NCBI RefSeq assembly: GCF_017355785.1
Contig: NZ_JAFEWE010000013.1
Coordinates: 62,001 to 126,000 of the forward strand
Reading direction: 5' to 3'
DNA: 64,000 nt
DNA from: Desertivirga arenae
Lineage (GTDB): Bacteria > Bacteroidota > Bacteroidia > Sphingobacteriales > Sphingobacteriaceae
Positions 1-64,000 of the stretch are shown here, in pieces. The stretch's first letter is position 1; each line of letters begins with the position of its first letter. Under the pieces are notes generated by a model. The model was not told the origin of the DNA and searched no databases. It saw only the letters and a list, made by a program, of their open reading frames with translations. The position numbers and the translations under genes were made by a program.

Positions 1-100
1 CATGTGCATATTCTTTTCCAACAGGTAATTTAACACGCAACCAACTTGGTCTGCGTTGTTGTTGTACCTGATTAGCAGGAATTACCGGCAATTCAATCAT
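1..100 (-). CDS. lipA: Lipoyl synthase, 5' end only (partial)
   Basis: Only the first 33 codons are in the window; the gene continues past the left edge. The N-terminus reads MIELPVIPANQVQQQRRPSW and then LRVKLPVGKEYAH, which I recognise as the start of lipoyl synthase of Bacteroidota. This radical-SAM enzyme inserts two sulfurs into octanoyl groups on 2-oxoacid dehydrogenases and the glycine cleavage H protein. The radical-SAM cysteines lie outside the window, so the call rests on the N-terminal match. The ATG at 98-100 lies 4 nt from a -7 box (105-112), so the transcript may be leaderless. Confidence 0.8.
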   Translation of the reverse strand, partial: MIELPVIPANQVQQQRRPSWLRVKLPVGKEYAH

Positions 101-104
101 AATA

Positions 105-112
105 CAAATGTA
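105..112 (-). promoter_or_regulatory. -7 promoter box of lipA
   Basis: On the minus strand the box reads TACATTTG, an exact match to the Bacteroidota TAnnTTTG element. It lies 4 nt upstream of the lipA ATG, so transcription should begin at or next to the start codon. Confidence 0.6.
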
Positions 113-215
113 CAGCATAGATATGAGATGTGAGGCAGAAGTGGTAAGATTTTGACGCTTAATCCATAGAGGAGCTGTTTCCCTTTCATCTTTTCCTTTT
201 ACCTTTAACCTTACT

Positions 216-620
216 ATGGCTACATCAAAAATTACATATCTAGGGGATTTGCGCACGGAATCCGTTCACTTGCAATCGGGCGATAAGATCATTACGGATG
301 CTCCTGTGGATAATAAAGGAAGGGGTGAGGCTTTTTCACCAACTGATTTGCTGGCTACTTCCCTCGGGAGCTGCATGATTACCATAATGGCTATCGCAGC
401 AAGGGAACGTGGGATAAATATTGACGGAACAAGCTGTAATATAACGAAGGTGATGGCTGCTGAGCCAAGGAGAGTTAGTGAGATTCATGCCGAACTGCAT
501 TTTCCGGCTAACTACACCGATAAAGAAAAGGCAATCCTTGAACACGCAGCAAAGACCTGTCCCGTTTTCTACAGCCTACATCCCGACATTGTTAAGAATA
601 TAACTTTTGTTTATTCTTAA
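216..620 (+). CDS. OsmC/Ohr-family protein
   Basis: A 134-aa protein of the OsmC/Ohr family of thiol-dependent hydroperoxide-handling proteins, probably cytosolic. The two family cysteines are visible: C53 in LGSCMIT and C115 in KTCPVFYS. The first follows the usual SPTDLLATSLGSC block, where an acidic/Thr loop leads into the reactive Cys helix. The length is normal for the YhfA-like branch. The ATG at 216 is the only sensible start. It is monocistronic, ending at a long hairpin shared with the convergent ytxJ-like gene. The substrate cannot be told from sequence. Confidence 0.85.
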   Translation: MATSKITYLGDLRTESVHLQSGDKIITDAPVDNKGRGEAFSPTDLLATSLGSCMITIMAIAARERGINIDGTSCNITKVMAAEPRRVSEIHAELHFPANYTDKEKAILEHAAKTCPVFYSLHPDIVKNITFVYS

Positions 621-623
621 CAC

Positions 624-683
624 CTTACAACCTAAAATAAAAGCAGTGAGAGCCTTCCCACTGCTTTTATTTTAGGTTGTAAG
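624..683. terminator. Bidirectional terminator, perfect 25-bp inverted repeat
   Basis: The arms at 624-648 and 659-683 are perfectly complementary over 25 bp around a 10-nt loop (649-658). The core is AAAATAAAAGCAGTG and its complement. It sits between two convergent genes and gives a U-rich 3' arm on both strands, as expected for a shared intrinsic terminator. Confidence 0.8.
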
Positions 684-762
684 TCTAAAAGGCCAACATG
701 AACCTTCAAAAACTTATATTCTCCGTTTGTGAGCTTCAGCTCATGAAGTTTCTCTCCTCCAA

Positions 763-1101
763 TCAGGAGTTAACAGTCATTTGTTCTGCTGCATCTTCTG
801 CAGAAATTTCGCTATGTGATGCCTCATATACGCACTCCCCATCCTTTATAAGAAGCAGTTGAGGAGATTCATGATGAACATTGAATACTTCAGCAATTGA
901 GTTAGAAATACTTCTATAGTTCAAAAGATCCAGAAAATAAACAGGGGTTTCTGCAGGCAGAGCGTCCCATTCAAACTCGAACTTTCTTTTAGCCATAAGG
1001 CTTATCGAGCAACGTGTGCTATGTTTAAAAATCAAGCTATAGCCCGTAGCAGATTTAATCGAATCCAACTGATCGATTTTTTCTAATAATGTCCAGTTCA
1101 T
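763..1101 (-). CDS. ytxJ: YtxJ-like bacillithiol-system redox protein
   Basis: A 112-aa thioredoxin-fold protein resembling the YtxJ/DUF2847 family, a monothiol bacilliredoxin-like group linked to bacillithiol. The diagnostic block FKHSTRCSIS places the single redox Cys at C31, just after the first beta strand. The C-terminal half carries the expected ESPQLLLIKDGECVYEASH strand-turn-strand. The gene starts at ATG 1101 and has a wide spacer upstream. A bacilliredoxin (56748-57158) elsewhere in the window fits the same redox system. The function is inferred from the family. Confidence 0.8.
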   Translation of the reverse strand: MNWTLLEKIDQLDSIKSATGYSLIFKHSTRCSISLMAKRKFEFEWDALPAETPVYFLDLLNYRSISNSIAEVFNVHHESPQLLLIKDGECVYEASHSEISAEDAAEQMTVNS

Positions 1102-1168
1102 AAATAATGATAATCAAAAAAACAGCCAAACTCACACTCGCCATCGCTTCCCGCTGTTTTACGGGTTA

Positions 1169-1285
1169 CTATGCTCTTCTTGGTCGAGGGTATGAATTAT
1201 AAGCAGGGCACATCTTACTTGAACATGATTCAAATATTGTAGCCATTGAAAATAAAAGAAGTAGACCGATAGCAACCTTTTTCAT
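1169..1285 (-). CDS. Tiny lipoprotein (38 aa)
   Basis: Reading the spacer on the minus strand gives a 38-codon gene from ATG 1285 to TAG 1169. It encodes a positively charged start (MKKVAIG), a hydrophobic core (LLLLFSMATIF) and a lipobox-like ESC with C21, then a short tail SSKMCPAYNSYPRPRRA. The architecture (signal peptide II, then about 17 residues with one further Cys and a basic C-terminus) is that of a minimal outer-membrane or periplasmic lipoprotein. I believe similar tiny lipoproteins occur in related genomes, but their role is unknown to me. It is short enough to be missed by gene callers. No TAnnTTTG box is obvious upstream. Confidence 0.65.
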   Translation of the reverse strand: MKKVAIGLLLLFSMATIFESCSSKMCPAYNSYPRPRRA

Positions 1286-1478
1286 CAGAATTAATTGTGT
1301 TTTTGTAGATAAGTTTTTCATAAGCAGTAAATTATCTAAAGATACGGTTTATGAAAAAAATCATCAAATAGTTTCTCAATCTGTTGACAATCTTACTTAT
1401 TCTGTAAATTAAGATATCGCTTCACAGATTTTTAATGTTAATATTTCTGATTCAATACGTTAGGTTTCGAAATTAGTT

Positions 1479-1967
1479 TCAAAGATTCTTTTCTAATTCT
1501 ACCATTAGTATTGCCGTTGCTGCAGCTTCATCTCCTTTATTTCCATGCTTACCACCTGCGCGGTCCATTGCCTGTTCCTGGTTCAATGTAGTAAGTACTC
1601 CGAATATCACCGGTTTAGCATGTTTGATGCTAACATTTGCTATACCATTTGCTACAGCATTACAGATATAATCGAAGTGCGGAGTTTCTCCCTGAATTAC
1701 ACAACCGAGACAAATTACAGCATCGAGCTTCTGCTTGCTTAAAAGCAGGTCTGCTCCTGATGTTAATTCATAGCTCCCGGGAACCAGCACTGAAAGGATA
1801 TCTTCAGGATTAGCGCCCTGTTTAATGAGCAGGTCATACGCCCCTTTGTACAGAGCCCCTGTTACGTCAGCATTCCATTGAGCCGTTACAATTCCAAAAC
1901 GATAGCCCTTTGCTGAAGGAATAGTAGTGTGCGAGAAATCCGACAGGTTTTTTAAGTGAGTTGCCAT
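1479..1967 (-). CDS. ribH: 6,7-dimethyl-8-ribityllumazine synthase
   Basis: The penultimate enzyme of riboflavin synthesis; it condenses 5-amino-6-ribitylaminouracil with 3,4-dihydroxy-2-butanone-4-phosphate. The 162-aa protein has the family hallmarks: the VPGSYEL substrate loop, CLGCVIQGETPHFDYIC, and the phosphate-binding/catalytic C-terminal block PVIFGVLTTLN...RAGGKHGNKGDEAA. It probably assembles into a 60-mer or pentamer. It lies 82 nt downstream of the TPR gene on the same strand, with a hairpin (1982-2012) in the spacer, and is likely cotranscribed from the promoter at 2747-2776. No FMN riboswitch was seen. Confidence 0.95.
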   Translation of the reverse strand: MATHLKNLSDFSHTTIPSAKGYRFGIVTAQWNADVTGALYKGAYDLLIKQGANPEDILSVLVPGSYELTSGADLLLSKQKLDAVICLGCVIQGETPHFDYICNAVANGIANVSIKHAKPVIFGVLTTLNQEQAMDRAGGKHGNKGDEAAATAILMVELEKNL

Positions 1968-1981
1968 GGGGCGAAAATAAT

Positions 1982-2012
1982 AAATGGTTACCTAAAATAT
2001 TGGTAACCATTT
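1982..2012. promoter_or_regulatory. 11-bp inverted repeat ahead of ribH
   Basis: The arms AAATGGTTACC (1982-1992) and its exact complement (2002-2012) flank a 9-nt AT loop. The hairpin ends 14 nt upstream of the ribH start. It could be an intercistronic mRNA structure, a weak terminator of the TPR gene, or a protein-binding palindrome. Confidence 0.4.
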
Positions 2013-2049
2013 TCGAGCAAGGGTATTTAAAATTTTTATTACAGCAATC

Positions 2050-2727
2050 TTACAAGCGGGCTTCGGCTCTTGAGATATATGCGTCTACTAAAGATGCTTC
2101 CTGGCTTTCAGGATATTCTGATTTGATCTTTTTGTAAACATCTAAAGCATCATCATATTTCTTTTGCTCTTCGTAAACCAATCCAAGTTTTTTAAGGAAC
2201 ATTGGAGAGTTGAAAGAGTCGGAACCTTTATCTGCTGCTTTTTTGTAATAACTGATGGCTTCGTCGTAATTTTTCAATTCGCTGTTAGCATCGCCGATCA
2301 TACCTAATACAAGGGGATCCACAACAGGACTGCCAGTTGCTGAGTAGTTTTCTAATGCTTCAATAGCTTTCTTGTACTCACCTTTTTGCAGGTACAGGCC
2401 TCCAAGATATACGTTCGCTAAATTAGCCGACTTAGTGTTTGAATATTCATCTGCAATTTTTTCGAAGCCCGGGTAAGAACCATCACCAGTGATTGCTTTA
2501 TCCGCCAAAGAATCAGCAGCTACGTATTCTTCTGCTTTAAACATTTCATCCACGGCTTTAGTTGCACGAGGCCCCAGATAAACATATTGATATCCAAAAT
2601 ATAATAATACCAAGGCTAAGATAGCGCCTCCGATAACTGTTAAGCTTTTTCTGTTTTCCTGCACAAAGCTACCTGTGTTGCCTACCTGGGTATTTTCAGT
2701 AGGGGTATTTATTTGTTCTTTAGACAT
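2050..2727 (-). CDS. Membrane-anchored TPR protein (YfgM-like)
   Basis: A 225-aa protein with a cytoplasmic N-terminus of about 30 residues, one transmembrane helix (about residues 29-51, LTVIGGAILALVLLYFGYQY) and a C-terminal domain of TPR repeats. These are clear around residues 100-200, for example the YLGGLYLQKGEYKKAIEALE and YYKKAADKGSD blocks. The layout resembles the YfgM/TPR_21 group of ancillary translocon or periplasmic chaperone proteins; that function is inference. It is first in a probable two-gene unit with ribH and has a well-formed promoter (TTG, 19 nt, TATTTTTG) 20 nt upstream. Confidence 0.75.
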   Translation of the reverse strand: MSKEQINTPTENTQVGNTGSFVQENRKSLTVIGGAILALVLLYFGYQYVYLGPRATKAVDEMFKAEEYVAADSLADKAITGDGSYPGFEKIADEYSNTKSANLANVYLGGLYLQKGEYKKAIEALENYSATGSPVVDPLVLGMIGDANSELKNYDEAISYYKKAADKGSDSFNSPMFLKKLGLVYEEQKKYDDALDVYKKIKSEYPESQEASLVDAYISRAEARL

Positions 2728-2746
2728 TTCGTTTAATTAAAGGATG

Positions 2747-2776
2747 CAAAAATACTCTTTTAAGGCTTACTGTCAA
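2747..2776 (-). promoter_or_regulatory. Promoter of TPR gene-ribH
   Basis: On the minus strand, a -33 TTG (in TTGACA) at 2776-2774 is followed after exactly 19 nt by the -7 box TATTTTTG at 2754-2747. This matches the Bacteroidota primary-sigma consensus. The start codon is at 2727. Confidence 0.7.
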
Positions 2777-2885
2777 CAGTCTTTTTTGCAATTGAATGAC
2801 TATTCTAAATATCGGAATAGGCTATGATATATACTTCCCCAGAGCCGAAAGAGAAAGCTGCTCTTCAGGAAGGAATAATTTTATC

Positions 2886-2893
2886 TAAGTTTG
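2886..2893 (+). promoter_or_regulatory. -7 promoter box of recF
   Basis: TAAGTTTG matches TAnnTTTG and ends 9 nt before the recF ATG at 2903, so the predicted leader is only a few nucleotides. No clear -33 TTG was found at the ideal spacing. Confidence 0.5.
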
Positions 2894-2902
2894 TAAGAGT
2901 TT

Positions 2903-4000
2903 ATGTGGCTGCAGAAGTTATCCCTACTTAATTTTAAAAACTACCAGGAAGCAGAATTGAGCTTTTCTCCTACAGTTAATGCCTTTACAGGTGATAATGG
3001 AGCAGGTAAGACGAATTTGCTTGATGCAATACATTATCTCTCCTTGTGTAAGAGTTACTTCAACCCGATAGACTCACAGCAGATCAGGCAGGGAGCAGAT
3101 TTTTTTATGGTGCAGGGTGTGTTCGGGAAGAATGAGAATGAAGATGTTGTAGCCTGCTCCCTTAAAAAGAACCAGAAAAAGCAATTCAAAAGGAATAAAA
3201 AGGACTATCAGCGACTGGCTGATCATATCGGACTGTTTCCCCTGGTGATGATTTCTCCTTATGATATCAGCATTATTATAGAAGGAAGTGAAGAGCGGAG
3301 ACGATTTATCGATAGCGTCATCTCTCAAACCGATAATCAATATCTTGACGAGTTGATCTCTTACAATAAGAGCCTTGCCAGCAGGAACATGCTTTTGAAA
3401 AAGATTGCTGAGACAGGTCGATATGATCCCCTGTTACTGGAGGTTTATGATGAACAGCTTATAACATCCGGGAATAAGATATTTAACAAGCGGCAAGCAT
3501 TTATGACAGAGTTTCTGCCTGTTTTTAACAAGCATTATCAATACCTTAGTGAAGATGCGGAGCATGTTGAATTAATCTACGAATCACAATTGTTGAATAA
3601 CCCTTTCGCTGCTCTGTTAAAAACTTCTGTCGAAAGAGATCGTGTGCTGGAACGGACTACCTGTGGAATTCACAAAGATGATCTCAGCTTTTCGATTCAT
3701 AATCTTCCTATGAAAAAGTTTGGGTCGCAGGGGCAACAGAAATCTTTTCTGATTGCACTAAAGCTTGCCCAATATTCTTTTCTGCACCAAAGGAAGGGCT
3801 TCAAACCATTGCTGTTGCTGGATGATATTTTTGACAAACTGGACGACAAGCGTGTGAAGAAATTGATGACGATGGTTTCTCATCATGATTTCGGACAGAT
3901 ATTTATCACCGATACCAGTACAGAACGTATTCGAACAATATTTGCAGGTATTGGGGTGGAAGTTAATATCTTTGAGGTTGAAAGAGGTGCAGTTAAATGA
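2903..4000 (+). CDS. recF: DNA replication/repair protein RecF
   Basis: An SMC-like ATPase that helps load RecA at gapped DNA. The 365-aa protein has Walker A GDNGAGKT (residues 30-37), the ABC signature GSQGQQK (274-280) and Walker B LLLLDD followed by IFDKLD (from 303), plus the RecF N-terminus LSLLNFKNYQEAEL. The length is typical. The ATG at 2903 follows closely on a -7 box. It overlaps the next gene (DUF721/DciA) by 4 nt (ATGA), so the two are translationally coupled; this pairing is common in Bacteroidota. Confidence 0.95.
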   Translation: MWLQKLSLLNFKNYQEAELSFSPTVNAFTGDNGAGKTNLLDAIHYLSLCKSYFNPIDSQQIRQGADFFMVQGVFGKNENEDVVACSLKKNQKKQFKRNKKDYQRLADHIGLFPLVMISPYDISIIIEGSEERRRFIDSVISQTDNQYLDELISYNKSLASRNMLLKKIAETGRYDPLLLEVYDEQLITSGNKIFNKRQAFMTEFLPVFNKHYQYLSEDAEHVELIYESQLLNNPFAALLKTSVERDRVLERTTCGIHKDDLSFSIHNLPMKKFGSQGQQKSFLIALKLAQYSFLHQRKGFKPLLLLDDIFDKLDDKRVKKLMTMVSHHDFGQIFITDTSTERIRTIFAGIGVEVNIFEVERGAVK

Positions 4001-4290
4001 TCAAGCGAACAAACGATAAAACGATTAAAGAAGCGGTTGAGCAAATGCTCAATGTATACAAGTTGAGACGTAGGTTCGATGAGACCTCTTTGATCGCCGC
4101 CTGGCCGGAAATGATGGGAAAAGCAATAGCTTCGCGTACAACCCAAATGTATATTCGCGAAAGAAAGATGTTTATCAGGGTAGATTCTTCAGTAGTGAAG
4201 AATGAATTGGTAATGATCCGCTCTCAGATCCTGGATAAGATGAATGAAAGAGCCGGAAATAAGGTTCTTGACGAAATCGTATTTTTATAA
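3997..4290 (+). CDS. DUF721/DciA-like protein
   Basis: A 97-aa basic protein of the DUF721 (DciA) family. The core is recognisable: an N-terminal helix (IKEAVEQMLNVYKLRRRFDE), the block LIAAWPEMMGKAIASRT, then YIRERKMFIRVDSSVVKNEL. DciA proteins interact with the replicative helicase DnaB and promote its loading in bacteria lacking DnaC. This small version contains only the core KH-like domain. It overlaps recF by 4 nt, supporting a shared transcript and a replication/repair role. The family is sure; the helicase-loading role is inferred. Confidence 0.8.
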   Translation: MIKRTNDKTIKEAVEQMLNVYKLRRRFDETSLIAAWPEMMGKAIASRTTQMYIRERKMFIRVDSSVVKNELVMIRSQILDKMNERAGNKVLDEIVFL

Positions 4291-4301
4291 AAGGATTGAA
4301 G

Positions 4302-4370
4302 GAATGAATGAGAGAAGGAATGAAGGTTATTCACTCATTCACTCATTCTATCATTCACTCATTCTATCAT
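4302..4370. repeat. ATTCACTC-type short repeats with a 16-bp tandem duplication
   Basis: CATTCACTCATTCTAT occurs twice in direct tandem (4336-4351 and 4352-4367). The preceding stretch (4302-4326) is rich in GAATGA, the complement of this motif, so the whole element can fold. It occupies the spacer between the convergent dciA-like and ndk genes and may end transcription from both, although there is no clear U-tract. Confidence 0.6.
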
Positions 4371-4376
4371 TTGATA

Positions 4377-4796
4377 TTAGAATCTTTCGAAAGCTGAGAA
4401 GTAGAAGTTTCCTTCGATCTCTGCGTTTTCATCTGAATCTGAACCGTGAACAGCATTCGCTTCAATTGATTCAGCATATTTCTGACGGATAGTTCCTTCG
4501 TCTGCCTTTTTAGGATCAGTTGCACCGATCAAGGTACGGAAATCAGCAACTGCATTTTCTTTTTCAAGGATAGCAGCAACAATAGGTCCTGAAGTCATGA
4601 ACGATACCAGGTCACCATAAAAAGGACGCTCTTTATGTACTGCGTAAAATTCTCCTGCAGCTTCTTTGCTTAATTGGATATATTTCATCGCAACGATCTT
4701 AAATCCGCCTTTGATGATGTCATCTAAAATTGCACCAGTCTGTCCGTTTCTTACAGCATCTGGTTTAATCATTGTAAATGTTCTGTTTGTTGCCAT
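4377..4796 (-). CDS. ndk: Nucleoside diphosphate kinase
   Basis: Transfers the gamma-phosphate from ATP to other NDPs through a phosphohistidine. The 139-aa protein begins [15 protein letters not shown] and contains the catalytic H117 in the block NAVHGSDS, followed by the usual C-terminus [15 protein letters not shown] chose ATG 4796 over an in-frame ATG at 4817 for two reasons: 139 aa is the family length, and the upstream ATG falls inside the promoter -7 box (4815-4822). Monocistronic. Confidence 0.96.
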
Positions 4797-4814
4797 TGTA
4801 GTTTTAAATTGGCG

Positions 4815-4822
4815 CAAAGGTA
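4815..4822 (-). promoter_or_regulatory. -7 promoter box of ndk
   Basis: The minus strand reads TACCTTTG, an exact TAnnTTTG match, 18 nt from the chosen ndk start. It rules out the longer reading frame beginning at 4817. Confidence 0.6.
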
Positions 4823-4928
4823 AGTTTTTGAGGTGAAAGGCAAAAGGTTAAAGGAAAACCCGTGTCAACGAATTTTTTAAATGCACACATTCGTATTTCT
4901 AGAGCTGCAATGCTCAGTATAAACTAAT

Positions 4929-4958
4929 TTTGTAACATCAGGCTTTTTAATAGCTTTG
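4929..4958 (+). promoter_or_regulatory. Promoter of the nrnA-like/FKBP unit
   Basis: A TTTTG-type -33 element at about 4928-4932 is followed, after about 18 nt, by TAGCTTTG (4951-4958), an exact -7 match. The start site should fall near 4963, so translation must begin at ATG 4977, not at the in-frame TTG 4956 inside the box. Confidence 0.65.
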
Positions 4959-4976
4959 CATTTCTTAACACGAAGA

Positions 4977-5987
4977 ATGCTGGAAATAACCGCGCTTAAG
5001 GAAATATTAGCTGACCCAAAGCATATTGTAATAACAACTCACCATAAACCGGATGGTGATGCTATGGGTTCATCATTGGGAATGTATAATTATCTGATAC
5101 AAAAGGGACATCACGTAAAAGTGGTTTCGCCTACAGATTACCCTGTTTTCCTGCATTGGTTACCCAGTAATTCAGACGTTGTTATTTTTACAGAGCAAAA
5201 TCAAGAAAGTGCGAGACTGGTTGAAAGTGCCGATCTTATTTTCTGCCTTGATTTTAATACCCTTTCAAGGATAAATGAATTAGGTGAGTTGGTCAGAGCT
5301 TCATCAGCTATTAAGGTAATGATAGATCATCACCTTGAGCCTGAAGATTTCGACAATTATCGTCACTGGAATATTAATGCATGTGCAACGGCCCAGTTGG
5401 TTTACGACTTTATCGTAAACATCATGCAGGAAGAACAGCTGATCAATAAAGACGTAGCCAGTTGTTTGTATACCGGGATTATGACAGATTCTGGTTCCTT
5501 CCGTTTTCCAAATACCACTCCGGAGGTTCATCATATCGTTGCAAACCTTATTAATAAAGGAGCCGAAAACTGGAAGATCCATCAGCTGGTATACGATAAC
5601 TTCTCGGAAGACCGTTTACGTTTTCTTGGGCATTGTCTGCTGAACAACCTTCAGGTGTTCAGGGAGTATAATGCTGCTATGATCTCAGTTACACAGGCAG
5701 AATTGCAGCAATATAATATTGAAACAGGAGATACGGAGGGGCTGGTTAATTATGCCTTAACTATAAACGGTGTAAGGTTGGCCGCTTTAATTATAGAGCG
5801 AGCCGATAAAGTGAAGCTTTCCCTTCGTTCTACCGGTGAATTTCCTGCTAACGAAATTTGTAAGAAATATTTCCAGGGCGGCGGTCACAGAAATGCGGCA
5901 GGAGGTCAGTCAGATCAGCCAATTGCGGAAGTTATAGAAAAGTTTAAATCTATTTTACCAGAATATAAAAGTCTATTATTAGTATAA
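4977..5987 (+). CDS. DHH/DHHA1 phosphoesterase, NrnA-like
   Basis: A 336-aa bifunctional nanoRNase/pAp phosphatase-like enzyme, expected to degrade short oligoribonucleotides and possibly pAp or linear dinucleotides such as pApA. Motifs: THHKPDGDAMGSS near residues 21-32 (metal site), DFNT, the DHH triad in MIDHHLEP, and the C-terminal DHHA1 substrate loop GGGHRNAAGG (301-310). The start is fixed by the promoter. The next gene (FKBP lipoprotein) begins 12 nt downstream and is probably cotranscribed. Because a c-di-AMP synthase (cdaA) is also present in the window, a role in nucleotide-signal turnover is possible but unproven. Confidence 0.85.
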   Translation: MLEITALKEILADPKHIVITTHHKPDGDAMGSSLGMYNYLIQKGHHVKVVSPTDYPVFLHWLPSNSDVVIFTEQNQESARLVESADLIFCLDFNTLSRINELGELVRASSAIKVMIDHHLEPEDFDNYRHWNINACATAQLVYDFIVNIMQEEQLINKDVASCLYTGIMTDSGSFRFPNTTPEVHHIVANLINKGAENWKIHQLVYDNFSEDRLRFLGHCLLNNLQVFREYNAAMISVTQAELQQYNIETGDTEGLVNYALTINGVRLAALIIERADKVKLSLRSTGEFPANEICKKYFQGGGHRNAAGGQSDQPIAEVIEKFKSILPEYKSLLLV

Positions 5988-5999
5988 TTTTAAAACCAA

Positions 6000-6974
6000 A
6001 TGAAACGAAACTTAATTGTTTTAGGATTGGCTGCTCTTGCTTTTACGAGCTGTAAGCAATTCAAAAAAGGTGAAGGTGATCTGCACTACATTATTCATGA
6101 AGATAAAGATGGGCCAACGATTAAAGAAGGTGATTTTATTGCATTCAATGTAATTCAGAAAACTGAAGAAGATTCAGTAATGTTCAACTCCTTCGACATG
6201 GGCCGTCCGGCATATACTGCTCAGCAAAAGTCAATGTTCAAGGGCGACTTCTCAACTGCTTTCAGTATGTTAAGTGAAGGCGACAGTGCTACTTTCAAAA
6301 TCAATCTTGATTCTCTTCAGGCAAAAATGAACATGCCTAAGCCAACTAATACAAAAGGAAAATACATTGTATTAAATATCAAGGTAGACAAAGTTATTCC
6401 ACGCGGAAAGCAGACAGAAGCTCAGATGCAGGCTAAAGTTGAGCAATTCTTTAAAGCGGAAGCTGAAAAAGCTAAGAACCGCGAATCAGGAATTATCAAT
6501 AGCTACGTTTCTGCTAAAGATCTTAAGCCAACAACAACTGTTTCTGGTTTAAAATATGTGATCACTAAAGAAGGTAATGGTGTTAAAGCCGCTCCTGGTG
6601 ATACTGTAGAATTGAACTACACAGGACGTTTCCTTACTGGTGATAATAAGGTTTTTGATACCAGCGTGAAAGAAGTTGCACAGAAAGAAGGTAAACTTGA
6701 TCCAATGCGTCCTTACCAGCCGATCAAAGTTCCTGCTGGAATGAATGCTACCATACCTGGTTTTGACGAAGCATTGCTTTTATTAAGTAAAGGTGCAAAA
6801 GCTTCTGTTATCGTTCCTTCTAAACTTGGATACGGTCCTCAGGGAAGTCAGATCATCGGTCCATATACTCCTCTAATGTTCGAGTTAGAGATTGTGAATA
6901 TTAAGAAACCTGCTCCTGGTTCAGCTCCGGCACCAGCTCCTGTTATGCCTCCTGCAGCTCCTGCAGCGAAATAA
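6000..6974 (+). CDS. FKBP-type peptidyl-prolyl isomerase lipoprotein
   Basis: A 324-aa lipoprotein: signal peptide MKRNLIVLGLAALAFTSC with lipidated C18. The C-terminal half (about residues 195-305) is an FKBP domain (GDTVELNYTGRFL, IPGFDEALLLLSKGAKASVIVPSKLGYG, ending LMFELEIVNI). The N-terminal half (about 25-140) looks like a degenerate second FKBP fold (GDFIAFNVIQKTEEDSVMFNS), joined by a charged helix. The C-tail is Pro/Ala-rich. It likely catalyses prolyl isomerisation in periplasmic or outer-membrane protein folding. It follows the nrnA-like gene by 12 nt and is a paralogue of the next gene. Confidence 0.88.
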   Translation: MKRNLIVLGLAALAFTSCKQFKKGEGDLHYIIHEDKDGPTIKEGDFIAFNVIQKTEEDSVMFNSFDMGRPAYTAQQKSMFKGDFSTAFSMLSEGDSATFKINLDSLQAKMNMPKPTNTKGKYIVLNIKVDKVIPRGKQTEAQMQAKVEQFFKAEAEKAKNRESGIINSYVSAKDLKPTTTVSGLKYVITKEGNGVKAAPGDTVELNYTGRFLTGDNKVFDTSVKEVAQKEGKLDPMRPYQPIKVPAGMNATIPGFDEALLLLSKGAKASVIVPSKLGYGPQGSQIIGPYTPLMFELEIVNIKKPAPGSAPAPAPVMPPAAPAAK

Positions 6975-7006
6975 TGATTGAAGGAATAAATAAATAATAA
7001 GAAATA

Positions 7007-7040
7007 AGCCCGCCTGATTATACTATCAGGTGGGCTGTTT
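7007..7040 (+). terminator. Terminator after the first FKBP gene
   Basis: The arms AGCCCGCCTGA (7007-7017) and TCAGGTGGGCT (7026-7036) pair over 11 bp with one G-U, followed by a short T-rich stretch. The stem ends 17 nt before the start of the second FKBP gene, so it probably separates the two or attenuates. Confidence 0.6.
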
Positions 7041-7053
7041 AGTTTATATCCAT

Positions 7054-8103
7054 ATGAATTTTAAGAAAATATTATCCGCACTACTGGTTATTGCTTCGTC
7101 ACAAGCGATAGCCCAGCATACTGCGGGTCTGGAAACTCTGCCGGGAGGAGTTCAGTATAAGATCTTTACGGCTAATACCACCCCTAAAATTAAGGTGAAC
7201 GATGTGATCACCTTTAATATGATCCAAAGAACTGATAAAGATTCTGTTCTTTATAGCAGTTACACTGCAGGTCGTCCTGGAAAATTGCAAGTTCAGGCCG
7301 CTCAGAATAATCTCGATCTGATGGCTTTCCTTCCATTGCTTACAGCAAGGGACAGTGCTATCTTCAAAGTTCCTGCAGATTCGATATTTAAGGGTGCCCC
7401 GGATTCCGAGAGGCCTCCGTTCCTTAAAAAAGGTAGTTATCTTTCGGTAACAGTGAAAGTTGAAAAAGTCCAATCGATGGACGAGGCCATGGCAGAGTAT
7501 AAGACAGAGATGGAGAAAATGAAGGCTACTGAAACGGAGGCTTTAACAAAATATCTGACTGATCAAAAGCTTAATCCAGCAAAGACTACTTCAGGTCTAC
7601 GTTATATTATCACAAAGCCTTCTATCAAACCTAAAGCTGTTAAAGGGGATTCTGTATGGGTAAATTATGTAGGAAGTACACTTGATGGAAAGGTGTTCGA
7701 CTCAAGTATCGAATCTGAAGCTAAGAAAGCAGGTCTAGAGCAACCCGGAAGAACATATGAGCCGATTAAACTAGTTTTAGGACAAGGTCAGGTTATCCCA
7801 GGATGGGAAGAAGGGTTGTTATTATTAAACGAGGGTGCTAAGGCCACTTTTATTATTCCTTCTGAGCTGGCTTATGGCCCTCAGGGAAGTCCTCCTGCAA
7901 TTATGCCTTTCAGTACTTTGAGGTTCGACCTTGAGTTGGTTAAAGTAAAGAAACCTAAAAAGGTTGTAGCAAGCCCAGCTAAAAAGCCGGGAACAACAAC
8001 AAAGAAAACCACAACACCTGTTAAAAAGACAACAACTCCGGCAAAGAAACCAGCAACGCCCGCTAAAAAGCCGGCCGCAACTACAAAGCCAAAAACAAAA
8101 TAA
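7054..8103 (+). CDS. FKBP-type peptidyl-prolyl isomerase with basic tail
   Basis: A 349-aa exported paralogue of the preceding gene. ATG 7054 is preferred over 7030 because it gives a clean type I signal peptide (MNFKKILSALLVIASSQAIAQ), and the longer start lies in the terminator stem. The N-terminal part repeats the degenerate FKBP-like region (VNDVITFNMIQRTDKDSVLY). The C-terminal half is a canonical FKBP domain (GDSVWVNYVGSTLDGKVFDSS, VIPGWEEGLLLLNEGAKATF, SELAYGPQG). The final 50 residues are a low-complexity Lys/Pro/Thr/Ala tail built from KKTTTP and AKKPAT units. This tail is absent from the paralogue and may bind anionic surfaces; that is inference. Confidence 0.87.
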   Translation: MNFKKILSALLVIASSQAIAQHTAGLETLPGGVQYKIFTANTTPKIKVNDVITFNMIQRTDKDSVLYSSYTAGRPGKLQVQAAQNNLDLMAFLPLLTARDSAIFKVPADSIFKGAPDSERPPFLKKGSYLSVTVKVEKVQSMDEAMAEYKTEMEKMKATETEALTKYLTDQKLNPAKTTSGLRYIITKPSIKPKAVKGDSVWVNYVGSTLDGKVFDSSIESEAKKAGLEQPGRTYEPIKLVLGQGQVIPGWEEGLLLLNEGAKATFIIPSELAYGPQGSPPAIMPFSTLRFDLELVKVKKPKKVVASPAKKPGTTTKKTTTPVKKTTTPAKKPATPAKKPAATTKPKTK

Positions 8104-8107
8104 ATAG

Positions 8108-8133
8108 AAAGCCTCCGAAAGGGGGCTTTTTTT
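8108..8133 (+). terminator. Intrinsic terminator after second FKBP gene
   Basis: AAAGCCTCC (8108-8116), GAAA loop and GGGGGCTTT (8121-8129) form a 9-bp stem followed by a T-run (to 8133), directly after the stop codon. Classic intrinsic terminator. Confidence 0.85.
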
Positions 8134-8365
8134 GATAAAGAGTTATTTGTTTCAATATTTCTTCACGCGAATAAAAGGCTCCAATTGATTTCGATCGGAG
8201 TATAAAAGTTTACCTTTGAAATGCTTCAACCTAAAGAAACGTAAGTTTTAATTAGTACATCACCTTTACTCCAATTTCTAGTCCGCTTTAAACTCCTCTC
8301 ATAGTTTCCTATAACGCTCAATTAATACGTTTGCCCCAATCGTAAATCTAAAATCCCCTGCAATT

Positions 8366-8470
8366 CTGTCACCTTGTCATTTTTCTTCCTGTCTCTTTTA
8401 TCAGTCTTCTTGTCAAAATACTGTCAGCTGAGGCAATGTCTGTTATTGGCATAAGCATTGATAAGAAGAA
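8366..8470 (+). promoter_or_regulatory. dnaK upstream region: TGTCA repeats and sigma-54-like site
   Basis: The 376-bp spacer ahead of dnaK holds several CTGTCA or CTTGTCA motifs between about 8366 and 8426, followed by TTGGCATAAGCATTGATA (8446-8463). The latter resembles a sigma-54 -24/-12 element (TGGCA, 5 nt, TTG) but has GA instead of GC at -12. No CIRCE hairpin is present. I infer an alternative promoter for heat-shock or stress control. Confidence 0.4.
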
Positions 8471-8509
8471 GCAGAATTAATTGTTGAACAATCTAAAGTA
8501 AAATATATC

Positions 8510-10423
8510 ATGTCAAAAATTATTGGTATCGACTTAGGAACAACTAACTCCTGCGTAGCCGTAATGGAAGGTAATGAGCCTGTTGTTATTGCTAACAGCG
8601 AAGGTAAACGTACTACTCCTTCTATTGTAGCGTTTGTTGAGAACGGTGAGCGTAAAGTTGGGGATCCTGCAAAACGCCAGGCAATTACTAACCCTAGAAA
8701 GACGATCTACTCTATAAAACGCTTCATGGGTAACAGCTTCAATGAGGTTACTAAAGAAACTGAACGCGTACCTTATGCTGTAGTAAAGGGTGATAACAAC
8801 ACTCCTCGCGTTGAAATCGACGACCGTAAATATACTCCACAAGAAATTTCTGCTATGGTTCTTCAGAAAATGAAGAAAACAGCGGAAGACTTTTTAGGTC
8901 ATGAAGTAACTGAAGCAGTTATTACTGTTCCTGCTTATTTCAATGATGCACAACGTCAGGCAACTAAAGAAGCTGGTGAAATTGCAGGCTTAAATGTTAA
9001 ACGTATCATCAACGAGCCAACTGCAGCTGCTTTAGCTTACGGTTTAGACAAAGCGCACAAGGATATGAAGATCGCAGTGTTCGACTGTGGTGGTGGTACT
9101 CACGACGTTTCTGTTCTTGAATTAGGTGATGGCGTATTTGAAGTTAAATCTACTGATGGTGATACTCACTTAGGTGGTGACGACTTTGACCAAGTGATCA
9201 TCGACTGGTTAGCTGCAGAGTTCCAGTCTGAAAATTCAATGGACCTTAAGAAAGATCCTATGGCTTTACAGCGTTTGAAAGAAGCTGCAGAAAAAGCAAA
9301 GATCGAACTATCAAGCTCTACTCAAACTGAGGTTAACTTACCTTATATCACAGCCGACGCAACAGGTCCTAAGCACTTGGTTCGCACGTTAAGCCGTGCT
9401 AAATTTGAGCAGTTAGCTGATAGCTTAATTAAACGTACCATCGAGCCTTGCCGTTCTGCTTTGAAGAATGCGGGTCTATCTCCATCTGATATTGATGAAG
9501 TGATCCTTGTGGGTGGTTCTACACGTATCCCTGCTATCCAGGATGCCGTTAAAGCTTTCTTCGGTAAAGAACCTTCAAAAGGTGTTAACCCGGATGAGGT
9601 TGTGGCTATCGGTGCAGCAATCCAGGGTGGTGTATTAACCGGTGAGGTTAAAGATGTATTGCTTCTTGACGTTACTCCTCTTTCATTAGGTATCGAAACT
9701 ATGGGTGGTGTAATGACTAAACTGATCGAAGCAAATACAACTATCCCAAGCAAAAAATCAGAGACTTTCTCTACGGCATCAGATAATCAGCCATCTGTTG
9801 AAATCCATATCTTGCAAGGTGAGCGTCCAATGGCAAGCCAAAACCGTACTATCGGTCGTTTCCACTTAGACGGAATTCCACCTGCACCTCGTGGTGTGCC
9901 TCAAATCGAAGTAACTTTTGATATTGATGCTAACGGTATCTTACACGTCGGAGCAAAAGATAAAGCAACAGGTAAGGAACAAAAGATCCGTATCGAAGCT
10001 TCTTCAGGTTTGTCAGACGAAGAGATCCAAAAAATGAAGCAGGAAGCTGAAGCGAACGCTGAAGCAGATAAAAAAGCTAAAGAAGAGATCGACAAGCTAA
10101 ATGCTGCTGATGCTCTTATCTTCTCCACTGAAAAACAGTTGAAAGAGTATGGCGATAAGATCCCTGCAGAGAAAAAAGCACCGATTGAGAGTGGTTTAGA
10201 GAAATTAAAAGCTGCTTATGCTGCTAAAGATTTCGCAGGTATTGATACTGCTCAGGCTGAATTGCAAAATTCATGGACTGCAGCTTCTGAAGACATGTAC
10301 AAAGCAGCTGGTGATCCAGGAGCCGCAGGTGCTCAGGCTGGAGGCCCAGGTGCTGGAGCTGGAAACAACGGTGGCAACGCCGGAGATACTGTTACAGACG
10401 TAGATTTCGAAGAAGTTAAATAG
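8510..10423 (+). CDS. dnaK: Chaperone protein DnaK (Hsp70)
   Basis: A 637-aa Hsp70 chaperone. It has the N-terminal phosphate-1 loop [13 protein letters not shown], a nucleotide-binding domain with VGGSTRIPA, the linker [13 protein letters not shown], a substrate-binding domain, a helical lid and the C-terminal EEVK after a Gly/Ala-rich tail. The phosphate-2 motif reads [11 protein letters not shown] (191-201), with Cys193 and His198 where most DnaKs have Leu and Phe; the Thr (T197) is kept. It is monocistronic, without dnaJ/grpE next to it, preceded by a long regulatory spacer and followed by a strong terminator. Codons look optimised, as in the ribosomal genes here. Confidence 0.97.
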
Positions 10424-10443
10424 TCTTACGAAATTATATAGCA

Positions 10444-10479
10444 AAAAAAGCCGTTCTGATTTTTCGGAACGGCTTTTTT
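10444..10479. terminator. Terminator after dnaK
   Basis: A 13-bp stem: AAAAAAGCCGTTC (10444-10456) pairs with GAACGGCTTTTTT (10467-10479), giving a U-tract on the plus strand. It lies 20 nt after the dnaK stop and immediately precedes the tatD promoter. Confidence 0.9.
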
Positions 10480-10495
10480 GTTAATACTAGATTCC

Positions 10496-10503
10496 TACTT
10501 TTG
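10496..10503 (+). promoter_or_regulatory. -7 promoter box of tatD
   Basis: TACTTTTG matches TAnnTTTG exactly, with only 5 nt before the ATG at 10509. A leaderless or near-leaderless mRNA is predicted. Confidence 0.6.
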
Positions 10504-10508
10504 CAGAA

Positions 10509-11276
10509 ATGATTTTAACAGACACGCATACGCACCAATATTACGAGAAGGATGCTGAAAAGCTGAAGGAGTTGATGCAGCGCTGTTTGGATAACAAGGT
10601 AGAACGCTTATTCCTCCCCAATGTGGATTCTGAATCAATCTCCCTGATAAAAAATCTCGTAAAGGAATATCCCGTAAATTGCTTTGCGATGCTGGGACTT
10701 CATCCCTGCGACGTAAAGGAGAACTACCGGGAAGAGCTGGATACTATTTTTGCTGCTATCCCTAGCACAAAAATTTATGCCATTGGAGAAATTGGGATAG
10801 ACCTCTATTGGGATAAGACAACGCTCGAACTGCAGCAGAAAGCTTTCCACGAGCAGATCGGATGGGCTAAAAATATGGATCTGCCTATTGTTATTCATTG
10901 CAGAGAAGCATTCGACGAAGTTTATGAAGTTTTACTTGCGGAGAGAGATGAAAAGTTAAGGGGAATCTTTCATTGTTTTTCGGGAACGGTGGAACAAGCA
11001 AGAAAAATCATTGATTTAGGCTTTTATCTGGGTATTGGTGGCGTAGTCACGTACAAAAAGTCAGGATTGGATAAGGTTGTCGAGGAAATTCCTTTGGATA
11101 ATATCGTTTTAGAGACAGATTCTCCTTATTTAACTCCCGTACCATATAGAGGTAAACCAAATGAAAGTAGTTATTTGGTGTATGTAGCTCAAAAAGTAGC
11201 AGACATTAAGCAAATAAGCCTCGAAGAAGTGGCAGCGATTACCACAGAAAATTCAAAAATTATTTTTAACACGTAG
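10509..11276 (+). CDS. TatD-family metal-dependent hydrolase/DNase
   Basis: A 255-aa TIM-barrel hydrolase of the TatD/YcfH family. Metal ligands are visible: THTH (H7, H9), E in IGEIGIDLYW, H in PIVIHCRE, H in GIFHCFSG and D in VLETDSPYLTP. Members act as Mg-dependent 3'-5' exonucleases or D-aminoacyl-tRNA deacylase-like enzymes; the exact substrate is not set by sequence. The length matches the family. It lies 50 nt upstream of ansA on the same strand and may be cotranscribed with it. Confidence 0.9.
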   Translation: MILTDTHTHQYYEKDAEKLKELMQRCLDNKVERLFLPNVDSESISLIKNLVKEYPVNCFAMLGLHPCDVKENYREELDTIFAAIPSTKIYAIGEIGIDLYWDKTTLELQQKAFHEQIGWAKNMDLPIVIHCREAFDEVYEVLLAERDEKLRGIFHCFSGTVEQARKIIDLGFYLGIGGVVTYKKSGLDKVVEEIPLDNIVLETDSPYLTPVPYRGKPNESSYLVYVAQKVADIKQISLEEVAAITTENSKIIFNT

Positions 11277-11326
11277 GAACGAGTTTCCTTTTTTATATTT
11301 AGGAAATTTTAAGGAGTAGAGTTTAG

Positions 11327-12376
11327 ATGACAAAGGTTTTAATTATATACACTGGTGGAACTATTGGAATGGTTTTCGATAAAGTGACGGGTGTTCTTAA
11401 GCCTTTAGACTTTAAACACATCAACGAAAACGTTCCTGAACTCCAACGCCTCCCATACGAAATTACCGTCCATTCTTTTTCTGAGATCATCGACTCCTCT
11501 AATATGAGTCCCGAGATATGGATTGAATTGGCAGAGCTGGTAGAGCAGAATTACGATCTCTACGATGGATTTGTTATCCTTCACGGATCAGATACCATGG
11601 CCTTTACTGCTTCTGCATTAAGTTTCTTACTGGAGGGATTGAATAAACCGGTGATCTTTACCGGATCTCAGCTACCCATAGGAGAGATCAGGACGGATGC
11701 TAAGGAAAATTTGATCACGGCCCTCGAGATCGCCTCTGCTAAATTGAATGGATCTGCCCGCGTACCTGAGGTATGTATCTATTTCGATTTTCAGTTGTTC
11801 AGAGGAAACAGGGCATTTAAATATAACTCTGCTAAGTTTGAGGCCTTCCGGTCTCCTAATTATCCTGTATTAGCGGAAGCTGGGGTGCATTTGCGTTACA
11901 ATGATGCAAGCATCCGCAAATGCGAAGATTGTACATTCAGAGCTCACAAAAAGCTAAATAACTCTATTACCGTTCTGAAGCTTTATCCTGGTATCAGTAA
12001 AGAAACAGTTGGTGCTATTGTTAATTCGAAGACAAGAGCTATTATCCTCGAAACTTTTGGCGCCGGAAATACCACGACAGAAAAATGGTTCCTTGACTGC
12101 CTCGAGAGTGCAATCAAGCAAGAGAAGGTAATACTGGATATATCTCAATGTAAAGTTGGCAGTGTTGAGCTTGGCAGATATGAAACGAGTCGCCCATTAA
12201 AGAATATGGGAGTGGTAAGTGGCTATGACATGACCTACGAAGCTGCCGTTACTAAGTTAATGTTCCTGCTTTCAAGGGGCTATACTTATAATCGTATTAC
12301 AACATTACTGGAAACAAATCTTAGAGGAGAACTAAGTAAAACGCCTTTTGCGGCACCTGCGAAGTCTGTTTTCTAG
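11327..12376 (+). CDS. ansA: Type I (cytoplasmic) L-asparaginase
   Basis: Hydrolyses L-asparagine to aspartate and ammonia. The 349-aa protein has the first active-site block YTGGTIGM (TGGT at 9-12) and the second, LHGSDTMAFT (T90), followed by PVIFTGSQLPIGEIRTDAKENL. There is no signal peptide, consistent with the cytoplasmic AnsA type. An AAGGAG Shine-Dalgarno-like site lies at 11311-11316, 10 nt before the ATG and unusual for this phylum. A weak -7-like box (TATATTTA) is at 11294-11301. The pairing with tatD is common in relatives. Confidence 0.93.
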   Translation: MTKVLIIYTGGTIGMVFDKVTGVLKPLDFKHINENVPELQRLPYEITVHSFSEIIDSSNMSPEIWIELAELVEQNYDLYDGFVILHGSDTMAFTASALSFLLEGLNKPVIFTGSQLPIGEIRTDAKENLITALEIASAKLNGSARVPEVCIYFDFQLFRGNRAFKYNSAKFEAFRSPNYPVLAEAGVHLRYNDASIRKCEDCTFRAHKKLNNSITVLKLYPGISKETVGAIVNSKTRAIILETFGAGNTTTEKWFLDCLESAIKQEKVILDISQCKVGSVELGRYETSRPLKNMGVVSGYDMTYEAAVTKLMFLLSRGYTYNRITTLLETNLRGELSKTPFAAPAKSVF

Positions 12377-12424
12377 TTTCGTTCATCTAAGTAATTTTAA
12401 GCTATAGAATTCGCTGCAAATTGT

Positions 12425-12432
12425 TATTTTTG
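12425..12432 (+). promoter_or_regulatory. -7 promoter box of tRNA-Ser
   Basis: TATTTTTG matches TAnnTTTG exactly, 11 nt before the tRNA 5' end. Confidence 0.65.
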
Positions 12433-12443
12433 CATTCCCAAAC

Positions 12444-12530
12444 AGAGAGGTGTCCGAGTGGTTGAAGGAGCAAGCCTGGAAAGTTTGTATACTCGCAAGG
12501 GTATCGCGGGTTCGAATCCCGCTCTCTCTG
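12444..12530 (+). tRNA. tRNA-Ser(GGA)
   Basis: An 87-nt tRNA with a long class II variable arm. The acceptor AGAGAGG (12444-12450) pairs with TCTCTCT (12523-12529), and discriminator G is at 12530. The D-stem is TCC/GGA. The anticodon stem CAAGC/GTTTG encloses the loop CTGGAAA, giving anticodon GGA for UCC/UCU serine codons. The T-arm GCGGG-TTCGAAT-CCCGC is intact. CCA is not encoded. Confidence 0.95.
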
Positions 12531-12552
12531 CTGAATTAATATTCAAGGATTA

Positions 12553-12592
12553 CAAGAGCCTGTTGATTGAAGATCGCAGGCTTTGTTTTTTA
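12553..12592 (+). terminator. Probable terminator after tRNA-Ser
   Basis: AGCCTG (12557-12562) pairs with CAGGCT (12577-12582), followed by TTGTTTTTT. Short stem plus T-run, 25-60 nt after the tRNA. Confidence 0.6.
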
Positions 12593-12961
12593 ACGATTCT
12601 ACTAGCCTTCCTTTAGGTTGATCACTATCCCCATAATTCTATCCCCTGATTTTTCTATCCCCTGTGCTTATTAACCCCTAGTTAATACCTGCTTATTCTC
12701 AAGTCCGATTCAGATCCGATTCAAGTCCGATTCAGATCCGTATAAATGCCCTTGGCTAATGGGATTTTAATGGTACTTGAATATAAACTGATAGTTAAAT
12801 GAATGGGGTTTCGGCATAAGCCGGTATAGGCAAAGTAGGAACCCGGGTGTAGTCCCCCAGCTACAGAAAGAGTATTATGCACGTGGTTTTTTTGTAGGAA
12901 TTGAAGAAATCAGGAAGTTTTGTTTTTCACAGGAGCTAAAAGTTGAAATGCATTTTGGCTT
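12593..12961. other. Non-coding spacer between tRNA-Ser and trxA
   Basis: About 370 bp with no credible gene on either strand. It contains the 22-bp tandem repeat (12701-12744). Further on is a G/C-rich stretch with small palindromes (CGGCATAAGCCG near 12812 and GTAG...CTAC around 12856-12875). I see no integrase, att-type duplication of the tRNA end, or recognisable RNA family. Confidence 0.5.
12701..12744. repeat. 22-bp tandem repeat, two copies (four 11-bp half units)
   Basis: AAGTCCGATTCAGATCCG occurs at 12701-12718 and again at 12723-12740. The unit is 22 bp and splits into 11-bp halves AAGTCCGATTC and AGATCCGATTC; the last half is degraded to AGATCCGTATA. Confidence 0.75.
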
Positions 12962-13258
12962 TTAAACGAACTGTTCAATCACCTGTTTTAATTGACTTGC
13001 CTGGATCACTCCAGATTGACGCCATTTCGTCTCACCGTTTTTGAATAGGATGAGCGTGGGAACGCCCTGGATATTATAAGCTTTGGCAGCCGCGGGATTT
13101 TTATCTACATCCACTTTCAGGATAGTTGCTTTGTCTCCCAACATGGTTTTTGCCTGATCAAGGATAGGTGCCATCATTTTACAGGGACCACACCACTCTG
13201 CAGAAAAGTCAACCAGCACAGGTTTATCAGAGTTAATAATATCATTGAATGTTGCCAT
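12962..13258 (-). CDS. trxA: Thioredoxin
   Basis: A 98-aa cytosolic thioredoxin with the active site WCGPC (C23, C26), the cis-proline block [12 protein letters not shown], and D16 in VLVDFSAEW. It reduces disulfides in client enzymes using NADPH via thioredoxin reductase (not in the window). It is a stand-alone gene. The start ATG 13258 gives the normal length. A weak -7-like box (CAACTTTG) lies just upstream. It is separated from the next minus-strand gene by that gene's terminator. Confidence 0.95.
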
Positions 13259-13301
13259 ACCCCAAAGTTGTCAAATACTATTCCAATCACCATATCTGGC
13301 A

Positions 13302-13336
13302 TAAAAAAACAGCATACCAGAAATTGATATGCTGTT
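13302..13336 (-). terminator. Terminator of the PepSY-like gene
   Basis: AACAGCATA (13308-13316) pairs perfectly with TATGCTGTT (13328-13336). On the minus strand a seven-T run follows the stem (A-run 13303-13309), right after the stop at 13359. Confidence 0.85.
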
Positions 13337-13358
13337 CTAATATATGAGCAGAAAAATC

Positions 13359-14243
13359 TTATCGGATCACTACTGTTTTAACAAAGTCGCCTGTTGCATT
13401 AAATTGAAGGCCAATCCTTGTATTGTTAGAATTGATGATCACAACATATGCTTGTATCGTGCTATTTATTTTTACGGCGAAAGCTTTGTCAAACACATAA
13501 CCTGGGTAGGTAGTAGTTAGGTAGGTAAGAGTAGTTGCTGGTAATTCTGTTTGTGCAACTGCTGTTTTCTTGCCTTTGTGAGCAATGATCTGGGCACGTT
13601 TCAGGAACAGGTTAGCAGAGCTAAAGGCTGTTGCATATAGTCCATTATTCGAGCTGATCACCACTGTACTGCTGTCTTTACCTTTGAACGCCGAAACCAA
13701 GGTGTCGGTTGGGTAGTTAACCAGGAAGTAAGCTTTAATTACTGTTGAAAGTGACGACACTGCAATGGTGTCGTGATGTGCACCTTCTCTTCCATCAAAG
13801 CGACCTCCGCGTTTCCAACCTTTTCCTCTAAGGTCACCACGCTCGCGTTGTTCAAAAACTCTAACAAAAGCGCCTGTTGAATCAAATTTTAATCCCACTG
13901 GTTTGTTGTTATAAAGGATTACCACAATATAACTGTTAACAGAACCACTTACCGAAACCTTAAAGGTCTTTTTTAAAGTATAACCACTATAGTTTGCAGC
14001 TAGGTAAGTAGAAACAGAGGCAGGTAAATCTGTTGCAGCGATAGAATCGCGGGTTGCTCCGTCAGGAGTGGTATTAACAATATAAACAGCATCTCCTGAT
14101 ACACTTGCACTTTCAACAAGAATAGCCTGAGTGGAAGCGACATCATCTGAGGTGTCCTGCGTTTCTTTTTTGCAAGAGGTAAAAGTAAGGGCAAGGGCGG
14201 CAGCCGCTAAAAATAGTCCGTTAATAAGTTTGTTTCTCTTCAT
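13359..14243 (-). CDS. PepSY-like repeat lipoprotein
   Basis: A 294-aa lipoprotein; signal peptide with C24 in LTFTSCKK. ATG 14243 was chosen because the 15 codons added by an upstream ATG (14288) would bury the signal peptide. The mature part holds three copies of a PepSY-like module (about residues 65-130, 150-205 and 220-290). Each has the pattern LPxxVxxYLxxxYxGY followed by a beta strand ending in VxLxFxxTGxFV. Copies 1 and 3 are closely similar; copy 2 is more divergent. A basic, Gly/Arg-rich linker (RERGDLRGKGWKRGGR) separates copies 1 and 2. Such proteins are periplasmic or surface lipoproteins of unknown function in Bacteroidota. Confidence 0.75.
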   Translation of the reverse strand: MKRNKLINGLFLAAAALALTFTSCKKETQDTSDDVASTQAILVESASVSGDAVYIVNTTPDGATRDSIAATDLPASVSTYLAANYSGYTLKKTFKVSVSGSVNSYIVVILYNNKPVGLKFDSTGAFVRVFEQRERGDLRGKGWKRGGRFDGREGAHHDTIAVSSLSTVIKAYFLVNYPTDTLVSAFKGKDSSTVVISSNNGLYATAFSSANLFLKRAQIIAHKGKKTAVAQTELPATTLTYLTTTYPGYVFDKAFAVKINSTIQAYVVIINSNNTRIGLQFNATGDFVKTVVIR

Positions 14244-14322
14244 GTTGTTATAATTTAAGTTTCTATCAATTACTGATCTTTTTGACATTACGAAACTATT
14301 TTGGGAACATGAAGAGAAAATG

Positions 14323-14353
14323 AAAAATCAGAAGAATGTATTTTTTTTTCTGA
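14323..14353 (-). terminator. Possible terminator of crtI
   Basis: TCAGAA (14328-14333) and TTCTGA (14348-14353) form a 6-bp stem abutting the crtI stop codon. On the minus strand a TTTTTC tract follows. Weak stem. Confidence 0.4.
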
Positions 14354-15835
14354 CTAACTACCCTGTAAGATTTTATCAGCTTCAATTGCAGCTATTTGTC
14401 CCGATATGATAGCAGGAGGGACGCCTGGACCGGGAACGGTAAGCTGACCTGCAAATAGCAGGTTCTCCACTTTTTTAGATTTCATCTTCGGTTTAAGAAA
14501 TGCTGTTTGAAGTAAAGTGTTTGCCAATCCGTACGCATTTCCTTTGAAAGAATGGTAGTCTTTTTTGAAATCCTCTACTGCATAACTTCTTTTTACGACA
14601 ATAGAATCCCTGATGTCTATCCCTGTAATATCAGTAAACCGTCTCATTAGCAGGCCGAAATATTTTTCGCGTGTGCTCTCTGAATCTTCAAGCCCAGGAG
14701 CAATAGGCACAAGGAAGAAAAGGTTCTCAGACTGTGCCGGAGCCACACCAGAATCAGATTTAGAGGTGCAGGAGACATAAAACAGAGGTTTGGTGGGCCA
14801 TTTAGGTGTTTTATAGATCTCATCTGCATGAGCGTTGAAGTCTTCGTCGAAGAAAAGGTTATGATGTTTGATTCCAGGGACAGGCTTGTTAGTTCCTATG
14901 TAAAAAAGAAGAGAGGAGGGGGAAAGCGTGCGCTTATCCCAGTACTGCTGCTTGTAGTTCTGATACTTTTTCTCTGTCAGCGACTGGTCTGTATGTTCAT
15001 AGTCAGCACTGGAGATAACAATATCTGCATCAAAGAATCCAGAAGCTGTTTCAATACCTTTTGCACGGTTGTTTTCGATAACGATCTTTTTTACCTCCTG
15101 ATTCAAGTGAAACTGCACTCCTTGTTCTTCAGCAATGCTCACCATCGCTTTAACAATTTGGTTCATCCCGCCCTTTGGGTACCAGGTGCCCAGGCTCAGA
15201 TCTGCATAGTTCATCATACTATAAAGGGCGGGCGTATTCTGGGCCGTTCCTCCAAGGAACAATACTGGAAATTCGAGGATCTTTATGATTTTTGGATGAG
15301 AGAAGTATTGCCGTATGTGCGACCCGACCGAAGTGAACATTTGAATCTTAAAGCTTTCTATCAAAAGCTTAAGATCCATGTATTCTATAACAGAATGAGA
15401 GGGACGGAACACGTATTCATTCATCCCTTTTGAATACTTGTATTCTGCCTGTTTGAGGAATCGTTCCAGTTTCTCGCCAGCTCCTTTTTCCATTGATTCA
15501 AATAGCTCTTTGAGCTGGTCAAGATCTGCGGGGATGTCTGTAAAGTCATTGGGCCCCCAGTATACCCGGTAGGAGGGGTTTAATCGATCGAGCTGATAGA
15601 AATCGGAGGACTTCTTCCCGAATAGTTTGTAGTAATTTTCAAAGACTTCAGGCATCCAGTACCAGCTTGGGCCCATGTCAAAGGTGAAGCCATCTTTCTC
15701 CCAAGTCCTCGCCCTTCCACCTAACTGGTCATTTTTTTCAAAAATAGATACGTGGTAACCTTGTTTTGCCAGTAGGGACGCAGCAGTGAGTCCGGCAAAA
15801 CCTGAACCGATAACAGCAACTTTGGGTCTTGTCAT
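14354..15835 (-). CDS. crtI: Phytoene desaturase, CrtI type
   Basis: A 493-aa FAD-dependent carotenoid desaturase/isomerase that converts phytoene toward lycopene, membrane-associated. It has an N-terminal dinucleotide fold (VAVIGSGFAGLTAASLLA), the EKNDQLGGRART block, and the C-terminal CrtI signature (LLFAGQLTVPGPGVPPAIISG by pieces). ATG 15835 begins directly before the FAD-binding strand, and a -7-like box TAGATTTA lies 5 nt upstream (15841-15848), so the 26 extra codons of the longer frame are unlikely. It is divergent from the crtY unit. The number of desaturation steps is not decided by sequence; the linked lycopene cyclase argues for lycopene as product. Confidence 0.92.
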   Translation of the reverse strand: MTRPKVAVIGSGFAGLTAASLLAKQGYHVSIFEKNDQLGGRARTWEKDGFTFDMGPSWYWMPEVFENYYKLFGKKSSDFYQLDRLNPSYRVYWGPNDFTDIPADLDQLKELFESMEKGAGEKLERFLKQAEYKYSKGMNEYVFRPSHSVIEYMDLKLLIESFKIQMFTSVGSHIRQYFSHPKIIKILEFPVLFLGGTAQNTPALYSMMNYADLSLGTWYPKGGMNQIVKAMVSIAEEQGVQFHLNQEVKKIVIENNRAKGIETASGFFDADIVISSADYEHTDQSLTEKKYQNYKQQYWDKRTLSPSSLLFYIGTNKPVPGIKHHNLFFDEDFNAHADEIYKTPKWPTKPLFYVSCTSKSDSGVAPAQSENLFFLVPIAPGLEDSESTREKYFGLLMRRFTDITGIDIRDSIVVKRSYAVEDFKKDYHSFKGNAYGLANTLLQTAFLKPKMKSKKVENLLFAGQLTVPGPGVPPAIISGQIAAIEADKILQGS

Positions 15836-15840
15836 GAGGG

Positions 15841-15848
15841 TAAATCTA
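15841..15848 (-). promoter_or_regulatory. -7-like box of crtI
   Basis: The minus strand reads TAGATTTA, 7 of 8 positions matching TAnnTTTG, 5 nt from the crtI ATG. It would yield a leaderless mRNA. Confidence 0.4.
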
Positions 15849-15925
15849 GTAAACCTGTAGCACTTAAGGCAGAGAAAACAAGTTAAGGGTTTTGTAGTTT
15901 TGTAATTTGACATTAATATTTCCAG

Positions 15926-16438
15926 ATGCGGCTAGTCTTACTATTGTTTTCGATGATCTTTACTATTCCGGCAGGTGCTTATGATCTTAATGCCATCCGT
16001 CTTGAATTTTACAAATCTGTTGACGATGCAGGCGTGGCCAATGCTCTTTTTAAAAAGTTAAAAGGAATTGAGAAGAAAGACGCGCTTTTATTGGCTTACC
16101 TGGGTTCAACAGAGGCTGTGAAAGCCAAGCATGCCTGGAATCCCTACAATAAGCTTTCCCTTTTAAAAGCTGGATCTAAAAAGCTGGAACAAGCTGTAGG
16201 TGAAGATCCGAATAACCTTGAAATTCGATTTTTGAGGTTTAGTATGGAGCATTATCTGCCTACTTTTTTAGGTTCTTCCAAGCATCTAGACGAAGACCGG
16301 AAACAGATAGTGAAATTAATTGGAGCAGAGAAGCTTGGCACCGTTGATAAAGCATTGCTAAAAAATATTATTTCATTTATGAAAGAAACAAAACGTTGCT
16401 CTTCGTCAGAGCTTGCTATTTTAAATAAGGCTCTTTAA
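15926..16438 (+). CDS. Exported protein of the carotenoid locus, unknown function
   Basis: A 170-aa protein with a signal peptide (MRLVLLLFSMIFTIPAGA, cleavage before YDL) and a mostly helical mature part. I do not recognise a named domain. A conserved-looking stretch is YLGSTEAVKAKHAWNPYNKL followed by LEIRFLRFSMEHYLP. It ends 1 nt before the crtY-type gene, so the two are cotranscribed, and it is divergent from crtI. As I recall, comparable exported proteins sit in carotenoid clusters of other Bacteroidota. A role in carotenoid placement or trafficking is only a guess from context. Confidence 0.6.
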   Translation: MRLVLLLFSMIFTIPAGAYDLNAIRLEFYKSVDDAGVANALFKKLKGIEKKDALLLAYLGSTEAVKAKHAWNPYNKLSLLKAGSKKLEQAVGEDPNNLEIRFLRFSMEHYLPTFLGSSKHLDEDRKQIVKLIGAEKLGTVDKALLKNIISFMKETKRCSSSELAILNKAL

Positions 16439-16439
16439 A

Positions 16440-17126
16440 ATGGATAAACACTATACGTATCTGCTAATTAATTTCCTGACTATTTTCTTTCCCTTAATTT
16501 TATCATTCGATAAAAAAGTTAGATTCTATACTAATTGGAAGTACATTTTCCCTGGTCTGCTAATTACGGGCGTCGTTTTCCTTGTTTGGGATTATGTTTT
16601 TACTCTTTACGATGTATGGTCCTTCAACAACGATTATGTTGTCGGTATATGGTTCCTTGATTTGCCGCTTGAGGAAATCCTTTTCTTTATTACCGTTCCT
16701 TTTGCATGCTTATTTATTTATGAATGTCTTAATGCTTATGTAAAGCCAGACATTCTTGGAAAGGTTGCCAGAGATATTACATGGGTCTTTCTGATCCTCT
16801 CGGTGGTGCTCCTTGGCTTCTTTTTCGACCGGGTTTACACTTTGATCACCTTTGGCCTTCTGGCGCTTATGTGTATCTATGTATTATTTAAGGGAGAGCA
16901 GAAAGCTGGTCGTTTTTATCTAGCATACTTTGTCTCACTCCTTCCTTTTTATATAGTAAACGGTTTGCTCACTTCAATACCCGTTGTTCTTTATAACAAT
17001 TCAGAGAACATGGGGTTGAGGGTAGGGACCATTCCCTTTGAAGATCATTTTTATTCTTTAGCAATGTTGCTTATGAATATGTTGTTCTTTGAATACTTTC
17101 GTGCTAAAAAATTGAAGGATGCCTGA
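16440..17126 (+). CDS. Lycopene cyclase, CrtYcd type
   Basis: A 228-aa integral membrane protein with about seven hydrophobic segments, made of two CrtYc/CrtYd-type halves. Each half carries the family signature: PLEE at residues 76-79 (LDLPLEEILFF) and PFED at 199-202 (TIPFEDHFYS). It cyclises lycopene ends to beta rings, yielding beta-carotene (or gamma-carotene if monocyclic). It starts 1 nt after the upstream exported gene and overlaps the cytochrome b5-like gene by 8 nt, so all three are one translationally coupled unit. Confidence 0.85.
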   Translation: MDKHYTYLLINFLTIFFPLILSFDKKVRFYTNWKYIFPGLLITGVVFLVWDYVFTLYDVWSFNNDYVVGIWFLDLPLEEILFFITVPFACLFIYECLNAYVKPDILGKVARDITWVFLILSVVLLGFFFDRVYTLITFGLLALMCIYVLFKGEQKAGRFYLAYFVSLLPFYIVNGLLTSIPVVLYNNSENMGLRVGTIPFEDHFYSLAMLLMNMLFFEYFRAKKLKDA

Positions 17127-17364
17127 AGTTCCAATCTATACCAGAAGTCAGTTAGCCTTACGGAATGGCCAGGACAAACCAGAGATCTGGGTGTGTTATA
17201 AAGGCCTTATTTATGATGTTTCGGAAAGTCGCCTGTGGAAGAACGGGAAGCATTACGAACATTGGGCAGGCCAGGATCTTACTGAGGAGCTGAAGGACGC
17301 ACCTCATTCTGCTTCAGTTTTCTCAAAGTTTGAGGTGGTCGGAAGAATGTATAGTACAGATTGA
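17119..17364 (+). CDS. Cytochrome b5-like heme/steroid-binding protein
   Basis: An 81-aa soluble single-domain protein resembling the cytochrome b5-like heme/steroid-binding fold. It has the strand EIWVCYKGLIYDVSES, then LWKNGKHYEHWAGQDLTEEL and APHSASVF. Candidate heme ligands are H45 or H48 and H63. There is no membrane segment. It begins inside the crtY-type gene (8-nt overlap), suggesting coupled expression. By context it could donate electrons to a carotenoid-modifying hydroxylase or ketolase, but no such enzyme is encoded nearby. The stop codon lies in the stem of the following terminator. Confidence 0.75.
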   Translation: MPEVPIYTRSQLALRNGQDKPEIWVCYKGLIYDVSESRLWKNGKHYEHWAGQDLTEELKDAPHSASVFSKFEVVGRMYSTD

Positions 17365-17387
17365 TCGTGAAGATTCAATCTGTACTA
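17352..17387. terminator. Bidirectional terminator between cyt b5-like and PfkB genes
   Basis: A perfect 13-bp inverted repeat: TAGTACAGATTGA (17352-17364) and TCAATCTGTACTA (17375-17387), loop 10 nt. It includes the stop codon of the cytochrome b5-like gene and separates convergent genes. No strong U-tract. Confidence 0.65.
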
Positions 17388-17395
17388 GGGAGGTC

Positions 17396-18313
17396 TTAAG
17401 CGATTTCGAAGCTGCTTAAGTTTATAAACTGCTTAACGCGATCTGCTATCTCTTCCTGACTGAGGTTTTTAATTCTTTCTGTCCCAAATTTTTCAACGCA
17501 AAATGATGCTAGTGCAGATCCGAAGATAATTGCATTCTTCATGTTATTAAAGTTGATTGTTCCAACTTTTGCAAGATATCCAATGAAGCCACCGGCAAAA
17601 GAATCGCCTGCTCCGGTTGGGTCAAATACCTCAGCCAGTGGTAAGGCTGGCGCAGAGAACACTTTATCTTCATGGAAAAGTAGCGCACCATGTTCCCCTT
17701 TTTTAATAATCAGGTATTGTGGTCCCATTTGAAGGATCTTTTTGGCTGCTTTAACCAAAGAGTATTCACCGGAAAGCTGACGCGCTTCAGCATCGTTAAT
17801 GGTTAGTACGTCAACTAGTTTTAACGTTTCCAGAAGGTCATTTAAAGCTACATCCATCCAGAAGTTCATGGTATCCAGAACGATTAATTTAGGACGTTTC
17901 TCTAATCTTTCGATCGTTGTTCTTTGAACTTGAGGGGTAAGGTTACCTAGAAGTAAGTAATCACATCCCTGATAAGAGGCGGGGACAATTGGATCAAAAT
18001 CAGCGAGAACATTTAGCTCTGTGGCAAGAGTATCTCGTGAGTTCATATCGTTATGATATTTACCAGCCCAGAAGAAGGACTTTTCTCCTTCTTTGATTTG
18101 TAATCCCTCTACATCTATACCGTGTTTTTCAAAGTCGCTTATATCTTCCTTGTGAAAGTCGTCACCAACCACTGCGATGATCTTGGTTTTATCGTAGAAG
18201 TAAGAGGCAGCGAGACTTGCATAAGTAGCTGCTCCACCCACAATTTTGTCTGTTTTTCCGAAAGGAGTTTCAATTGCATCAAACGCCACGGTTCCTATTA
18301 TGACTAAGCTCAT
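17396..18313 (-). CDS. PfkB-family carbohydrate/nucleoside kinase
   Basis: A 305-aa ribokinase-like sugar or nucleoside kinase. It has the N-terminal VGGAATYASLAA (substrate side), LTINDAEARQLSG, and the C-terminal ATP/anion-hole motif DPTGAGDSFAGGFIGYLA with the catalytic Asp. ATG 18313 is taken as the start because MSLVIIGTVAFDAIETP matches the usual first beta strand; the 23 codons of the longer frame would be atypical. The substrate (adenosine, ribose, other sugar) cannot be fixed. It is monocistronic and convergent with the carotenoid unit. Confidence 0.85.
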   Translation of the reverse strand: MSLVIIGTVAFDAIETPFGKTDKIVGGAATYASLAASYFYDKTKIIAVVGDDFHKEDISDFEKHGIDVEGLQIKEGEKSFFWAGKYHNDMNSRDTLATELNVLADFDPIVPASYQGCDYLLLGNLTPQVQRTTIERLEKRPKLIVLDTMNFWMDVALNDLLETLKLVDVLTINDAEARQLSGEYSLVKAAKKILQMGPQYLIIKKGEHGALLFHEDKVFSAPALPLAEVFDPTGAGDSFAGGFIGYLAKVGTINFNNMKNAIIFGSALASFCVEKFGTERIKNLSQEEIADRVKQFINLSSFEIA

Positions 18314-18432
18314 GTTTTTTTTAAAAAAAGTTTCCGCAAATATTGCAGAAATAAATTTAAATCCCGAATATTGCAGTCCCAAAACACAGCAAGGTTTTAA
18401 ATAAAAACCAGTGTTGTTAAGCCGGTAAATAC

Positions 18433-18506
18433 TCCTGAGTAGCTCAGCCGGTTAGAGCATCTGACTGTTAATCAGAGGGTCGCTGGTTCGAGCCCAGCCT
18501 CAGGAG
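18433..18506 (+). tRNA. tRNA-Asn(GTT)
   Basis: A 74-nt tRNA. The acceptor TCCTGAG (18433-18439) pairs with CTCAGGA (18499-18505), and discriminator G is at 18506. The D-arm is GCTC/GAGC. The anticodon stem TCTGA/TCAGA encloses CTGTTAA, anticodon GTT. The T-arm GCTGG-TTCGAGC-CCAGC is intact. CCA is not encoded. Confidence 0.96.
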
Positions 18507-18507
18507 C

Positions 18508-18546
18508 AAAATCCTCACTTTAAAAGAGTGAGGATTTTCTTTTTTA
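18508..18546 (+). terminator. Terminator after tRNA-Asn
   Basis: AAAATCCTCACT (18508-18519) pairs perfectly with AGTGAGGATTTT (18527-18538), then CTTTTTT. Immediate to the tRNA 3' end. Confidence 0.9.
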
Positions 18547-18721
18547 TACCTCTGATGTTTTTTCTTTACAGTAGTGTTCACCTATTGCACATAAAAAGAA
18601 CAACCTGTGTAATTCGTAGTCACTGAGCAATTTGAATCTTATATCTTAGCTTCGTAATCAATTTGCCCAAGGCAGGATGAAGATTATTAATAGTGATAAC
18701 TCAGCTTCCTAAAGAAAGAAA

Positions 18722-20026
18722 ATGATAAGTACATTGTTTAATCCGTCTTCTTACTCAATTGCAGTGATTGGACTTGGCTATGTAGGGCTTCCTCTGGCTG
18801 TTGAATTTGGAAAGAAATACAAAGTAACTGGATTTGACATCAGTCAGGCAAGGGTGAATGAGTTGAATCAGGGAAAAGATCATACTCTTGAGGTAGATCC
18901 TGCAGAATTGAAGTCGGTGGTTCGTAAGAGTGATGCCCTTGCGGGTGTATTCTTTTCAGCCGATAAAGAAAGTTTGGCGGATTGTAATGTCTATATAGTA
19001 ACTGTACCAACACCAGTAGATCAATACAATAATCCGGATCTTACACCATTAAAAAAGGCTACCGAGATGGTAGCAGGTGTGTTAAAGAAGAGAGATATTG
19101 TGATCTACGAGTCAACTGTTTTTCCCGGCTGTACAGAAGAAGAATGTATCCCTGTTCTTGAAAAGTTCTCGGGATTAAAATTCAACGTGGATTTCTTCTG
19201 CGGATATTCGCCTGAAAGGATTAATCCGGGCGACAATGCGAGAAAGCTGCCAAATATTAAAAAAGTAACTTCGGGATCAACGCCAGAAATAGGGCAGATT
19301 GTAAATTCATTATATGCTTCTATTATTCCTGCAGGAACCCATCTTGCCCAATCTATAAAAGTGGCAGAAGCGGCCAAGGTTATTGAAAATGCTCAGCGGG
19401 ACATTAATATTGCCTTTGTTAATGAGCTATCGAAGATCTTTTCGCTTTTGAATATTAATACTCAGCATGTTCTCGAGGCAGCTGCAACAAAGTGGAATTT
19501 CCTGCATTTTAAACCAGGACTGGTTGGGGGACACTGTATCGGTGTAGACCCCTATTACCTGGCTCAAAAGGCTACCTCTGCCGGGTATTATCCCGAAATT
19601 ATCTTGTCGGGCCGAAGGATTAATGATAGCATGGGTCCTTATATAGCAGATGCTGTAGTGAAGCTAATGGTTAAAAAAGAGATTGTAGTTTGGGGCTCAG
19701 ATATACTAATCCTGGGGATCACTTTTAAGGAAAATTGTCCTGATGTGCGAAATACCAAGGTGGTGGATATAGTGAAGGAGCTAAGTTTATATAAAGCCAA
19801 TATTACTGTTTACGATCCCTGGGCTAGTTGTACCCAAGTAGAGGAAGAATATGGTATAAAATGTATTAATGCACTGCCGGAGGATAAGCAATATGACGCT
19901 GTCATCCTCGCAGTTTGCCATAACGAGTTTTGTGACCTGGAATACGGAGCCTTGCTGAAAAAGTCGTCGGTGCTATATGATGTAAAAGGGGTGCTTAATC
20001 TCGATCTGGTAGATGCCAGGTTATAA
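18722..20026 (+). CDS. tviB: UDP-N-acetylglucosamine 6-dehydrogenase-like protein (TviB/WbpA family)
   Basis: A 434-aa nucleotide-sugar dehydrogenase that oxidises C6 of a UDP-N-acetylhexosamine to the uronic acid with two NAD+. It has the Rossmann loop [10 protein letters not shown] (15-24), the middle domain, and the catalytic cysteine C272 in [12 protein letters not shown], followed by a C-terminal UDP-binding domain ([16 protein letters not shown]). The closest named families are TviB/VipA (UDP-GlcNAc or UDP-GalNAc dehydrogenase). It is paired with a TviC-like 4-epimerase 11 nt downstream, so the product is probably UDP-N-acetylgalactosaminuronate for capsule or LPS. No glycosyltransferases adjoin. 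Confidence 0.87.
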
Positions 20027-20037
20027 TTTGTCTAGCT

Positions 20038-21039
20038 ATGTATAAAAATAAATATCACTCGGTTGATTTAAGCCTGTTTAGCTTTTTGATAACGGGGGGA
20101 GCCGGATTTATAGGTTCCAATCTGGTAGAATACTTGTTGAAGTACGGTGCGGGAAAAGTGCGGGTATTGGATAATTTCTCCACGGGATCCCATGATAATA
20201 TTACTCCTTTTCTCAGTAATCCAGCCTTCGAGCTTTTCGAAGGGGATATACGGGATATGGAGACTTGTAATAATGCAATTGACGGAATTGATTATGTAAG
20301 TCATCAGGCAGCCCTGGGGTCAGTTCCCAGATCTATTAATGATCCGGTAACTACTAATGCGGTAAATATTTCAGGTTTTCTCAATATGCTTTGGGCCATC
20401 CAATCTAGGGAGAGAGTAAAGCGTTTTGTTTACGCGGCCTCGTCTTCTACTTATGGAGATAGTAAAGAGCTTCCGAAAGTTGAAGAACGGATAGGCAGGC
20501 CTTTGTCTCCTTATGCAGTTACCAAGTATGTAAACGAGTTATATGCTGATGTATTTGCAAAGACCTACGGCATGAACCTGATAGGCTTGAGATATTTTAA
20601 TGTTTTTGGGCCAAGGCAAAATCCTGAGGGAGAGTATGCGGCAGTTATACCTAAGTTTATTAAAGCCTTAAAAGCGGGCGAGCCTGCAATAATAAATGGA
20701 GATGGTGAACAAACGAGGGATTTTACTTTTATCGAAAATGCAGTCCAGGCAAATGTAAGGGCCTTCTTTTCTGAAGAAGAAGGGGCTGTTAATCAGGTTT
20801 ATAATATTGCCTTTGGAGAGAGCATTTCATTAAACCAGTTATGGGCCCTGCTCAATAAGCATCAGGGAAGCATTATCCCAGCAGTGTATAATGCAGAAAG
20901 AAAAGGAGATGTTAGAAACAGTTTGGCAGACATTACTAAAGCCAACTCCTTACTTTCATACAATCCTCAATTTAGTGTTGAAGATGGGCTAAAGCTTTTG
21001 TTAGCCGAAAACGAATGTTTTCAACAGACAAACAAATAG
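20038..21039 (+). CDS. tviC: NAD-dependent UDP-N-acetylhexosamine(uronate) 4-epimerase (TviC/WbpP-like)
   Basis: A 333-aa extended short-chain dehydrogenase/reductase. It has the NAD loop TGGAGFIGSN (19-28), the catalytic YxxxK as Y159-K163 in SPYAVTKYVNE with Ser in YAASSSTYG, and the substrate block LRYFNVFGPRQNPEGEYAAVIPKF typical of WbpP/TviC 4-epimerases. It interconverts gluco and galacto forms of UDP-N-acetyl sugars or their uronates. It starts 11 nt after the dehydrogenase stop, a two-gene module. The N-terminal 13 residues before the Rossmann strand are longer than in GalE but usual for this subgroup. Confidence 0.87.
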   Translation: MYKNKYHSVDLSLFSFLITGGAGFIGSNLVEYLLKYGAGKVRVLDNFSTGSHDNITPFLSNPAFELFEGDIRDMETCNNAIDGIDYVSHQAALGSVPRSINDPVTTNAVNISGFLNMLWAIQSRERVKRFVYAASSSTYGDSKELPKVEERIGRPLSPYAVTKYVNELYADVFAKTYGMNLIGLRYFNVFGPRQNPEGEYAAVIPKFIKALKAGEPAIINGDGEQTRDFTFIENAVQANVRAFFSEEEGAVNQVYNIAFGESISLNQLWALLNKHQGSIIPAVYNAERKGDVRNSLADITKANSLLSYNPQFSVEDGLKLLLAENECFQQTNK

Positions 21040-21094
21040 GCCGTTTCATTAAAACAGTATCCTCTCCTGTCTCTTATTAGGTGAGGATATTGTT

Positions 21095-22048
21095 ATGAAT
21101 CTTTTGGACCTTATTTTAGTACTTATACTCGTTTTTTCTGTTTGGCAGGGGATTTTGAAAGGCTTCATGATCGGAATGGTCGAAGTCTTCCTGTGGGTTT
21201 CCGGACTGCTCCTTGCTTTTATCTGCTACCCCTATATTTCAACCTTTATACAAAGATATATTGCCACTGGTATTTGGGTTTCACCTGTTTCTTTTATTCT
21301 TGCCATTATCGTTACACGATTGACCCTTTCAGCGATTGCTAACTATGTACTTTCAAAAATTCCTTCAATTTATCATGCCTCCAGACTGAACAAGGTGCTG
21401 GGAAGTGTTCCCGGAGGATTTACAGGGATAGTTTACCTGCTGCTGATAACCTCTTTACTAATCTTATTTCCTGTTAGTCCCTCACTTAAGTCGAGGGCTG
21501 AAAGGAGCTGGGTGGTCTCGCAGTTAATACCAGGCCTTGAGAAGATCCATCTTGCGATCTCTCCTTATATAGAAGAGTTGGAGAAGCAATCGGGGCCCTT
21601 ACTTACGCTTAATAAGAAAAACGACAAGTTCATTAAATTGAATTTTACAGTGGCCCATACAAAGGTCCGAGAGGATTTGGAGGCAAAGATGTTGATTTTG
21701 ATCAATAGGGAGAGGGCGAAAGTTAATCTTCAGCCCCTTCGGGCTGATCAGGAAATAGCGGTTGTGGCCAGAGCTCATTCGGCGGATATGTTCGCCAGAG
21801 GGTATTTTTCTCACTATACTCCAGAAAATAAATCACCTTTTGATCGAATGCGAGCTGCAAAAGTGAGATTCCTGACAGCGGGAGAAAATCTTGCTCTGGC
21901 TCAAACCTTAACTATTGCCCACGAAGGCCTTATGAACTCTCCGGGACACCGGGCTAATATTCTCCATAAATCTTTTGGCAGGGTCGGAATTGGGATATTG
22001 GACGGGGGGATTTACGGTTTAATGGTAACGCAAAACTTTCGGAACTGA
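21095..22048 (+). CDS. CvpA-CAP domain fusion protein
   Basis: A 317-aa membrane protein. Residues about 1-150 form a CvpA (colicin V production)-like domain with four hydrophobic helices (MNLLDLILVLILVFSVWQGI; GFMIGMVEVFLWVSGLL). After a linker, residues about 190-317 are a CAP/SCP (YkwD-like) domain with INRERAKVNLQPLRAD, the His in RAHSADMFARGYFSH, GENLALA and SPGHRANIL. The CAP domain should face the periplasm. Functions of both families are poorly defined; a cell-envelope role is likely. It is probably cotranscribed with the DUF4112 gene 17 nt downstream. Confidence 0.82.
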   Translation: MNLLDLILVLILVFSVWQGILKGFMIGMVEVFLWVSGLLLAFICYPYISTFIQRYIATGIWVSPVSFILAIIVTRLTLSAIANYVLSKIPSIYHASRLNKVLGSVPGGFTGIVYLLLITSLLILFPVSPSLKSRAERSWVVSQLIPGLEKIHLAISPYIEELEKQSGPLLTLNKKNDKFIKLNFTVAHTKVREDLEAKMLILINRERAKVNLQPLRADQEIAVVARAHSADMFARGYFSHYTPENKSPFDRMRAAKVRFLTAGENLALAQTLTIAHEGLMNSPGHRANILHKSFGRVGIGILDGGIYGLMVTQNFRN

Positions 22049-22065
22049 TTTTGTTTTACACAAGT

Positions 22066-22548
22066 ATGGAGTATAACGATCGACGCAATTATACAAGTCA
22101 GAATAATAAATTACGCTGGGTAGAAAAGTTGTCATACCTTTTAGATGAGCAATTCCGTTTGCCAGGGACCAACTTCCGGTTTGGCCTGGATCCTATATTA
22201 AATCTTATTCCTTTTGCGGGAGATATGAGTGGACTACTTATCTCTGCCGCTCTCGTTTTAACCCTTGCCAAGAACGGAGCAAGTAGTAAAATAGTGACAT
22301 TAATGGTGCTCAATATTGTTCTTGATGCAACTATAGGAGGGATACCGATCATAGGACAGATCTTTGACTTTTTCTTTAAAGCCAATAAGCGCAATATAAG
22401 GTTGCTAAACGAGCACTACGTAGAAGGTAAACATCAGGGAAGTGGTAAAGGGGTGCTTCTCGGTGTGGGACTAGTTTTGGTGATGATCTTTATTCTAATG
22501 GTATATCTGATATGGCAGCTTACCGCTTGGGTCTTTAGCCAATTTTAG
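22066..22548 (+). CDS. DUF4112 membrane protein
   Basis: A 160-aa protein with a soluble N-terminus and about three hydrophobic segments. It has the DUF4112 core: LDEQFRLPGTNFRFGLDPIL, NLIPFAGDMSGLLISAALVL and DATIGGIPIIGQIFDFFFKANKRN. ATG 22066 is used in place of an in-frame TTG at 22051, which would nearly abut the upstream stop. The C-terminal helix (VLLGVGLVLVMIFILMVYLI) is a clear transmembrane segment. Function unknown. It follows the CvpA-CAP gene closely and probably shares its transcript. Confidence 0.78.
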   Translation: MEYNDRRNYTSQNNKLRWVEKLSYLLDEQFRLPGTNFRFGLDPILNLIPFAGDMSGLLISAALVLTLAKNGASSKIVTLMVLNIVLDATIGGIPIIGQIFDFFFKANKRNIRLLNEHYVEGKHQGSGKGVLLGVGLVLVMIFILMVYLIWQLTAWVFSQF

Positions 22549-22687
22549 AAAAAGAGCTTCCGCCCGTCATAGATGCTGACCTAATCTTTTTGCATTCAAA
22601 GCCACCTTATCCCCTAAAACAATACTTGCGCCACTTACAAACAAGTTAGCGTAAGTTGTTGTTTATGAATTAAAAAGGAAAATCAAT

Positions 22688-22915
22688 ATGGGACAGGTTT
22701 TTACTATAAGCCTGCAGGGCGCTAAATTTCATTACCAGTTATTAAAATTGAATCAGAAAAACAGAATGGTGGAGTCGGAAATATTACTACAAGGGAATAC
22801 CGTTACACTATATAAAGATGACAGGGGATGGAAGCAGAAGGAGAACGCATTACCTCTGGTAGATGAGTTGGTTCGAGCAATAGGTAACTCATTGTCTTTA
22901 AGGTACAGAATATAA
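22688..22915 (+). CDS. Small conserved-looking protein, unknown (75 aa)
   Basis: A 75-aa cytosolic protein, mostly predicted beta strand then a C-terminal helix (PLVDELVRAIGNSLSLRYRI). No domain is recognised. An AAAAAGGAAAA purine stretch precedes the ATG by 6 nt. It stands alone between the DUF4112 gene and the phytochrome operon, on the same strand. Coding is supported by a sensible start, an alternating hydrophobic pattern and no overlap with another gene. Confidence 0.55.
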   Translation: MGQVFTISLQGAKFHYQLLKLNQKNRMVESEILLQGNTVTLYKDDRGWKQKENALPLVDELVRAIGNSLSLRYRI

Positions 22916-23019
22916 AGCGTTCAATCCCTTCCTGTTTTTATTGTTATTTATGATGAGTGAAGATCGCTCCCAATTTATTCTTGAGTTTAATTAATTACGA
23001 AATTTCAGCAATGGAAAGT

Positions 23020-23035
23020 ATTAGTGATTACTAAT
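23020..23035. promoter_or_regulatory. Palindrome upstream of the phytochrome operon
   Basis: ATTAGT (23020-23025), GATT spacer, ACTAAT (23030-23035) is a perfect 6-bp inverted repeat, 36 nt before the heme oxygenase ATG. It could be an operator half-site pair. No confident TAnnTTTG box was found nearby. Confidence 0.3.
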
Positions 23036-23071
23036 GCTTATCATTGTTATTTTTTACTTTATTGTCCCCTA

Positions 23072-23626
23072 ATGAATTTGAGTTTAGTCCTAAAAGATAA
23101 AACGGACATATCGCATCAACAGCTGGAAAAACTTCTGGTCGGAAAGCTAAAATCAATAGCAGTTGAAGCAGACTACATCGAGATTTTAAAAAAGTTTTAC
23201 GGCTACATTAAGCCGCTCGAAGAAAGGATAAGTAAAAATCTTGATATAAATAAGGTGCCTGATTATCCTGAAAGAAGAAAATCTGATGCATTAGAACTAG
23301 ATTTACAGTACTTCAACACTACTTCAGACGTGTCTTTATGTGACGACCTTCCTGTAGTAACAAACACGTATGAGGCCATTGGTGCGTTATATGTTTTGGA
23401 AGGTTCTACACTTGGGGGAACAATCATAAGTAAAATGGTTTCTGCTAAGCTTGGTCTTAGTGCTTCTGAGGGCCTTTCTTTTTTTTATTCTTATGGTAGT
23501 GAAACGATGAAGATGTGGGAGCAATTTAAAATTGCTTTAAATACTAGGGTGGCTGAAGAAGACTGGAATATGGTAATAATTGGCGCCGATGAGACTTTTA
23601 TTAAATTTAGAAATTGGCTAGAATGA
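23072..23626 (+). CDS. bphO: Biliverdin-producing heme oxygenase (BphO-like)
   Basis: A 184-aa bacterial heme oxygenase, expected to open heme to biliverdin, iron and CO, thereby supplying the chromophore of the neighbouring phytochrome. The proximal heme ligand is H15 in DISHQQLEKLL. The distal-helix block GALYVLEGSTLGGTIISKM is typical. ATG 23072 replaces an upstream in-frame GTG (23024), which would add 16 residues before the conserved start. Its stop overlaps the phytochrome ATG (ATGA), so the two are translationally coupled. Electron donor not identified here. Confidence 0.85.
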   Translation: MNLSLVLKDKTDISHQQLEKLLVGKLKSIAVEADYIEILKKFYGYIKPLEERISKNLDINKVPDYPERRKSDALELDLQYFNTTSDVSLCDDLPVVTNTYEAIGALYVLEGSTLGGTIISKMVSAKLGLSASEGLSFFYSYGSETMKMWEQFKIALNTRVAEEDWNMVIIGADETFIKFRNWLE

Positions 23627-25140
23627 GCAAAAAGAATTATGACTCCGAATTTTGTGGTAGTTTGCCCTTACATCACATCAATCAGATCCAGCCTTACGGA
23701 TACTTGCTTGTGTTGAACAAGGAAGATTTGAAAATTGTTCAGGCAAGTGAAAACATATCTGAAGTTTTCGGTAAAGATGTTGCTGATGTAGTGGATTCTA
23801 ATCTTTCTGATTTCGTAAATGAGGAACACATCAGATTACTTGAAGATAGTTTCTCTAAAACAATTTCTGATAAGATACCTCTTAATTTATATATTAAAAA
23901 AGGCGACACTCAGGCAGAATACATTGCGCTGGTGCACAAGAAAGATGAGCTGTTGGTAGCGGAATTGGAAAAGGCTGATACGAGGAAGTCATTTACGGAA
24001 GTGTTTCAAGAGATGAAGTATGTGATGGCTGAAGTGAATTCTGCAATTTCTATTGAATCCATTTGCCAGATCTCCGTTGCTGCTTTGAAAAAACTCGCTG
24101 GTTTTGACCGCGTATTGATGTATCAATTCGACGCAGATTGGAACGGAACGGTCATTGCCGAAGAGAGGGAACAAGATATGGAGCCTTACATAGGTCTTAA
24201 ATTTCCAGCTTCTGATATTCCAAGGCAAGCAAGAGCCCTCTATCTCAAAAATCCCTATCGATTAATTCCGAACCGCGAGGATAAGCCGGTTAAGGTTTAT
24301 CCTGTGATTAACCCACTTACTAATTCCTTTATAGATCTTACCGACTGTAACCTTCGTAGTGTTGCGGGGGTGCATTTAGAATATATGGAGAACATGGGAA
24401 TAAAAGCTTCCATGTCAATCCGTATCATTCGTAATGGTCATTTATGGGCTTTGATATCCTGTCATCACCGGGAGGCAAAATACTTGAATTACGAGCTGTG
24501 TTCGGTTTTTGAACTCCTGTCGGAATTGATCTCCTCTAAAATTACTTCTATGTTGTATCAGGAGCAATTTGAGTATAAGAGTACGTTATGGGAGAAGAAG
24601 AGATTGGTGTTGGACGGTATTTATAGCATTAACGAACTGTTTTCAGGCCTTATTCAAAAAGATAAAGACCTTTTGGAATTATTCAATGCCGGGGGATTAG
24701 CGCTGGTGTACAAAGGTAAAGTGCATTTACACGGCCAAACACCACCAGTGGAGGATGTGAAGCATCTGGTTTTTTGGTTGCAACACAAGACAATTTCGGA
24801 GGCGTATTTTGAAAACAGCCTCTCTGCTGCCTTTGAGCCTGCCCAAAATTTTGCAGAAGAGGCCAGTGGATTGCTCGCTATACCCGTTGGTGGAAGAAAT
24901 GAAGATTTTCTTTTGCTTTTCAGGCCGGAGGTGCAAACAACGGTTAATTGGGGAGGAAATCCTGGGGAAGCGATTAGATTTGAGCCAGATGGGAAAAAAT
25001 ATCACCCCCGAAACTCTTTTTCTATATGGCAGGAAACGGTCCGGAAGACTGCCTTACCCTGGGATGCAGAAGAAGTAAAGGTTGCAGAAAGCCTTAGAAG
25101 CTTTATATTTGAATATTCTACTAAATACATATATAGTTAG
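23623..25140 (+). CDS. Bacteriophytochrome photosensory core without kinase
   Basis: A 505-aa biliverdin-binding photoreceptor with PAS (about 11-110), GAF (about 122-300) and PHY (about 310-498) domains, and nothing after PHY. The chromophore Cys is C11 in SEFCGSLPLHHINQIQPYGY. GAF signatures are PASDIPRQARALY (from 195), HLEYMENMGI (from 251) and SCHHREA. The PHY tongue shows WGGNP (443-447) and PRNSFSIW (from 462). The normal C-terminal histidine kinase is missing, and the stop follows the PHY helix directly. It is coupled to heme oxygenase upstream, and the hybrid kinase starts 15 nt downstream. It probably signals by binding that kinase; this is inference. Confidence 0.9.
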   Translation: MSKKNYDSEFCGSLPLHHINQIQPYGYLLVLNKEDLKIVQASENISEVFGKDVADVVDSNLSDFVNEEHIRLLEDSFSKTISDKIPLNLYIKKGDTQAEYIALVHKKDELLVAELEKADTRKSFTEVFQEMKYVMAEVNSAISIESICQISVAALKKLAGFDRVLMYQFDADWNGTVIAEEREQDMEPYIGLKFPASDIPRQARALYLKNPYRLIPNREDKPVKVYPVINPLTNSFIDLTDCNLRSVAGVHLEYMENMGIKASMSIRIIRNGHLWALISCHHREAKYLNYELCSVFELLSELISSKITSMLYQEQFEYKSTLWEKKRLVLDGIYSINELFSGLIQKDKDLLELFNAGGLALVYKGKVHLHGQTPPVEDVKHLVFWLQHKTISEAYFENSLSAAFEPAQNFAEEASGLLAIPVGGRNEDFLLLFRPEVQTTVNWGGNPGEAIRFEPDGKKYHPRNSFSIWQETVRKTALPWDAEEVKVAESLRSFIFEYSTKYIYS

Positions 25141-25155
25141 GGCGGCTTTACATCT

Positions 25156-28100
25156 ATGGAAAAGACGGTGAACGAAGGTTTAATACAAAGGAATTCTACA
25201 AAGCTAGATCATTATGTGGTTGCTATTGGCGCGTCTGCTGGTGGTTTGGAGGCTATTCATGAATTCTTTGATAATATGCCCACTAACGCTAACTTTTCTT
25301 TCATAGTCATTCAGCATTTGTCTCCTGATTATAAAAGTTTGCTTGTGGAGCTGGTATCTAAGCATACCCACATGAAAGTCTTCGAAGCTGGAGATAAAAT
25401 GACGGTGCAAAAGGAATGTATCTATGTAATTCCCAATAATAAGTTAATGACTATTTATAATGGGAAGTTGCATTTGGTGGAAAAGGTTCCGGATAAGCAA
25501 CCCAATACGGCTATCGACCATTTCCTTTATTCTTTAGCACAGGAAAAAAAGGACAAAGCAATTGCTATTATCCTTTCAGGAACAGGTTCTGACGGTACAA
25601 GGGGGATTGAGGTGATCAAAAATACAGGAGGAATGGTCATTGTGCAGGATCCGGTGACTGCAAAGTTCGATGGGATGCCAAACAGTGCAATCGCCTCTGG
25701 CAACGCAGATCTTATCCTGCCCCCTGAGATGATTCCCGAAGAGATCTATAATCATGTAAACGAAGCTCCGATCCTTGTTCTGAATAAGGGCAAAATAGAC
25801 GATAATTTACTCGATGAGATCTTTAACTTGATCCATAAAGCCCACGGTTACGATTTCCACTACTATAAAACGCCTACTATCATCAGAAGGATAGGAAAGA
25901 GGATGGGGCAACATAACATCAAAAAATTAGATGATTATGTTACTGTTCTTAGGCAAAGTCCCGAAGAAGTTAAGAGCTTAAGTAAGGACTTTTTGATAGG
26001 CGTAACCCGTTTTTTTAGGGATAAACAAGCCTTCGACTCGATTTCACAACAGGTTTTACCGGATATCATTAATGACAAACACGACGGAGACATACTGAAG
26101 GTTTGGATTTGTGCTTGTAGTACCGGGGAAGAAGCCTACTCACTCGCTATACTTATCGACCAGTATCTGCAACGTTTCAGACGTTTGCTTGAGGTTAAGA
26201 TATTTGCTACCGATATTGATGAAAGCAGTATTGGGTTTGCTGCAAAAAATTTATATCCTCAGTCTATCGAGAAAGATATAGATGAAGATACCCTTAAAAA
26301 GTATTTTGTTAAGGAAGGTAAATTCTATTCTATTATTCCCCGGATTCGTAAACAAATAGTATTTGCCAGGCATAATGTAATTAAAGATCCTCCTTTTATA
26401 AAAAACGATCTGGTAAGCTGCAGAAATATGCTCATTTATATGAATAGCGTGTTGCAGCAGAAGGTGATGAATACCCTTCACTTTTCTATTAATACGGGAG
26501 GCTATCTGTTCCTTGGAACAAGCGAGACAGCCGCATCCATTAAAGACTCGGTAGATGAAGTCAATAGTAAGTGGAAGATCTACCGTAAGATTGGAAAAAA
26601 CCGTATATCTCCTTTCGAGGTTTACCGGCAACTGGATAATAAGGGCGAGCAGCCCAGGGTTTCCCCGTCTATCATAAAGGCGTCACAGAAGAAGACTAAT
26701 CCTCTGGCTGATGACCTCACAGAAGCAATTATAGATGACTTTGGTTATGTGTGTTTCTACATAGACAAGAATTACGAGATTAAAGAATCAGTAGGAAATT
26801 TCAGCCGGTTTTTATCTCTTCCTGAGAAAAAGCTTAATCTGAACATTTTGAAAATGGTGCCTCAGGAGCTCTCGGTTGCATTGAATACAGCAATTCGCAA
26901 GAGCTGGAAAGAGGAGAAGAAGGTTTTTCTTAAGAGCGTGCGGGTGAAACAGGACCAGGTTGATCTGTTCTTAAGTATCTCTGTAAGGCCCGCCCAGCCT
27001 CTTCAGGGTAAACCATATACCTTGGTGGTGCTTGGCGAGAACAGCCTTAGTCAGGTTCATGTGCGGGAGGAAAGTTATCCTATACCTAGTCACGAACACA
27101 ACGAATACGTTGCCGAGTTGGAGGCGGAGTTGAATGAAACCAGGTCCAATCTCCAGATGGCCGTAGAGGGATTGGAAACTACCAACGAAGAATTACAGTC
27201 GAGCAATGAAGAGCTGCTTTCAGCGAATGAAGAGTTGCAGTCAAGTAATGAGGAGCTTCAGTCGCTTAACGAGGAACTGCATACCTTGAATACTGAGCAT
27301 CAGCTTAAGATTAAGGAGCTGATCGAGCTAAATGATGACCTTAATAATTATTTCAGAAGCACCGATATTGGGCAGATCTTTATTGATAGAAATCAAAATA
27401 TCAGGAAGTTTAACGCTTCTGCATTAAGACTGGTTAACTTAATTGAGGGAGATATTGGCCGGCCTATCAGTCATATTTCTACCAACATCCGGTACGAAAA
27501 CCTCGTCAGAGATATTACACATGTTATAGAGACGGATGATATTGTAGAAAAGGAAATTATTCTTACGAATGATACCAGGTTTCTCATGAGGATAATGCCT
27601 TATGTAAGACAGGATAAGCGTACCGATGGAGCTATAATTACTTTTGTTGATATTTCAGCAATTGCAAATCTTAATAACATTATAAATGGAGTGTTCAACT
27701 CCAGTTTAAGTTCGATCATTGCCTTTAAAGCAGTTAGAAACTACAATAGCCAGATTGAAGATTTTGTTATACTTACCTGTAACTATGCTTCTGACGCTAT
27801 ATTAGGAGGAAGTATAAATCAGGCTGGTAAGCATTTGAAAGAGATTAGCAGCTTATCTGGTACTGATTTCTCAAACAGCTGCATTTCAGTGGTAGAAAAA
27901 GGTGCTCCTCTTCATACTGAACTGAACATTGATGACCGCTGGTATGAGATTGTGGCAGTGAAAATGATGGACGGCTTCGTAGCTACGTTTACTGATATAA
28001 CAGATAAACGAGATGGGGAGCAGAAGCTGAGACAAAATTATAACGAACTGATCTCTGTCAGGGAGAACCTAAAGAAACTTAATCTTGAACTGGAAGATAA

Positions 28101-30747
28101 GGTGGCAGAGAGGACCCGGGAACTAAGCGTATCTGAAGAAAGATTCAGGTTGGTTTCCAGGGCAACAAATGATGCTATCTGGGATTGGGATCTAGTGAAT
28201 AATAGTTTGTGGTGGAGTGATAGCTTCTTTAAACTGTTTGGCTACGAGTATTTTGAAGAGGTTAACAGCAGTAATTTCTGGTTCAGCAAGATCCATCCTG
28301 AGGATAGGGAAAGAGTAAGAAAAAGTATCAATTCGGTTATCAACACAGGCAGTGATCAATGGAGCGAGGAGTATCGTTTTGAGAAAAAGGACGGTTCATT
28401 CGCATGCATCCTTGACCGGGGCTATTTGCTACAGGATGAATACGGAACGCCCTACCGGATGCTCGGTTCGAGATTGGATATTTCGGAGTTGAAAGAAGCT
28501 CAATACCAAATCATTAAAAGTGAAAGCCGGTTCCGGAAAGTGTTTGAATCAAACATGATCGGAATGTTATTTACCAATAAGGATTCGGTGATTATAAATG
28601 CGAATGAGGCCTTCTTGCAAATGATCGGCTATAGCCGGGAGGATTTGAAGAACGGACTTATTACCTGGAGTAGAATTACTCCGCCTGAATTTCTGGAAAG
28701 AAACAGGCTGGCTGCTGAACAAATTTGGAACAGTGGAGTTTGTCCGCCATTTGAGGGTGAGTATTTGCGTAAAGACGGCTCAAGGATGTGTGTGCTGCTG
28801 GGTGCTGCTTCCGTTAGTGAAGACGATGCTGTTGCCGTTACCTATATCATTGATATTACAGAGAAGAAGGACGCCGAGAGAAAGGAACAGGAACTTCAAC
28901 GAATTATACAGAAACAGCAAGATGAGTTCCGGGGTATTTTTATGAATGCTCCTGCGCTTATTTCTATCCGTAGAGGAGAAGATCTACGGGTTGAGTTTGT
29001 GAACCAAACGGCAATGGATTATTTCGGAAGAAATGACCTTGTAGGTAAAAATAATACGGAATTACTAGGGGAATATAAGCCAGAAAGTAAAGAATCGGAC
29101 GAGTTGATCCAGCAGGTTTACAAAACGGGGATCCCATTTTTTGGCAAAGCATTCCACGTTAGATATGATCGGAACAGAACGGGCGTAATAGAAGATGGCT
29201 GGTTCGACTTCGTTTATCAGCCTGTTTATAGTGACGATGGAATTGTAGACGGTGTTGCCACCTTCGCTTTTGATGTCTCTGACATGATCAGGGCTAATCA
29301 GGAGATTAAGAAAAATGAAGGCCGGTTCAGATTTCTTGCCGAATCCATCCCTCAAAAAGTTTGGACTGCAAAACCAGATGGTCTGGGTGACTTTTTCAAT
29401 AAGGTGTGGCTGGACTATACCGGTAAAGAAATGCACGAGCTTGAAGGCTGGCAGTGGCTTGATGTAATACATCCTGAAGATCGGGAGAGGAACAGAGAGC
29501 TATGGGTACAAGCTATTGAAGCTGGTCAGGATTTCGAAATGGAAAGAAGGATCTTAGGCACCGATGGCCAGTACCGATGGCATTTAAGCAGAAGTATTCC
29601 GCAAAAAGATGATAATGGGGAAATCGTCATATGGGTAGGCACAAGTACCGATATTCACGATCAGAAGACAGCCTCCGAGGCGTTGAAGGAGAGTGAAGAT
29701 TATTTCCGTCAATTGGCCGATCAGTCGCCCTTCATGATCTGGAAAGTGGATGAGAAGGGAGATTGTAACTACGTAAATAAAAAATGGATCGCTTTCACGG
29801 GGCTCAGTTTCGATGCTAGTATGGGCCTCGGCTGGAGTAAAGCCTTCCACCAGGATGATGCAGACAAGGAGTATAAGAAGTTCGTTAAGGCCTTCGAGTC
29901 CAGAGAGATCTTCTATTCCAAGTTTCGACTAAGAAGTATAAAAGGAGAGTATCATTGGGTGCTGGCTCAGGCTAACCCGGTATTTGGAGCCTCCTTCGAA
30001 GGGTATATTGGAAGTTTAACTGATATTACGGAACAGGAGTTGGCACAGCAAGCCACTAAATTGTTGATGCAGAAGAAGGACGAGTTCATGAGTATTGCGA
30101 GTCATGAATTAAAAACCCCTATTACGAGCATGAAGGCCTCATTGCAAATTGCTGAGCGTTTGAGTAACCGTAAAGTAGAGGTTGAGAAGATCCAGTCCTT
30201 TATAGAGAAAGCAAACAAACAGGTTAACCGTCTTACTGCATTAGTTGAAGATTTGTTAGATGTAACCAAGATCCAGGCAGGTAAATTGCAGTTTGAAAAG
30301 GATAGGTTCTATATTGACGAGGTAGTTCAGACTTCTGTAGATCAGATGCAGAACGACTCTATCAGGCATACCATTGTTGTTGAAGGGGACAAAGAAATTG
30401 CCGTCTGGGGAGACATGCATCGTCTGGAGCAAGTGATCGTAAATTTCTTGTCCAACGCTATCAAATACTCGCCTGATTCTGATAAAGTATTGGTAAATAT
30501 CAGGAGAGAAGAGGATAAGGTAAGAGTTTATGTAACTGATTTTGGTATCGGGATTCCAGAAGATAAAATTAATTTCGTCTTCGACAGGTTCTTCCGGGTG
30601 CAGGAGTCGTCACAGAAGTTTTCGGGGCTAGGTTTAGGCCTCTTCATATCCGCGGAAATTATAAAACGGCATGAAGGTGACGTTGGTGTTTATAGTGAAG
30701 AAGGTAAGGGTTCAACATTTTGGTTTGATTTGCCTATTGCAGATTAG
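25156..30747 (+). CDS. CheB-CheR-multi-PAS hybrid sensor histidine kinase
   Basis: A 1863-aa cytosolic protein. Residues about 17-200 are a CheB methylesterase domain with triad S27 (IGASAGG), H54 (VIQHLSP) and D146 (GTGSDGT). About 210-480 is a CheR methyltransferase (SAM site WICACSTGEEAYSLAI at 317; NDLVSCRNMLIYM). About 650-730 is a coiled coil of heptads such as NEELQSS. Then come some seven PAS-type domains: about 735-835, 850-950, 995-1110, 1125-1235, 1255-1375, 1390-1500 and 1515-1625, with a degenerate one near 530-625. HisKA (H1650 in SHELKTP) and HATPase (NFLSNAIKYSP, DFGIGIPE, GLGLGLF) close it. There are no transmembrane segments and no receiver domain. It starts 15 nt after the phytochrome. 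Confidence 0.9.
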   Translation: MEKTVNEGLIQRNSTKLDHYVVAIGASAGGLEAIHEFFDNMPTNANFSFIVIQHLSPDYKSLLVELVSKHTHMKVFEAGDKMTVQKECIYVIPNNKLMTIYNGKLHLVEKVPDKQPNTAIDHFLYSLAQEKKDKAIAIILSGTGSDGTRGIEVIKNTGGMVIVQDPVTAKFDGMPNSAIASGNADLILPPEMIPEEIYNHVNEAPILVLNKGKIDDNLLDEIFNLIHKAHGYDFHYYKTPTIIRRIGKRMGQHNIKKLDDYVTVLRQSPEEVKSLSKDFLIGVTRFFRDKQAFDSISQQVLPDIINDKHDGDILKVWICACSTGEEAYSLAILIDQYLQRFRRLLEVKIFATDIDESSIGFAAKNLYPQSIEKDIDEDTLKKYFVKEGKFYSIIPRIRKQIVFARHNVIKDPPFIKNDLVSCRNMLIYMNSVLQQKVMNTLHFSINTGGYLFLGTSETAASIKDSVDEVNSKWKIYRKIGKNRISPFEVYRQLDNKGEQPRVSPSIIKASQKKTNPLADDLTEAIIDDFGYVCFYIDKNYEIKESVGNFSRFLSLPEKKLNLNILKMVPQELSVALNTAIRKSWKEEKKVFLKSVRVKQDQVDLFLSISVRPAQPLQGKPYTLVVLGENSLSQVHVREESYPIPSHEHNEYVAELEAELNETRSNLQMAVEGLETTNEELQSSNEELLSANEELQSSNEELQSLNEELHTLNTEHQLKIKELIELNDDLNNYFRSTDIGQIFIDRNQNIRKFNASALRLVNLIEGDIGRPISHISTNIRYENLVRDITHVIETDDIVEKEIILTNDTRFLMRIMPYVRQDKRTDGAIITFVDISAIANLNNIINGVFNSSLSSIIAFKAVRNYNSQIEDFVILTCNYASDAILGGSINQAGKHLKEISSLSGTDFSNSCISVVEKGAPLHTELNIDDRWYEIVAVKMMDGFVATFTDITDKRDGEQKLRQNYNELISVRENLKKLNLELEDKVAERTRELSVSEERFRLVSRATNDAIWDWDLVNNSLWWSDSFFKLFGYEYFEEVNSSNFWFSKIHPEDRERVRKSINSVINTGSDQWSEEYRFEKKDGSFACILDRGYLLQDEYGTPYRMLGSRLDISELKEAQYQIIKSESRFRKVFESNMIGMLFTNKDSVIINANEAFLQMIGYSREDLKNGLITWSRITPPEFLERNRLAAEQIWNSGVCPPFEGEYLRKDGSRMCVLLGAASVSEDDAVAVTYIIDITEKKDAERKEQELQRIIQKQQDEFRGIFMNAPALISIRRGEDLRVEFVNQTAMDYFGRNDLVGKNNTELLGEYKPESKESDELIQQVYKTGIPFFGKAFHVRYDRNRTGVIEDGWFDFVYQPVYSDDGIVDGVATFAFDVSDMIRANQEIKKNEGRFRFLAESIPQKVWTAKPDGLGDFFNKVWLDYTGKEMHELEGWQWLDVIHPEDRERNRELWVQAIEAGQDFEMERRILGTDGQYRWHLSRSIPQKDDNGEIVIWVGTSTDIHDQKTASEALKESEDYFRQLADQSPFMIWKVDEKGDCNYVNKKWIAFTGLSFDASMGLGWSKAFHQDDADKEYKKFVKAFESREIFYSKFRLRSIKGEYHWVLAQANPVFGASFEGYIGSLTDITEQELAQQATKLLMQKKDEFMSIASHELKTPITSMKASLQIAERLSNRKVEVEKIQSFIEKANKQVNRLTALVEDLLDVTKIQAGKLQFEKDRFYIDEVVQTSVDQMQNDSIRHTIVVEGDKEIAVWGDMHRLEQVIVNFLSNAIKYSPDSDKVLVNIRREEDKVRVYVTDFGIGIPEDKINFVFDRFFRVQESSQKFSGLGLGLFISAEIIKRHEGDVGVYSEEGKGSTFWFDLPIAD

Positions 30748-30788
30748 GGAAATGCAGAATGAACTATTGAAATATATTAATAATTAAA

Positions 30789-30821
30789 TTTTTGCGGGTT
30801 CATTTATTTGTTTTAGCTTTA
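30789..30821 (+). promoter_or_regulatory. Promoter of the response regulator
   Basis: A TTTTTG -33 element (30789-30794) and TAGCTTTA -7 element (30814-30821, one mismatch) are spaced exactly 19 nt. The ATG follows 7 nt later. The gene can therefore be transcribed apart from the kinase. Confidence 0.55.
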
Positions 30822-30828
30822 TGCTTGA

Positions 30829-31188
30829 ATGAAGCGTATAGTAATTTTTGATGATGATGTGGATATTTTAGAAATTCTCACGTATTTACTTACTGAGAAG
30901 GGGTGGGAAGTCCATACGCGAACAACTTGTAACAATATTTTAGAGATAATTTCTGAGAAAAGGCCGGATGTGATCTTAATGGATAACTGGATTCCGGATA
31001 CGGGAGGAATAAAAGCAACGCAATTGCTTAAAGCTGATCCAAAGCTTACTAATATTCCCGTTATTTACTTTTCTGCGAACAATGATGTTGAAATCCTTTC
31101 TCAGAAGGCGGGAGCGGACGCTTACATTGCAAAGCCTTTCGATTTAGACGAGCTTGAGAAGATAGTAAACCAATTTGCTCTTTCTTAA
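30829..31188 (+). CDS. Single-domain response regulator (CheY-like)
   Basis: A 119-aa receiver domain alone. It has the acidic pocket D8-D10 (FDDDVD), phosphoacceptor D52 in ILMDNWIP, S82 in YFSAN and K102 in YIAKPFD. It has no DNA-binding or enzymatic output. It lies 81 nt downstream of the hybrid kinase, is the likely phosphoacceptor, and has its own candidate promoter. Its partner further down the pathway is not encoded in the window. Confidence 0.9.
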   Translation: MKRIVIFDDDVDILEILTYLLTEKGWEVHTRTTCNNILEIISEKRPDVILMDNWIPDTGGIKATQLLKADPKLTNIPVIYFSANNDVEILSQKAGADAYIAKPFDLDELEKIVNQFALS

Positions 31189-31196
31189 AAAATTAT

Positions 31197-31249
31197 AAAA
31201 GGGATTGAATTTACAACTGTCAATAGTTCTGTAAATCCAATCCCTTTTT
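31197..31249. terminator. Bidirectional terminator after response regulator
   Basis: AAAAGGGATTG (31197-31207) pairs with CAATCCCTTTT (31238-31248), and an inner stem ATTTAC/GTAAAT extends it. U-rich on both strands; convergent with the SIMPL gene. Confidence 0.85.
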
Positions 31250-31252
31250 ATT

Positions 31253-31957
31253 TTATTTAAGTTCGAATACCGCCCTCATCTGATAATTCAGCTTGATCTT
31301 CTTAAAATCGATCTCCGGCATAGGCGCTGATTCTGCAGCTGCAGCCTTATCCATCATCATTACATTTGCACGATAATAGGGCTGTGGGTAAACTTCATTA
31401 TTGATCTCCTGTATTTCAATAGCATCTCCCACTTTATCATTGACTGCTTCTGCCAGAAAGCTTGCTTTGTCTTTGGCGGCTTGTAGTGCTTTTATCTTGA
31501 GGTCTCTTTTCAGAGATTCTATTTTTGAGTAATCATAGGACTCTATATTCGTATACTCAATTGCCCTTGGCTCTACACCATTTAATATTTGATTAAACTT
31601 ATTGAGGTCAGTAACCTTTATCCGGTACTGTTTCCTCGCCAGAAAATCGGGATTTTTCTTCTTTTCCCATGTATAATTATAGCTGGATATATTATTGATC
31701 GTAAAATTCTCCTTTGGAATTCCAGCATTTATTACAGCCGAGTATAGTTGCTTTTCAAGGTCCTCAATATCTACTTTCTTCTTGTTGGCGTTGTCCCGGT
31801 AATATTCTTTAAGAGAAATTCCAACGTAAATAATATCGGGGGTAACTTCGGTTTCTGCAGATCCTGATACTTCGATTTTTCTGCGCATATCAATAGTCTG
31901 AGCTGATGTAGTAATAGTGATACCGCTAATAAGTGCGATGAAGAATAATCTTTTCAT
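31253..31957 (-). CDS. SIMPL-domain (DUF541) exported protein
   Basis: A 234-aa protein with a signal peptide (MKRLFFIALISGITITTSAQ) and a SIMPL/DUF541 fold. It has the opening IEVSGSAETEVTPDIIYVGIS strand pair, a central helical part, and KALQAAKDKASFLAEAVNDKVG, which is the family hallmark near the C-terminus. Members form periplasmic or membrane-associated oligomers of poorly known function (oxidative-stress or IRAK-like associations). Convergent with the response regulator; monocistronic. Confidence 0.85.
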   Translation of the reverse strand: MKRLFFIALISGITITTSAQTIDMRRKIEVSGSAETEVTPDIIYVGISLKEYYRDNANKKKVDIEDLEKQLYSAVINAGIPKENFTINNISSYNYTWEKKKNPDFLARKQYRIKVTDLNKFNQILNGVEPRAIEYTNIESYDYSKIESLKRDLKIKALQAAKDKASFLAEAVNDKVGDAIEIQEINNEVYPQPYYRANVMMMDKAAAAESAPMPEIDFKKIKLNYQMRAVFELK

Positions 31958-32096
31958 ATTTTATCTAATTGTTGTGTGCTGCTATGATGCAAGCAGGAAG
32001 TTAATTCCATAAACATCTTGCAAAAAGAATTGCTTGTAATAAGGACGAAAAAAAGAGTACGAATGTAACAGGGGTGCGAAAAACTGAAGTAAGGAT

Positions 32097-33305
32097 CTAA
32101 TTACTATTATGAGGATCGTAATGGTAAACCACTGTGTAAGCGGCGTTCTGCTGTTTTACCGAGAGCTGTCCGATTTTAAGGTTAGCTGCCTGAGGGGTTG
32201 GTTCGCATATCGAATAATGGGTACCCTGATAGATAATGGAATTTGCTGTGGGCTTGTCAAATGCTACTGCAACAGTTATATGGGTAGGGTACAGGAGCGC
32301 AATCATTGGAAGATTGTATAGCTCTTTTACGAGATAGAAGAATAAAGCGGCCCTGTCATCACAATCACTATATTCTGAGAATAGTGTCTGTTCCGGCGAA
32401 AATCTTTTTTCTTTACCAAATAGTTGGTTATCATCCTGATAAAGGAATGCGTACCGGGTAAAGTTCATCAGATATTCAATTCCCTTTTTTTGATTTTTCC
32501 CTTCTAAAGCTTTCTTTAGCACTGGAATTAAAGATCCGTAGGTTTCATGACTTAAGGGAATATTGAAATAGGTTGCGAAATCTACTACAGGATAGTTAGC
32601 AAAAATATTTTGCACTTCAGGGTTAACCTTCACTTTGAAGTGATATACCTTTTGTTTGTAGCTGAACTTGATGTCCTTCTCGGAATAGTCCTCCGGTTTA
32701 AATTCAGGCATACGAGTAACCTTATATGAAAACTCATTTTTAGCTCCAGGAACATCTATCTTCACTGGGATAGCTACCTCTTTGCTAAAATCAAACTTCC
32801 CATAATCGTGGTAGTTTAAGCACATGTACTTGTTTCCGGCCACAGTAAAGAAAGGGATATCCATGATATCTTCAGCGTTCCTGACATAAAATATTATCTT
32901 ATGATTGGCAATTGCAAGACGGGCATCGTAGCCCGAGTGTGTAAGAAGGAACCATTTGTAGAGGGTGTATCTAAAATAGTTTTCTTTTTTCGGTGCGATC
33001 TGCTGCGCTGTTTTTCTAACAAGCTGGTAGTATAACCAGTCATTTAAATTATGGGTTTCTTTGTAGTTCAAAAGAGAACTAAGCAAAGCCTGGTAGTCAG
33101 TCCTCTTTATCTGATCATAAAATTTATGGACAGCTTTATCGCCAGGAACACTATCGGTTTGGATGATAGCAGACTCAGGTACCCTTAAGTTTACTGTACC
33201 CTCGTAAAATTCGAAGCTATACCCCTGATACTGTTCCTGGGCTTTCAACTGTCCCACAAAAATGACCAGGAAAGCAAAGTAAATCAATTTTACCAGCCTT
33301 CTCAT
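32097..33305 (-). CDS. Transglutaminase-like exported protein
   Basis: A 402-aa protein with a signal peptide (MRRLVKLIYFAFLVIFVGQLKAQ). Its C-terminal third looks like a papain/transglutaminase-type core: Cys in EYSDCDDRAALFFYL, His in YPTHITVAVAF and an acidic residue in SICEPTP. The N-terminal 230 residues are beta-rich and not recognised. The Cys-His-Glu pattern suggests a cysteine protease or transglutaminase-like activity in the periplasm; the substrate is unknown. A -7-like box TAAGTTTA (33310-33317) lies 4 nt before the ATG, which implies a leaderless mRNA. Confidence 0.65.
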   Translation of the reverse strand: MRRLVKLIYFAFLVIFVGQLKAQEQYQGYSFEFYEGTVNLRVPESAIIQTDSVPGDKAVHKFYDQIKRTDYQALLSSLLNYKETHNLNDWLYYQLVRKTAQQIAPKKENYFRYTLYKWFLLTHSGYDARLAIANHKIIFYVRNAEDIMDIPFFTVAGNKYMCLNYHDYGKFDFSKEVAIPVKIDVPGAKNEFSYKVTRMPEFKPEDYSEKDIKFSYKQKVYHFKVKVNPEVQNIFANYPVVDFATYFNIPLSHETYGSLIPVLKKALEGKNQKKGIEYLMNFTRYAFLYQDDNQLFGKEKRFSPEQTLFSEYSDCDDRAALFFYLVKELYNLPMIALLYPTHITVAVAFDKPTANSIIYQGTHYSICEPTPQAANLKIGQLSVKQQNAAYTVVYHYDPHNSN

Positions 33306-33309
33306 ACTG

Positions 33310-33317
33310 TAAACTTA
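33310..33317 (-). promoter_or_regulatory. -7-like box of the transglutaminase-like gene
   Basis: The minus strand reads TAAGTTTA (one mismatch to TAnnTTTG), 4 nt from the ATG at 33305. Confidence 0.35.
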
Positions 33318-33467
33318 ATATTTATTTTACATTGAATTAATATTATTTAAACGTAAGAATGGGAGGGCTTGTTTCAGAAGCTTAGAAACTTAATATTGTT
33401 GGTAAAACTAAATGTTAATTTAATATTAGAAAGATTGGAGGTCTGGAAGTGATAGAGGATAGGTTAT

Positions 33468-33502
33468 AAAACAAAGCCCCGCTAGGGGCGGGGCTTTGTT
33501 TT
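33468..33502 (-). terminator. Terminator after lspA
   Basis: A perfect 15-bp stem, AAAACAAAGCCCCGC (33468-33482) with its complement (33488-33502), 5-nt loop. The stem overlaps the lspA stop codon, and the minus-strand tail is T-rich. Confidence 0.9.
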
Positions 33503-34151
33503 ATTCTTCTATAATTTCGCTGTGGGGATAACTTTCTTCTACTTTCTCTTCCTTGAAATATCTTTTCTGCCATATGAGTATTGCAATAACACCTATGGAA
33601 ATGGCGGCATCTGCAATATTAAATACTGGCCGGAAGAAAATAAACTCCTCATTCTGCCAAATAGGAAACCACGAAGGAAAAGTGCCCTGTACCAATGGAA
33701 AATAGAACATGTCGACAACTTTACCCTGGAAAATCCCCGCATAACCACCTTGTTCCGGAAGAAGCTTTGCAGGTTGAAAATAAGAACTCTCACTAAATAA
33801 GATCCCGTAGAAGGTGGAATCAATTATGTTTCCCAGTGCACCAGCAAAGATTAATGCGACATTTAATATTAGGCCACGATGATACTTCTTCTTAATAAGA
33901 TAAACTACACCGTATCCTATAAGGGAAACTGCAACGATGCGAAACAGTGTAAGAGCGAGTTTTCCTGCAACACCTCCAAACTCCATTCCGAACGCCATTC
34001 CGTTATTCTCTGTAAAATGTATCATACCCCTATCGCCAAGGAATTTGAATTCCTGACCAAGGGTCATGTTTAGTTTTATCCAGATCTTTAAGGCCTGGTC
34101 TGCTAGTAGTATTAAAATAATAGCCAATACAGGCTTGGTATATGCTTTCAT
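33501..34151 (-). CDS. lspA: Lipoprotein signal peptidase (signal peptidase II)
   Basis: A 216-aa inner-membrane aspartyl protease that removes signal peptides from prolipoproteins, here needed for the many lipoproteins. Four transmembrane helices are visible. The conserved blocks are FTENNGMAFG, GALGNIIDS (catalytic D111) and FNIADAAISIG (catalytic D181). A long insert between the two catalytic helices (about 115-172) and an acidic C-tail make it longer than the 160-170 aa Proteobacterial enzyme. Its start overlaps the upstream traR/dksA-like stop by 1 nt (TAATG), so ileS, the dksA-like gene and lspA form one operon. Confidence 0.93.
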   Translation of the reverse strand: MKAYTKPVLAIILILLADQALKIWIKLNMTLGQEFKFLGDRGMIHFTENNGMAFGMEFGGVAGKLALTLFRIVAVSLIGYGVVYLIKKKYHRGLILNVALIFAGALGNIIDSTFYGILFSESSYFQPAKLLPEQGGYAGIFQGKVVDMFYFPLVQGTFPSWFPIWQNEEFIFFRPVFNIADAAISIGVIAILIWQKRYFKEEKVEESYPHSEIIEE

Positions 34152-34534
34152 TAAGATTGCTTCAGTTTTGCTTCCATACTCAAGGTAGTATGAGGTACAG
34201 CTCTTAGACGTTCTTTAGGGATTAACTTACCTGTTTCGCGGCAAAGTCCGTAAGTCTTATTTTCAATACGTACTAAAGCTCCTTCGAGGTTTTCGATAAA
34301 CTTCTTTTGACGTGCAGCTAATTGATTAGTCTGCTCCTTTTCAAGTGTTGCAGAGCCATCCTCGAGGGTTTTATAAGTTCCCGCCGTATCATCAGTTCCA
34401 TTTAAACTAGGATTACTTAATGATTGGGTAAGTGCGTTTAACTCTTCTTTAGCTATGCGAATCTTCTCTAAAATAAGTTCCTTAAATTCTTGTAGTTCTA
34501 CGTCTGAGTACCTTGTTTTCTCGTTATTTTCCAT
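34151..34534 (-). CDS. TraR/DksA-family protein with degenerate zinc finger
   Basis: A 127-aa protein of the TraR/DksA family, which binds the RNA polymerase secondary channel. The N-terminal coiled coil spans about residues 10-90. The C-terminal block YGLCRETGKLIPKERLRAVP keeps the family layout but has only one Cys, so the four-Cys zinc site is lost. It sits between ileS (1 nt upstream) and lspA (1-nt overlap), a fixed arrangement that I associate with Bacteroidota. A regulatory role is inferred from the family only. Confidence 0.82.
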   Translation of the reverse strand: MENNEKTRYSDVELQEFKELILEKIRIAKEELNALTQSLSNPSLNGTDDTAGTYKTLEDGSATLEKEQTNQLAARQKKFIENLEGALVRIENKTYGLCRETGKLIPKERLRAVPHTTLSMEAKLKQS

Positions 34535-34535
34535 A

Positions 34536-37500
34536 TTAAGCTTTTGTAAGAGTTACTAAAAATTCCTGCTCGTCGATTTCTATACTATCACCTTCCGATA
34601 GATCTTTATCTAAATTGAATGAAGCTGCCAGAATTTCGGCGCTAATATATGATAAATTCGCTTGTACAGCTTCTGCTATGTAAGGGTGTTCAATTATCCT
34701 CACATTGATCTTGTCTGTTACTTCAAAGCCTTTATCTTTTCTCAGATTTTGAATCCGATTGATCAATTCGCGGGAAATTCCTTCCTGCTTCAATTCGTTA
34801 GTTACCGTAACATCTAAAGCAACGGTTAGTTTTCCCATATTTGTTACCTGCCATCCGGGAACGTCTTCCGCGATAATCTCTACATCATCAATCGAGATTG
34901 TTAAACTGAACTCATCCTTACTAAAATTAACAATACCTTCTTTCTCAAACTCAGCAAGGTCTTGCTGTGACAGGTTCGTGATGAAAGCAGCAACATCCTT
35001 CATGTTTTTCCCTGCTTTCGCACCTAATGCTTTAAAATTAGGCTTAACCTTCTTTTTAATGATACCAGAAGTGTCGTTAATATAATCAATGTTTTTAATA
35101 TTGGTCTCAGAAAGGATTAATTCCTTCACTTTTTCAACTTTTTCTTGAAAACTGCTATCTAAAACCGGTAGTAAGATCTTATTAAGTGGTTGACGTACAT
35201 TAATTCCAACCTTTTTGCGCAGTGACAGTATCATGGAAGAAATATCCTGAGCTAAAGCCATACGTTCTTCCAGATCTTTATCAACTAATTCGGGATGGTA
35301 GGATGGAAAGTCGGACAAATGAATTGATTCCGCGCCATCTTTCTTAGTAATATTATTCAAATCAAGGAACAATCGCTCGCTAAAGAATGGAGCCACTGGT
35401 GACATTAACTTAGCTATAGTTGAAAGACAGGTATAGAGTGTCTGGTAAGCTGAAATCTTATCACTGCTATAGTCTCCTTTCCAGAAACGACGACGACAAA
35501 GCCTCACATACCAGTTACTCAAGTGCTCATCTACAAATTCCTGGATAGCCCTGGCTGCACGAGTCGGCTCGAACTCTCCATAGAACCCGTCAACTTCCTG
35601 TGATAGCGTATTCAGCAACGAGATTATCCAACGGTCTATCTCTGGTCTTTCAGCCAAAGGAATTTCTGCTTCCTGATACTTAAAGCTATCGATGTTAGCA
35701 TAAAGTGCGAAGAAAGCATAAGTGTTATAAAGGGTTCCAAAGAACTTCCTGCGTACCTCGTCTAAGCCTTCGATGTTGAATTTCAGATTATCCCAAGGAG
35801 ATGCATTACTGATCATATACCAGCGGGTGGCATCGGCACTATATTTATCAATAGTTTCAAACGGGTCGACAGCATTACCTAAACGCTTAGACATTTTATT
35901 GCCGTTTTTATCTAATACAAGTCCGTTCGATACCACATTTTTAAATGCTACTGAGTCATTAAGCATGACTGCAATAGCATGAAGCGTGAAGAACCATCCG
36001 CGCGTTTGGTCAACACCCTCGGCGATGAAATCTGCAGGATAAGCATTCTGGAATCTATCCTGATTTTCGAAAGGGAAATGCCATTGAGCATAAGGCATCG
36101 CTCCGGAATCAAACCACACGTCGATAAGGTCTGGTTCACGAAGCATCTTTTTACCGGTAGACGAAATTATGATCACATCATCTACATAAGGCCGGTGTAA
36201 GTCAAAATTGCCTTCTGTAATCTGAAGGATCTGAGCTTGTGCTTTATCTAATTCTTCCTGATCCAGTAAACCGCTGTCAACAGCTTCGATGATCTTTTCT
36301 TTGAGTTCCTGGATTGAACCGATGCAAATTTCTTCAGCACTGTCTTCTGTTCTCCAGATAGGAAGCGGAGTACCCCAATATCTTGAACGGGAAAGGTTCC
36401 AGTCTACGAGGTTCTCCAACCAGTTGCCAAAGCGTCCGGTACCTGTAGCCTCAGGTTTCCAGTTTATTGTTTTGTTTAGTTCAACGAGTCGGTCTTTTAC
36501 TGCAGTGGTCTTGATGAACCAGCTATCAAGGGGGTAGTAGAGCACCGGCTTATCCGTTCTCCAGCAATGAGGATAACTGTGTTCATATTTTTTCACATCG
36601 AACGCTTTATTTTCCTCTTTAAGCTTGATGGCAATCAGAACATCGGTAGGTTTAAACTCTTTATCTCCCGCAATTTCTGCGGAATAGTATTCCTCTTTTA
36701 CAAAACGGCCAGCAAAATCAGTTACTTCATCTACAAATTTTCCCTGACGATTAACCAGAGGATGTTGTCTGCCTTCGGCATCAGTTACAACCACTGCAGG
36801 AACTCCTGCAGCTTTTGCAGCTCTAAAGTCATCTGCACCGAAAGTAGGAGCAATATGAACAATTCCTGTTCCGTCTTCCGTGGTAACGAAGTCGCCGGGA
36901 ATTACACGAAAGCCATTTGATTCAAGCTCTTCATTTGTTACATACGGCAGAAGCTGGTGATAGCGAAGGCCAACCAGGTCAGCGCCACTGAATTCAGCCG
37001 CTATTTCCCAGGGAATCAGTTTGTCTCCTGCTTTGTATTCCTGGAAAGAAGCATTCTGTGCATCAGGTTTGAAATGTTTAGATACAAGGTCTTTTGCCAA
37101 TACAACGCTCACTGGTGCGTAGGTGTATTGATTGAATGTCCTGACCTTGACGTATGGAATATTATTACCTACTGCAAGGGCACTATTTGACGGAAGCGTC
37201 CAGGGTGTAGTAGTCCAGGCCAAAATAGCTGTATCCTCCAATTCGTTCTGGAAGAGAACAGGCATTAGTGGGTGTATCTGGTCTTTTTTGACTCTGAATT
37301 GGGCAACGATTGTTGTATCTTTTACGTTCCGGTATGTGCCCGGTTGATTAAGTTCGTGAGAACTTAATCCAGTTCCTGCAGCAGGTGAAAAAGGTTGGAT
37401 TGTATAACCCTTATATAAATAGCCTTTTTTATAAAGCTCTTTTAATATCCACCATAATGTCTCGATGTAATCGTTCTCGTAAGTAATGTATGGATTTTCC

Positions 37501-37928
37501 AAATCTACCCAATACCCCATTTTTTCAGTCAGATCATTCCATACATCAGTAAATTTCATTACTTCCCTACGACAGGCAGCGTTATATTCTTCCACCGAGA
37601 TCTTCTTTCCGATATCATCCTTGACTATTCCCAGTGTCTTTTCTACTGCTAGTTCGATAGGGAGGCCATGAGTATCCCAACCTCCTTTACGTTCTACACG
37701 AAACCCTTTTAAGGTCTTGTAGCGGCAGAAGATGTCTTTAATTGTTCTGGCCATAACGTGGTGAATGCCAGGCATTCCGTTGGCTGATGGAGGGCCTTCG
37801 TAAAATGTATATGGTTTAGAAGCCGGACGGTTGGTAATACTTTTTTCGAAGATATTATTGTTCTTCCAGTATTCCAGGATCTCCTTGCCGGTTTCAGATA
37901 AGTTAAGTTGTTTATATTCTTTGTACAT
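34536..37928 (-). CDS. ileS: Isoleucyl-tRNA synthetase
   Basis: A 1130-aa class I synthetase that charges tRNA-Ile and edits valine. The HIGH-type signature is GIHH (54-57) in PSANGMPGIHHVMAR; KMSKS is KMSKR in NGNKMSKRLGNAVDP. The CP1 editing domain (TTPWTLPSNSALAVG) and a long C-terminal anticodon region are present. The GMPGIHH form and large size place it with the type 2 (eukaryote-like) IleRS found in Bacteroidota, often associated with mupirocin tolerance (family knowledge). ATG 37928 is chosen over 37943 because it begins MYKEYKQLNLSE. First gene of the ileS-dksA-like-lspA operon. Confidence 0.96.
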   Translation of the reverse strand: MYKEYKQLNLSETGKEILEYWKNNNIFEKSITNRPASKPYTFYEGPPSANGMPGIHHVMARTIKDIFCRYKTLKGFRVERKGGWDTHGLPIELAVEKTLGIVKDDIGKKISVEEYNAACRREVMKFTDVWNDLTEKMGYWVDLENPYITYENDYIETLWWILKELYKKGYLYKGYTIQPFSPAAGTGLSSHELNQPGTYRNVKDTTIVAQFRVKKDQIHPLMPVLFQNELEDTAILAWTTTPWTLPSNSALAVGNNIPYVKVRTFNQYTYAPVSVVLAKDLVSKHFKPDAQNASFQEYKAGDKLIPWEIAAEFSGADLVGLRYHQLLPYVTNEELESNGFRVIPGDFVTTEDGTGIVHIAPTFGADDFRAAKAAGVPAVVVTDAEGRQHPLVNRQGKFVDEVTDFAGRFVKEEYYSAEIAGDKEFKPTDVLIAIKLKEENKAFDVKKYEHSYPHCWRTDKPVLYYPLDSWFIKTTAVKDRLVELNKTINWKPEATGTGRFGNWLENLVDWNLSRSRYWGTPLPIWRTEDSAEEICIGSIQELKEKIIEAVDSGLLDQEELDKAQAQILQITEGNFDLHRPYVDDVIIISSTGKKMLREPDLIDVWFDSGAMPYAQWHFPFENQDRFQNAYPADFIAEGVDQTRGWFFTLHAIAVMLNDSVAFKNVVSNGLVLDKNGNKMSKRLGNAVDPFETIDKYSADATRWYMISNASPWDNLKFNIEGLDEVRRKFFGTLYNTYAFFALYANIDSFKYQEAEIPLAERPEIDRWIISLLNTLSQEVDGFYGEFEPTRAARAIQEFVDEHLSNWYVRLCRRRFWKGDYSSDKISAYQTLYTCLSTIAKLMSPVAPFFSERLFLDLNNITKKDGAESIHLSDFPSYHPELVDKDLEERMALAQDISSMILSLRKKVGINVRQPLNKILLPVLDSSFQEKVEKVKELILSETNIKNIDYINDTSGIIKKKVKPNFKALGAKAGKNMKDVAAFITNLSQQDLAEFEKEGIVNFSKDEFSLTISIDDVEIIAEDVPGWQVTNMGKLTVALDVTVTNELKQEGISRELINRIQNLRKDKGFEVTDKINVRIIEHPYIAEAVQANLSYISAEILAASFNLDKDLSEGDSIEIDEQEFLVTLTKA

Positions 37929-37956
37929 CAGGATTTTAAACAAATTTTTAAGGCTG

Positions 37957-37964
37957 CAAATTTA
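37957..37964 (-). promoter_or_regulatory. -7 promoter box of ileS operon
   Basis: The minus strand reads TAAATTTG, an exact TAnnTTTG match, 28 nt from the ileS start. Confidence 0.55.
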
Positions 37965-38144
37965 GGGATTTGAAATGATAAATATCGGTCTTTTAAGTTT
38001 GCTGTATTCTACTAATAAGACTATGTGTATAATTTAGTATACAAGAGCTTTGAGTAATAATGCTTATTCTAGTATTCTAAGTCATGGCTTGATTTTAGCG
38101 CTGTATTATGTCAACTGTAAATTTTCTTAACTGTAACTGTTTTT

Positions 38145-38423
38145 ATGAATAGATTTTTGAAAAGAGGCTTGCTTTCGCTGGTGGCGGGGATTGCTCTCAA
38201 TGTTGCCGGTTATCTAATGATGGAACACAATCAACGCCATTACGGCTGGCTTATGATTGCTGGGGTTATCCTGTTCGGTCTTGGATTCATTCTTATCTTG
38301 TATAGCTTTATGAGAAAGGTGGAAGCTCAAGGGCTAATAGAAGAACGAGCAGAAGTGAAAGAAAAAAGAAAGAGATTTCGATTGGAATTAAAAAAGCCGA
38401 AGAAAGTATCTCCGGCTTCCTGA
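38145..38423 (+). CDS. Small membrane protein, unknown (92 aa)
   Basis: A 92-aa protein with two transmembrane helices (about 9-26 and 34-54, with a HYGW turn between) and a very basic cytosolic tail (KEKRKRFRLELKKPKK). No family recognised. It is convergent with the MMPL gene; a small stem (38394-38399 with 38413-38418) in its 3' end may act as terminator. Coding is supported by the clean topology and a spacer of over 200 bp upstream. Confidence 0.6.
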   Translation: MNRFLKRGLLSLVAGIALNVAGYLMMEHNQRHYGWLMIAGVILFGLGFILILYSFMRKVEAQGLIEERAEVKEKRKRFRLELKKPKKVSPAS

Positions 38424-38442
38424 TTCTTAGATTGAAAGGTGA

Positions 38443-40773
38443 CTATTCATTCTTAGCCAGGTGCTGACTTTTATTCTTAGCCAATCTTTTTTCAAGGCTT
38501 AATAGTAAAGCTGGCAGAAGCGTAAGATTTGAAATCAAGGCAACCATTAGGGTTATGGATAGTAATATTCCTAAAGCAACCGTTCCGCCAAATGTAGAAG
38601 CTGTAAAAATGCCAAATCCGAAAAAGAGTATCAAGGCAACATAGATCATACTGATACCTGTTTCAGCAATGGTATCAGAGACAAGTTTTGAAATACTGTG
38701 ATCAGAGACCTTCATTTCATGGCGGTACCGTGTTAGAAAGTAAATGGTTTGATCTGAGGCTATTCCAAAGGCGATGCTGTAAATAAGGATAGTTGAGGGC
38801 TTTAGAGGAATTCCGCTAAAACCCATGATTCCTGCAGTGATAACAAGCGGGATGATGTTTGGAATAAGAGAGATAAGAATCATTCGTACCCCCCTAAATA
38901 AGATCCACATTAGGATTGCTATTAAGCCAACAGCGATCAGCAAGCTATCTCTAAGGTTTTCTACCAGATAGTTAGTTCCTTTGACATAAATAATACTCGT
39001 TCCAGTGACGTCAACGGTATAGCGTTCCGGATTTAATATAGAATCAATTCGAGGTTTAATCTCATTGATCAACTCGTTCATTCTTTTAGAACCGACATCG
39101 GCCATTTGAAAACTGACCCTTGTTACCTGCCTGTTTTTATCTACAAAGCTCTTTAGAAGATTTCCATTGCCACCTGAATGAGCAGCATAGTTAAGGATAA
39201 AGTTCATCTCAAAGTCGGACGGAACCCTGTAAAAATCTTTATTACCCTCGTAGAAGGCTTGCGAAGAGAATTTCAGAACTTCAATAAGAGAAATTGGTCT
39301 TGAAAACTCAGGATAAGAGGCGATCATTTGCTGAAGTCTCTCTATTTTATTTACTACCGGCATTTTCATAACCCCATTTTTCCTCCTGGTGTCGACACTC
39401 ACTTCAAACGGCATTACTCCTTCAAAATTAGTATCGAAGAATTTGAGATCACGGTAAACAGGGTCATTTTGAGGGAGGTCATCTACAATGTATCCATTAA
39501 TATTGATTTTAGAAATACCATATATGGAGATGATAAGCAGTAAGACGGTAGTTAGGTAAACCCAATTTCTCCTGTTATGAACGAGGTGATCTACTAATTT
39601 CAGCAATTTTGTAAGGAAAGGAGTATCCAGATGCTTTACATGTTTTAAGTCTGGAGGAGGAAGATAGCTGAAGATAATTGGAATTAAGCATAAAGACATA
39701 AGCCAGGTAGTGAGAACGCTTATTGATGCTACAATACCAAATTGCATGAGTAGTTCACTCTTAGTGATATACAGAACCCCAAATCCGATAGCCGTGGTAA
39801 GGTTTGCAACGAAAGTGGTAATGGCAACCCGGGAAATGACAGTACGAAGTGCTTGTAGTTTATCCTGGTGTTTCCTGTATTCGCTATGATATTTGTTCAA
39901 TAAAAGGATGCTATTTGGAATGCCAATGACAACAATAAGCGGAGGGATTAATCCTGTAAGTAAAGTAATGTCGTATTTAAACAGAACTAGTATTCCAAGA
40001 CTCCAGACAACTCCGGCTATTACAACAAGGACAGGAAATATCACGGCATAAAAGGACCTAAAGAATATAAGTAGTATCAGGGCTGCCACCAGAATAGAAA
40101 GGCCAAGGAATAATGCGAATTCCTGAGAGACTTTTTTGCTGATTACGGTCCGGATATAAGGCAAGCCTGAATAATGAAGGCTAATGTTGTGTTTCTTACT
40201 GAAGGCTTGGCTCTTTGCAACAATAGCGTTGATTACTGGAATACGTTCTTTTGAGTTCAAAACCTTCCTGTCAAAGGTTATTGCCATCAAAGACGCATTA
40301 TTCTTGCTATTAAAAATTAATCCATCGTAAAAACTTTGATTATATAGTTTCTTTTTGAATGCCACCATCTCGGCATGAGATTTAAGAGGCTCTTTAGTAA
40401 GCGGCTCAAGACGGAATTTCTGGGCTAGCGTGTCTTTTTTTAATTCAAAAAGATTTCCGATGGAAAGAGTTTGCTGAATCCCATGCAATTGTTGGATATC
40501 CTTAGTAAGGTCCCTCCAATCGTTGAATGTTCGAAAATCATTCATCTTGGGAGACTGAACGCCAAGAACTAAAATGCTGCCGTCCTCTCCAAACCTGGCT
40601 TTAAACTGATTGTAAGTACTAAATGCACTATCTGTAAGTGGAAGAACTTTGCTACCCGAGAATGATAATTGAACCTTGCTAGCCTGCCATCCCATCAATA
40701 CAGAAATTCCAAGGAAGATGAGGAATACGGTTAAACGATTAGAAAGAACGAATTTTGAAAGTTTCTCCCACAT
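38443..40773 (-). CDS. MMPL/RND-superfamily transporter
   Basis: A 776-aa inner-membrane transporter with the RND/MMPL layout: TM1 (about 14-31), a large periplasmic loop, TM2-6 (about 220-370), TM7 near 400-420, a second loop and TM8-12 (about 620-765). The sterol-sensing-like blocks are present (GIPNSILLLNKYH; SIAFGIASDQTIYFLTRYRHE). Members of this HAE3-like group export hydrophobic compounds such as lipids or hopanoid-like molecules. The substrate is unknown and no partner genes adjoin. It has a consensus -7 box 36 nt upstream. Confidence 0.85.
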   Translation of the reverse strand: MWEKLSKFVLSNRLTVFLIFLGISVLMGWQASKVQLSFSGSKVLPLTDSAFSTYNQFKARFGEDGSILVLGVQSPKMNDFRTFNDWRDLTKDIQQLHGIQQTLSIGNLFELKKDTLAQKFRLEPLTKEPLKSHAEMVAFKKKLYNQSFYDGLIFNSKNNASLMAITFDRKVLNSKERIPVINAIVAKSQAFSKKHNISLHYSGLPYIRTVISKKVSQEFALFLGLSILVAALILLIFFRSFYAVIFPVLVVIAGVVWSLGILVLFKYDITLLTGLIPPLIVVIGIPNSILLLNKYHSEYRKHQDKLQALRTVISRVAITTFVANLTTAIGFGVLYITKSELLMQFGIVASISVLTTWLMSLCLIPIIFSYLPPPDLKHVKHLDTPFLTKLLKLVDHLVHNRRNWVYLTTVLLLIISIYGISKININGYIVDDLPQNDPVYRDLKFFDTNFEGVMPFEVSVDTRRKNGVMKMPVVNKIERLQQMIASYPEFSRPISLIEVLKFSSQAFYEGNKDFYRVPSDFEMNFILNYAAHSGGNGNLLKSFVDKNRQVTRVSFQMADVGSKRMNELINEIKPRIDSILNPERYTVDVTGTSIIYVKGTNYLVENLRDSLLIAVGLIAILMWILFRGVRMILISLIPNIIPLVITAGIMGFSGIPLKPSTILIYSIAFGIASDQTIYFLTRYRHEMKVSDHSISKLVSDTIAETGISMIYVALILFFGFGIFTASTFGGTVALGILLSITLMVALISNLTLLPALLLSLEKRLAKNKSQHLAKNE

Positions 40774-40808
40774 AGAATATCAACTGCTGCTTAAATTTTG
40801 TTGGGCAG

Positions 40809-40816
40809 CAAAACTA
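40809..40816 (-). promoter_or_regulatory. -7 promoter box of the MMPL gene
   Basis: The minus strand reads TAGTTTTG, an exact TAnnTTTG match. A second TATTTTTG occurs just upstream. Confidence 0.5.
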
Positions 40817-40957
40817 CAAAAATAAGTTTACCGAAATAGTTAGGGTATAGTCAGGCAATTTTAAGCTTCTTTATTTCTTATCATAAGACCTGGTTACAAA
40901 CGATTTATTAGATAAACTTTATCTTCGCTAATTCCTTTTAAGCTTTAAATAAGTACT

Positions 40958-41722
40958 ATGTCAATAGAGTCAGAAAGTGATTTGATTGCGATAAAAAAGG
41001 TAAGTGAGGCTGTGGCTAATACCTTACGCATGATGAGAGAATTCGCAAAACCAGGCATGTCTACCCTCGAGTTGGATGAGTATGGGGGGGAGCTGCTCAA
41101 GGAATACGGTGCAAAGTCTGCGCCCAATGTCACCTACGGTTTTCCTGGCTATACGTGTATCAGCATCAATAATGAGGTAGCGCATGGTATTCCTTCAGAC
41201 ACAAAAATCCTCAAAGATGGTGATCTCGTTAATATTGATGTTTCTGCTGAGCTTGACGGGTTTTTCTCCGATAATGGAGGATCTTTTATTCTCGGCGAAG
41301 ATGTTAATCACCTGTCCTCTTTAGTTGAGGCTTCAAAAGACATTCTGTACCAAGCGATCCATCAAATCAAAGGAGGCGTAAAAATCTCTGATATTGGACG
41401 ATTGATTGAGGCAGAAGCTAAAAAGAGAGGTCTTACTGTTATTAAAAACCTGGCGGGACATGGAATTGGAAGGAGCTTACATGAAGAGCCTCATGATATT
41501 TTATGCTACCCTGATCCTTTAAATAAAAACCGCTTTCGTAAGAATTCTGTCGTGGCAATTGAGACCTTTATTTCTACAAGAGCTACCTATGCTTATGAAA
41601 ATGCTGATGGTTGGACAATGGAAACAAAAGACGGAAGTTTTGTAGCACAGCATGAGCATACTATTTTGGTCACCGATGGTGTGCCTGTGATTTTGACTGA
41701 GGCTAATGCAATTTGGGATTAA
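40958..41722 (+). CDS. map: Type I methionine aminopeptidase
   Basis: A 254-aa metalloprotease that removes the initiator Met from nascent proteins. Metal ligands of the pita-bread fold are visible: D in VNIDVSAELDGFFSDNGG (two Asp), H in GHGIGRSLHEEP, E in IETFIS and E in QHEHTIL. It is a stand-alone gene, outside the secY-map ribosomal cluster, so it may be a second Map in this genome. The upstream region has the palindrome GATAAACTTTATC but no exact -7 box. Confidence 0.92.
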   Translation: MSIESESDLIAIKKVSEAVANTLRMMREFAKPGMSTLELDEYGGELLKEYGAKSAPNVTYGFPGYTCISINNEVAHGIPSDTKILKDGDLVNIDVSAELDGFFSDNGGSFILGEDVNHLSSLVEASKDILYQAIHQIKGGVKISDIGRLIEAEAKKRGLTVIKNLAGHGIGRSLHEEPHDILCYPDPLNKNRFRKNSVVAIETFISTRATYAYENADGWTMETKDGSFVAQHEHTILVTDGVPVILTEANAIWD

Positions 41723-41726
41723 CCAT

Positions 41727-41972
41727 TTAATTCCCTGAAAGATTATACCTTTCTATTTTTTCGGCGAGTTCCTGTAATAGTTCCCGGTCTAATTCTCCCG
41801 GATTTTTACAGATATGAAGAAATCCGTATTGATCTGGTTCGAAGCTTGCCACCAGCTTCTCTTCTTTAAATACCTCAAATTTACAGTGTTCATGTTCGTG
41901 GTGAACATAGTCTACTACTTCAAAATTCATGAGTTCGCTATTTTTTTTCACTTCTATTCTGATCCTATCCAT
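41727..41972 (-). CDS. Hypothetical small protein (81 aa)
   Basis: An 81-aa acidic protein with a His-rich segment (DYVHHEHEHCKFEV) and a C-terminal helix (DRELLQELAEKIERYNL). No named domain recognised. It is convergent with map, 4 nt between stops. The HHEHEHC cluster could bind metal, which is speculation. Confidence 0.6.
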   Translation of the reverse strand: MDRIRIEVKKNSELMNFEVVDYVHHEHEHCKFEVFKEEKLVASFEPDQYGFLHICKNPGELDRELLQELAEKIERYNLSGN

Positions 41973-42131
41973 TCTGGAGGTACGGAGATATTGGGAAAAT
42001 GTTTTCCCGCATTGATAAATAAAATCAACGAATAGTCGGAATATCCGTAACCTTTCTATGCGTATAGCGTAAAAAACAAAGCAACAGTGCCCCTGCTCCT
42101 GTGTAATTGAGTTGCGACAATGTTCATTTGA

Positions 42132-42557
42132 ATGAAACGCGCTTCTTTGGTGGTATTACTATCAGGGCTGTGTATGGCAGTTGTTTTAGCATATACCGCT
42201 CGTATTATTATTGTTAACAGTACTGGTTTGACCGATATTGATTTCGTCAATTCGGGTCCTTTTATATACGAGCAGGATTTTAACTCGAAGCATATCAATG
42301 TCGATAAGTCGGAGCCTAATGTTAGATTTGATGCGGATGGCATCAGTATGGATTTTGTGCAGCCTGCAAAAGGTAAGGTAACCCTGGTAAATATTGAGGA
42401 TGCAAATCAAAATAGAAGCTATCCTATAAATAGTGGCAGGTCTAAAGATGTTAGTATTCCACTTTCAGGCTTGTCTGTAGGACAATGGAAATTGAAGTTC
42501 GAATGGGAAAGCGAGGGCAAAAGCTTTCTGTATGAAGAAGATGCTTTTTTAAAATAA
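42132..42557 (+). CDS. Membrane-anchored FixH-like protein
   Basis: A 141-aa protein with one N-terminal transmembrane segment (about 5-27) and a beta-rich outer domain. The C-terminal pattern (KGKVTLVN, then VGQWKLKFEWESEGKSFLYEE) resembles FixH, which helps assemble cbb3 oxidases. No ccoN, ccoG or copper-ATPase genes adjoin, so the assignment is tentative; a generic Ig-like membrane protein is the alternative. Its 3' end overlaps the convergent helicase gene by 9 nt. Confidence 0.45.
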   Translation: MKRASLVVLLSGLCMAVVLAYTARIIIVNSTGLTDIDFVNSGPFIYEQDFNSKHINVDKSEPNVRFDADGISMDFVQPAKGKVTLVNIEDANQNRSYPINSGRSKDVSIPLSGLSVGQWKLKFEWESEGKSFLYEEDAFLK

Positions 42558-45029
42558 TTCTCCAGACCCTGTTTCTGCTGCTTCAATTGATCCTAAATGC
42601 TTTAATACTGCCTTTATTTCCCCGAAAGTAACTTCGTCTCCCAGAAGTGTTTTTATTTCGTTTAAAGATCTTAGTCTGTGTGTCTCAATAGTTTCTATTA
42701 TTTGTTGAGCTTTATTTTTTGGAACTAGATCAAAAAGGTCTAATTCGCCTGTTCCAATATAATGGGTAAGGTGTCCCTCAATAGTTCCAGCTGTTAAATT
42801 TCGTTCTTCTGCTATTTCGCTAAGTTGTTTTCCTGCTTTAAAGAGTTCCAGACTTTGTCTTTTTGTGTCAGTACTGATCTTTTCTTTATCTTCCGGCTTG
42901 CGGGGAGAGGATCTTTTAATATCATTCTCGTTGCAGTAAGTGTTTATAATCTGCAGGATTTGTTGTCCGTATTGCTTTACTTTTTGCTTTCCGATTCCCT
43001 TGATCTTTTCCATCTCTGATATATTTTCGGGCAAAGAGGAAACAAGCTCAAGTAATACTTTGGAAGGAAGGATAAGGTAAACAGCTGTATTGTGCTTTTT
43101 TGCGAGGTTATCTCTCCACTTCTTCAAAAGTTCATAGAGCTCTCCGTTAGAAATACTTGCCGGTGCCGTTGTTGACTTAGTTTCAGAACCCTTTTCTGTT
43201 GCCTGAAAGTCTATTTCTGCGTCAGCTTTTGCTCTTAAGTAGGCTATCGTATTTAGTCCTGATCCGCATACATTTAAGGTAGCAAGTTTCACAATTACCT
43301 CTTTCCTCAAATTATCTTTTGCTTCGGTAAGAGTTTTGTTGACGGCTTTATTATCTGTGTCGAGTGATATTGTTTTCAATCTTTCGAAAAAGTTTTGATA
43401 AAGTTTTTCGAAAAAATAGGAAGAAGCTTTCTTCACTCGCTCTTGTAAAATAACGTTCTCTTCAGGTAGGTTTGTTGATGTATCGAGCCTTGCAATCTCT
43501 CTTTTAAATGTTTCTGCGACTGTATAAATTTCTTTTTCGGCCTGCAATTTCATGCTTTCAAGAAATTCAAGGTTAGCTTTGGGAAGCAAGTTATCATGTT
43601 CCTGGGCTTGCTTCAGACAGTAAAATAATCTAGACTGCAGTGTTTTAAAGTCGAATAGTTCTGACAGAATATTTCGCTGAAATGAAGCTTTGGCAGCAAT
43701 CAGTTGCTCCTCTCCCGGGGCATTTCTTTCTGCCTGTTGAGTGTAAGTTGCAATTGTTCCATCTGTTTTTACACTATTCAATTTGATAGGAGAGCTCAAT
43801 ACCATCCCTTCGAAAGTTTTACAACGACTAAGGGCAACGTACACCTGCCCATGGGCAAAGGAGGATGCTGCATCAATGATGGCCTTTTCAAAAGTTAAGC
43901 CCTGACTTTTATGGATAGTGATAGCCCATGCAAGTTTGAGTGGAACCTGAATAAATGTTCCGATTATTTTTTCTGCAACTTCTTTAGTCTCTGGATTGAG
44001 TTCATATTTGAGATTATCCCATTGAATTGCTGTTACTTCAATATCATAGAACTCTTTAGGACAGCGAACAAAAATTCGTTCACTTTCAATCCGTGTAATT
44101 TTTCCAATCTTTCCGTTATAATACAGCTTATCTCTTGATCCATCGTTTTTTACAAACATAACTTGTGCTCCAACTTTGAGCTCCAGATCTGATTCTGTTG
44201 GATAACTGAACTCTGGAAAGTCACCTGTGACGATTGCCTTGAAAGTGCTGGATCTGCCGTCAAGTTCTTTAAGCTTTGTATTATTTATATTGACTGCTGA
44301 ATTGTTATGAGTGGTTAGGGTAATGTAACCTTCATCTTCGTCAGGCTTGAAGTCGGCGATGTGCCGTTCATTTAGTTGTGTTAATAGCTGCTGGTCAATT
44401 CTATTTTCCCTAACTTTATTCAGAATATCTATGAAATGAGTATCTGATTGTCGATAAATATGCTTGAGCTCGATACAGGCGGGAGCACTTTGTTGGAGTG
44501 CTTTACTGCTGAAGAAATAGAGGTTAGGATAGTAAGGCTTTAAAATTCTCCAATCCTCTTCCTTTATTACGGGTGAAAGCTGATGCAGGTCGCCTATCAT
44601 CAATAATTGTATTCCGCCGAACGGCTTGGATTTATTTTTATATCTGCGTAAAACCTCGTCAATACCGTCAAGTAGATCAGCCCTCACCATACTGATCTCG
44701 TCTATTACCAGAAGGTCGAGGCTTTGAATCAGGTTGATCTTCTCTTTGTTGAATTTCCGGTTTCTGGAAATGTCATCAGTATTGCCTGAAACACTTTCGG
44801 CCAGGTAAGGTCCAAAGGGCATTTGAAATAGAGAGTGTATAGTAACTCCGCCCGCGTTGATTGCCGCAACTCCTGTTGGCGCCACGATTGCCATACGTTT
44901 AGGGCAATCTTCTTTCAAGCTGCGGAGGAATGTAGTTTTCCCAGTACCTGCCTTGCCGGTTAAAAAAATGTTTTTGTCAGTGTAAAGCACAAAGTTTCTG
45001 GCTATTTCAAGCTGGTGATTTTTTTCCAT
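42549..45029 (-). CDS. PIF1/RecD-type helicase with C-terminal HRDC and HTH regions
   Basis: An 826-aa superfamily 1B helicase. It has Walker A GKAGTGKTTF (26-35), motif Ia VAPTGVAAINAGG, Walker B LLVIDEISM, GDLHQLSPV, and the C-terminal helicase motif AITIHKSQGLTFEKAIID...YVALSRC. After a coiled linker (about 440-610) come an HRDC-like domain (about 625-710, MEKIKGIGKQKVKQYG) and a C-terminal HTH/RQC-like segment (about 730-815, LSEIAEERNLTAGTIEGHL). It probably unwinds structured DNA in repair or replication. Single gene. Confidence 0.85.
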   Translation of the reverse strand: MEKNHQLEIARNFVLYTDKNIFLTGKAGTGKTTFLRSLKEDCPKRMAIVAPTGVAAINAGGVTIHSLFQMPFGPYLAESVSGNTDDISRNRKFNKEKINLIQSLDLLVIDEISMVRADLLDGIDEVLRRYKNKSKPFGGIQLLMIGDLHQLSPVIKEEDWRILKPYYPNLYFFSSKALQQSAPACIELKHIYRQSDTHFIDILNKVRENRIDQQLLTQLNERHIADFKPDEDEGYITLTTHNNSAVNINNTKLKELDGRSSTFKAIVTGDFPEFSYPTESDLELKVGAQVMFVKNDGSRDKLYYNGKIGKITRIESERIFVRCPKEFYDIEVTAIQWDNLKYELNPETKEVAEKIIGTFIQVPLKLAWAITIHKSQGLTFEKAIIDAASSFAHGQVYVALSRCKTFEGMVLSSPIKLNSVKTDGTIATYTQQAERNAPGEEQLIAAKASFQRNILSELFDFKTLQSRLFYCLKQAQEHDNLLPKANLEFLESMKLQAEKEIYTVAETFKREIARLDTSTNLPEENVILQERVKKASSYFFEKLYQNFFERLKTISLDTDNKAVNKTLTEAKDNLRKEVIVKLATLNVCGSGLNTIAYLRAKADAEIDFQATEKGSETKSTTAPASISNGELYELLKKWRDNLAKKHNTAVYLILPSKVLLELVSSLPENISEMEKIKGIGKQKVKQYGQQILQIINTYCNENDIKRSSPRKPEDKEKISTDTKRQSLELFKAGKQLSEIAEERNLTAGTIEGHLTHYIGTGELDLFDLVPKNKAQQIIETIETHRLRSLNEIKTLLGDEVTFGEIKAVLKHLGSIEAAETGSGELF

Positions 45030-45107
45030 ACTCAGATATAAAAAGGTCTGGTTTTTATAATAGGTGAAAGGTAAAAGGTTCTGCGATAAAGTTACGAGAT
45101 GAAGGGC

Positions 45108-45138
45108 TTGTGAAGTATACTTTGGAAAAATAATTTTG
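45108..45138 (+). promoter_or_regulatory. Promoter of the 45159 gene
   Basis: TTG (45108-45110), 20 nt, then TAATTTTG (45131-45138), an exact -7 match. Start codon at 45159. Confidence 0.55.
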
Positions 45139-45158
45139 CTGTATTAACAGTAGAGCGT

Positions 45159-45632
45159 ATGAAAGTATTTTTTATTGCCATTTTTATTGTTTTTTTAAGT
45201 GTGGGAAGTTCTTATTCTCAGGTTTTTGAAAATCCATATTACAAAACGAGCGACGATCAAACTACTACAATTACCCGAATTGAACAGACACCAAAATCGA
45301 CAATTATTACCTTTGAACATATGCAGACAGCTGAAGGTTGGATAGCATTAAGTAAATCAATCTATTTACAAAATGCCGAGGGAGATCAGATGTACAAATT
45401 TATTAAAGCCGAAGGGATACCCCTGTCGCCTCAAAAGAAATCATTAAAAGGAGATGAGGGCAAGTTTATCTTTAAAGTTCATTTTGAACGCGTGCCTTCC
45501 ACTATTAAAACAATTAATATTATAGAGAGAGCCATTCCAAGGGACGAAGCTGGCAGCTACTTTAATTTCTTTGGAGTTAGCATGGATAAGACAGGTAAGG
45601 CCTTAAGAGAGGGACGTTCCCAAAGGATTTGA
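45159..45632 (+). CDS. Exported hypothetical protein (157 aa)
   Basis: A 157-aa protein with a signal peptide (MKVFFIAIFIVFLSVGSSYSQ) and a beta-rich mature domain (TTITRIEQTPKSTIITFEH; FKVHFERVPSTIKTINIIE). The pattern resembles small exported beta-sandwich proteins of Bacteroidota; no named family is recognised. It has its own promoter, and the transcript ends at two adjacent hairpins. Confidence 0.65.
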   Translation: MKVFFIAIFIVFLSVGSSYSQVFENPYYKTSDDQTTTITRIEQTPKSTIITFEHMQTAEGWIALSKSIYLQNAEGDQMYKFIKAEGIPLSPQKKSLKGDEGKFIFKVHFERVPSTIKTINIIERAIPRDEAGSYFNFFGVSMDKTGKALREGRSQRI

Positions 45633-45639
45633 AGGAATG

Positions 45640-45698
45640 AAGCCGATTTAATCGGCTTAAGATATCAGCACTGAGGCAATAGGATACCTCAGTGCTGA
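45640..45698. terminator. Double hairpin between convergent genes
   Basis: The first hairpin is AAGCCGATT/AATCGGCTT (45640-45658). The second is a perfect 12-bp stem TCAGCACTGAGG/CCTCAGTGCTGA (45665-45676 and 45687-45698). Neither has a U-tract of note. They lie between the stops of the 45159 and NTF2-like genes. Confidence 0.6.
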
Positions 45699-45709
45699 AT
45701 CAGAGATGT

Positions 45710-46096
45710 TTATTGTTGCATAACTGTAACAGGTGCAGGTTCAGTTTCAATAAGTTTTCTTAATTGTATTATCTTCCAATCATCGCCTTTTTTTACCATT
45801 GTTAAAGAATGCTTTGCAACGAAGTCGGGATAGGCAAAATCAATATTCACTTCGGCTGTATTGGGAGTAAGTTTGACAATTTCATATTGAGGATAACAAT
45901 CCTGATCTAATTTGCCAACTTGCTGTAAAAAGCTTAGATATTCTCCTTTTGAAATTTCAATTTCTCCAAGCTTCCCCGGAGTAAGAATACGGACGTCCTT
46001 GTCCAGCAATTTACGCAGTTGGGGAACATCGTTGTTTCGTTGAGCCTGCATAAATATCTGGATGAAATAATTTTCCGGATATGCGAAAAACACCAA
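45710..46096 (-). CDS. NTF2/SnoaL-like protein, start uncertain
   Basis: Up to 128 aa with the cone-shaped NTF2-like pattern: an N-terminal helix (FMQAQRNNDVPQLRKLLDKDVRILTPG) and strands ending in LTMVKKGDDWKIIQLRKLIE. Only a TTG at 46096 or an ATG at 46051 can start the frame; an in-frame stop at 46142-46144 blocks any longer version. The ATG start would delete part of helix 1, so TTG is preferred. The gene may have lost its original 5' end. Function unknown. Confidence 0.5.
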   Translation of the reverse strand: MVFFAYPENYFIQIFMQAQRNNDVPQLRKLLDKDVRILTPGKLGEIEISKGEYLSFLQQVGKLDQDCYPQYEIVKLTPNTAEVNIDFAYPDFVAKHSLTMVKKGDDWKIIQLRKLIETEPAPVTVMQQ

Positions 46097-46192
46097 TTTT
46101 AAAGACGGTGAAATTTGAGACAGGTCAAGAACATTGTTGACCTATCTCATTGAATTTTCTATCAAAAGGCTGTTATTTTAAGCTGATTTGAT

Positions 46193-47131
46193 ATGTATAT
46201 CCAAGCTATTGCCGAAAAGTATCACAATGCGTCTGTAGAGATTATAGACAAGTTGCATGAAGAGAATAAGAAAGACAACATCATATTGAATACCCGATTT
46301 AAACAATGTTATTTTCCATTTCATGCAGAAAATTTATCTTTAAAGTTTGCCTTTTCCGGCAACGAGTTTTATGAGCTAGACCGAAGACAACTGTCGGTAA
46401 GCAAATCAAATTTTCTTATTGTTAATGAAGGACAGGAGCATGCCAGCTGGATAGAGTCAGATGGTTGGGTTAATTCTTTTGCTATCTACTTTAATCCGAC
46501 TTTTGTAGCCGCCAGCGTTGACGATGTGATCCTAAAAGATGAAAAGCTGCTGGATAACCCTTTCAATGTTTTTTCAGAAAGTAAAGAGCTCGCTTTTTTT
46601 CAAACTCTAATCCCATTGGATGAGAACCTTGTTTATGAGGTTGCCGCTTTCAAAAACTATTTGGAGGCAACTGGAGGGAGGGAACATCTACCAATAGATG
46701 AGGAGTTGCGGAAAGTTCTTCATCGAATCATTTGTTTGCATCAAGCAGAGTTGGCTGGAAAACTTTGTAAAGTTGATGCATTAAAAAGATCTACAAAGCT
46801 TGAGATTATAAAAAGGCTATACATGGCCAGGGATTTTGTAGAGTCTTTTTACACAGAGAATTTATCCATCAAAGATGTATCGAGGGCTTGTTTCCTTTCT
46901 GAAAATCTTATGATGCGGTATTTTAAAGCCGCTTTTGGGATAAGTATACACCAATATCTAATTAACAGACGACTGGAATTTGCCAGGGAGCAGATCTTAT
47001 CTACAAACCTTACTTTTAATGAAATAACTTATCGGTCTGGTTTCGATTGTCCAAGCTCTTTCGGAAGGTTATTTAAAGCCCGGTTTGGAATAACCCCTAA
47101 TTTCCTAAGGTCGGATTTTCGGGATCGTTGA
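46193..47131 (+). CDS. AraC-family transcriptional regulator
   Basis: A 312-aa regulator with an N-terminal cupin-like sensing region (about 40-130) and a C-terminal AraC DNA-binding domain (about 210-312). Its two HTH units are visible: LSIKDVSRACFLSENLMMRYFK and LTFNEITYRSGFDCPSSFGRLFKARFG (by pieces), ending FGITPNFLR. It is divergent from the NTF2-like gene, which is a plausible but unproven target. Ligand unknown. Confidence 0.85.
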   Translation: MYIQAIAEKYHNASVEIIDKLHEENKKDNIILNTRFKQCYFPFHAENLSLKFAFSGNEFYELDRRQLSVSKSNFLIVNEGQEHASWIESDGWVNSFAIYFNPTFVAASVDDVILKDEKLLDNPFNVFSESKELAFFQTLIPLDENLVYEVAAFKNYLEATGGREHLPIDEELRKVLHRIICLHQAELAGKLCKVDALKRSTKLEIIKRLYMARDFVESFYTENLSIKDVSRACFLSENLMMRYFKAAFGISIHQYLINRRLEFAREQILSTNLTFNEITYRSGFDCPSSFGRLFKARFGITPNFLRSDFRDR

Positions 47132-47216
47132 AGTGAATGGAGTATCTCAATTGCATCTTTCCTCGGGTAGCATAGTGGGAGATAAAAAAACATTCTATTA
47201 AATTTCCATTAACCGC

Positions 47217-47266
47217 TTGATAATCAAATTTAAGTTCCCTACTTTTGCGTTCCCATTTTTTGGGAA
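47217..47266 (+). promoter_or_regulatory. str operon promoter and leader hairpin
   Basis: TTG (47217-47219), 20 nt, then TACTTTTG (47240-47247), an exact -7 match. Directly after it, TTCCCA/TGGGAA (47250-47255 and 47261-47266) can fold at the very 5' end of the mRNA. rpsL starts at 47306. Confidence 0.65.
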
Positions 47267-47305
47267 AAACGATTAGTTAATTTTATAAACAAATAACAGC
47301 AGTAA

Positions 47306-47719
47306 ATGCCTACTATTCAACAATTAGTTAGGAAAGGTAGAGTAGCTCTGGAGGATAAGAGTAAATCTCCAGCGTTGGACAGCTGTCCACAGCGAAGAGG
47401 CGTGTGTACTCGTGTATACACCACTACACCTAAGAAACCAAACTCAGCAATGCGTAAAGTTGCCCGTGTACGTTTAACAAACGGCAAAGAGGTTAACGCA
47501 TACATCCCTGGAGAAGGACACAACTTGCAGGAACACTCGATCGTGTTAATCCGTGGTGGTCGTGTTAAAGACTTACCAGGTGTGCGTTATCACATCATTC
47601 GTGGTGCTTTAGATACTTCAGGTGTAAACGGAAGAAATCAGCGTCGTTCTAAATATGGTACTAAACGTCCTAAACCAGGTCAACCGGCAGCGGCACCTGC
47701 AAAAGGTAAAAAGAAATAA
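47306..47719 (+). CDS. rpsL: 30S ribosomal protein S12
   Basis: A 137-aa S12, decoding-centre protein. It begins [12 protein letters not shown] and contains [19 protein letters not shown] (the streptomycin-region lysines present, i.e. wild-type-like) and the [10 protein letters not shown] loop. The C-terminus carries a Pro/Ala/Lys-rich extension ([14 protein letters not shown]). First gene of rpsL-rpsG-fusA-rpsJ, behind a strong promoter. Confidence 0.98.
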
Positions 47720-47724
47720 GGAGG
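47718..47724 (+). promoter_or_regulatory. Shine-Dalgarno site of rpsG
   Basis: AAGGAGG overlaps the rpsL stop codon (47717-47719) and lies 8 nt before the rpsG ATG. A full Shine-Dalgarno sequence is rare in this phylum and in this window. Confidence 0.7.
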
Positions 47725-47732
47725 ATTAAGAA

Positions 47733-48200
47733 ATGAGAAAGTCAAAACCAAAAAAACGAATTATCCTTCCTGATCCTAAGTTCAACGACGTTCAAGTTAC
47801 ACGTTTTGTGAACAACATGATGTACGACGGAAAGAAATCAACTGCTTATGCAATTTTCTATGATGCTGTTGAGCTAGTAGAGAAGAAAACCAACGAAAGT
47901 GGTTTAGATGCATGGAAAAAGGCGTTGAATAACGTAATGCCTGCTGTTGAAGTTAAATCTCGTCGTGTAGGTGGTGCAAACTTCCAGGTTCCAACTGAAG
48001 TTCGTCCTGAGCGTAAAATTGCTTTAGGAATGAAATGGTTGATCCTTTATGCGCGTCGTCGTGGTGAAAAGACTATGATGGAAAAATTAGCTGGTGAAAT
48101 TATCTCTGCTTCTAAAGGTGAAGGTGCCGCTGTGAAGAAAAAAGAAGATACTCACAAAATGGCTGAGGCAAACAAGGCGTTTTCACACTTCCGCTTCTAG
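47733..48200 (+). CDS. rpsG: 30S ribosomal protein S7
   Basis: A 155-aa S7, which nucleates the 30S head and, in other bacteria, represses its own operon. It begins [20 protein letters not shown] and contains the conserved [22 protein letters not shown] and the ending AFSHFRF. It lies 13 nt after rpsL and has a rare strong Shine-Dalgarno site. The S12-S7 junction is where S7 binds in enterobacteria, so coupling here is plausible. Confidence 0.98.
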
Positions 48201-48210
48201 TTAAAGTAGA

Positions 48211-48285
48211 TTACACAGATTAATAATGATTACACCGATTGTACGTTAGCATAATCGGTGTAATCGTTTAAAGTCAGAGAAATCA
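48211..48285. repeat. GATTACACCGAT hairpin repeat, copy 1
   Basis: The arms GATTACACCGATT (48228-48240) and AATCGGTGTAATC (48253-48265) are perfect over 13 bp. Flanks are ATTACACAGATT (48210-48221) and GTCAGAGAAATC. It lies between rpsG and fusA. Confidence 0.8.
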
Positions 48286-48293
48286 TAAAACAA

Positions 48294-50405
48294 ATGGCAA
48301 GAGACTTAAAATATACAAGAAATATCGGTATTGCTGCTCACATCGATGCTGGTAAAACTACCACAACTGAGCGTATCCTTTATTACGCAGGTGTTAGCCA
48401 CAAGATCGGTGAAGTACACGAAGGTGCTGCAACGATGGACTGGATGGCGCAAGAGCAGGAGCGTGGTATTACCATTACTTCAGCTGCTACTACAGTTAAC
48501 TGGAAATACAGGAATCAAAACTATCACATCAATATTATCGATACGCCAGGGCACGTGGATTTTACCGTAGAGGTAAACCGTTCTCTTCGTGTCCTTGATG
48601 GATTAGTATTCCTATTTTCTGCGGTTGACGGTGTTGAACCTCAATCTGAAACTAACTGGCGTTTAGCTAACAACTATAACGTTGCCCGTATCGGTTTCGT
48701 TAACAAAATGGACCGTTCTGGTGCTGACTTCTTAAAGGTTGTTAAGCAGGTTAAGGATATGCTTGGAAGCAATGCAGTTCCTTTACAGTTGCCAATTGGT
48801 TCTGAGGATGCTTTTAAAGGTGTAGTTGACCTGATCAACAACCGTGGTATTGTTTGGAATGAGCATGATAAAGGAATGACCTTTACTGAAGTGCCAATTC
48901 CAGAAGATATGCTCGATGAGGTTGCTGAGTGGAGAGAGAAATTGTTGGAATCTGTAGCTGATTATGATGAAACGTTGATGGAGAAATTCTTTGACGATCC
49001 TAATTCAATTACAGAGCGTGAAATTCTTGACGCTTTACGTGCAGCTGTTCTTGATGCTAAAATAGTTCCTATGGTTTGTGGATCCTCTTTCAAAAATAAG
49101 GGTGTACAAACAATGTTGGATTACGTAATGGAGTTATTACCCTCACCTCTTGATTCAGAGGGAGTGACTGGTACTAACCCTGATACTGGTGTTGAAATCA
49201 CTTTGAAGCCATCAGAACAAGAGCCTTTTGCAGCGTTAGCATTTAAAATTGCAACTGACCCCTTTGTTGGTCGTTTGTGTTTTATTCGCGTTTACTCTGG
49301 TAATCTTGAAGCTGGTTCTTACGTATACAATACCCGTTCAAATAATAAAGAACGTATTTCTCGTATCTTCCAAATGCATGCGAACAAGCAAAATCCTATC
49401 CCTAATGTTGGAGCTGGAGATATTGCTGCAGTAGTTGGCTTTAAAGATATTAAAACAGGAGATACTCTTTGCGAAGAAAAGAACCCAATTGTTCTTGAAT
49501 CAATGGTATTCCCTGAACCTGTTATCGGTTTAGCGATTGAGCCTAAAACTCAGGCTGATATTGATAAATTAGGTATGGCTCTAGGTAAATTAGCTGAAGA
49601 GGATCCTACATTCCGTGTACAAACTGACGAGGACACTGGTCAAACTGTAATTTCAGGAATGGGAGAGCTACACTTAGATATCCTTATTGACCGCTTACGT
49701 CGTGAATTTAAAGTTGAGGTGAATCAGGGAGCTCCTCAGGTTGCTTACAAAGAAGCGATCACAGGCTCTACTCAACACCGTGAAACATACAAAAAGCAAT
49801 CTGGTGGTCGTGGTAAATTTGCTGATATTCAAGTTGTCATATCTCCGATTGACCCAGACTTCGAAAAAGGCGGATTACAATTCGTAAACGAGATTTCTGG
49901 TGGTTCTATTCCTCGCGAATTTATTCCTTCAGTTGAAAAAGGTTTTGCTGCAGCCATGGCTAATGGTGTATTAGCAGGATTCCCTCTTCCTGATCTTAAA
50001 GTTCGCTTAGTTGACGGATCATTCCACGCTGTCGATTCAGACTCATTATCCTTTGAACTTGCTGCACGTATGGCTTACCGCGAGGCATTGCCTAAATGTA
50101 AGCCTGTATTGATGGAGCCAATAATGAAGATTGAGATCCTTACTCCTGAAGAGAATATGGGTGATGTAATTGGTGACATGAACCGTCGTCGTGGCCAACT
50201 TTTAGGTATGGACAGTCGTAATGGTTCACAAGTTATCAAAGCATTGGTTCCTCTATCTGAAATGTTCGGTTATGTAACTCAGTTACGTACCATCACTTCA
50301 GGACGTGCTACTTCTACAATGGAGTTCGATCACTATGAACCAGCTCCTAAAAACGTACAAGACGAAGTTGTAGCGAAAGCTAAAGGTAAGTCTGTTAGCG
50401 CGTAG
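48294..50405 (+). CDS. fusA: Elongation factor G
   Basis: A 703-aa translocase GTPase. It has the P-loop [12 protein letters not shown] (16-27), switch I block [26 protein letters not shown], and NKMD for guanine. Domains II-V follow, with [11 protein letters not shown] and the C-terminal [19 protein letters not shown] (in pieces). It belongs to the str operon, 93 nt after rpsG, with the repeat hairpin in between. Codon use is strongly biased, fitting high expression. Confidence 0.98.
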
Positions 50406-50410
50406 TAGTT

Positions 50411-50490
50411 GGGATTACACAGATTATAAAGATGATTACACCGATTTGATTTACTAGATCGGTGTAGTCATTCCAAAAATCAGTGAAATC
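50411..50490. repeat. GATTACACCGAT hairpin repeat, copy 2
   Basis: The arms GATTACACCGAT (50434-50445) and ATCGGTGTAGTC (50458-50469) pair with one G-U. Flanks GGATTACACAGATT (50412-50425) and AAATCAGTGAAATC (50477-50490) match copy 1. It lies between fusA and rpsJ. Confidence 0.8.
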
Positions 50491-50556
50491 GTAATAAGAA
50501 TAATAAATTGCTGGTCGTAATAAATAGCTCTTACTTCCGGTTTAACTAAAATAAAA

Positions 50557-50862
50557 ATGAGCCAAAGAATTAGAATCAAATTAAAATCTTACGATTACAA
50601 CCTGGTTGATAAATCAGCTGATAAGATCGTAAAAACTGTAAAACCTACAGGTGCTGTTGTTAGTGGACCTATCCCTCTTCCAACTGAGAAAAAAATCTTT
50701 ACAGTATTACGTTCTCCGCACGTAAACAAGAAAGCTCGTGAGCAGTTCCAATTATGCTCTTACAAGAGATTGTTGGATATCTACAGCTCTAACTCAAAAA
50801 CTGTAGATGCACTTATGAAACTTGAATTGCCAAGTGGAGTTGAAGTTGAGATCAAGGTTTAA
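50557..50862 (+). CDS. rpsJ: 30S ribosomal protein S10
   Basis: A 101-aa S10 (also NusE, a transcription antitermination partner). It begins [20 protein letters not shown] and contains [29 protein letters not shown] (in pieces) and the ending [13 protein letters not shown]. It is 151 nt after fusA across repeat copy 2. Unlike the usual S10 operon, it is followed by a strong terminator, not rplC. Confidence 0.98.
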
Positions 50863-50893
50863 GTAGCTGGAGATTTTAAATTCACCGAAATAG

Positions 50894-50926
50894 ATCCCGT
50901 CAGGTTTTCCTGGCGGGATTTTTTTA
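50894..50926 (+). terminator. Terminator of the str operon after rpsJ
   Basis: ATCCCGTCAGG (50894-50904), TTTT loop, CCTGGCGGGAT (50909-50919), then a T-run to 50926. A strong intrinsic terminator 31 nt after the rpsJ stop. Confidence 0.92.
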
Positions 50927-50930
50927 TTAA

Positions 50931-50975
50931 ACACGAATTACACGAATTACACGAATTACACGAATTACACGAATC
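50931..50975. repeat. ACACGAATT tandem repeat, five copies
   Basis: Five consecutive 9-bp units ACACGAATT (the last ending ATC), starting 5 nt after the terminator T-run. The unit length is a multiple of 3 but no gene covers it. Confidence 0.9.
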
Positions 50976-51038
50976 TTTTGTAGATGCTTTAGTAAGACTA
51001 ATGATTGGAAGCTAGTTATTCATTACAAAGTTAGCTTG

Positions 51039-51071
51039 AAAAAAAACGCAGGTAGGGTTTACCTACCTGCG
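51039..51071 (-). terminator. Terminator of gcvP
   Basis: CGCAGGTAGG (51047-51056) pairs with CCTACCTGCG (51062-51071). The adjacent A-run (51039-51046) supplies eight Ts on the minus strand. It lies 33 nt after the gcvP stop. Confidence 0.9.
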
Positions 51072-51104
51072 CTTCCTTATCTTTTATTAGCCTTCCTTCA
51101 AATT

Positions 51105-53990
51105 TTATACAAACGCGTCTTCTGCATAAGCTTCCAATGGAGGGCAAGAGCAAATGAGAGTACGATCGCCATGGGTGTCATTGACCCTGCCAACGGAAGG
51201 CCAGAACTTGTTATCCTTAACGTAAGGGAGAGGGAAAGCAGCTTGTTCGCGAGAGTATAGCTTGTCCCAATTATCAGAAACTGCAACACCAAAAGTATGG
51301 GGTGCATTTTTCAACGGATTCTGAACTTTGTCTGATAACCCGCTTTCAACTTCTTTGATTTCTTTTCGAATAGAAATGAGAGCATCACAGAATTTATCTA
51401 GCTCATGTTTTGGTTCTGACTCAGTTGGCTCAACCATTAACGTTCCTGGTACAGGGAAGGAGACCGTTGGAGCATGGAAACCATAGTCCATTAATCTTTT
51501 CGCAATATCCACAACTTCAATTCCAGCAGTTTTAAAGGCTCTGCAGTCCAATATCATTTCGTGTGCACACCGGCCTTTAGATCCAGTATAGAGGACGGGA
51601 TAATGCTGTTCTAACCGTGATTTAATATAGTTCGCATTAAGAATTGCATATTGCGTTGCATTTGTTAATCCTTCTGTTCCCATCATAGCAATGTAAGCGT
51701 GTGAAATGAGAAGAATAGAGGCAGAGCCCCATGGTGCAGCAGAAACTGCGGGGATGGACTTTCCTCTTTCAATATCTACGACAGGATGCCCTGGTAGATA
51801 AGGTACTAAATGATTAGCAACTCCAATAGGACCCATTCCAGGACCACCGCCTCCATGCGGGATACAAAACGTTTTATGAAGGTTCAGGTGACAAACATCA
51901 GCTCCAATGGTTGCGGGACTTGTCAATCCCACCTGGGCATTCATATTTGCTCCATCCATATAAACCTGTCCTCCATTTTTATGAATGATCTCGCATATTT
52001 CAATGATAGATTCTTCAAATACTCCATGGGTTGAAGGGTAGGTAACCATTAGGCATGAAAGGTTGTTTTTATGCTCTTCCGCTCTTGCTTTAAGATCTTC
52101 TACATCAATATTTCCGTTTTCATCACATTTCACAACTATGATTTTCATTCCTGCCATTGCCGCGGAAGCAGGGTTAGTGCCATGTGCGGAAGCAGGAATA
52201 AGGGCAACATTCCGGTGTCCCTCTCCTCTGTCTATATGAAATGCCCGAATGACCATTAATCCTGCATACTCCCCTTGAGCTCCAGAATTTGGTTGGAAGC
52301 TCATTGAGGCAAAACCTGTAATTTCACTTAGCCAATCGTTAAGTTCAGTAATCACTTGTATATAACCGCCTACCTGGTCAATTGGTGCAAAAGGATGGAT
52401 CTTGCTGAAGTGAGTCCAAGTCACAGGGATCATTTCTGTTGTTGCATTCAACTTCATGGTACAAGAACCGAGAGGAATCATTGAATGGCAAAGAGAAAGA
52501 TCTTTGGCTTCTAGAGATTTTATGTAACGCAACATCTCATGCTCAGAATGGTGCGTATTGAAAATTGGGTGAGTCAGGAATTCAGAGCTTCGGATAAGCT
52601 CAGACGGAATTCTTGCAGAGACAGAAGCTTTTAATGAATTTAAGTTTACATCATTTAAGTTCTTTCCTTTTACTTTTGCAAAGAAGGCAATGATGGTTTG
52701 AATATCCTCAAAACGTGTAGTTTCGTCGAGTGAAATTGTAATGAAAGAACCTTCATAGTGCAGATTCACTTCATTATTTAATGCCTCTGCATGGATAGCA
52801 CCTGTAAGATCTCCGGCGTTAATTTTGATTGTATCAAAAAAACTATTGTTCTCTTGTTTATAACCTAATTCCTCCAGTGCGTTTGAAAGAAGTACAGTTA
52901 AACCGTGAACTCTTTGAGCAATCAGCTTTAAGCCTTCCCGCCCGTGGTACGCGGCATACATTCCAGCCATAATAGCTAGTAAAGCCTGAGCTGTACAGAT
53001 ATTTGAAGTTGCTTTGTCTCTACGGATATGTTGCTCTCTAGTTTGCAAAGCCATCCTTAGAGCATAATTACCTGAAGAATCAACTGTAACGCCAATAATT
53101 CTCCCAGGCATAGATCGCTTGTATTCTTCTTTCGTAGCGAAGTAGGCAGCATGAGGGCCTCCAAAACCGATTGGAACACCAAAGCGTTGCGTGTTTCCTA
53201 CAACAATATCTGCACCCCATTCTCCGGGAGGAGTAAGTAGGGTTAAGCTTAAAATATCAGCAACAACCGTAAGTTTTATGCCTTTTTCGTGAGCCTTTTC
53301 TGCAAATTCCTTGTAGTTGTAAACTGCTCCATTTCCTACAGGATACTGGACAATTGCCCCAAACATATCCTCAGTTAAATCAACAGTTTCATGACTGCCA
53401 ATAACAAGGTTGATTCCGTAAGGAGTAGACCTTGTTTTTAAAATGTCTATAGTTTGCGGAAAAAGCTCTTCTGATACGAAGAACGTATTGGCCTGCTTGT
53501 TTTTACGGAGACTATACTGCATAAACATTGCTTCAGCCGCAGCAGTACCCTCATCTAATAATGAAGCATTCGCTATTTCCATCCCGGTTAGATCTATAAC
53601 CATTGTTTGGAAATTAAGAAGTGCTTGTAGCCTTCCCTGGGATATTTCTGCCTGGTAAGGGGTGTACTGTGTATACCATCCAGGGTTTTCGAAGATATTG
53701 CGGAGTATTACCGGAGGTGTTACGGTATCGTAGTATCCCTGCCCGATATAGGATTTAAATATTTTATTTTTAAGAGAAACCTGTTTGAGATGTTTCAGGT
53801 AGTCATATTCACTTTTAGGTGCAGGAAGATTAAGCGGAGTCTTTAATCTTATCTCAGATGGTACTGTTTCATTTATCAGTTGATCCAGAGATTCTGCTCC
53901 CACAACTTTCAGCATTGCTGCTGTATCTTTCGAACTTGGAGCGATATGTCTATCTTGAAATCTCTCCTGAAAATCAATGTTTAAGTTCAT
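51105..53990 (-). CDS. gcvP: Glycine dehydrogenase (decarboxylating), P protein
   Basis: A 961-aa single-chain PLP enzyme of the glycine cleavage system; it decarboxylates glycine and passes the aminomethyl group to the lipoylated H protein. Both halves are recognisable ([37 protein letters not shown]). The PLP-lysine block is [22 protein letters not shown] 53990 ([16 protein letters not shown]) is preferred to 54017, as the extra residues are hydrophobic and unlike the family. gcvT/gcvH are not nearby. The lipoyl and PLP supply genes lipA and pdxJ are in the window. Confidence 0.96.
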
Positions 53991-54010
53991 GAATATGAGG
54001 TATAAAAGAA

Positions 54011-54034
54011 GCCGCAAAAATACATATTTGCGGC
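54011..54034. promoter_or_regulatory. gcvP -7 box inside an inverted repeat
   Basis: GCCGCAAA (54011-54018) and TTTGCGGC (54027-54034) are perfect 8-bp arms. Within this element the minus strand reads TATTTTTG (54022-54015), an exact -7 box for gcvP. The same hairpin may terminate pdxJ or act as an operator. Confidence 0.5.
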
Positions 54035-54095
54035 TCCAGTTTCAATTTCGTCAATGCTTTAAATAGTTAATAACCTGTAAAGTTTTCAACAGGAC

Positions 54096-54818
54096 TTACA
54101 AGTTCCCCAAACGTCTCTGATACATAGGAATAACGTTTTCAAGACCAAGATAAAGAGCGTCGGATACTAATGCGTGCCCTATACTTACTTCAAGTAGTCC
54201 AGGGATATTAACAGCAAAGTATTTTAAGTTGTGTAAGTCAAGATCGTGACCTGCATTTAGTCCTAGTCCCACTTGTTGAGCAACTTTCGCGGCTTCAATG
54301 TATGGAGCTACCGCTTGTTCTTTGTTGGCAGGATAATTATGGGCATATGCTTCCGTGTACAGCTCAACCCGGTCAGTTCCTGTTGCGGCTGCAGCTTCGA
54401 CCATCTTTGGATCCGGGTCAACAAAAATTGATACTCGTATTCCCGCTTCTTTGAATTGAGCGATTGTGTCTTTCAAATAATCCTGATGTGTAATGGTATC
54501 CCAACCATGATTTGACGTGATTTGATTTAGGGCATCCGGAACCAAGGTCACCTGAGTTGGTTTATTAGCAAGAACGAGACTCACGAACTTCTGCTCCTGG
54601 CAATTTCCTTCAATGTTAAATTCTGTAGTAAGGACCGCTTTTAGATCATAAACATCCTGATACCGGATGTGCCTCTCATCTGGCCGGGGGTGAACTGTTA
54701 TCCCCTGGGCTCCGAACCTTTCGCATGCCAGAGCTGCTTTTACTACGTCCGGATTGTTGCCTCCCCGTGAATTCCTTAGTGTAGCAATTTTGTTGATGTT
54801 TACTGATAGCTTAGTCAT
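54096..54818 (-). CDS. pdxJ: Pyridoxine 5'-phosphate synthase
   Basis: A 240-aa TIM-barrel enzyme that joins 1-deoxyxylulose-5-phosphate with 3-amino-2-oxopropyl phosphate to make pyridoxine 5'-phosphate (DXP-dependent B6 route). Family blocks: [53 protein letters not shown] and [10 protein letters not shown]. It lies just upstream of the PLP-enzyme gene gcvP on the same strand and downstream of ahcY. Confidence 0.96.
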
Positions 54819-54832
54819 GGTATAAAAATAAG

Positions 54833-54859
54833 AAAACCCCGACTTTTGGTCGAGGTTTT
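54833..54859 (-). terminator. Terminator of ahcY
   Basis: AAAACCCCGAC (54833-54843) and GTCGAGGTTTT (54849-54859) pair with one mismatch. The minus-strand tail is T-rich (TTTTCTTATTTTTA) and runs into the pdxJ start region. Confidence 0.8.
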
Positions 54860-54878
54860 CTCTTTATTGACACTAATA

Positions 54879-56195
54879 TTAATATCTGTAATGCTCAGGT
54901 TTAAATGGACCCTGAACCTCAACTCCAATGTATTCTGCCTGATGGTTATCCAATACATCCAGTTCAACACCTATTTTCGCCAGGTGAAGACGTGCTACTT
55001 TTTCATCCAGATGCTTAGGAAGAGTGTACACCTTGTTCTCGTATTTATCGGTGTTTGTCCACAGCTCTAATTGAGCAAGAGTTTGATTTGTAAACGAATT
55101 TGACATTACGAAAGAAGGGTGACCCGTTGCACAGCCAAGGTTAACCAAGCGGCCTTCAGCTAATACAATAATGTCTTTGCCATCAATGGTATATTTGTCT
55201 ACCTGAGGCTTGATCTCGATCTTTGTATTTCCATAAGTTCCATTTAACCAGGCCATGTCAATTTCATTGTCAAAATGTCCAATGTTACAAACGATAGCTT
55301 TGTCCTTCATGGAATGGAAATGCTCTGCGCGAACGATATCGCAATTTCCAGTAGCAGTAACAATGATGTCGGCTTCTTTAACTGCTGTTGCAAATTTCTT
55401 TACTTCGAAACCTTCCATGGCAGCCTGAAGAGCGCAAATAGGATCAATTTCAGTCACGATAACACGAACACCTGCATTACGCAATGAATCAGCAGAACCT
55501 TTACCTACATCTCCATAACCAGCAACAACAGCAACTTTACCTGCCATCATTACGTCGGTAGCACGACGAATTGCATCTACCAATGATTCGCGACAACCGT
55601 ATTTATTATCAAACTTTGACTTGGTAACAGAGTCGTTTACATTGATTGCCGGAAGGTGAAGAGTACCGTTCTTCATGCGTTCGTACAGGCGGTGAACACC
55701 TGTAGTAGTTTCCTCAGAAAGACCTTTGATGCCTGCAATTAGTTCAGGATATTTATCAAAGACCATATTCGTTAAATCGCCCCCGTCGTCAAGAATCATA
55801 TTCAAGGGCTGACGGTCTTCACCGAAATATAAAGTCTGCTCAATGCACCAATCGAATTCCTCTGCATTCATGCCTTTCCATGCATAAACCTGAATTCCTG
55901 CAGCAGCAATTGCTGCAGCAGCATGGTCTTGCGTGGAGAAGATGTTACATGAAGACCAGGTAACTTCCGCTCCAAGAGCTTTTAGTGTTTCAATTAATAC
56001 AGCAGTCTGAATGGTCATGTGCAAACATCCAGCGATGCGAGCTCCTTTTAAAGGTTGCGACGCTCCGAATTCTGCACGTAATGCCATTAATCCAGGCATT
56101 TCAGCTTCCGCCAATTCAATCTCTTTGCGTCCCCACTCTGCAAGTGAGATATCCTTAACTTTGTAAGGAACATAAGTTGTCTCTACTGATGACAT
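54879..56195 (-). CDS. ahcY: S-adenosylhomocysteine hydrolase
   Basis: A 438-aa NAD-dependent enzyme that splits S-adenosylhomocysteine to homocysteine and adenosine, keeping methylation going. Family blocks: [16 protein letters not shown], the lysine/Asp site [13 protein letters not shown], the NAD loop [13 protein letters not shown], the long C-terminal arm ([26 protein letters not shown] in pieces). The 60-nt leader has a consensus -7 box but no SAH riboswitch that I can fold. Confidence 0.97.
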
Positions 56196-56254
56196 AGTTG
56201 TTATTTTATTTATTAGTTGCTCAAAAAAGCCAGTAACCTAGATGGTTGAGGTTG

Positions 56255-56262
56255 CAAATTTA
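56255..56262 (-). promoter_or_regulatory. -7 promoter box of ahcY
   Basis: The minus strand reads TAAATTTG, an exact TAnnTTTG match, 59 nt from the start codon. Confidence 0.6.
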
Positions 56263-56351
56263 TCAATAAACTCAATATTTATTGTTTTTTAAAAGCAACA
56301 AAATTAGGGTATTACTTGAGATCGATTTGCAGTTTTGTGGCTTAACGTTCG

Positions 56352-56359
56352 TACCTTTG
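56352..56359 (+). promoter_or_regulatory. -7 promoter box of the 56375 lipoprotein gene
   Basis: TACCTTTG, exact match, 15 nt before the ATG. Confidence 0.6.
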
Positions 56360-56374
56360 TCATAGGCTTATTTT

Positions 56375-56659
56375 ATGAATAAAAACCTGCTTTTTCTCAC
56401 AATTCTATTCTTGTTTCTATCCTGTAAGAAGTCTTCTAATAGTGTTTGCATGGATTGCATTGCTTACAATCTCGAAAGTTTAAATCCTGAGCTTCGTATC
56501 GGTGCTCCACTGAATCAAGAGGAAAATTGTGGCTCAGAGGAGGAGCTAAAAGATTGGGAGGACCGCTACTCCGCTCAATTTGCAGGTTCTCCGACCTACA
56601 TATATTGTATGAAGAGAAGTGGTAAGGATACTACATATATCGTTAAAACAACAAGATAA
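56375..56659 (+). CDS. Small lipoprotein, unknown (94 aa)
   Basis: A 94-aa lipoprotein: hydrophobic signal (MNKNLLFLTILFLFLSC) with C17, then KKSS. The mature part has four further cysteines (VCMDC, ENCGS, YIYC), suggesting disulfides or metal binding in the periplasm. No family recognised. It has its own promoter box and stands alone. Confidence 0.7.
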   Translation: MNKNLLFLTILFLFLSCKKSSNSVCMDCIAYNLESLNPELRIGAPLNQEENCGSEEELKDWEDRYSAQFAGSPTYIYCMKRSGKDTTYIVKTTR

Positions 56660-56709
56660 ATGTGACAGAGTCTTGATACCTTAGACTTTCACGTATAGTT
56701 GAATAGCAC

Positions 56710-56717
56710 TAATTTTG
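56710..56717 (+). promoter_or_regulatory. -7 promoter box of the bacilliredoxin gene
   Basis: TAATTTTG, exact match, 30 nt before the ATG at 56748. Confidence 0.6.
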
Positions 56718-56747
56718 CGTTTAATATACAATAGAAAATAAAAGAGT

Positions 56748-57158
56748 ATGTATCCAGAATATTTAGTTGCCCCAATGCGGGAAGAACTTACTAAAGTTGG
56801 TTTTGAGGAATTGAAGACTCCTGAAGATGTGTCTGCGGCGATCAACACTCAGGGAACCGTATTTGTAGTGGTAAACTCTGTATGTGGCTGTGCAGCTGCC
56901 AATGCACGTCCAGCTGCCCGAGCTGCTGTTCAAAATGATAAACATCCAGACAAATTTGTTACTGTTTTTGCTGGTATGGAAAAGGAAGCTGTAAACGCCG
57001 CCCGTGATTTTATGTTACCTTACCCTCCATCTTCGCCATCTATGGCTTTATTTAAAGATGGGAAATTGGTACATATGATCGAACGTCATCAAATTGAAGG
57101 ACGTCCTGCTCAGATGATCGCTGATAACCTTATTGGAGCTTTCGAGCAATACTGTTAG
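56748..57158 (+). CDS. Bacilliredoxin (BrxA/BrxB family, YphP/YqiW-like)
   Basis: A 136-aa thioredoxin-fold protein with the distinctive CGC active site (C46, C48 in NSVCGCAAANARP). It is predicted to remove bacillithiol from S-bacillithiolated proteins. Family blocks: MYPEYLVAPMREELT at the start and FMLPYPPSSPSMALFKDGKLVHMIERHQIEG (in pieces) in the C-terminal half. Monocistronic; followed by repeat copy 3. The YtxJ-like gene at 763-1101 is a second bacillithiol-associated member. Confidence 0.9.
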   Translation: MYPEYLVAPMREELTKVGFEELKTPEDVSAAINTQGTVFVVVNSVCGCAAANARPAARAAVQNDKHPDKFVTVFAGMEKEAVNAARDFMLPYPPSSPSMALFKDGKLVHMIERHQIEGRPAQMIADNLIGAFEQYC

Positions 57159-57171
57159 TATAGAACCACTG

Positions 57172-57257
57172 ATAATTAGTGATTACACCGAGGTTGGATA
57201 ATAACCATCGGTGTAATCATAAATAATCGGTGCAACCATTACGAATCGGTGTAGTTC
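57172..57257. repeat. GATTACACCGAT hairpin repeat, copy 3
   Basis: The arms GATTACACCGA (57181-57191) and TCGGTGTAATC (57208-57218) are perfect over 11 bp. Two further half copies follow: AATCGGTGCAACC (57225-57237) and AATCGGTGTAGTTC (57244-57257). It lies between the convergent bacilliredoxin and cdaA genes. Confidence 0.8.
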
Positions 57258-57261
57258 TACC

Positions 57262-58053
57262 TTATAGATCTCCGAGTAAGAGCTTCTCTAAATCTTCTGC
57301 GTTGAGATTCATTTTGACCCTTCCCTGTTTGGCATAGGCGATAGTTCCCGTTTCCTCTGAAACTATTACAGCCACGGCATCGCTCATTTCTGATATTCCG
57401 ATACCGGCTCTATGTCGCAAACCAAAGTGCGGTGGTAATTTTTCGTTATCAGTAAGAGGTAGAATACAGCTGGCACATCTTATTTTTCCATCAGATATTA
57501 CCACAGCTCCGTCGTGCAATGGGCTATTTTTCTGGAAGATACTTTCCAATAAGCGTTTGGAAATGATAGCATCCATTTGTTCCCCGCTATTTTGATAGTA
57601 CTGTTCATCAAAGTATTTTGCAAAAACGATAAGTGCTCCGGTCCGTGTCGCTTGCATATATTTACATGCATCTACAATTGGTTTAAGCGAAATTTCGTTG
57701 TCTTTAGCTGCTTCTTGTTTGCTTGCAAAGAATGTTTTCCAAAGGCGGTTACGATGAATAAATGCATTTTTGCCAATAAGAAGAAGGAATCGCCGGATCT
57801 CCTGCTGAAAAACTACTACTACAGCTAAAACCCCTACACCAACAAATCCTCCTAGAAAGTGACTTAGGAGGTGCATGTTCAACTGCAGGGTAACCAGATA
57901 TACAAGGTAAATTATAATTAAACCAAGAAGAATGTTCAGTGCAATTGTTCCCCTTATTAGATTGTAAATATAGTAGATGATGAATGCTACTACTATAATG
58001 TCTATGATGTCTAATAGGCGCAAGTGCAGGAAACTAAGGTCAAATCCCTCCAT
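57262..58053 (-). CDS. cdaA: Diadenylate cyclase CdaA
   Basis: A 263-aa membrane enzyme that makes cyclic di-AMP from two ATP. Three N-terminal transmembrane helices (about 13-95), then a DAC domain with the ATP site SPLHDGAVVISDG and FGLRHRAGIGISE (DGA and RHR motifs intact). ATG 58053 (MEGFDLSFLHLRLLDI) is chosen over 58071 as the better N-terminus. It lies downstream of folP on the same strand, 73 nt apart, a pairing usual in Bacteroidota. The regulator CdaR and GlmM are not adjacent. Confidence 0.93.
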   Translation of the reverse strand: MEGFDLSFLHLRLLDIIDIIVVAFIIYYIYNLIRGTIALNILLGLIIIYLVYLVTLQLNMHLLSHFLGGFVGVGVLAVVVVFQQEIRRFLLLIGKNAFIHRNRLWKTFFASKQEAAKDNEISLKPIVDACKYMQATRTGALIVFAKYFDEQYYQNSGEQMDAIISKRLLESIFQKNSPLHDGAVVISDGKIRCASCILPLTDNEKLPPHFGLRHRAGIGISEMSDAVAVIVSEETGTIAYAKQGRVKMNLNAEDLEKLLLGDL

Positions 58054-58126
58054 AACTCTGTAAAATAACATTTTTTATTGAATTGAAATGATGGGTTGTT
58101 TGATTCTCCAGCATTCTTTAAAAGAT

Positions 58127-58987
58127 TTATTCGGTCTCTAGTGCCCTAAGTAATTTTACAACCTGAGCAGCTTCTTTCACATCATGAACTCGGACAATAT
58201 CTGCACCCTTTTGAAGCGCAATGGTATTTAAGATTGTAGTACCATTTAAAGCTTCTTCACTTTTAATTTTCAAAGTTTTCCATATCATTGATTTTCTTGA
58301 AATCCCGGCAAGCACTGGAATACCAGGAATTGAAAATCTTTCAAAGCTATTTAGTAGTTGAAAGTTTTGTTCAATCGTCTTAGCAAATCCAAATCCTGGA
58401 TCCAGGATGACGTCTTTTACTCCCAGTTCTTTAAGCTTTATAGTTTTTAATGAAAAATAGCGGAGTATATCAGAAAAAATATTTTCATAATGCGTATGTT
58501 GTTTCATATCCTGTGGCGTTCCCCGCATATGCATAAGAATATAGGGAGCTTTTAACTCAGAAGCAGTTTTAAACATATTGTGATCTAATTCCCCTCCGGA
58601 AATGTCATTTATAATATGGCCTCCTTCACCTAAAGCAGCCCTGGCCACTTCGGCTCTAAAGGTATCTATAGAAATTATGGCGGCGGGATAGCGCTTTGAA
58701 ATTTCTTTGATAATAGGAATAAGCCTTTTTTTTTCCTCATCCATAGAGATGTCTATCGCCCCTGGTCGCGATGAATATGCTCCTATATCGATCAGATCTG
58801 CTCCCTCTTCCAGCATTTCTTCGGTTCGTTGTATCGCTGTTTCTACTGAAGACACCCGGCTACCAGAATAAAATGAATCTGGAGTTATATTAAGAATACC
58901 CATTACTTTGGGACGGAGAAAATCAATTAGGGTTCCCCGCGCATTAATAGTCTTCTTTTTCCGAATAATCGTATTTTTATCGCTCAT
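58127..58987 (-). CDS. folP: Dihydropteroate synthase
   Basis: A 286-aa folate enzyme that joins p-aminobenzoate to the pterin pyrophosphate; the sulfonamide target. TIM-barrel blocks: KVMGILNITPDSFYSG, GADLIDIGAYSSRPGA, IISIDTFRAEVA, HIINDISGG, ILDPGFGFAKT and VLAGISRKSMI. The start ATG 58987 lies only 2 nt from the divergent DUF1599 ATG, so the promoters must sit inside one coding region or a start must move. Confidence 0.96.
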   Translation of the reverse strand: MSDKNTIIRKKKTINARGTLIDFLRPKVMGILNITPDSFYSGSRVSSVETAIQRTEEMLEEGADLIDIGAYSSRPGAIDISMDEEKKRLIPIIKEISKRYPAAIISIDTFRAEVARAALGEGGHIINDISGGELDHNMFKTASELKAPYILMHMRGTPQDMKQHTHYENIFSDILRYFSLKTIKLKELGVKDVILDPGFGFAKTIEQNFQLLNSFERFSIPGIPVLAGISRKSMIWKTLKIKSEEALNGTTILNTIALQKGADIVRVHDVKEAAQVVKLLRALETE

Positions 58988-58989
58988 TA

Positions 58990-59586
58990 ATGCAAAATAG
59001 GGGTTTATCCCCCGTTAAATCAAATATTAAACACGTTTTGGCTACTAACACATTAGAAGAATACAACGCAGTAATAAATGCATGTAAAGATCTTTTTATA
59101 AGGAAAACGCAGGATTACGGAACAGCATGGCGTATTCTTCGACCAAGTTCAATAACTGATCAGATTTTTATCAAGGCCCAGCGTATCCGTACTCTCGAGG
59201 AAAAAAAAGTATCTAAGGTAGGAGAGGGGATTATTCCGGAGTATGTAGGAATCATTAACTATTCCATAATTGCCATGATTCAGTTGGAATTAGAGGAGTC
59301 TGCTCCTATGGAGATAGTTGTTGATGAAGTTGAAAAACTTTACGACCTTAAAGTCAGAGAAACAAGGGATCTAATGTTTGCGAAGAACCACGATTATGGA
59401 GAAGCCTGGCGTGATATGCGTATAAGTTCATTAACTGACCTTATTCTCATGAAGATCTTCCGAGTTAAACAGATTGAGGATAATCAAGGAGAAACGATCG
59501 TTTCGGAAGGAGTTAAAGCTAACTACCAGGATATGCTGAACTATTCTGTTTTTGCCTTGATCAAACTTAATTATCCCGAATCCTGA
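58990..59586 (+). CDS. DUF1599 (nucleotide modification-associated) protein
   Basis: A 198-aa protein made of two tandem copies of a helical module. Copy 1 (about 22-105) has FIRKTQDYGTAWRILRPSSITDQIFIKAQRI and copy 2 (about 115-195) has FAKNHDYGEAWRDMRISSLTDLILMKIFRV (written in pieces); both share the DYGxAWRxxRxSSxTDxIxxK core. This is DUF1599, also named nucleotide modification-associated domain 1; its role is unclear. The ATG at 58990 nearly touches divergent folP. A TTG at 59038 (ATNTLEEYN...) would leave room for promoters and is an equally good start. It begins the DUF1599-DoxX-dinB-aroK series. Confidence 0.8.
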   Translation: MQNRGLSPVKSNIKHVLATNTLEEYNAVINACKDLFIRKTQDYGTAWRILRPSSITDQIFIKAQRIRTLEEKKVSKVGEGIIPEYVGIINYSIIAMIQLELEESAPMEIVVDEVEKLYDLKVRETRDLMFAKNHDYGEAWRDMRISSLTDLILMKIFRVKQIEDNQGETIVSEGVKANYQDMLNYSVFALIKLNYPES

Positions 59587-59601
59587 AAAACTTAAAATAT
59601 A

Positions 59602-60792
59602 ATGAGTTACCAAAACGCTTTTAGTGAAAAGACCCCAACTCCCGTATTACTTCGGGTAACCAGTCTTCTTGTAGGGCTGCTTTTTATTTTTTCAGGCCTT
59701 ATTAAAATAAACGATCCGCTTGGCTTTAGCTACAAGCTCGAAGAATTCTTTGAAGTTTTCCATATCACTTTCCTTAACCCCCTCGCTGTTACTATATCGA
59801 TTACTTTATGCGCTATTGAGATCATACTTGGGGCTGCGTTACTGCTAGGGATTAAAGGTAGGCAGGTTGCTTTGGGACTACTAACAACTATTGTCTTTTT
59901 TACCTTTCTGACTTTCTACGCTGCTTTTTTTGACGTTGTCAGGACTTGTGGGTGCTTTGGAGATGCCATCAAGCTCACTCCCTGGCAGTCATTTGCGAAA
60001 GATGTGGTCCTTTTAATCCTTATTCTCTTTATTTTTCTGAATCGCCAAAAGATTCAACCGGTTTTAAGATCAGAGAAAGTTCAGAGCGGCGTACTTTGGA
60101 TGATAACAATTATTGCTTTTGCAATGGGGTTGTATACTTATAACTATCTTCCTGTCAAAGACTTTTTGCCCTACCATGTTGGAGCTAATATTCCCGAATC
60201 AATGAAGATTCCTGATGGTGCTCCTGTCGATGAGTTTGAGATCACCTACAATTTGGTGAACAAGAGAACGAAAGAGACGAAGCAAATGACAGATAAGGAG
60301 TATATGAAGACAGAGGTGTGGAAAGATGCTGATTGGGAGATCAAAGGAGAACCGGGGAGGAAACTTATCAAGCGTGGCTTTGAGCCTCCTATAAAAGACT
60401 TGAAGATTGCTGATAGTCAGGGAACAGATTATACGAGTGAGTTGATGGAAAACCCGTATTATAATCTTGTTATTGTAGCATATAATCTAAACGCTGCTAA
60501 CAAAAGGGCTATTGGTGATCTTAATGCCCTGGCCATCAACGCAGCTGAAAATTACAATGTCAGAACTATATTGCTAACCTCCAACTCGGTGGAAACAGCC
60601 GAGAACTTTAAAAAGAATAATAAGTTGGCAATGGAATTATTTTATTCGGATGCTGTGCCTTTGAAAAGTATGGTCAGAGCTAATCCCGGGTTATTATTAC
60701 TGAAGGATGGTATGGTGATTAACAAGTGGCATTATCATACAATGCCTAGTTATCAGGAATTGGAGGAGCAATATTTCAGACATCAGAACTAA
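59602..60792 (+). CDS. DoxX/MauE-type membrane protein with thioredoxin-like C-terminus (BT_3928 family)
   Basis: A 396-aa protein. Residues about 15-145 form four transmembrane helices of the DoxX/MauE type, with the redox-type motif TCGCFGD between them (C112 and C114). A further helix lies near 160-180. The C-terminal part (about 270-390) looks like a thioredoxin-type fold (YYNLVIVAYNLNAANKRAIG; NPGLLLLKDGMVINKWH). MauE-like proteins supply electrons for periplasmic disulfide chemistry. It matches the family I know as BT_3928. It follows DUF1599 by 15 nt. Confidence 0.83.
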   Translation: MSYQNAFSEKTPTPVLLRVTSLLVGLLFIFSGLIKINDPLGFSYKLEEFFEVFHITFLNPLAVTISITLCAIEIILGAALLLGIKGRQVALGLLTTIVFFTFLTFYAAFFDVVRTCGCFGDAIKLTPWQSFAKDVVLLILILFIFLNRQKIQPVLRSEKVQSGVLWMITIIAFAMGLYTYNYLPVKDFLPYHVGANIPESMKIPDGAPVDEFEITYNLVNKRTKETKQMTDKEYMKTEVWKDADWEIKGEPGRKLIKRGFEPPIKDLKIADSQGTDYTSELMENPYYNLVIVAYNLNAANKRAIGDLNALAINAAENYNVRTILLTSNSVETAENFKKNNKLAMELFYSDAVPLKSMVRANPGLLLLKDGMVINKWHYHTMPSYQELEEQYFRHQN

Positions 60793-60797
60793 TCTCT

Positions 60798-61241
60798 ATG
60801 CTGGAAGATCTTATTAATTATACAGCTGTTGCTGATAAGATTATGATTGATGTACTATTGGCAACTGATAGAACAATGCCAAAAGCAGAAGGACTCTTTT
60901 CTCATATTCTAAATTCTCAGCATATTTGGCTGAGCCGGATTAATAAAAAAGGGGCTTTATTTGAACGCTTTCAGCAACAGCCCAGGGAACAATTGCTCTC
61001 ACTACACTTGGAAAATATAAAGGAACTTAGTAAGGTGCTAAAGGAAAGAGATCTTAATGAAAAGATTAGATATTTCAACTTTTCCGGTGTTAGCTTCGAA
61101 AGCAGGTTGTCCGACGTGTTGTTCCACGTGGTAAATCATTCCTCCTACCACCGGGGTCAGGTAGTTTCACTACTTAAGTTAGCCGGAATTACCCCTCCGG
61201 TAACAGATTATATTATTTTAAAACGACAAGAGAAACTTTGA
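60798..61241 (+). CDS. DinB-family four-helix protein
   Basis: A 147-aa four-helix-bundle protein of the DinB/YfiT family, often thiol- (including bacillithiol-) dependent metal enzymes. The metal triad is H42 (NSQHIWLSR), H114 and H118 (VVNHSSYHRGQV). The substrate is unknown. In light of the bacilliredoxins here, a bacillithiol S-transferase role is possible (inference). It is 5 nt after the DoxX-type gene and overlaps aroK by 4 nt. Confidence 0.85.
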   Translation: MLEDLINYTAVADKIMIDVLLATDRTMPKAEGLFSHILNSQHIWLSRINKKGALFERFQQQPREQLLSLHLENIKELSKVLKERDLNEKIRYFNFSGVSFESRLSDVLFHVVNHSSYHRGQVVSLLKLAGITPPVTDYIILKRQEKL

Positions 61242-61750
61242 AAATATTTTTAGTAGGATTTATGGGTTGTGGAAAGACGACCTTTGGGAAAAAACTCGCT
61301 TCTAAGTTAGGCTACAAATTTGTAGACCTTGACAAATCTGTTGAAGAGAGTGTAGGTATGTCGATTCCTGATTATTTTGAGAAATTTGGCGAGACCGCTT
61401 TCCGTGAAAAAGAAAGAGCTATTCTGCAAACCAGGACTTATTCCGAAAATTCGGTTATTGCTACAGGCGGTGGAGCACCATGCTTTTTCGATAATATGCA
61501 GTGGATGAACGAGCACGGTATTACCGTTTATATTTCCCTTACCGCCAAAGCTTTGGCCAGTCGTTTGGAAAGTGCAACAGATGAGAGGCCGGTTCTTCAG
61601 GGATTAAAAGGTGAAGATCTTGAACGGTTCATAGCGTCCAAGCTTGCAGAAAGAGACATCTTTTATACCAAAGCTTCGATGATCGTTGAAGGCATTAATA
61701 TTAGCCCTGAAAACTTTATTCCGAAGTTGGAAGAATATCAACGCAGATAA
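61238..61750 (+). CDS. aroK: Shikimate kinase
   Basis: A 170-aa kinase that phosphorylates shikimate on the chorismate route. It has the P-loop GFMGCGKTT (7-15), DLDKSVEE, GETAFREKE, the shikimate loop ATGGGAP and lid RPVLQG. The start is TTG at 61238, overlapping the dinB stop (TTGA). The first in-frame ATG lies within the P-loop and would destroy it, so TTG is well supported. The 3' end overlaps the convergent pyrR-like gene by 13 nt. Confidence 0.94.
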   Translation: MKIFLVGFMGCGKTTFGKKLASKLGYKFVDLDKSVEESVGMSIPDYFEKFGETAFREKERAILQTRTYSENSVIATGGGAPCFFDNMQWMNEHGITVYISLTAKALASRLESATDERPVLQGLKGEDLERFIASKLAERDIFYTKASMIVEGINISPENFIPKLEEYQRR

Positions 61751-62244
61751 ACCGCATCCTCCTGATTGCCGTTTAATAAAACATCTACATGTTCTTTAAT
61801 AACGGTAGCTAGTTCAAGACCGGTAAAATCGGGAGTTACCGGGAAAATTCTGTGACTTCTATTTACTAAAACAGCCGTTCGTAACTTCTTCAGAGGAATA
61901 TCAAGGAATACACCTAAGCCATAGGCCAAAGTGCGGCCGCTATTAAGCACATCATCAACAAGAATAACTACTTTATTCGAGCACACTTCTATTCCAATAT
62001 CTGTTTCGGCCTGTAGGTGAGAGCTAGATTTATTAAGTTCTATCTTCATCAGGGATACTTCAATTCCTGATACATCCTCAATGGATTTCTTCAACCTTTC
62101 TGCAAGAATATACCCATAATCAGCAATTCCAGCAATCACGATGGAGGTTTCCTCCAGATTGTCTTCCCATATCTGATAGGCCATACGGGTGATCTTTTGT
62201 TGAATTTGAGTATTATCAAGAATTAAAATCTTCTTATCAGGCAT
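61738..62244 (-). CDS. PyrR-like phosphoribosyltransferase
   Basis: A 168-aa type I phosphoribosyltransferase. The PRPP loop is VVILVDDVLNSGRTLAYG (about 91-108), with a hood resembling PyrR (IVIAGIADYGYILAERL). It could be a uracil phosphoribosyltransferase/pyrimidine regulator or another PRTase; no pyr genes adjoin. Its end overlaps aroK by 13 nt on the opposite strand. Confidence 0.8.
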   Translation of the reverse strand: MPDKKILILDNTQIQQKITRMAYQIWEDNLEETSIVIAGIADYGYILAERLKKSIEDVSGIEVSLMKIELNKSSSHLQAETDIGIEVCSNKVVILVDDVLNSGRTLAYGLGVFLDIPLKKLRTAVLVNRSHRIFPVTPDFTGLELATVIKEHVDVLLNGNQEDAVYLR

Positions 62245-62294
62245 CCTCTAAAAATTTTCGAAAAATAGATATTTGAAATGAATTACAAAATGAT

Positions 62295-62687
62295 TTATTT
62301 GTACGGGAAGAATACAAAATTAGCGCCTTCCGGTACTATTACAAAAAGACACATAAAGTCCTCTGCATTTTTAAATTGCTTAATAAACCGCTCCTTCTTC
62401 TCTGGATGAATCACTCCCTTCTCAATAAATTCCTCCAGATACGAGGCATTTATCGACCAGGTTGTATTTAATTCTTTATGGTCCAGGATAGGTTCTCCTA
62501 CCTTAACTTCATGCTGATGCGCAATGAATATTGGGTAAGCAGAAAGCCCTTCCACTATAATCTCAACTGAAACTTCTTTTATTGATTCGCTATAAAGCTT
62601 CAAGTCCTTTTCAAGACTTTTCAGTGGACTTTCCTTTTTGGGAGTTTCACCGCCCCCAGGTTGATTTAATAATTCATTTAGTTCCAT
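62295..62687 (-). CDS. Conserved-looking hypothetical protein (130 aa)
   Basis: A 130-aa acidic cytosolic protein with a disordered N-terminus (about 1-25) and an alpha/beta remainder (VSVEIIVEGLSAYPIFIAHQ; DFMCLFVIVPEGANFVFFPYK). No named domain recognised. It lies between rlmD and the pyrR-like gene on the same strand with modest spacing, so it may share their transcript. Confidence 0.65.
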   Translation of the reverse strand: MELNELLNQPGGGETPKKESPLKSLEKDLKLYSESIKEVSVEIIVEGLSAYPIFIAHQHEVKVGEPILDHKELNTTWSINASYLEEFIEKGVIHPEKKERFIKQFKNAEDFMCLFVIVPEGANFVFFPYK

Positions 62688-62774
62688 AAACTTTATCCCC
62701 TAAAGGAATTTTAACCTTCCAAGGTTTCTATTATTTAAAGATGAATGTTTGTAATTGACTCTACCTGCTAAATT

Positions 62775-64000
62775 CTATTGTTGATTTAACTCTAATAAAA
62801 CAACATTCTCCACATGTTGTGTGTGTGGAAACATATCCACAGGCCGGATCTTAGTCACAGAATATTTTTCTTTTAATAAAGCAATATCCCGTGCTTGAGT
62901 AGCAGCATTACAACTAACGTATACGATCTTGGGTGCTTCAATCTCCAATAAACGCCCTACAACATCCCCGTGCATTCCTGCTCTGGGAGGGTCGGTGATA
63001 ATTACATCAGGTTTACCATGTTTTTCTACAAATTCAGCAGTAAGGATATCCTTCATATCCCCGGCGTAAAATGTTGTATTTGTTATGTTATTGATTCCCG
63101 AGTTAATCTTGGCGTCTTCGATAGCGGTTGGAACGTATTCAATTCCCACCACTTCTTTCACGCCACGTGCCACAAAGTTTGCAATTGTACCTGCTCCTGT
63201 GTACAGGTCGTATACCAGTTCATCTCCTTTAAATCCGGCAAAGGCTCTGGTGATTGCATATAATTCATAAGCCTGGAGTGAATTGGTTTGGTAGAAGGAT
63301 TTAGGACCGATCTTGAAAGTAAGACCTTCCATCTCTTCGAAGATATAGTCGCGGCCCGCATATACATTGATATCCTGATCAAAGATCGTGTCGTTCTTCT
63401 TTTGATTAAGGATATATAATAAAGAAGTAATTTGAGGAAAACGCTCTTTCACAAAGCCCATCACTTTTTCAACTTCCTCTTCATTAGCATAAGCAAAAAC
63501 AACTATTACCATCAGTTCTCCGGTTGTAGCTGTTCTTATAATAAGGTTTCGGAGTGCTCCCTCGTGGGCTCTTAGATCATAAAATGAAATATTGTGTTTC
63601 AATGCGAATTCCCGAACACTATTCCTTATTTCATTAGAGGGATTGCTTTGAAGATAACAGGTTTCAACATTAAGGATTTTATCGAAACGTAGAGGGACGT
63701 GAAAACCCAATGCATTCATCTCCTGATTGTCTCCCCCCTGAATATCCCCGTCAGTCAGCCAGCGCTTGTTAGAAAAGGTAAACTCCAGCTTGTTTCTGTA
63801 GTAACGCGTCTCAAAAGAGGGCAGGATTGGTTCGATGATAGAAGTATCCACTTTGGCAAGTCTCTCGAGCGAGTTAACAACGCTTTTTTGTTTGTACACC
63901 AATTGCGCTTTGTAATTCATATGCTGCCATTTGCAGCCGCCACAAATCCCAAAATGCGGACAAAAAGGTTCAGTGCGGTGTTCAGAAGGAGTAATTAACT
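62775..64000 (-). CDS. rlmD: 23S rRNA m5U1939-type methyltransferase RlmD, 5'-truncated by window edge
   Basis: The frame stays open through the right edge. The in-frame ATG at 63920 is internal, because upstream codons read FCPHFGICGGCKWQH, the iron-sulfur motif of RlmD/RumA. About 407 residues are visible. The SAM domain shows DLYTGAGTIANFVA, the catalytic region shows ITDPPRAGMHGDVV, and the nucleophile Cys is in VSCNAATQARDI. It makes m5U in 23S rRNA. The N-terminal TRAM part lies outside the window. Confidence 0.92.
   Translation of the reverse strand, partial: LITPSEHRTEPFCPHFGICGGCKWQHMNYKAQLVYKQKSVVNSLERLAKVDTSIIEPILPSFETRYYRNKLEFTFSNKRWLTDGDIQGGDNQEMNALGFHVPLRFDKILNVETCYLQSNPSNEIRNSVREFALKHNISFYDLRAHEGALRNLIIRTATTGELMVIVVFAYANEEEVEKVMGFVKERFPQITSLLYILNQKKNDTIFDQDINVYAGRDYIFEEMEGLTFKIGPKSFYQTNSLQAYELYAITRAFAGFKGDELVYDLYTGAGTIANFVARGVKEVVGIEYVPTAIEDAKINSGINNITNTTFYAGDMKDILTAEFVEKHGKPDVIITDPPRAGMHGDVVGRLLEIEAPKIVYVSCNAATQARDIALLKEKYSVTKIRPVDMFPHTQHVENVVLLELNQQ

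Follow-up and report, generated by a model that had tools for sequence, protein, structure and literature searches.

A phytochrome ending at its PHY domain and an adjoining CheB-CheR-PAS histidine kinase probably form a split photoreceptor kinase in Bacteroidota

Results

Four genes follow one another on the plus strand of the window, the 64,000-nucleotide stretch of Desertivirga arenae DNA that was analysed as a whole. The first, bphO (23072..23626, with its ATG at 23072 and its stop ending at 23626), encodes a heme oxygenase of 184 aa (Pfam PF01126, 1.2e-16), the genome's sole heme oxygenase match and the presumed source of biliverdin. It overlaps by 4 nt (ATGA) with the gene of a 505-aa phytochrome without a kinase (23623..25140, ATG at 23623), which is separated by 15 nt from that of a partner kinase of 1863 aa (25156..30747). 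After a further 81 nt comes a single-domain response regulator of 119 aa (30829..31188; one Response_reg domain, Pfam PF00072), the likely phosphate acceptor. The coordinates, gene order, overlap and 15-nt spacing reported in the preliminary description are confirmed. A scan of the locus for promoters (21 candidate sites, with 22.1 on average after shuffling) and terminators (8 candidates, with 6.0 after shuffling) was uninformative.

According to Pfam, the phytochrome is composed of PAS_2, GAF and PHY, with no domain detected after PHY and no residues remaining there for an output of the PAS9 type, confirming the early remark that it stops at PHY. Against the PDB chains of FiDCB and Cph1 it scores 340 and 337 bits, respectively, and it reaches 295 bits with the NCBIfam BphP model, whose cut-off is 1040. 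Its predicted fold matches the sensory modules of Agp1 and Cph1, the last helix being modelled at residues 482-503, and its C-terminus lies 26 residues from W480 (W included). Equivalent distances are 21-31 residues, counted in the same way, in 97/97 phytochrome rows that belong to one clade, which rules out a frameshifted or truncated canonical phytochrome.

Residues were surveyed in 97 phytochrome and 92 kinase rows, duplicates included and the kinases of L080 and L127 excluded. The phytochrome presents the key residues Cys11, Asp198 (within PASDIP), His251 and His281, as well as the PRxSF tongue motif. Of eight photosensory positions, seven are invariant across 97/97 rows and H281 is kept in 93/97, with Asn replacing the D-ring histidine in a small lineage (L004, L054, L055 and L122). 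The chromophore motifs listed in the preliminary description hold for C11, PASDIP and the PHY tongue, with a refinement for 'CHH', which aligns with a residue that we take to be H290 of Cph1, the position presumably corresponding to Cph1 Cys259 being occupied by Val250. Because of this Val250, the protein is assigned by its sequence to the biliverdin type (Cys11); a plant-type GAF cysteine, with 'CHH' as the chromophore Cys, is ruled out by the Cph1 alignment and by the presence of Val250, like Cys11, in 97/97 rows. The Asn-bearing lineage would suit a phytochrome that mainly reports biliverdin or heme status, redox or temperature to the same kinase, light being incidental, and so would hosts that, to our knowledge, are not phototrophs; nonetheless, the constancy of the photosensory positions makes such a sensor very unlikely.

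Pfam recognizes CheB, CheR_N, CheR, a PAS array, HisKA and HATPase_c in the partner kinase, and neither GAF nor PHY, in agreement with the initial claim that it lacks a photosensory module of its own. The CheB methylesterase domain (residues 18-200; 25207..25755), with S27, H54 and D146, which we take to be its triad, intact, is followed by the CheR methyltransferase domain (residues 215-476; 25798..26583) with its SAM-site residues, and by a Glu-rich coil of NEELQSS heptads (residues 655-728; 27118..27339). A PAS-long helix-PAS insert specific to partner kinases (residues 838-1110; 27667..28485) then precedes additional PAS domains (residues 1125-1628; 28528..30039), whose number varies widely among relatives, and the HisKA and HATPase_c end (residues 1636-1863; 30061..30744), with His1650 and the HATPase boxes, all on the plus strand. 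Ten of eleven key positions are identical in 92/92 aligned kinases, the eleventh being E in 77 and Q in 15. Three groups can be told apart among the HK ends of the partner kinases, which means that the output half varies.

Gene order in relatives, chosen beforehand as a refutation test, is conserved: in a sample biased to near relatives, the kinase lies directly 3' of 80 of the 82 distinct kinase-less phytochromes of the clade, and adjacency is kept in several families of Bacteroidota. This is far beyond chance, and a fortuitous neighbourhood is ruled out. Near relatives are favoured since the 80-locus sample was made up of the top 80 among 590 confirmed matches; 17 of these 80 loci, from outside Bacteroidota, were dropped before counting, 15 of 97 phytochromes were removed as exact duplicates of the core, and the three locus sets overlap. 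L141, whose kinase overlaps the phytochrome and is missed by the strict gap rule, was counted as paired, and the kinases of L080, L109 and L111, cut by contig ends or lying in two frames, were counted as present.

Searches across 151 genomes of the window's family found 24 close relatives of the kinase, 22 beside a phytochrome of this kind and 2 at loci that have lost it, a count based on six scored candidates per genome that under-counts weaker kinases. Besides the window, bphO adjoins the pair in 7/21 family-search loci, and a receiver follows the kinase in 7/21. The four-gene module first proposed is thus reduced to a conserved core, the phytochrome-kinase pair, with bphO and the receiver as optional companions. 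Every one of the 21 family genomes searched that encode a split phytochrome has a heme oxygenase match; G034, where the phytochrome was lost, has none in its genome. Regarding phytochromes bearing their own HK, no CheB-CheR match appears within their 1.5-kb flanks.

Upon removal of 27 of 148 rows as near-identical, the kinase-less phytochromes and one fused form group as a single clade (100/99, starred), the 'split' label of L193 in the phytochrome tree being a contig-end artefact. Phytochrome and kinase tree distances are correlated, with a Mantel r of 0.80 that includes shared species history, the best of 2000 permutations reaching 0.17. The trees share 48/67 splits, and both place the Taibaiella pair together with pairs from the window's family.

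Within the 151 genomes, insert residues 838-1018 have strong matches only in 24 kinases that are, or formerly were, linked to a phytochrome, and insert and kinase queries recover the same 24 loci. The first part of the insert is found in 72/73 partner kinases and its second and third parts in 73/73, while 14 orphan CheB-CheR kinases, all of one family and hand-picked from the scored kinase list, show weak matches only, in 1, 1 and 2 members for the three parts. These orphans show 33-44% identity over the N-terminal 815 aa, measure 867-1222 aa with one exception of 1931, also possess the NEELQSS coil, and have a phytochrome in 0/14 of their fetched loci. A structural model of residues 836-1115 (pLDDT 86, pTM 0.48) predicts a 53-residue helix between two PAS domains, and this PAS-coil-PAS element is most likely the segment on which the phytochrome would dock.

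Natural variants provide further information. In G591 a phytochrome of the clade is fused to HisKA, the fusion consisting of phytochrome and HK only. The best tree places this HK together with 17 Chitinophagaceae-group partner kinases (90/94, not starred), a placement suggestive but not decisive. The AU test rejects a grouping of the fused HK (L215) with the full set of 13 canonical phytochrome kinases examined (p 0.0048), but not one with L175 and L185 alone (p 0.16), the two canonical phytochrome kinases closest to those 17 in the tree; it does not reject a placement of the HK as sister to the 17 either (p 0.27). A sister position of the L215 photosensory part to the split forms is likewise not rejected (p 0.08). 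The CheB-CheR kinase of G591 is not linked to the fusion and has neither the second nor the third insert part, as fits a phytochrome-HK fusion, which would make the insert needless. Judged by frame length, no clade member is fused to CheB-CheR itself. The two longest non-clade frames with phytochrome-type matches, G386 (1222 aa) and G518 (1791 aa), were discarded as such fusions: the former is another phytochrome kinase, and the latter is unrelated and lacks CheB/CheR.

Other loci lack one component. L127/L213 has its phytochrome beside a kinase without CheB/CheR that keeps the coil, PAS_3 and HK, and L135/L216 has a phytochrome without an adjoining kinase, its genome yielding no match to a fused CheB-CheR kinase. 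In G006 and G034 the phytochrome is deleted, the kinase and receiver are intact and the insert is retained; relative rates, the only usable measure as dS was saturated for dN/dS, give no hint that either kinase has changed faster. As two lineages retain the kinase although their phytochrome is gone, it probably receives further inputs and does not depend on the phytochrome alone, which speaks against a strict reading of the pair.

Such retention shows that the kinase can be kept for another reason, and raises the explanation that the two genes are merely co-regulated neighbours with a shared physiology, the phytochrome signalling elsewhere (e.g., to another kinase) and the kinase reading other cues through its PAS domains. 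The variable number of these domains, the three groups of HK ends and the single genome with a phytochrome and no kinase point the same way. We nevertheless regard this as unlikely, because it leaves unexplained (i) why a single clade of kinase-less phytochromes stands beside one kinase family in several bacterial families and (ii) why the insert is confined to linked kinases.

Discussion

The presence in many Bacteroidota of a phytochrome without a signalling half beside one particular kinase suggests that both work as a pair held by contact. We consider it likely that they are two halves of one photoreceptor kinase, encoded separately, and most likely that they constitute a dedicated system signalling in trans. 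The split pair put forward in the preliminary description is strongly supported in this sense by adjacency, correlated phylogenies and insert restriction and, less firmly, by the fusion. Biliverdin made by BphO would be bound through Cys11, and red/far-red light would switch the PAS-GAF-PHY module, whose last helix stops within 21-31 residues of the conserved W480. This module, presumably dimeric, would dock on the kinase, most likely on insert residues 838-1110, and alter autophosphorylation at His1650 with no covalent pull. Phosphate would then pass to the lone receiver, here the product of the next gene, other PAS domains of the kinase may add further inputs, and the CheB/CheR domains would probably serve adaptation by modifying the kinase that carries them.

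Canonical BphP kinases of the DrBphP, Agp1 and Cph1 type share the PAS-GAF-PHY architecture, the heme oxygenase partner, the output through HK and response regulator and, in BphPs, the Cys near the N-terminus, but they carry the kinase covalently attached, whereas here it is a separate, much larger protein. Models of phytochrome signalling assume that one unbroken helix runs from PHY into the kinase; a natural clade where this helix ends and the kinase is separate offers a direct test of whether docking alone passes the light signal. Phytochromes without a kinase are also represented by XccBphP, which has PAS9, and by RpBphP1 with PpsR2. The account of RpBphP1 in PMC6899989 describes a light-induced complex with another protein, and a retained C-terminal PAS9 and two-helix output domain. 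RpBphP1 binds a gene repressor; in the pair studied here PHY is the last domain and the phytochrome is matched with a kinase.

Another comparable system is H-NOX/HnoK, described in PMC7108781 as a stand-alone sensor that controls a separate histidine kinase by binding. The gene arrangement here is alike, a free sensor adjoining a kinase that lacks such a sensor domain in 80/82 cases; H-NOX/HnoK differs in being a gas/redox sensor from unrelated protein families without CheB/CheR. Short LOV proteins and sensory rhodopsins are likewise photoreceptors without an attached effector, although of other folds: the relevant section of PMC6798134 presents the former as presumed to signal in trans, naming there no dedicated histidine kinase partner, and the latter as 2:2 SR:Htr complexes with known trans signalling. 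Orphan CheB-CheR-PAS histidine kinases of Bacteroidota have the same CheB-CheR-coil-PAS_10 core but are mostly shorter, with the insert absent or weakly matched. Our literature searches returned no described example of such a split phytochrome-kinase pair. Such a pair would provide a defined input for one group of CheB-CheR-PAS kinases and separable components with which kinases could be controlled by red light, and its natural variants (the G591 fusion, the L127 partner and the G006/G034 losses) allow testable predictions on the signal-receiving segment.

Intact CheB and CheR residues in 92/92 partner kinases, bar the E/Q position, could alternatively indicate that the phytochrome acts with this half, light altering how a protein target is methylated or demethylated, with the histidine kinase in a secondary role. 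We hold this highly improbable, considering that (i) L127/L213 pairs its phytochrome with a kinase devoid of CheB/CheR, (ii) the G591 fusion dispenses with both domains, (iii) a chemoreceptor signalling domain is missing, at E 0.001, from 21/23 genomes, and (iv) orphan kinases have the same CheB/CheR and no phytochrome in their fetched loci.

Within the preferred split photoreceptor kinase, the NEELQSS coil resembles chemoreceptor methylation helices, a lead only. Of the chemoreceptor methylation consensus, the form with two residues before Glx-Glx has 0 matches in the coil, Glx-Glx-xx-[ASTG][ASTG] has 3, a number reached by 23 of 5000 shuffles, and a form with one residue before, picked post hoc, has 3 against 0/5000. 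It is possible, if doubtful, that the CheB/CheR domains, the coil and the docked phytochrome make up a chemoreceptor-free, light-adapting two-protein photoreceptor, in which the phytochrome would dock on the insert and the kinase's own CheR and CheB would methylate and demethylate the coil, giving light adaptation within one sensor-kinase complex. Apart from the 21 genomes mentioned, one of the 23 has a sub-cut-off fragment of the chemoreceptor domain, and one, the window's own, has PF00015 above cut-off, so a chemoreceptor substrate of CheB/CheR is possible there.

Gene organization and conserved residues

Four genes, encoding a heme oxygenase, a phytochrome, a CheB/CheR hybrid kinase and a lone receiver, had been placed in this order at 23072-31188 by the preliminary description, and re-reading of the gene frames confirmed both position and order. 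The heme oxygenase gene, bphO, starts with the ATG at 23072, and its stop codon shares the ATGA at 23623-23626 with the start of the phytochrome gene, while a gap of 15 nt separates the phytochrome from a kinase of 1863 aa, and a receiver of 119 aa lies 81 nt past the latter. Pfam domain searches also bear out that the phytochrome (505 aa; PAS_2, GAF and PHY) ends at PHY with no later domain, and that the kinase, consisting of CheB, CheR_N/CheR, a PAS array, HisKA and HATPase_c, has no photosensory GAF or PHY of its own. Among PDB sequences, the phytochrome best matches FiDCB (340 bits) and Cph1 (337 bits); its predicted fold matches the sensory modules of Agp1 and Cph1, with a final helix (residues 482-503) predicted to reach the C-terminus. 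Canonical bacteriophytochrome kinases, however, have an attached histidine kinase (HK) as their defining feature, and the window phytochrome scores 295 bits against the NCBI BphP model, whose cut-off is 1040 bits.

Cys11, Y167, D198, V250, H251, R463 and S465 are identical in 97/97 phytochrome rows, and H281 is kept in 93 of the 97, being Asn in L004, L054, L055 and L122; all these positions are needed for biliverdin binding and photoconversion in phytochromes. Regarding the partner kinases, 10 of the 11 key positions of CheB, CheR, HisKA and HATPase are identical in 92/92 sequences, the remaining one being E or Q.

Upstream of bphO, a 75-codon ORF (22688-22915, +; MGQVFTI...LRYRI) occupies the same place in genomes G006 (locus L056, 3363-3590) and G034 (locus L061, 9287-9517). 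The gene at 21095-22048 (+), whose product by eye combines a membrane N-terminal half with an SCP/CAP-like C-terminal half, is syntenic in both loci. Elsewhere in the window's genome, contig C23 carries a second split phytochrome-kinase pair without adjoining bphO (L004, 5206-11145, -), which groups with the pairs of G116 and G136 (L054, L055) and whose phytochrome has Asn replacing the D-ring histidine. A canonical HK-bearing phytochrome, preceded by receivers and a PAS kinase, is found at L005 (7538-9769, +); in all, the genome holds three phytochromes versus one heme oxygenase match.

Conservation of the phytochrome-kinase pair

Phytochrome matches were detected in 65 of the 151 genomes of the window's family, Sphingobacteriaceae. 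They form two sets. One has longer frames of 655-768 aa, 21-32% identical to the query, together with a small number of fragments, and the members retrieved carry an HK. The other, kinase-less set comprises frames of 497-536 aa with 42-56% identity, namely 22 phytochromes from 21 genomes, of which the window's genome contributes two. A CheB-CheR kinase lies directly downstream in all 21 kinase-less family members other than the window's. In a scan of GTDB contigs, where the 80 named loci are the best 80 of 590 confirmed matches and are biased to near relatives, 63 loci belong to Bacteroidota (Sphingobacteriaceae, Chitinophagaceae, Hymenobacteraceae, Rhodocytophagaceae and unplaced MAGs), every one kinase-less, and the kinase is present in 61 of these 63 (60 by a strict gap rule plus L141). 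The family of G256 (Chitinophagaceae group), searched in 146 genomes, yielded 13 clade members, 10 with the kinase, one with a shorter kinase (L213), one with none (L216) and one fused (L215).

Upon removal of exact duplicates, the pair is present in 79/81 loci, partly drawn from the best 80 of 590, or 80/82 counting the window. The three locus sets, which overlap, comprise 21 loci from the family search, 63 Bacteroidota loci from the GTDB scan and 12 from the G256-family search; bphO adjoins the pair in 7/21, 19/63 and 10/12, and a receiver gene lies after the kinase in 7/21, 8/63 and 6/12, respectively, both being therefore optional. Thus, of the four-gene module initially proposed, the phytochrome-kinase pair holds in relatives, but bphO and the receiver do not as fixed parts. 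A heme oxygenase match was nonetheless present in 21/21 searched family genomes having a split phytochrome.

Shared origin and linked histories

In photosensory trees the kinase-less forms, together with L215, make up one group (100, starred, in one tree; 100/99, starred, in another). Across 70 pairs, tree distances of phytochromes and of kinase N-terminal halves correlate with r 0.80, versus 0.17 for the best of 2000 permutations, with 48/67 splits in common and the same nearest neighbour in 47/70; species history contributes to this correlation. A cross-family pair, that of Taibaiella (L112), sits beside L052 and L053 of the window's family in phytochrome and kinase trees alike. The HK ends of partner kinases (C-terminal ~255 aa) fall into three separate groups, one mainly of Sphingobacteriaceae, one of the Chitinophagaceae group and one of Pontibacter and Rhodocytophaga. 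By contrast, the CheB-CheR-PAS half remains related, and the kinase end has apparently been swapped.

A partner-specific insert and a proposed mechanism

Partner kinases were compared with 14 orphan CheB-CheR kinases of the window's family, in whose fetched loci no phytochrome was found (14/14). CheB, CheR, the middle region, a Glu-rich coil and PAS_10 are common to both, while an insert at residues 838-1110 of the window kinase (27667-28485; PAS, coil, PAS_3) is found in 72/73 partners versus 1/14 orphans for its first part, 73/73 versus 1/14 for its second and 73/73 versus 2/14 for its third, every orphan match being weak (≤20 bits). Residues 838-1018, used as query in the 151 genomes, retrieved 24 loci at 126-387 bits and no other above 57.5 bits; these are the same 24 whose kinases reach at least 54% identity (next 44%), 22 adjoining a kinase-less phytochrome and 2 lying where the phytochrome is gone. 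The insert is predicted to fold as PAS, a 53-residue helix and PAS (pLDDT 86.1, pTM 0.48), and the model is closest to the LOV-PAS of a LOV histidine kinase and other PAS pairs, including PpsR, a likeness between predicted and known folds that is generic PAS similarity. We infer that the phytochrome would dock on this PAS-coil-PAS insert, that the docked phytochrome would change kinase autophosphorylation, and that the lone receiver would be the output.

The CheB/CheR domains probably do not act on chemoreceptors as a rule, since in 23 genomes PF00015 gave no match at E 0.001 in 21, a below-cut-off fragment in one, and a match above cut-off only in the window's own. Residues 655-728 of the window kinase (27118-27339) form NEELQSS heptads that include three Glx-Glx-xx-[ASTG][ASTG] sites and bring to mind the methylation helices of chemoreceptors, and the coil occurs in orphan kinases too; self-modification of this coil by CheB/CheR is a speculative alternative role. 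The single MCPsignal gene of the window's genome lies at G000:C12:521541-522020, in a 561-aa frame.

Fusion, reduction and loss

G591 (L215) encodes a 752-aa fusion of a clade phytochrome with HisKA/HATPase. The best tree places the HK of this fusion with 17 partner kinases from the Chitinophagaceae group (90/94, not starred; 96, starred, in a quick tree), and the AU test rejects its grouping with the full set of 13 canonical phytochrome kinases tested (p 0.0048). Two of the canonical kinases, L175 and L185, are the next relatives of those 17; grouping of the L215 HK with just L175 and L185 is not rejected (AU p 0.16), nor is a sister position to the 17 in place of a nested one (p 0.27). Therefore, a joining of phytochrome and partner kinase is compatible with the HK sequences, although unproven. 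The best tree nests the photosensory part of L215 within the clade, the split forms alone making up one side in 0% of bootstrap trees, but its placement as sister to them is not rejected (AU p 0.08). G591 also has an unlinked CheB-CheR kinase of 1209 aa, with only the first part of the insert.

At L127/L213 the partner of the phytochrome is a 795-aa kinase that retains coil, PAS_3 and HK but has no CheB/CheR, and L135/L216 has bphO and phytochrome with no adjoining kinase and no fused CheB-CheR kinase match in its genome. An internal deletion in G006 leaves, by eye and with matching DNA, approximately the first 23 and last 20 phytochrome codons and no bphO at the locus, while G034 has a truncated bphO and has lost the phytochrome by deletion; both genomes preserve intact frames for kinase and receiver. 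Non-synonymous difference proportions of the G034 and G011 kinases (0.217 vs 0.213 to G031; 0.226 vs 0.221 to the window) reveal no acceleration after phytochrome loss. The kinase can thus outlast its phytochrome, at least for some time. No heme oxygenase match was found in the G034 genome; G006 has one away from the locus, and its HK-bearing phytochrome is still present.

Relation to known systems

The arrangement resembles a phytochrome two-component system organized as an in-trans sensor-kinase pair, comparable to H-NOX/HnoK (PMC7108781). A review of photoreceptor kinases describes the SR:Htr complex and presumes signalling in trans for short LOV proteins (PMC6798134), and a study of pyp operons reports HK genes sharing an operon with the photoactive yellow protein gene (PMC12826048). 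A large phytochrome phylogeny was restricted to proteins combining PGP with HK (PMC4422448), a sampling that would therefore leave out the kinase-less clade. Among the titles and abstract openings listed in literature searches, mainly of open-access papers, none describes the pairing of a CheB-CheR kinase with a phytochrome that lacks its own kinase.

Other phytochrome architectures were also observed. L137 (9965-12283), from an Armatimonadaceae MAG, encodes a phytochrome whose C-terminus by eye is SpoIIE/PP2C-type phosphatase-like, not a kinase, with a heme oxygenase upstream, and L225 (4343-8011; G386) encodes a different kind of phytochrome-like protein, of 1222 aa, which ends in a distinct histidine kinase.
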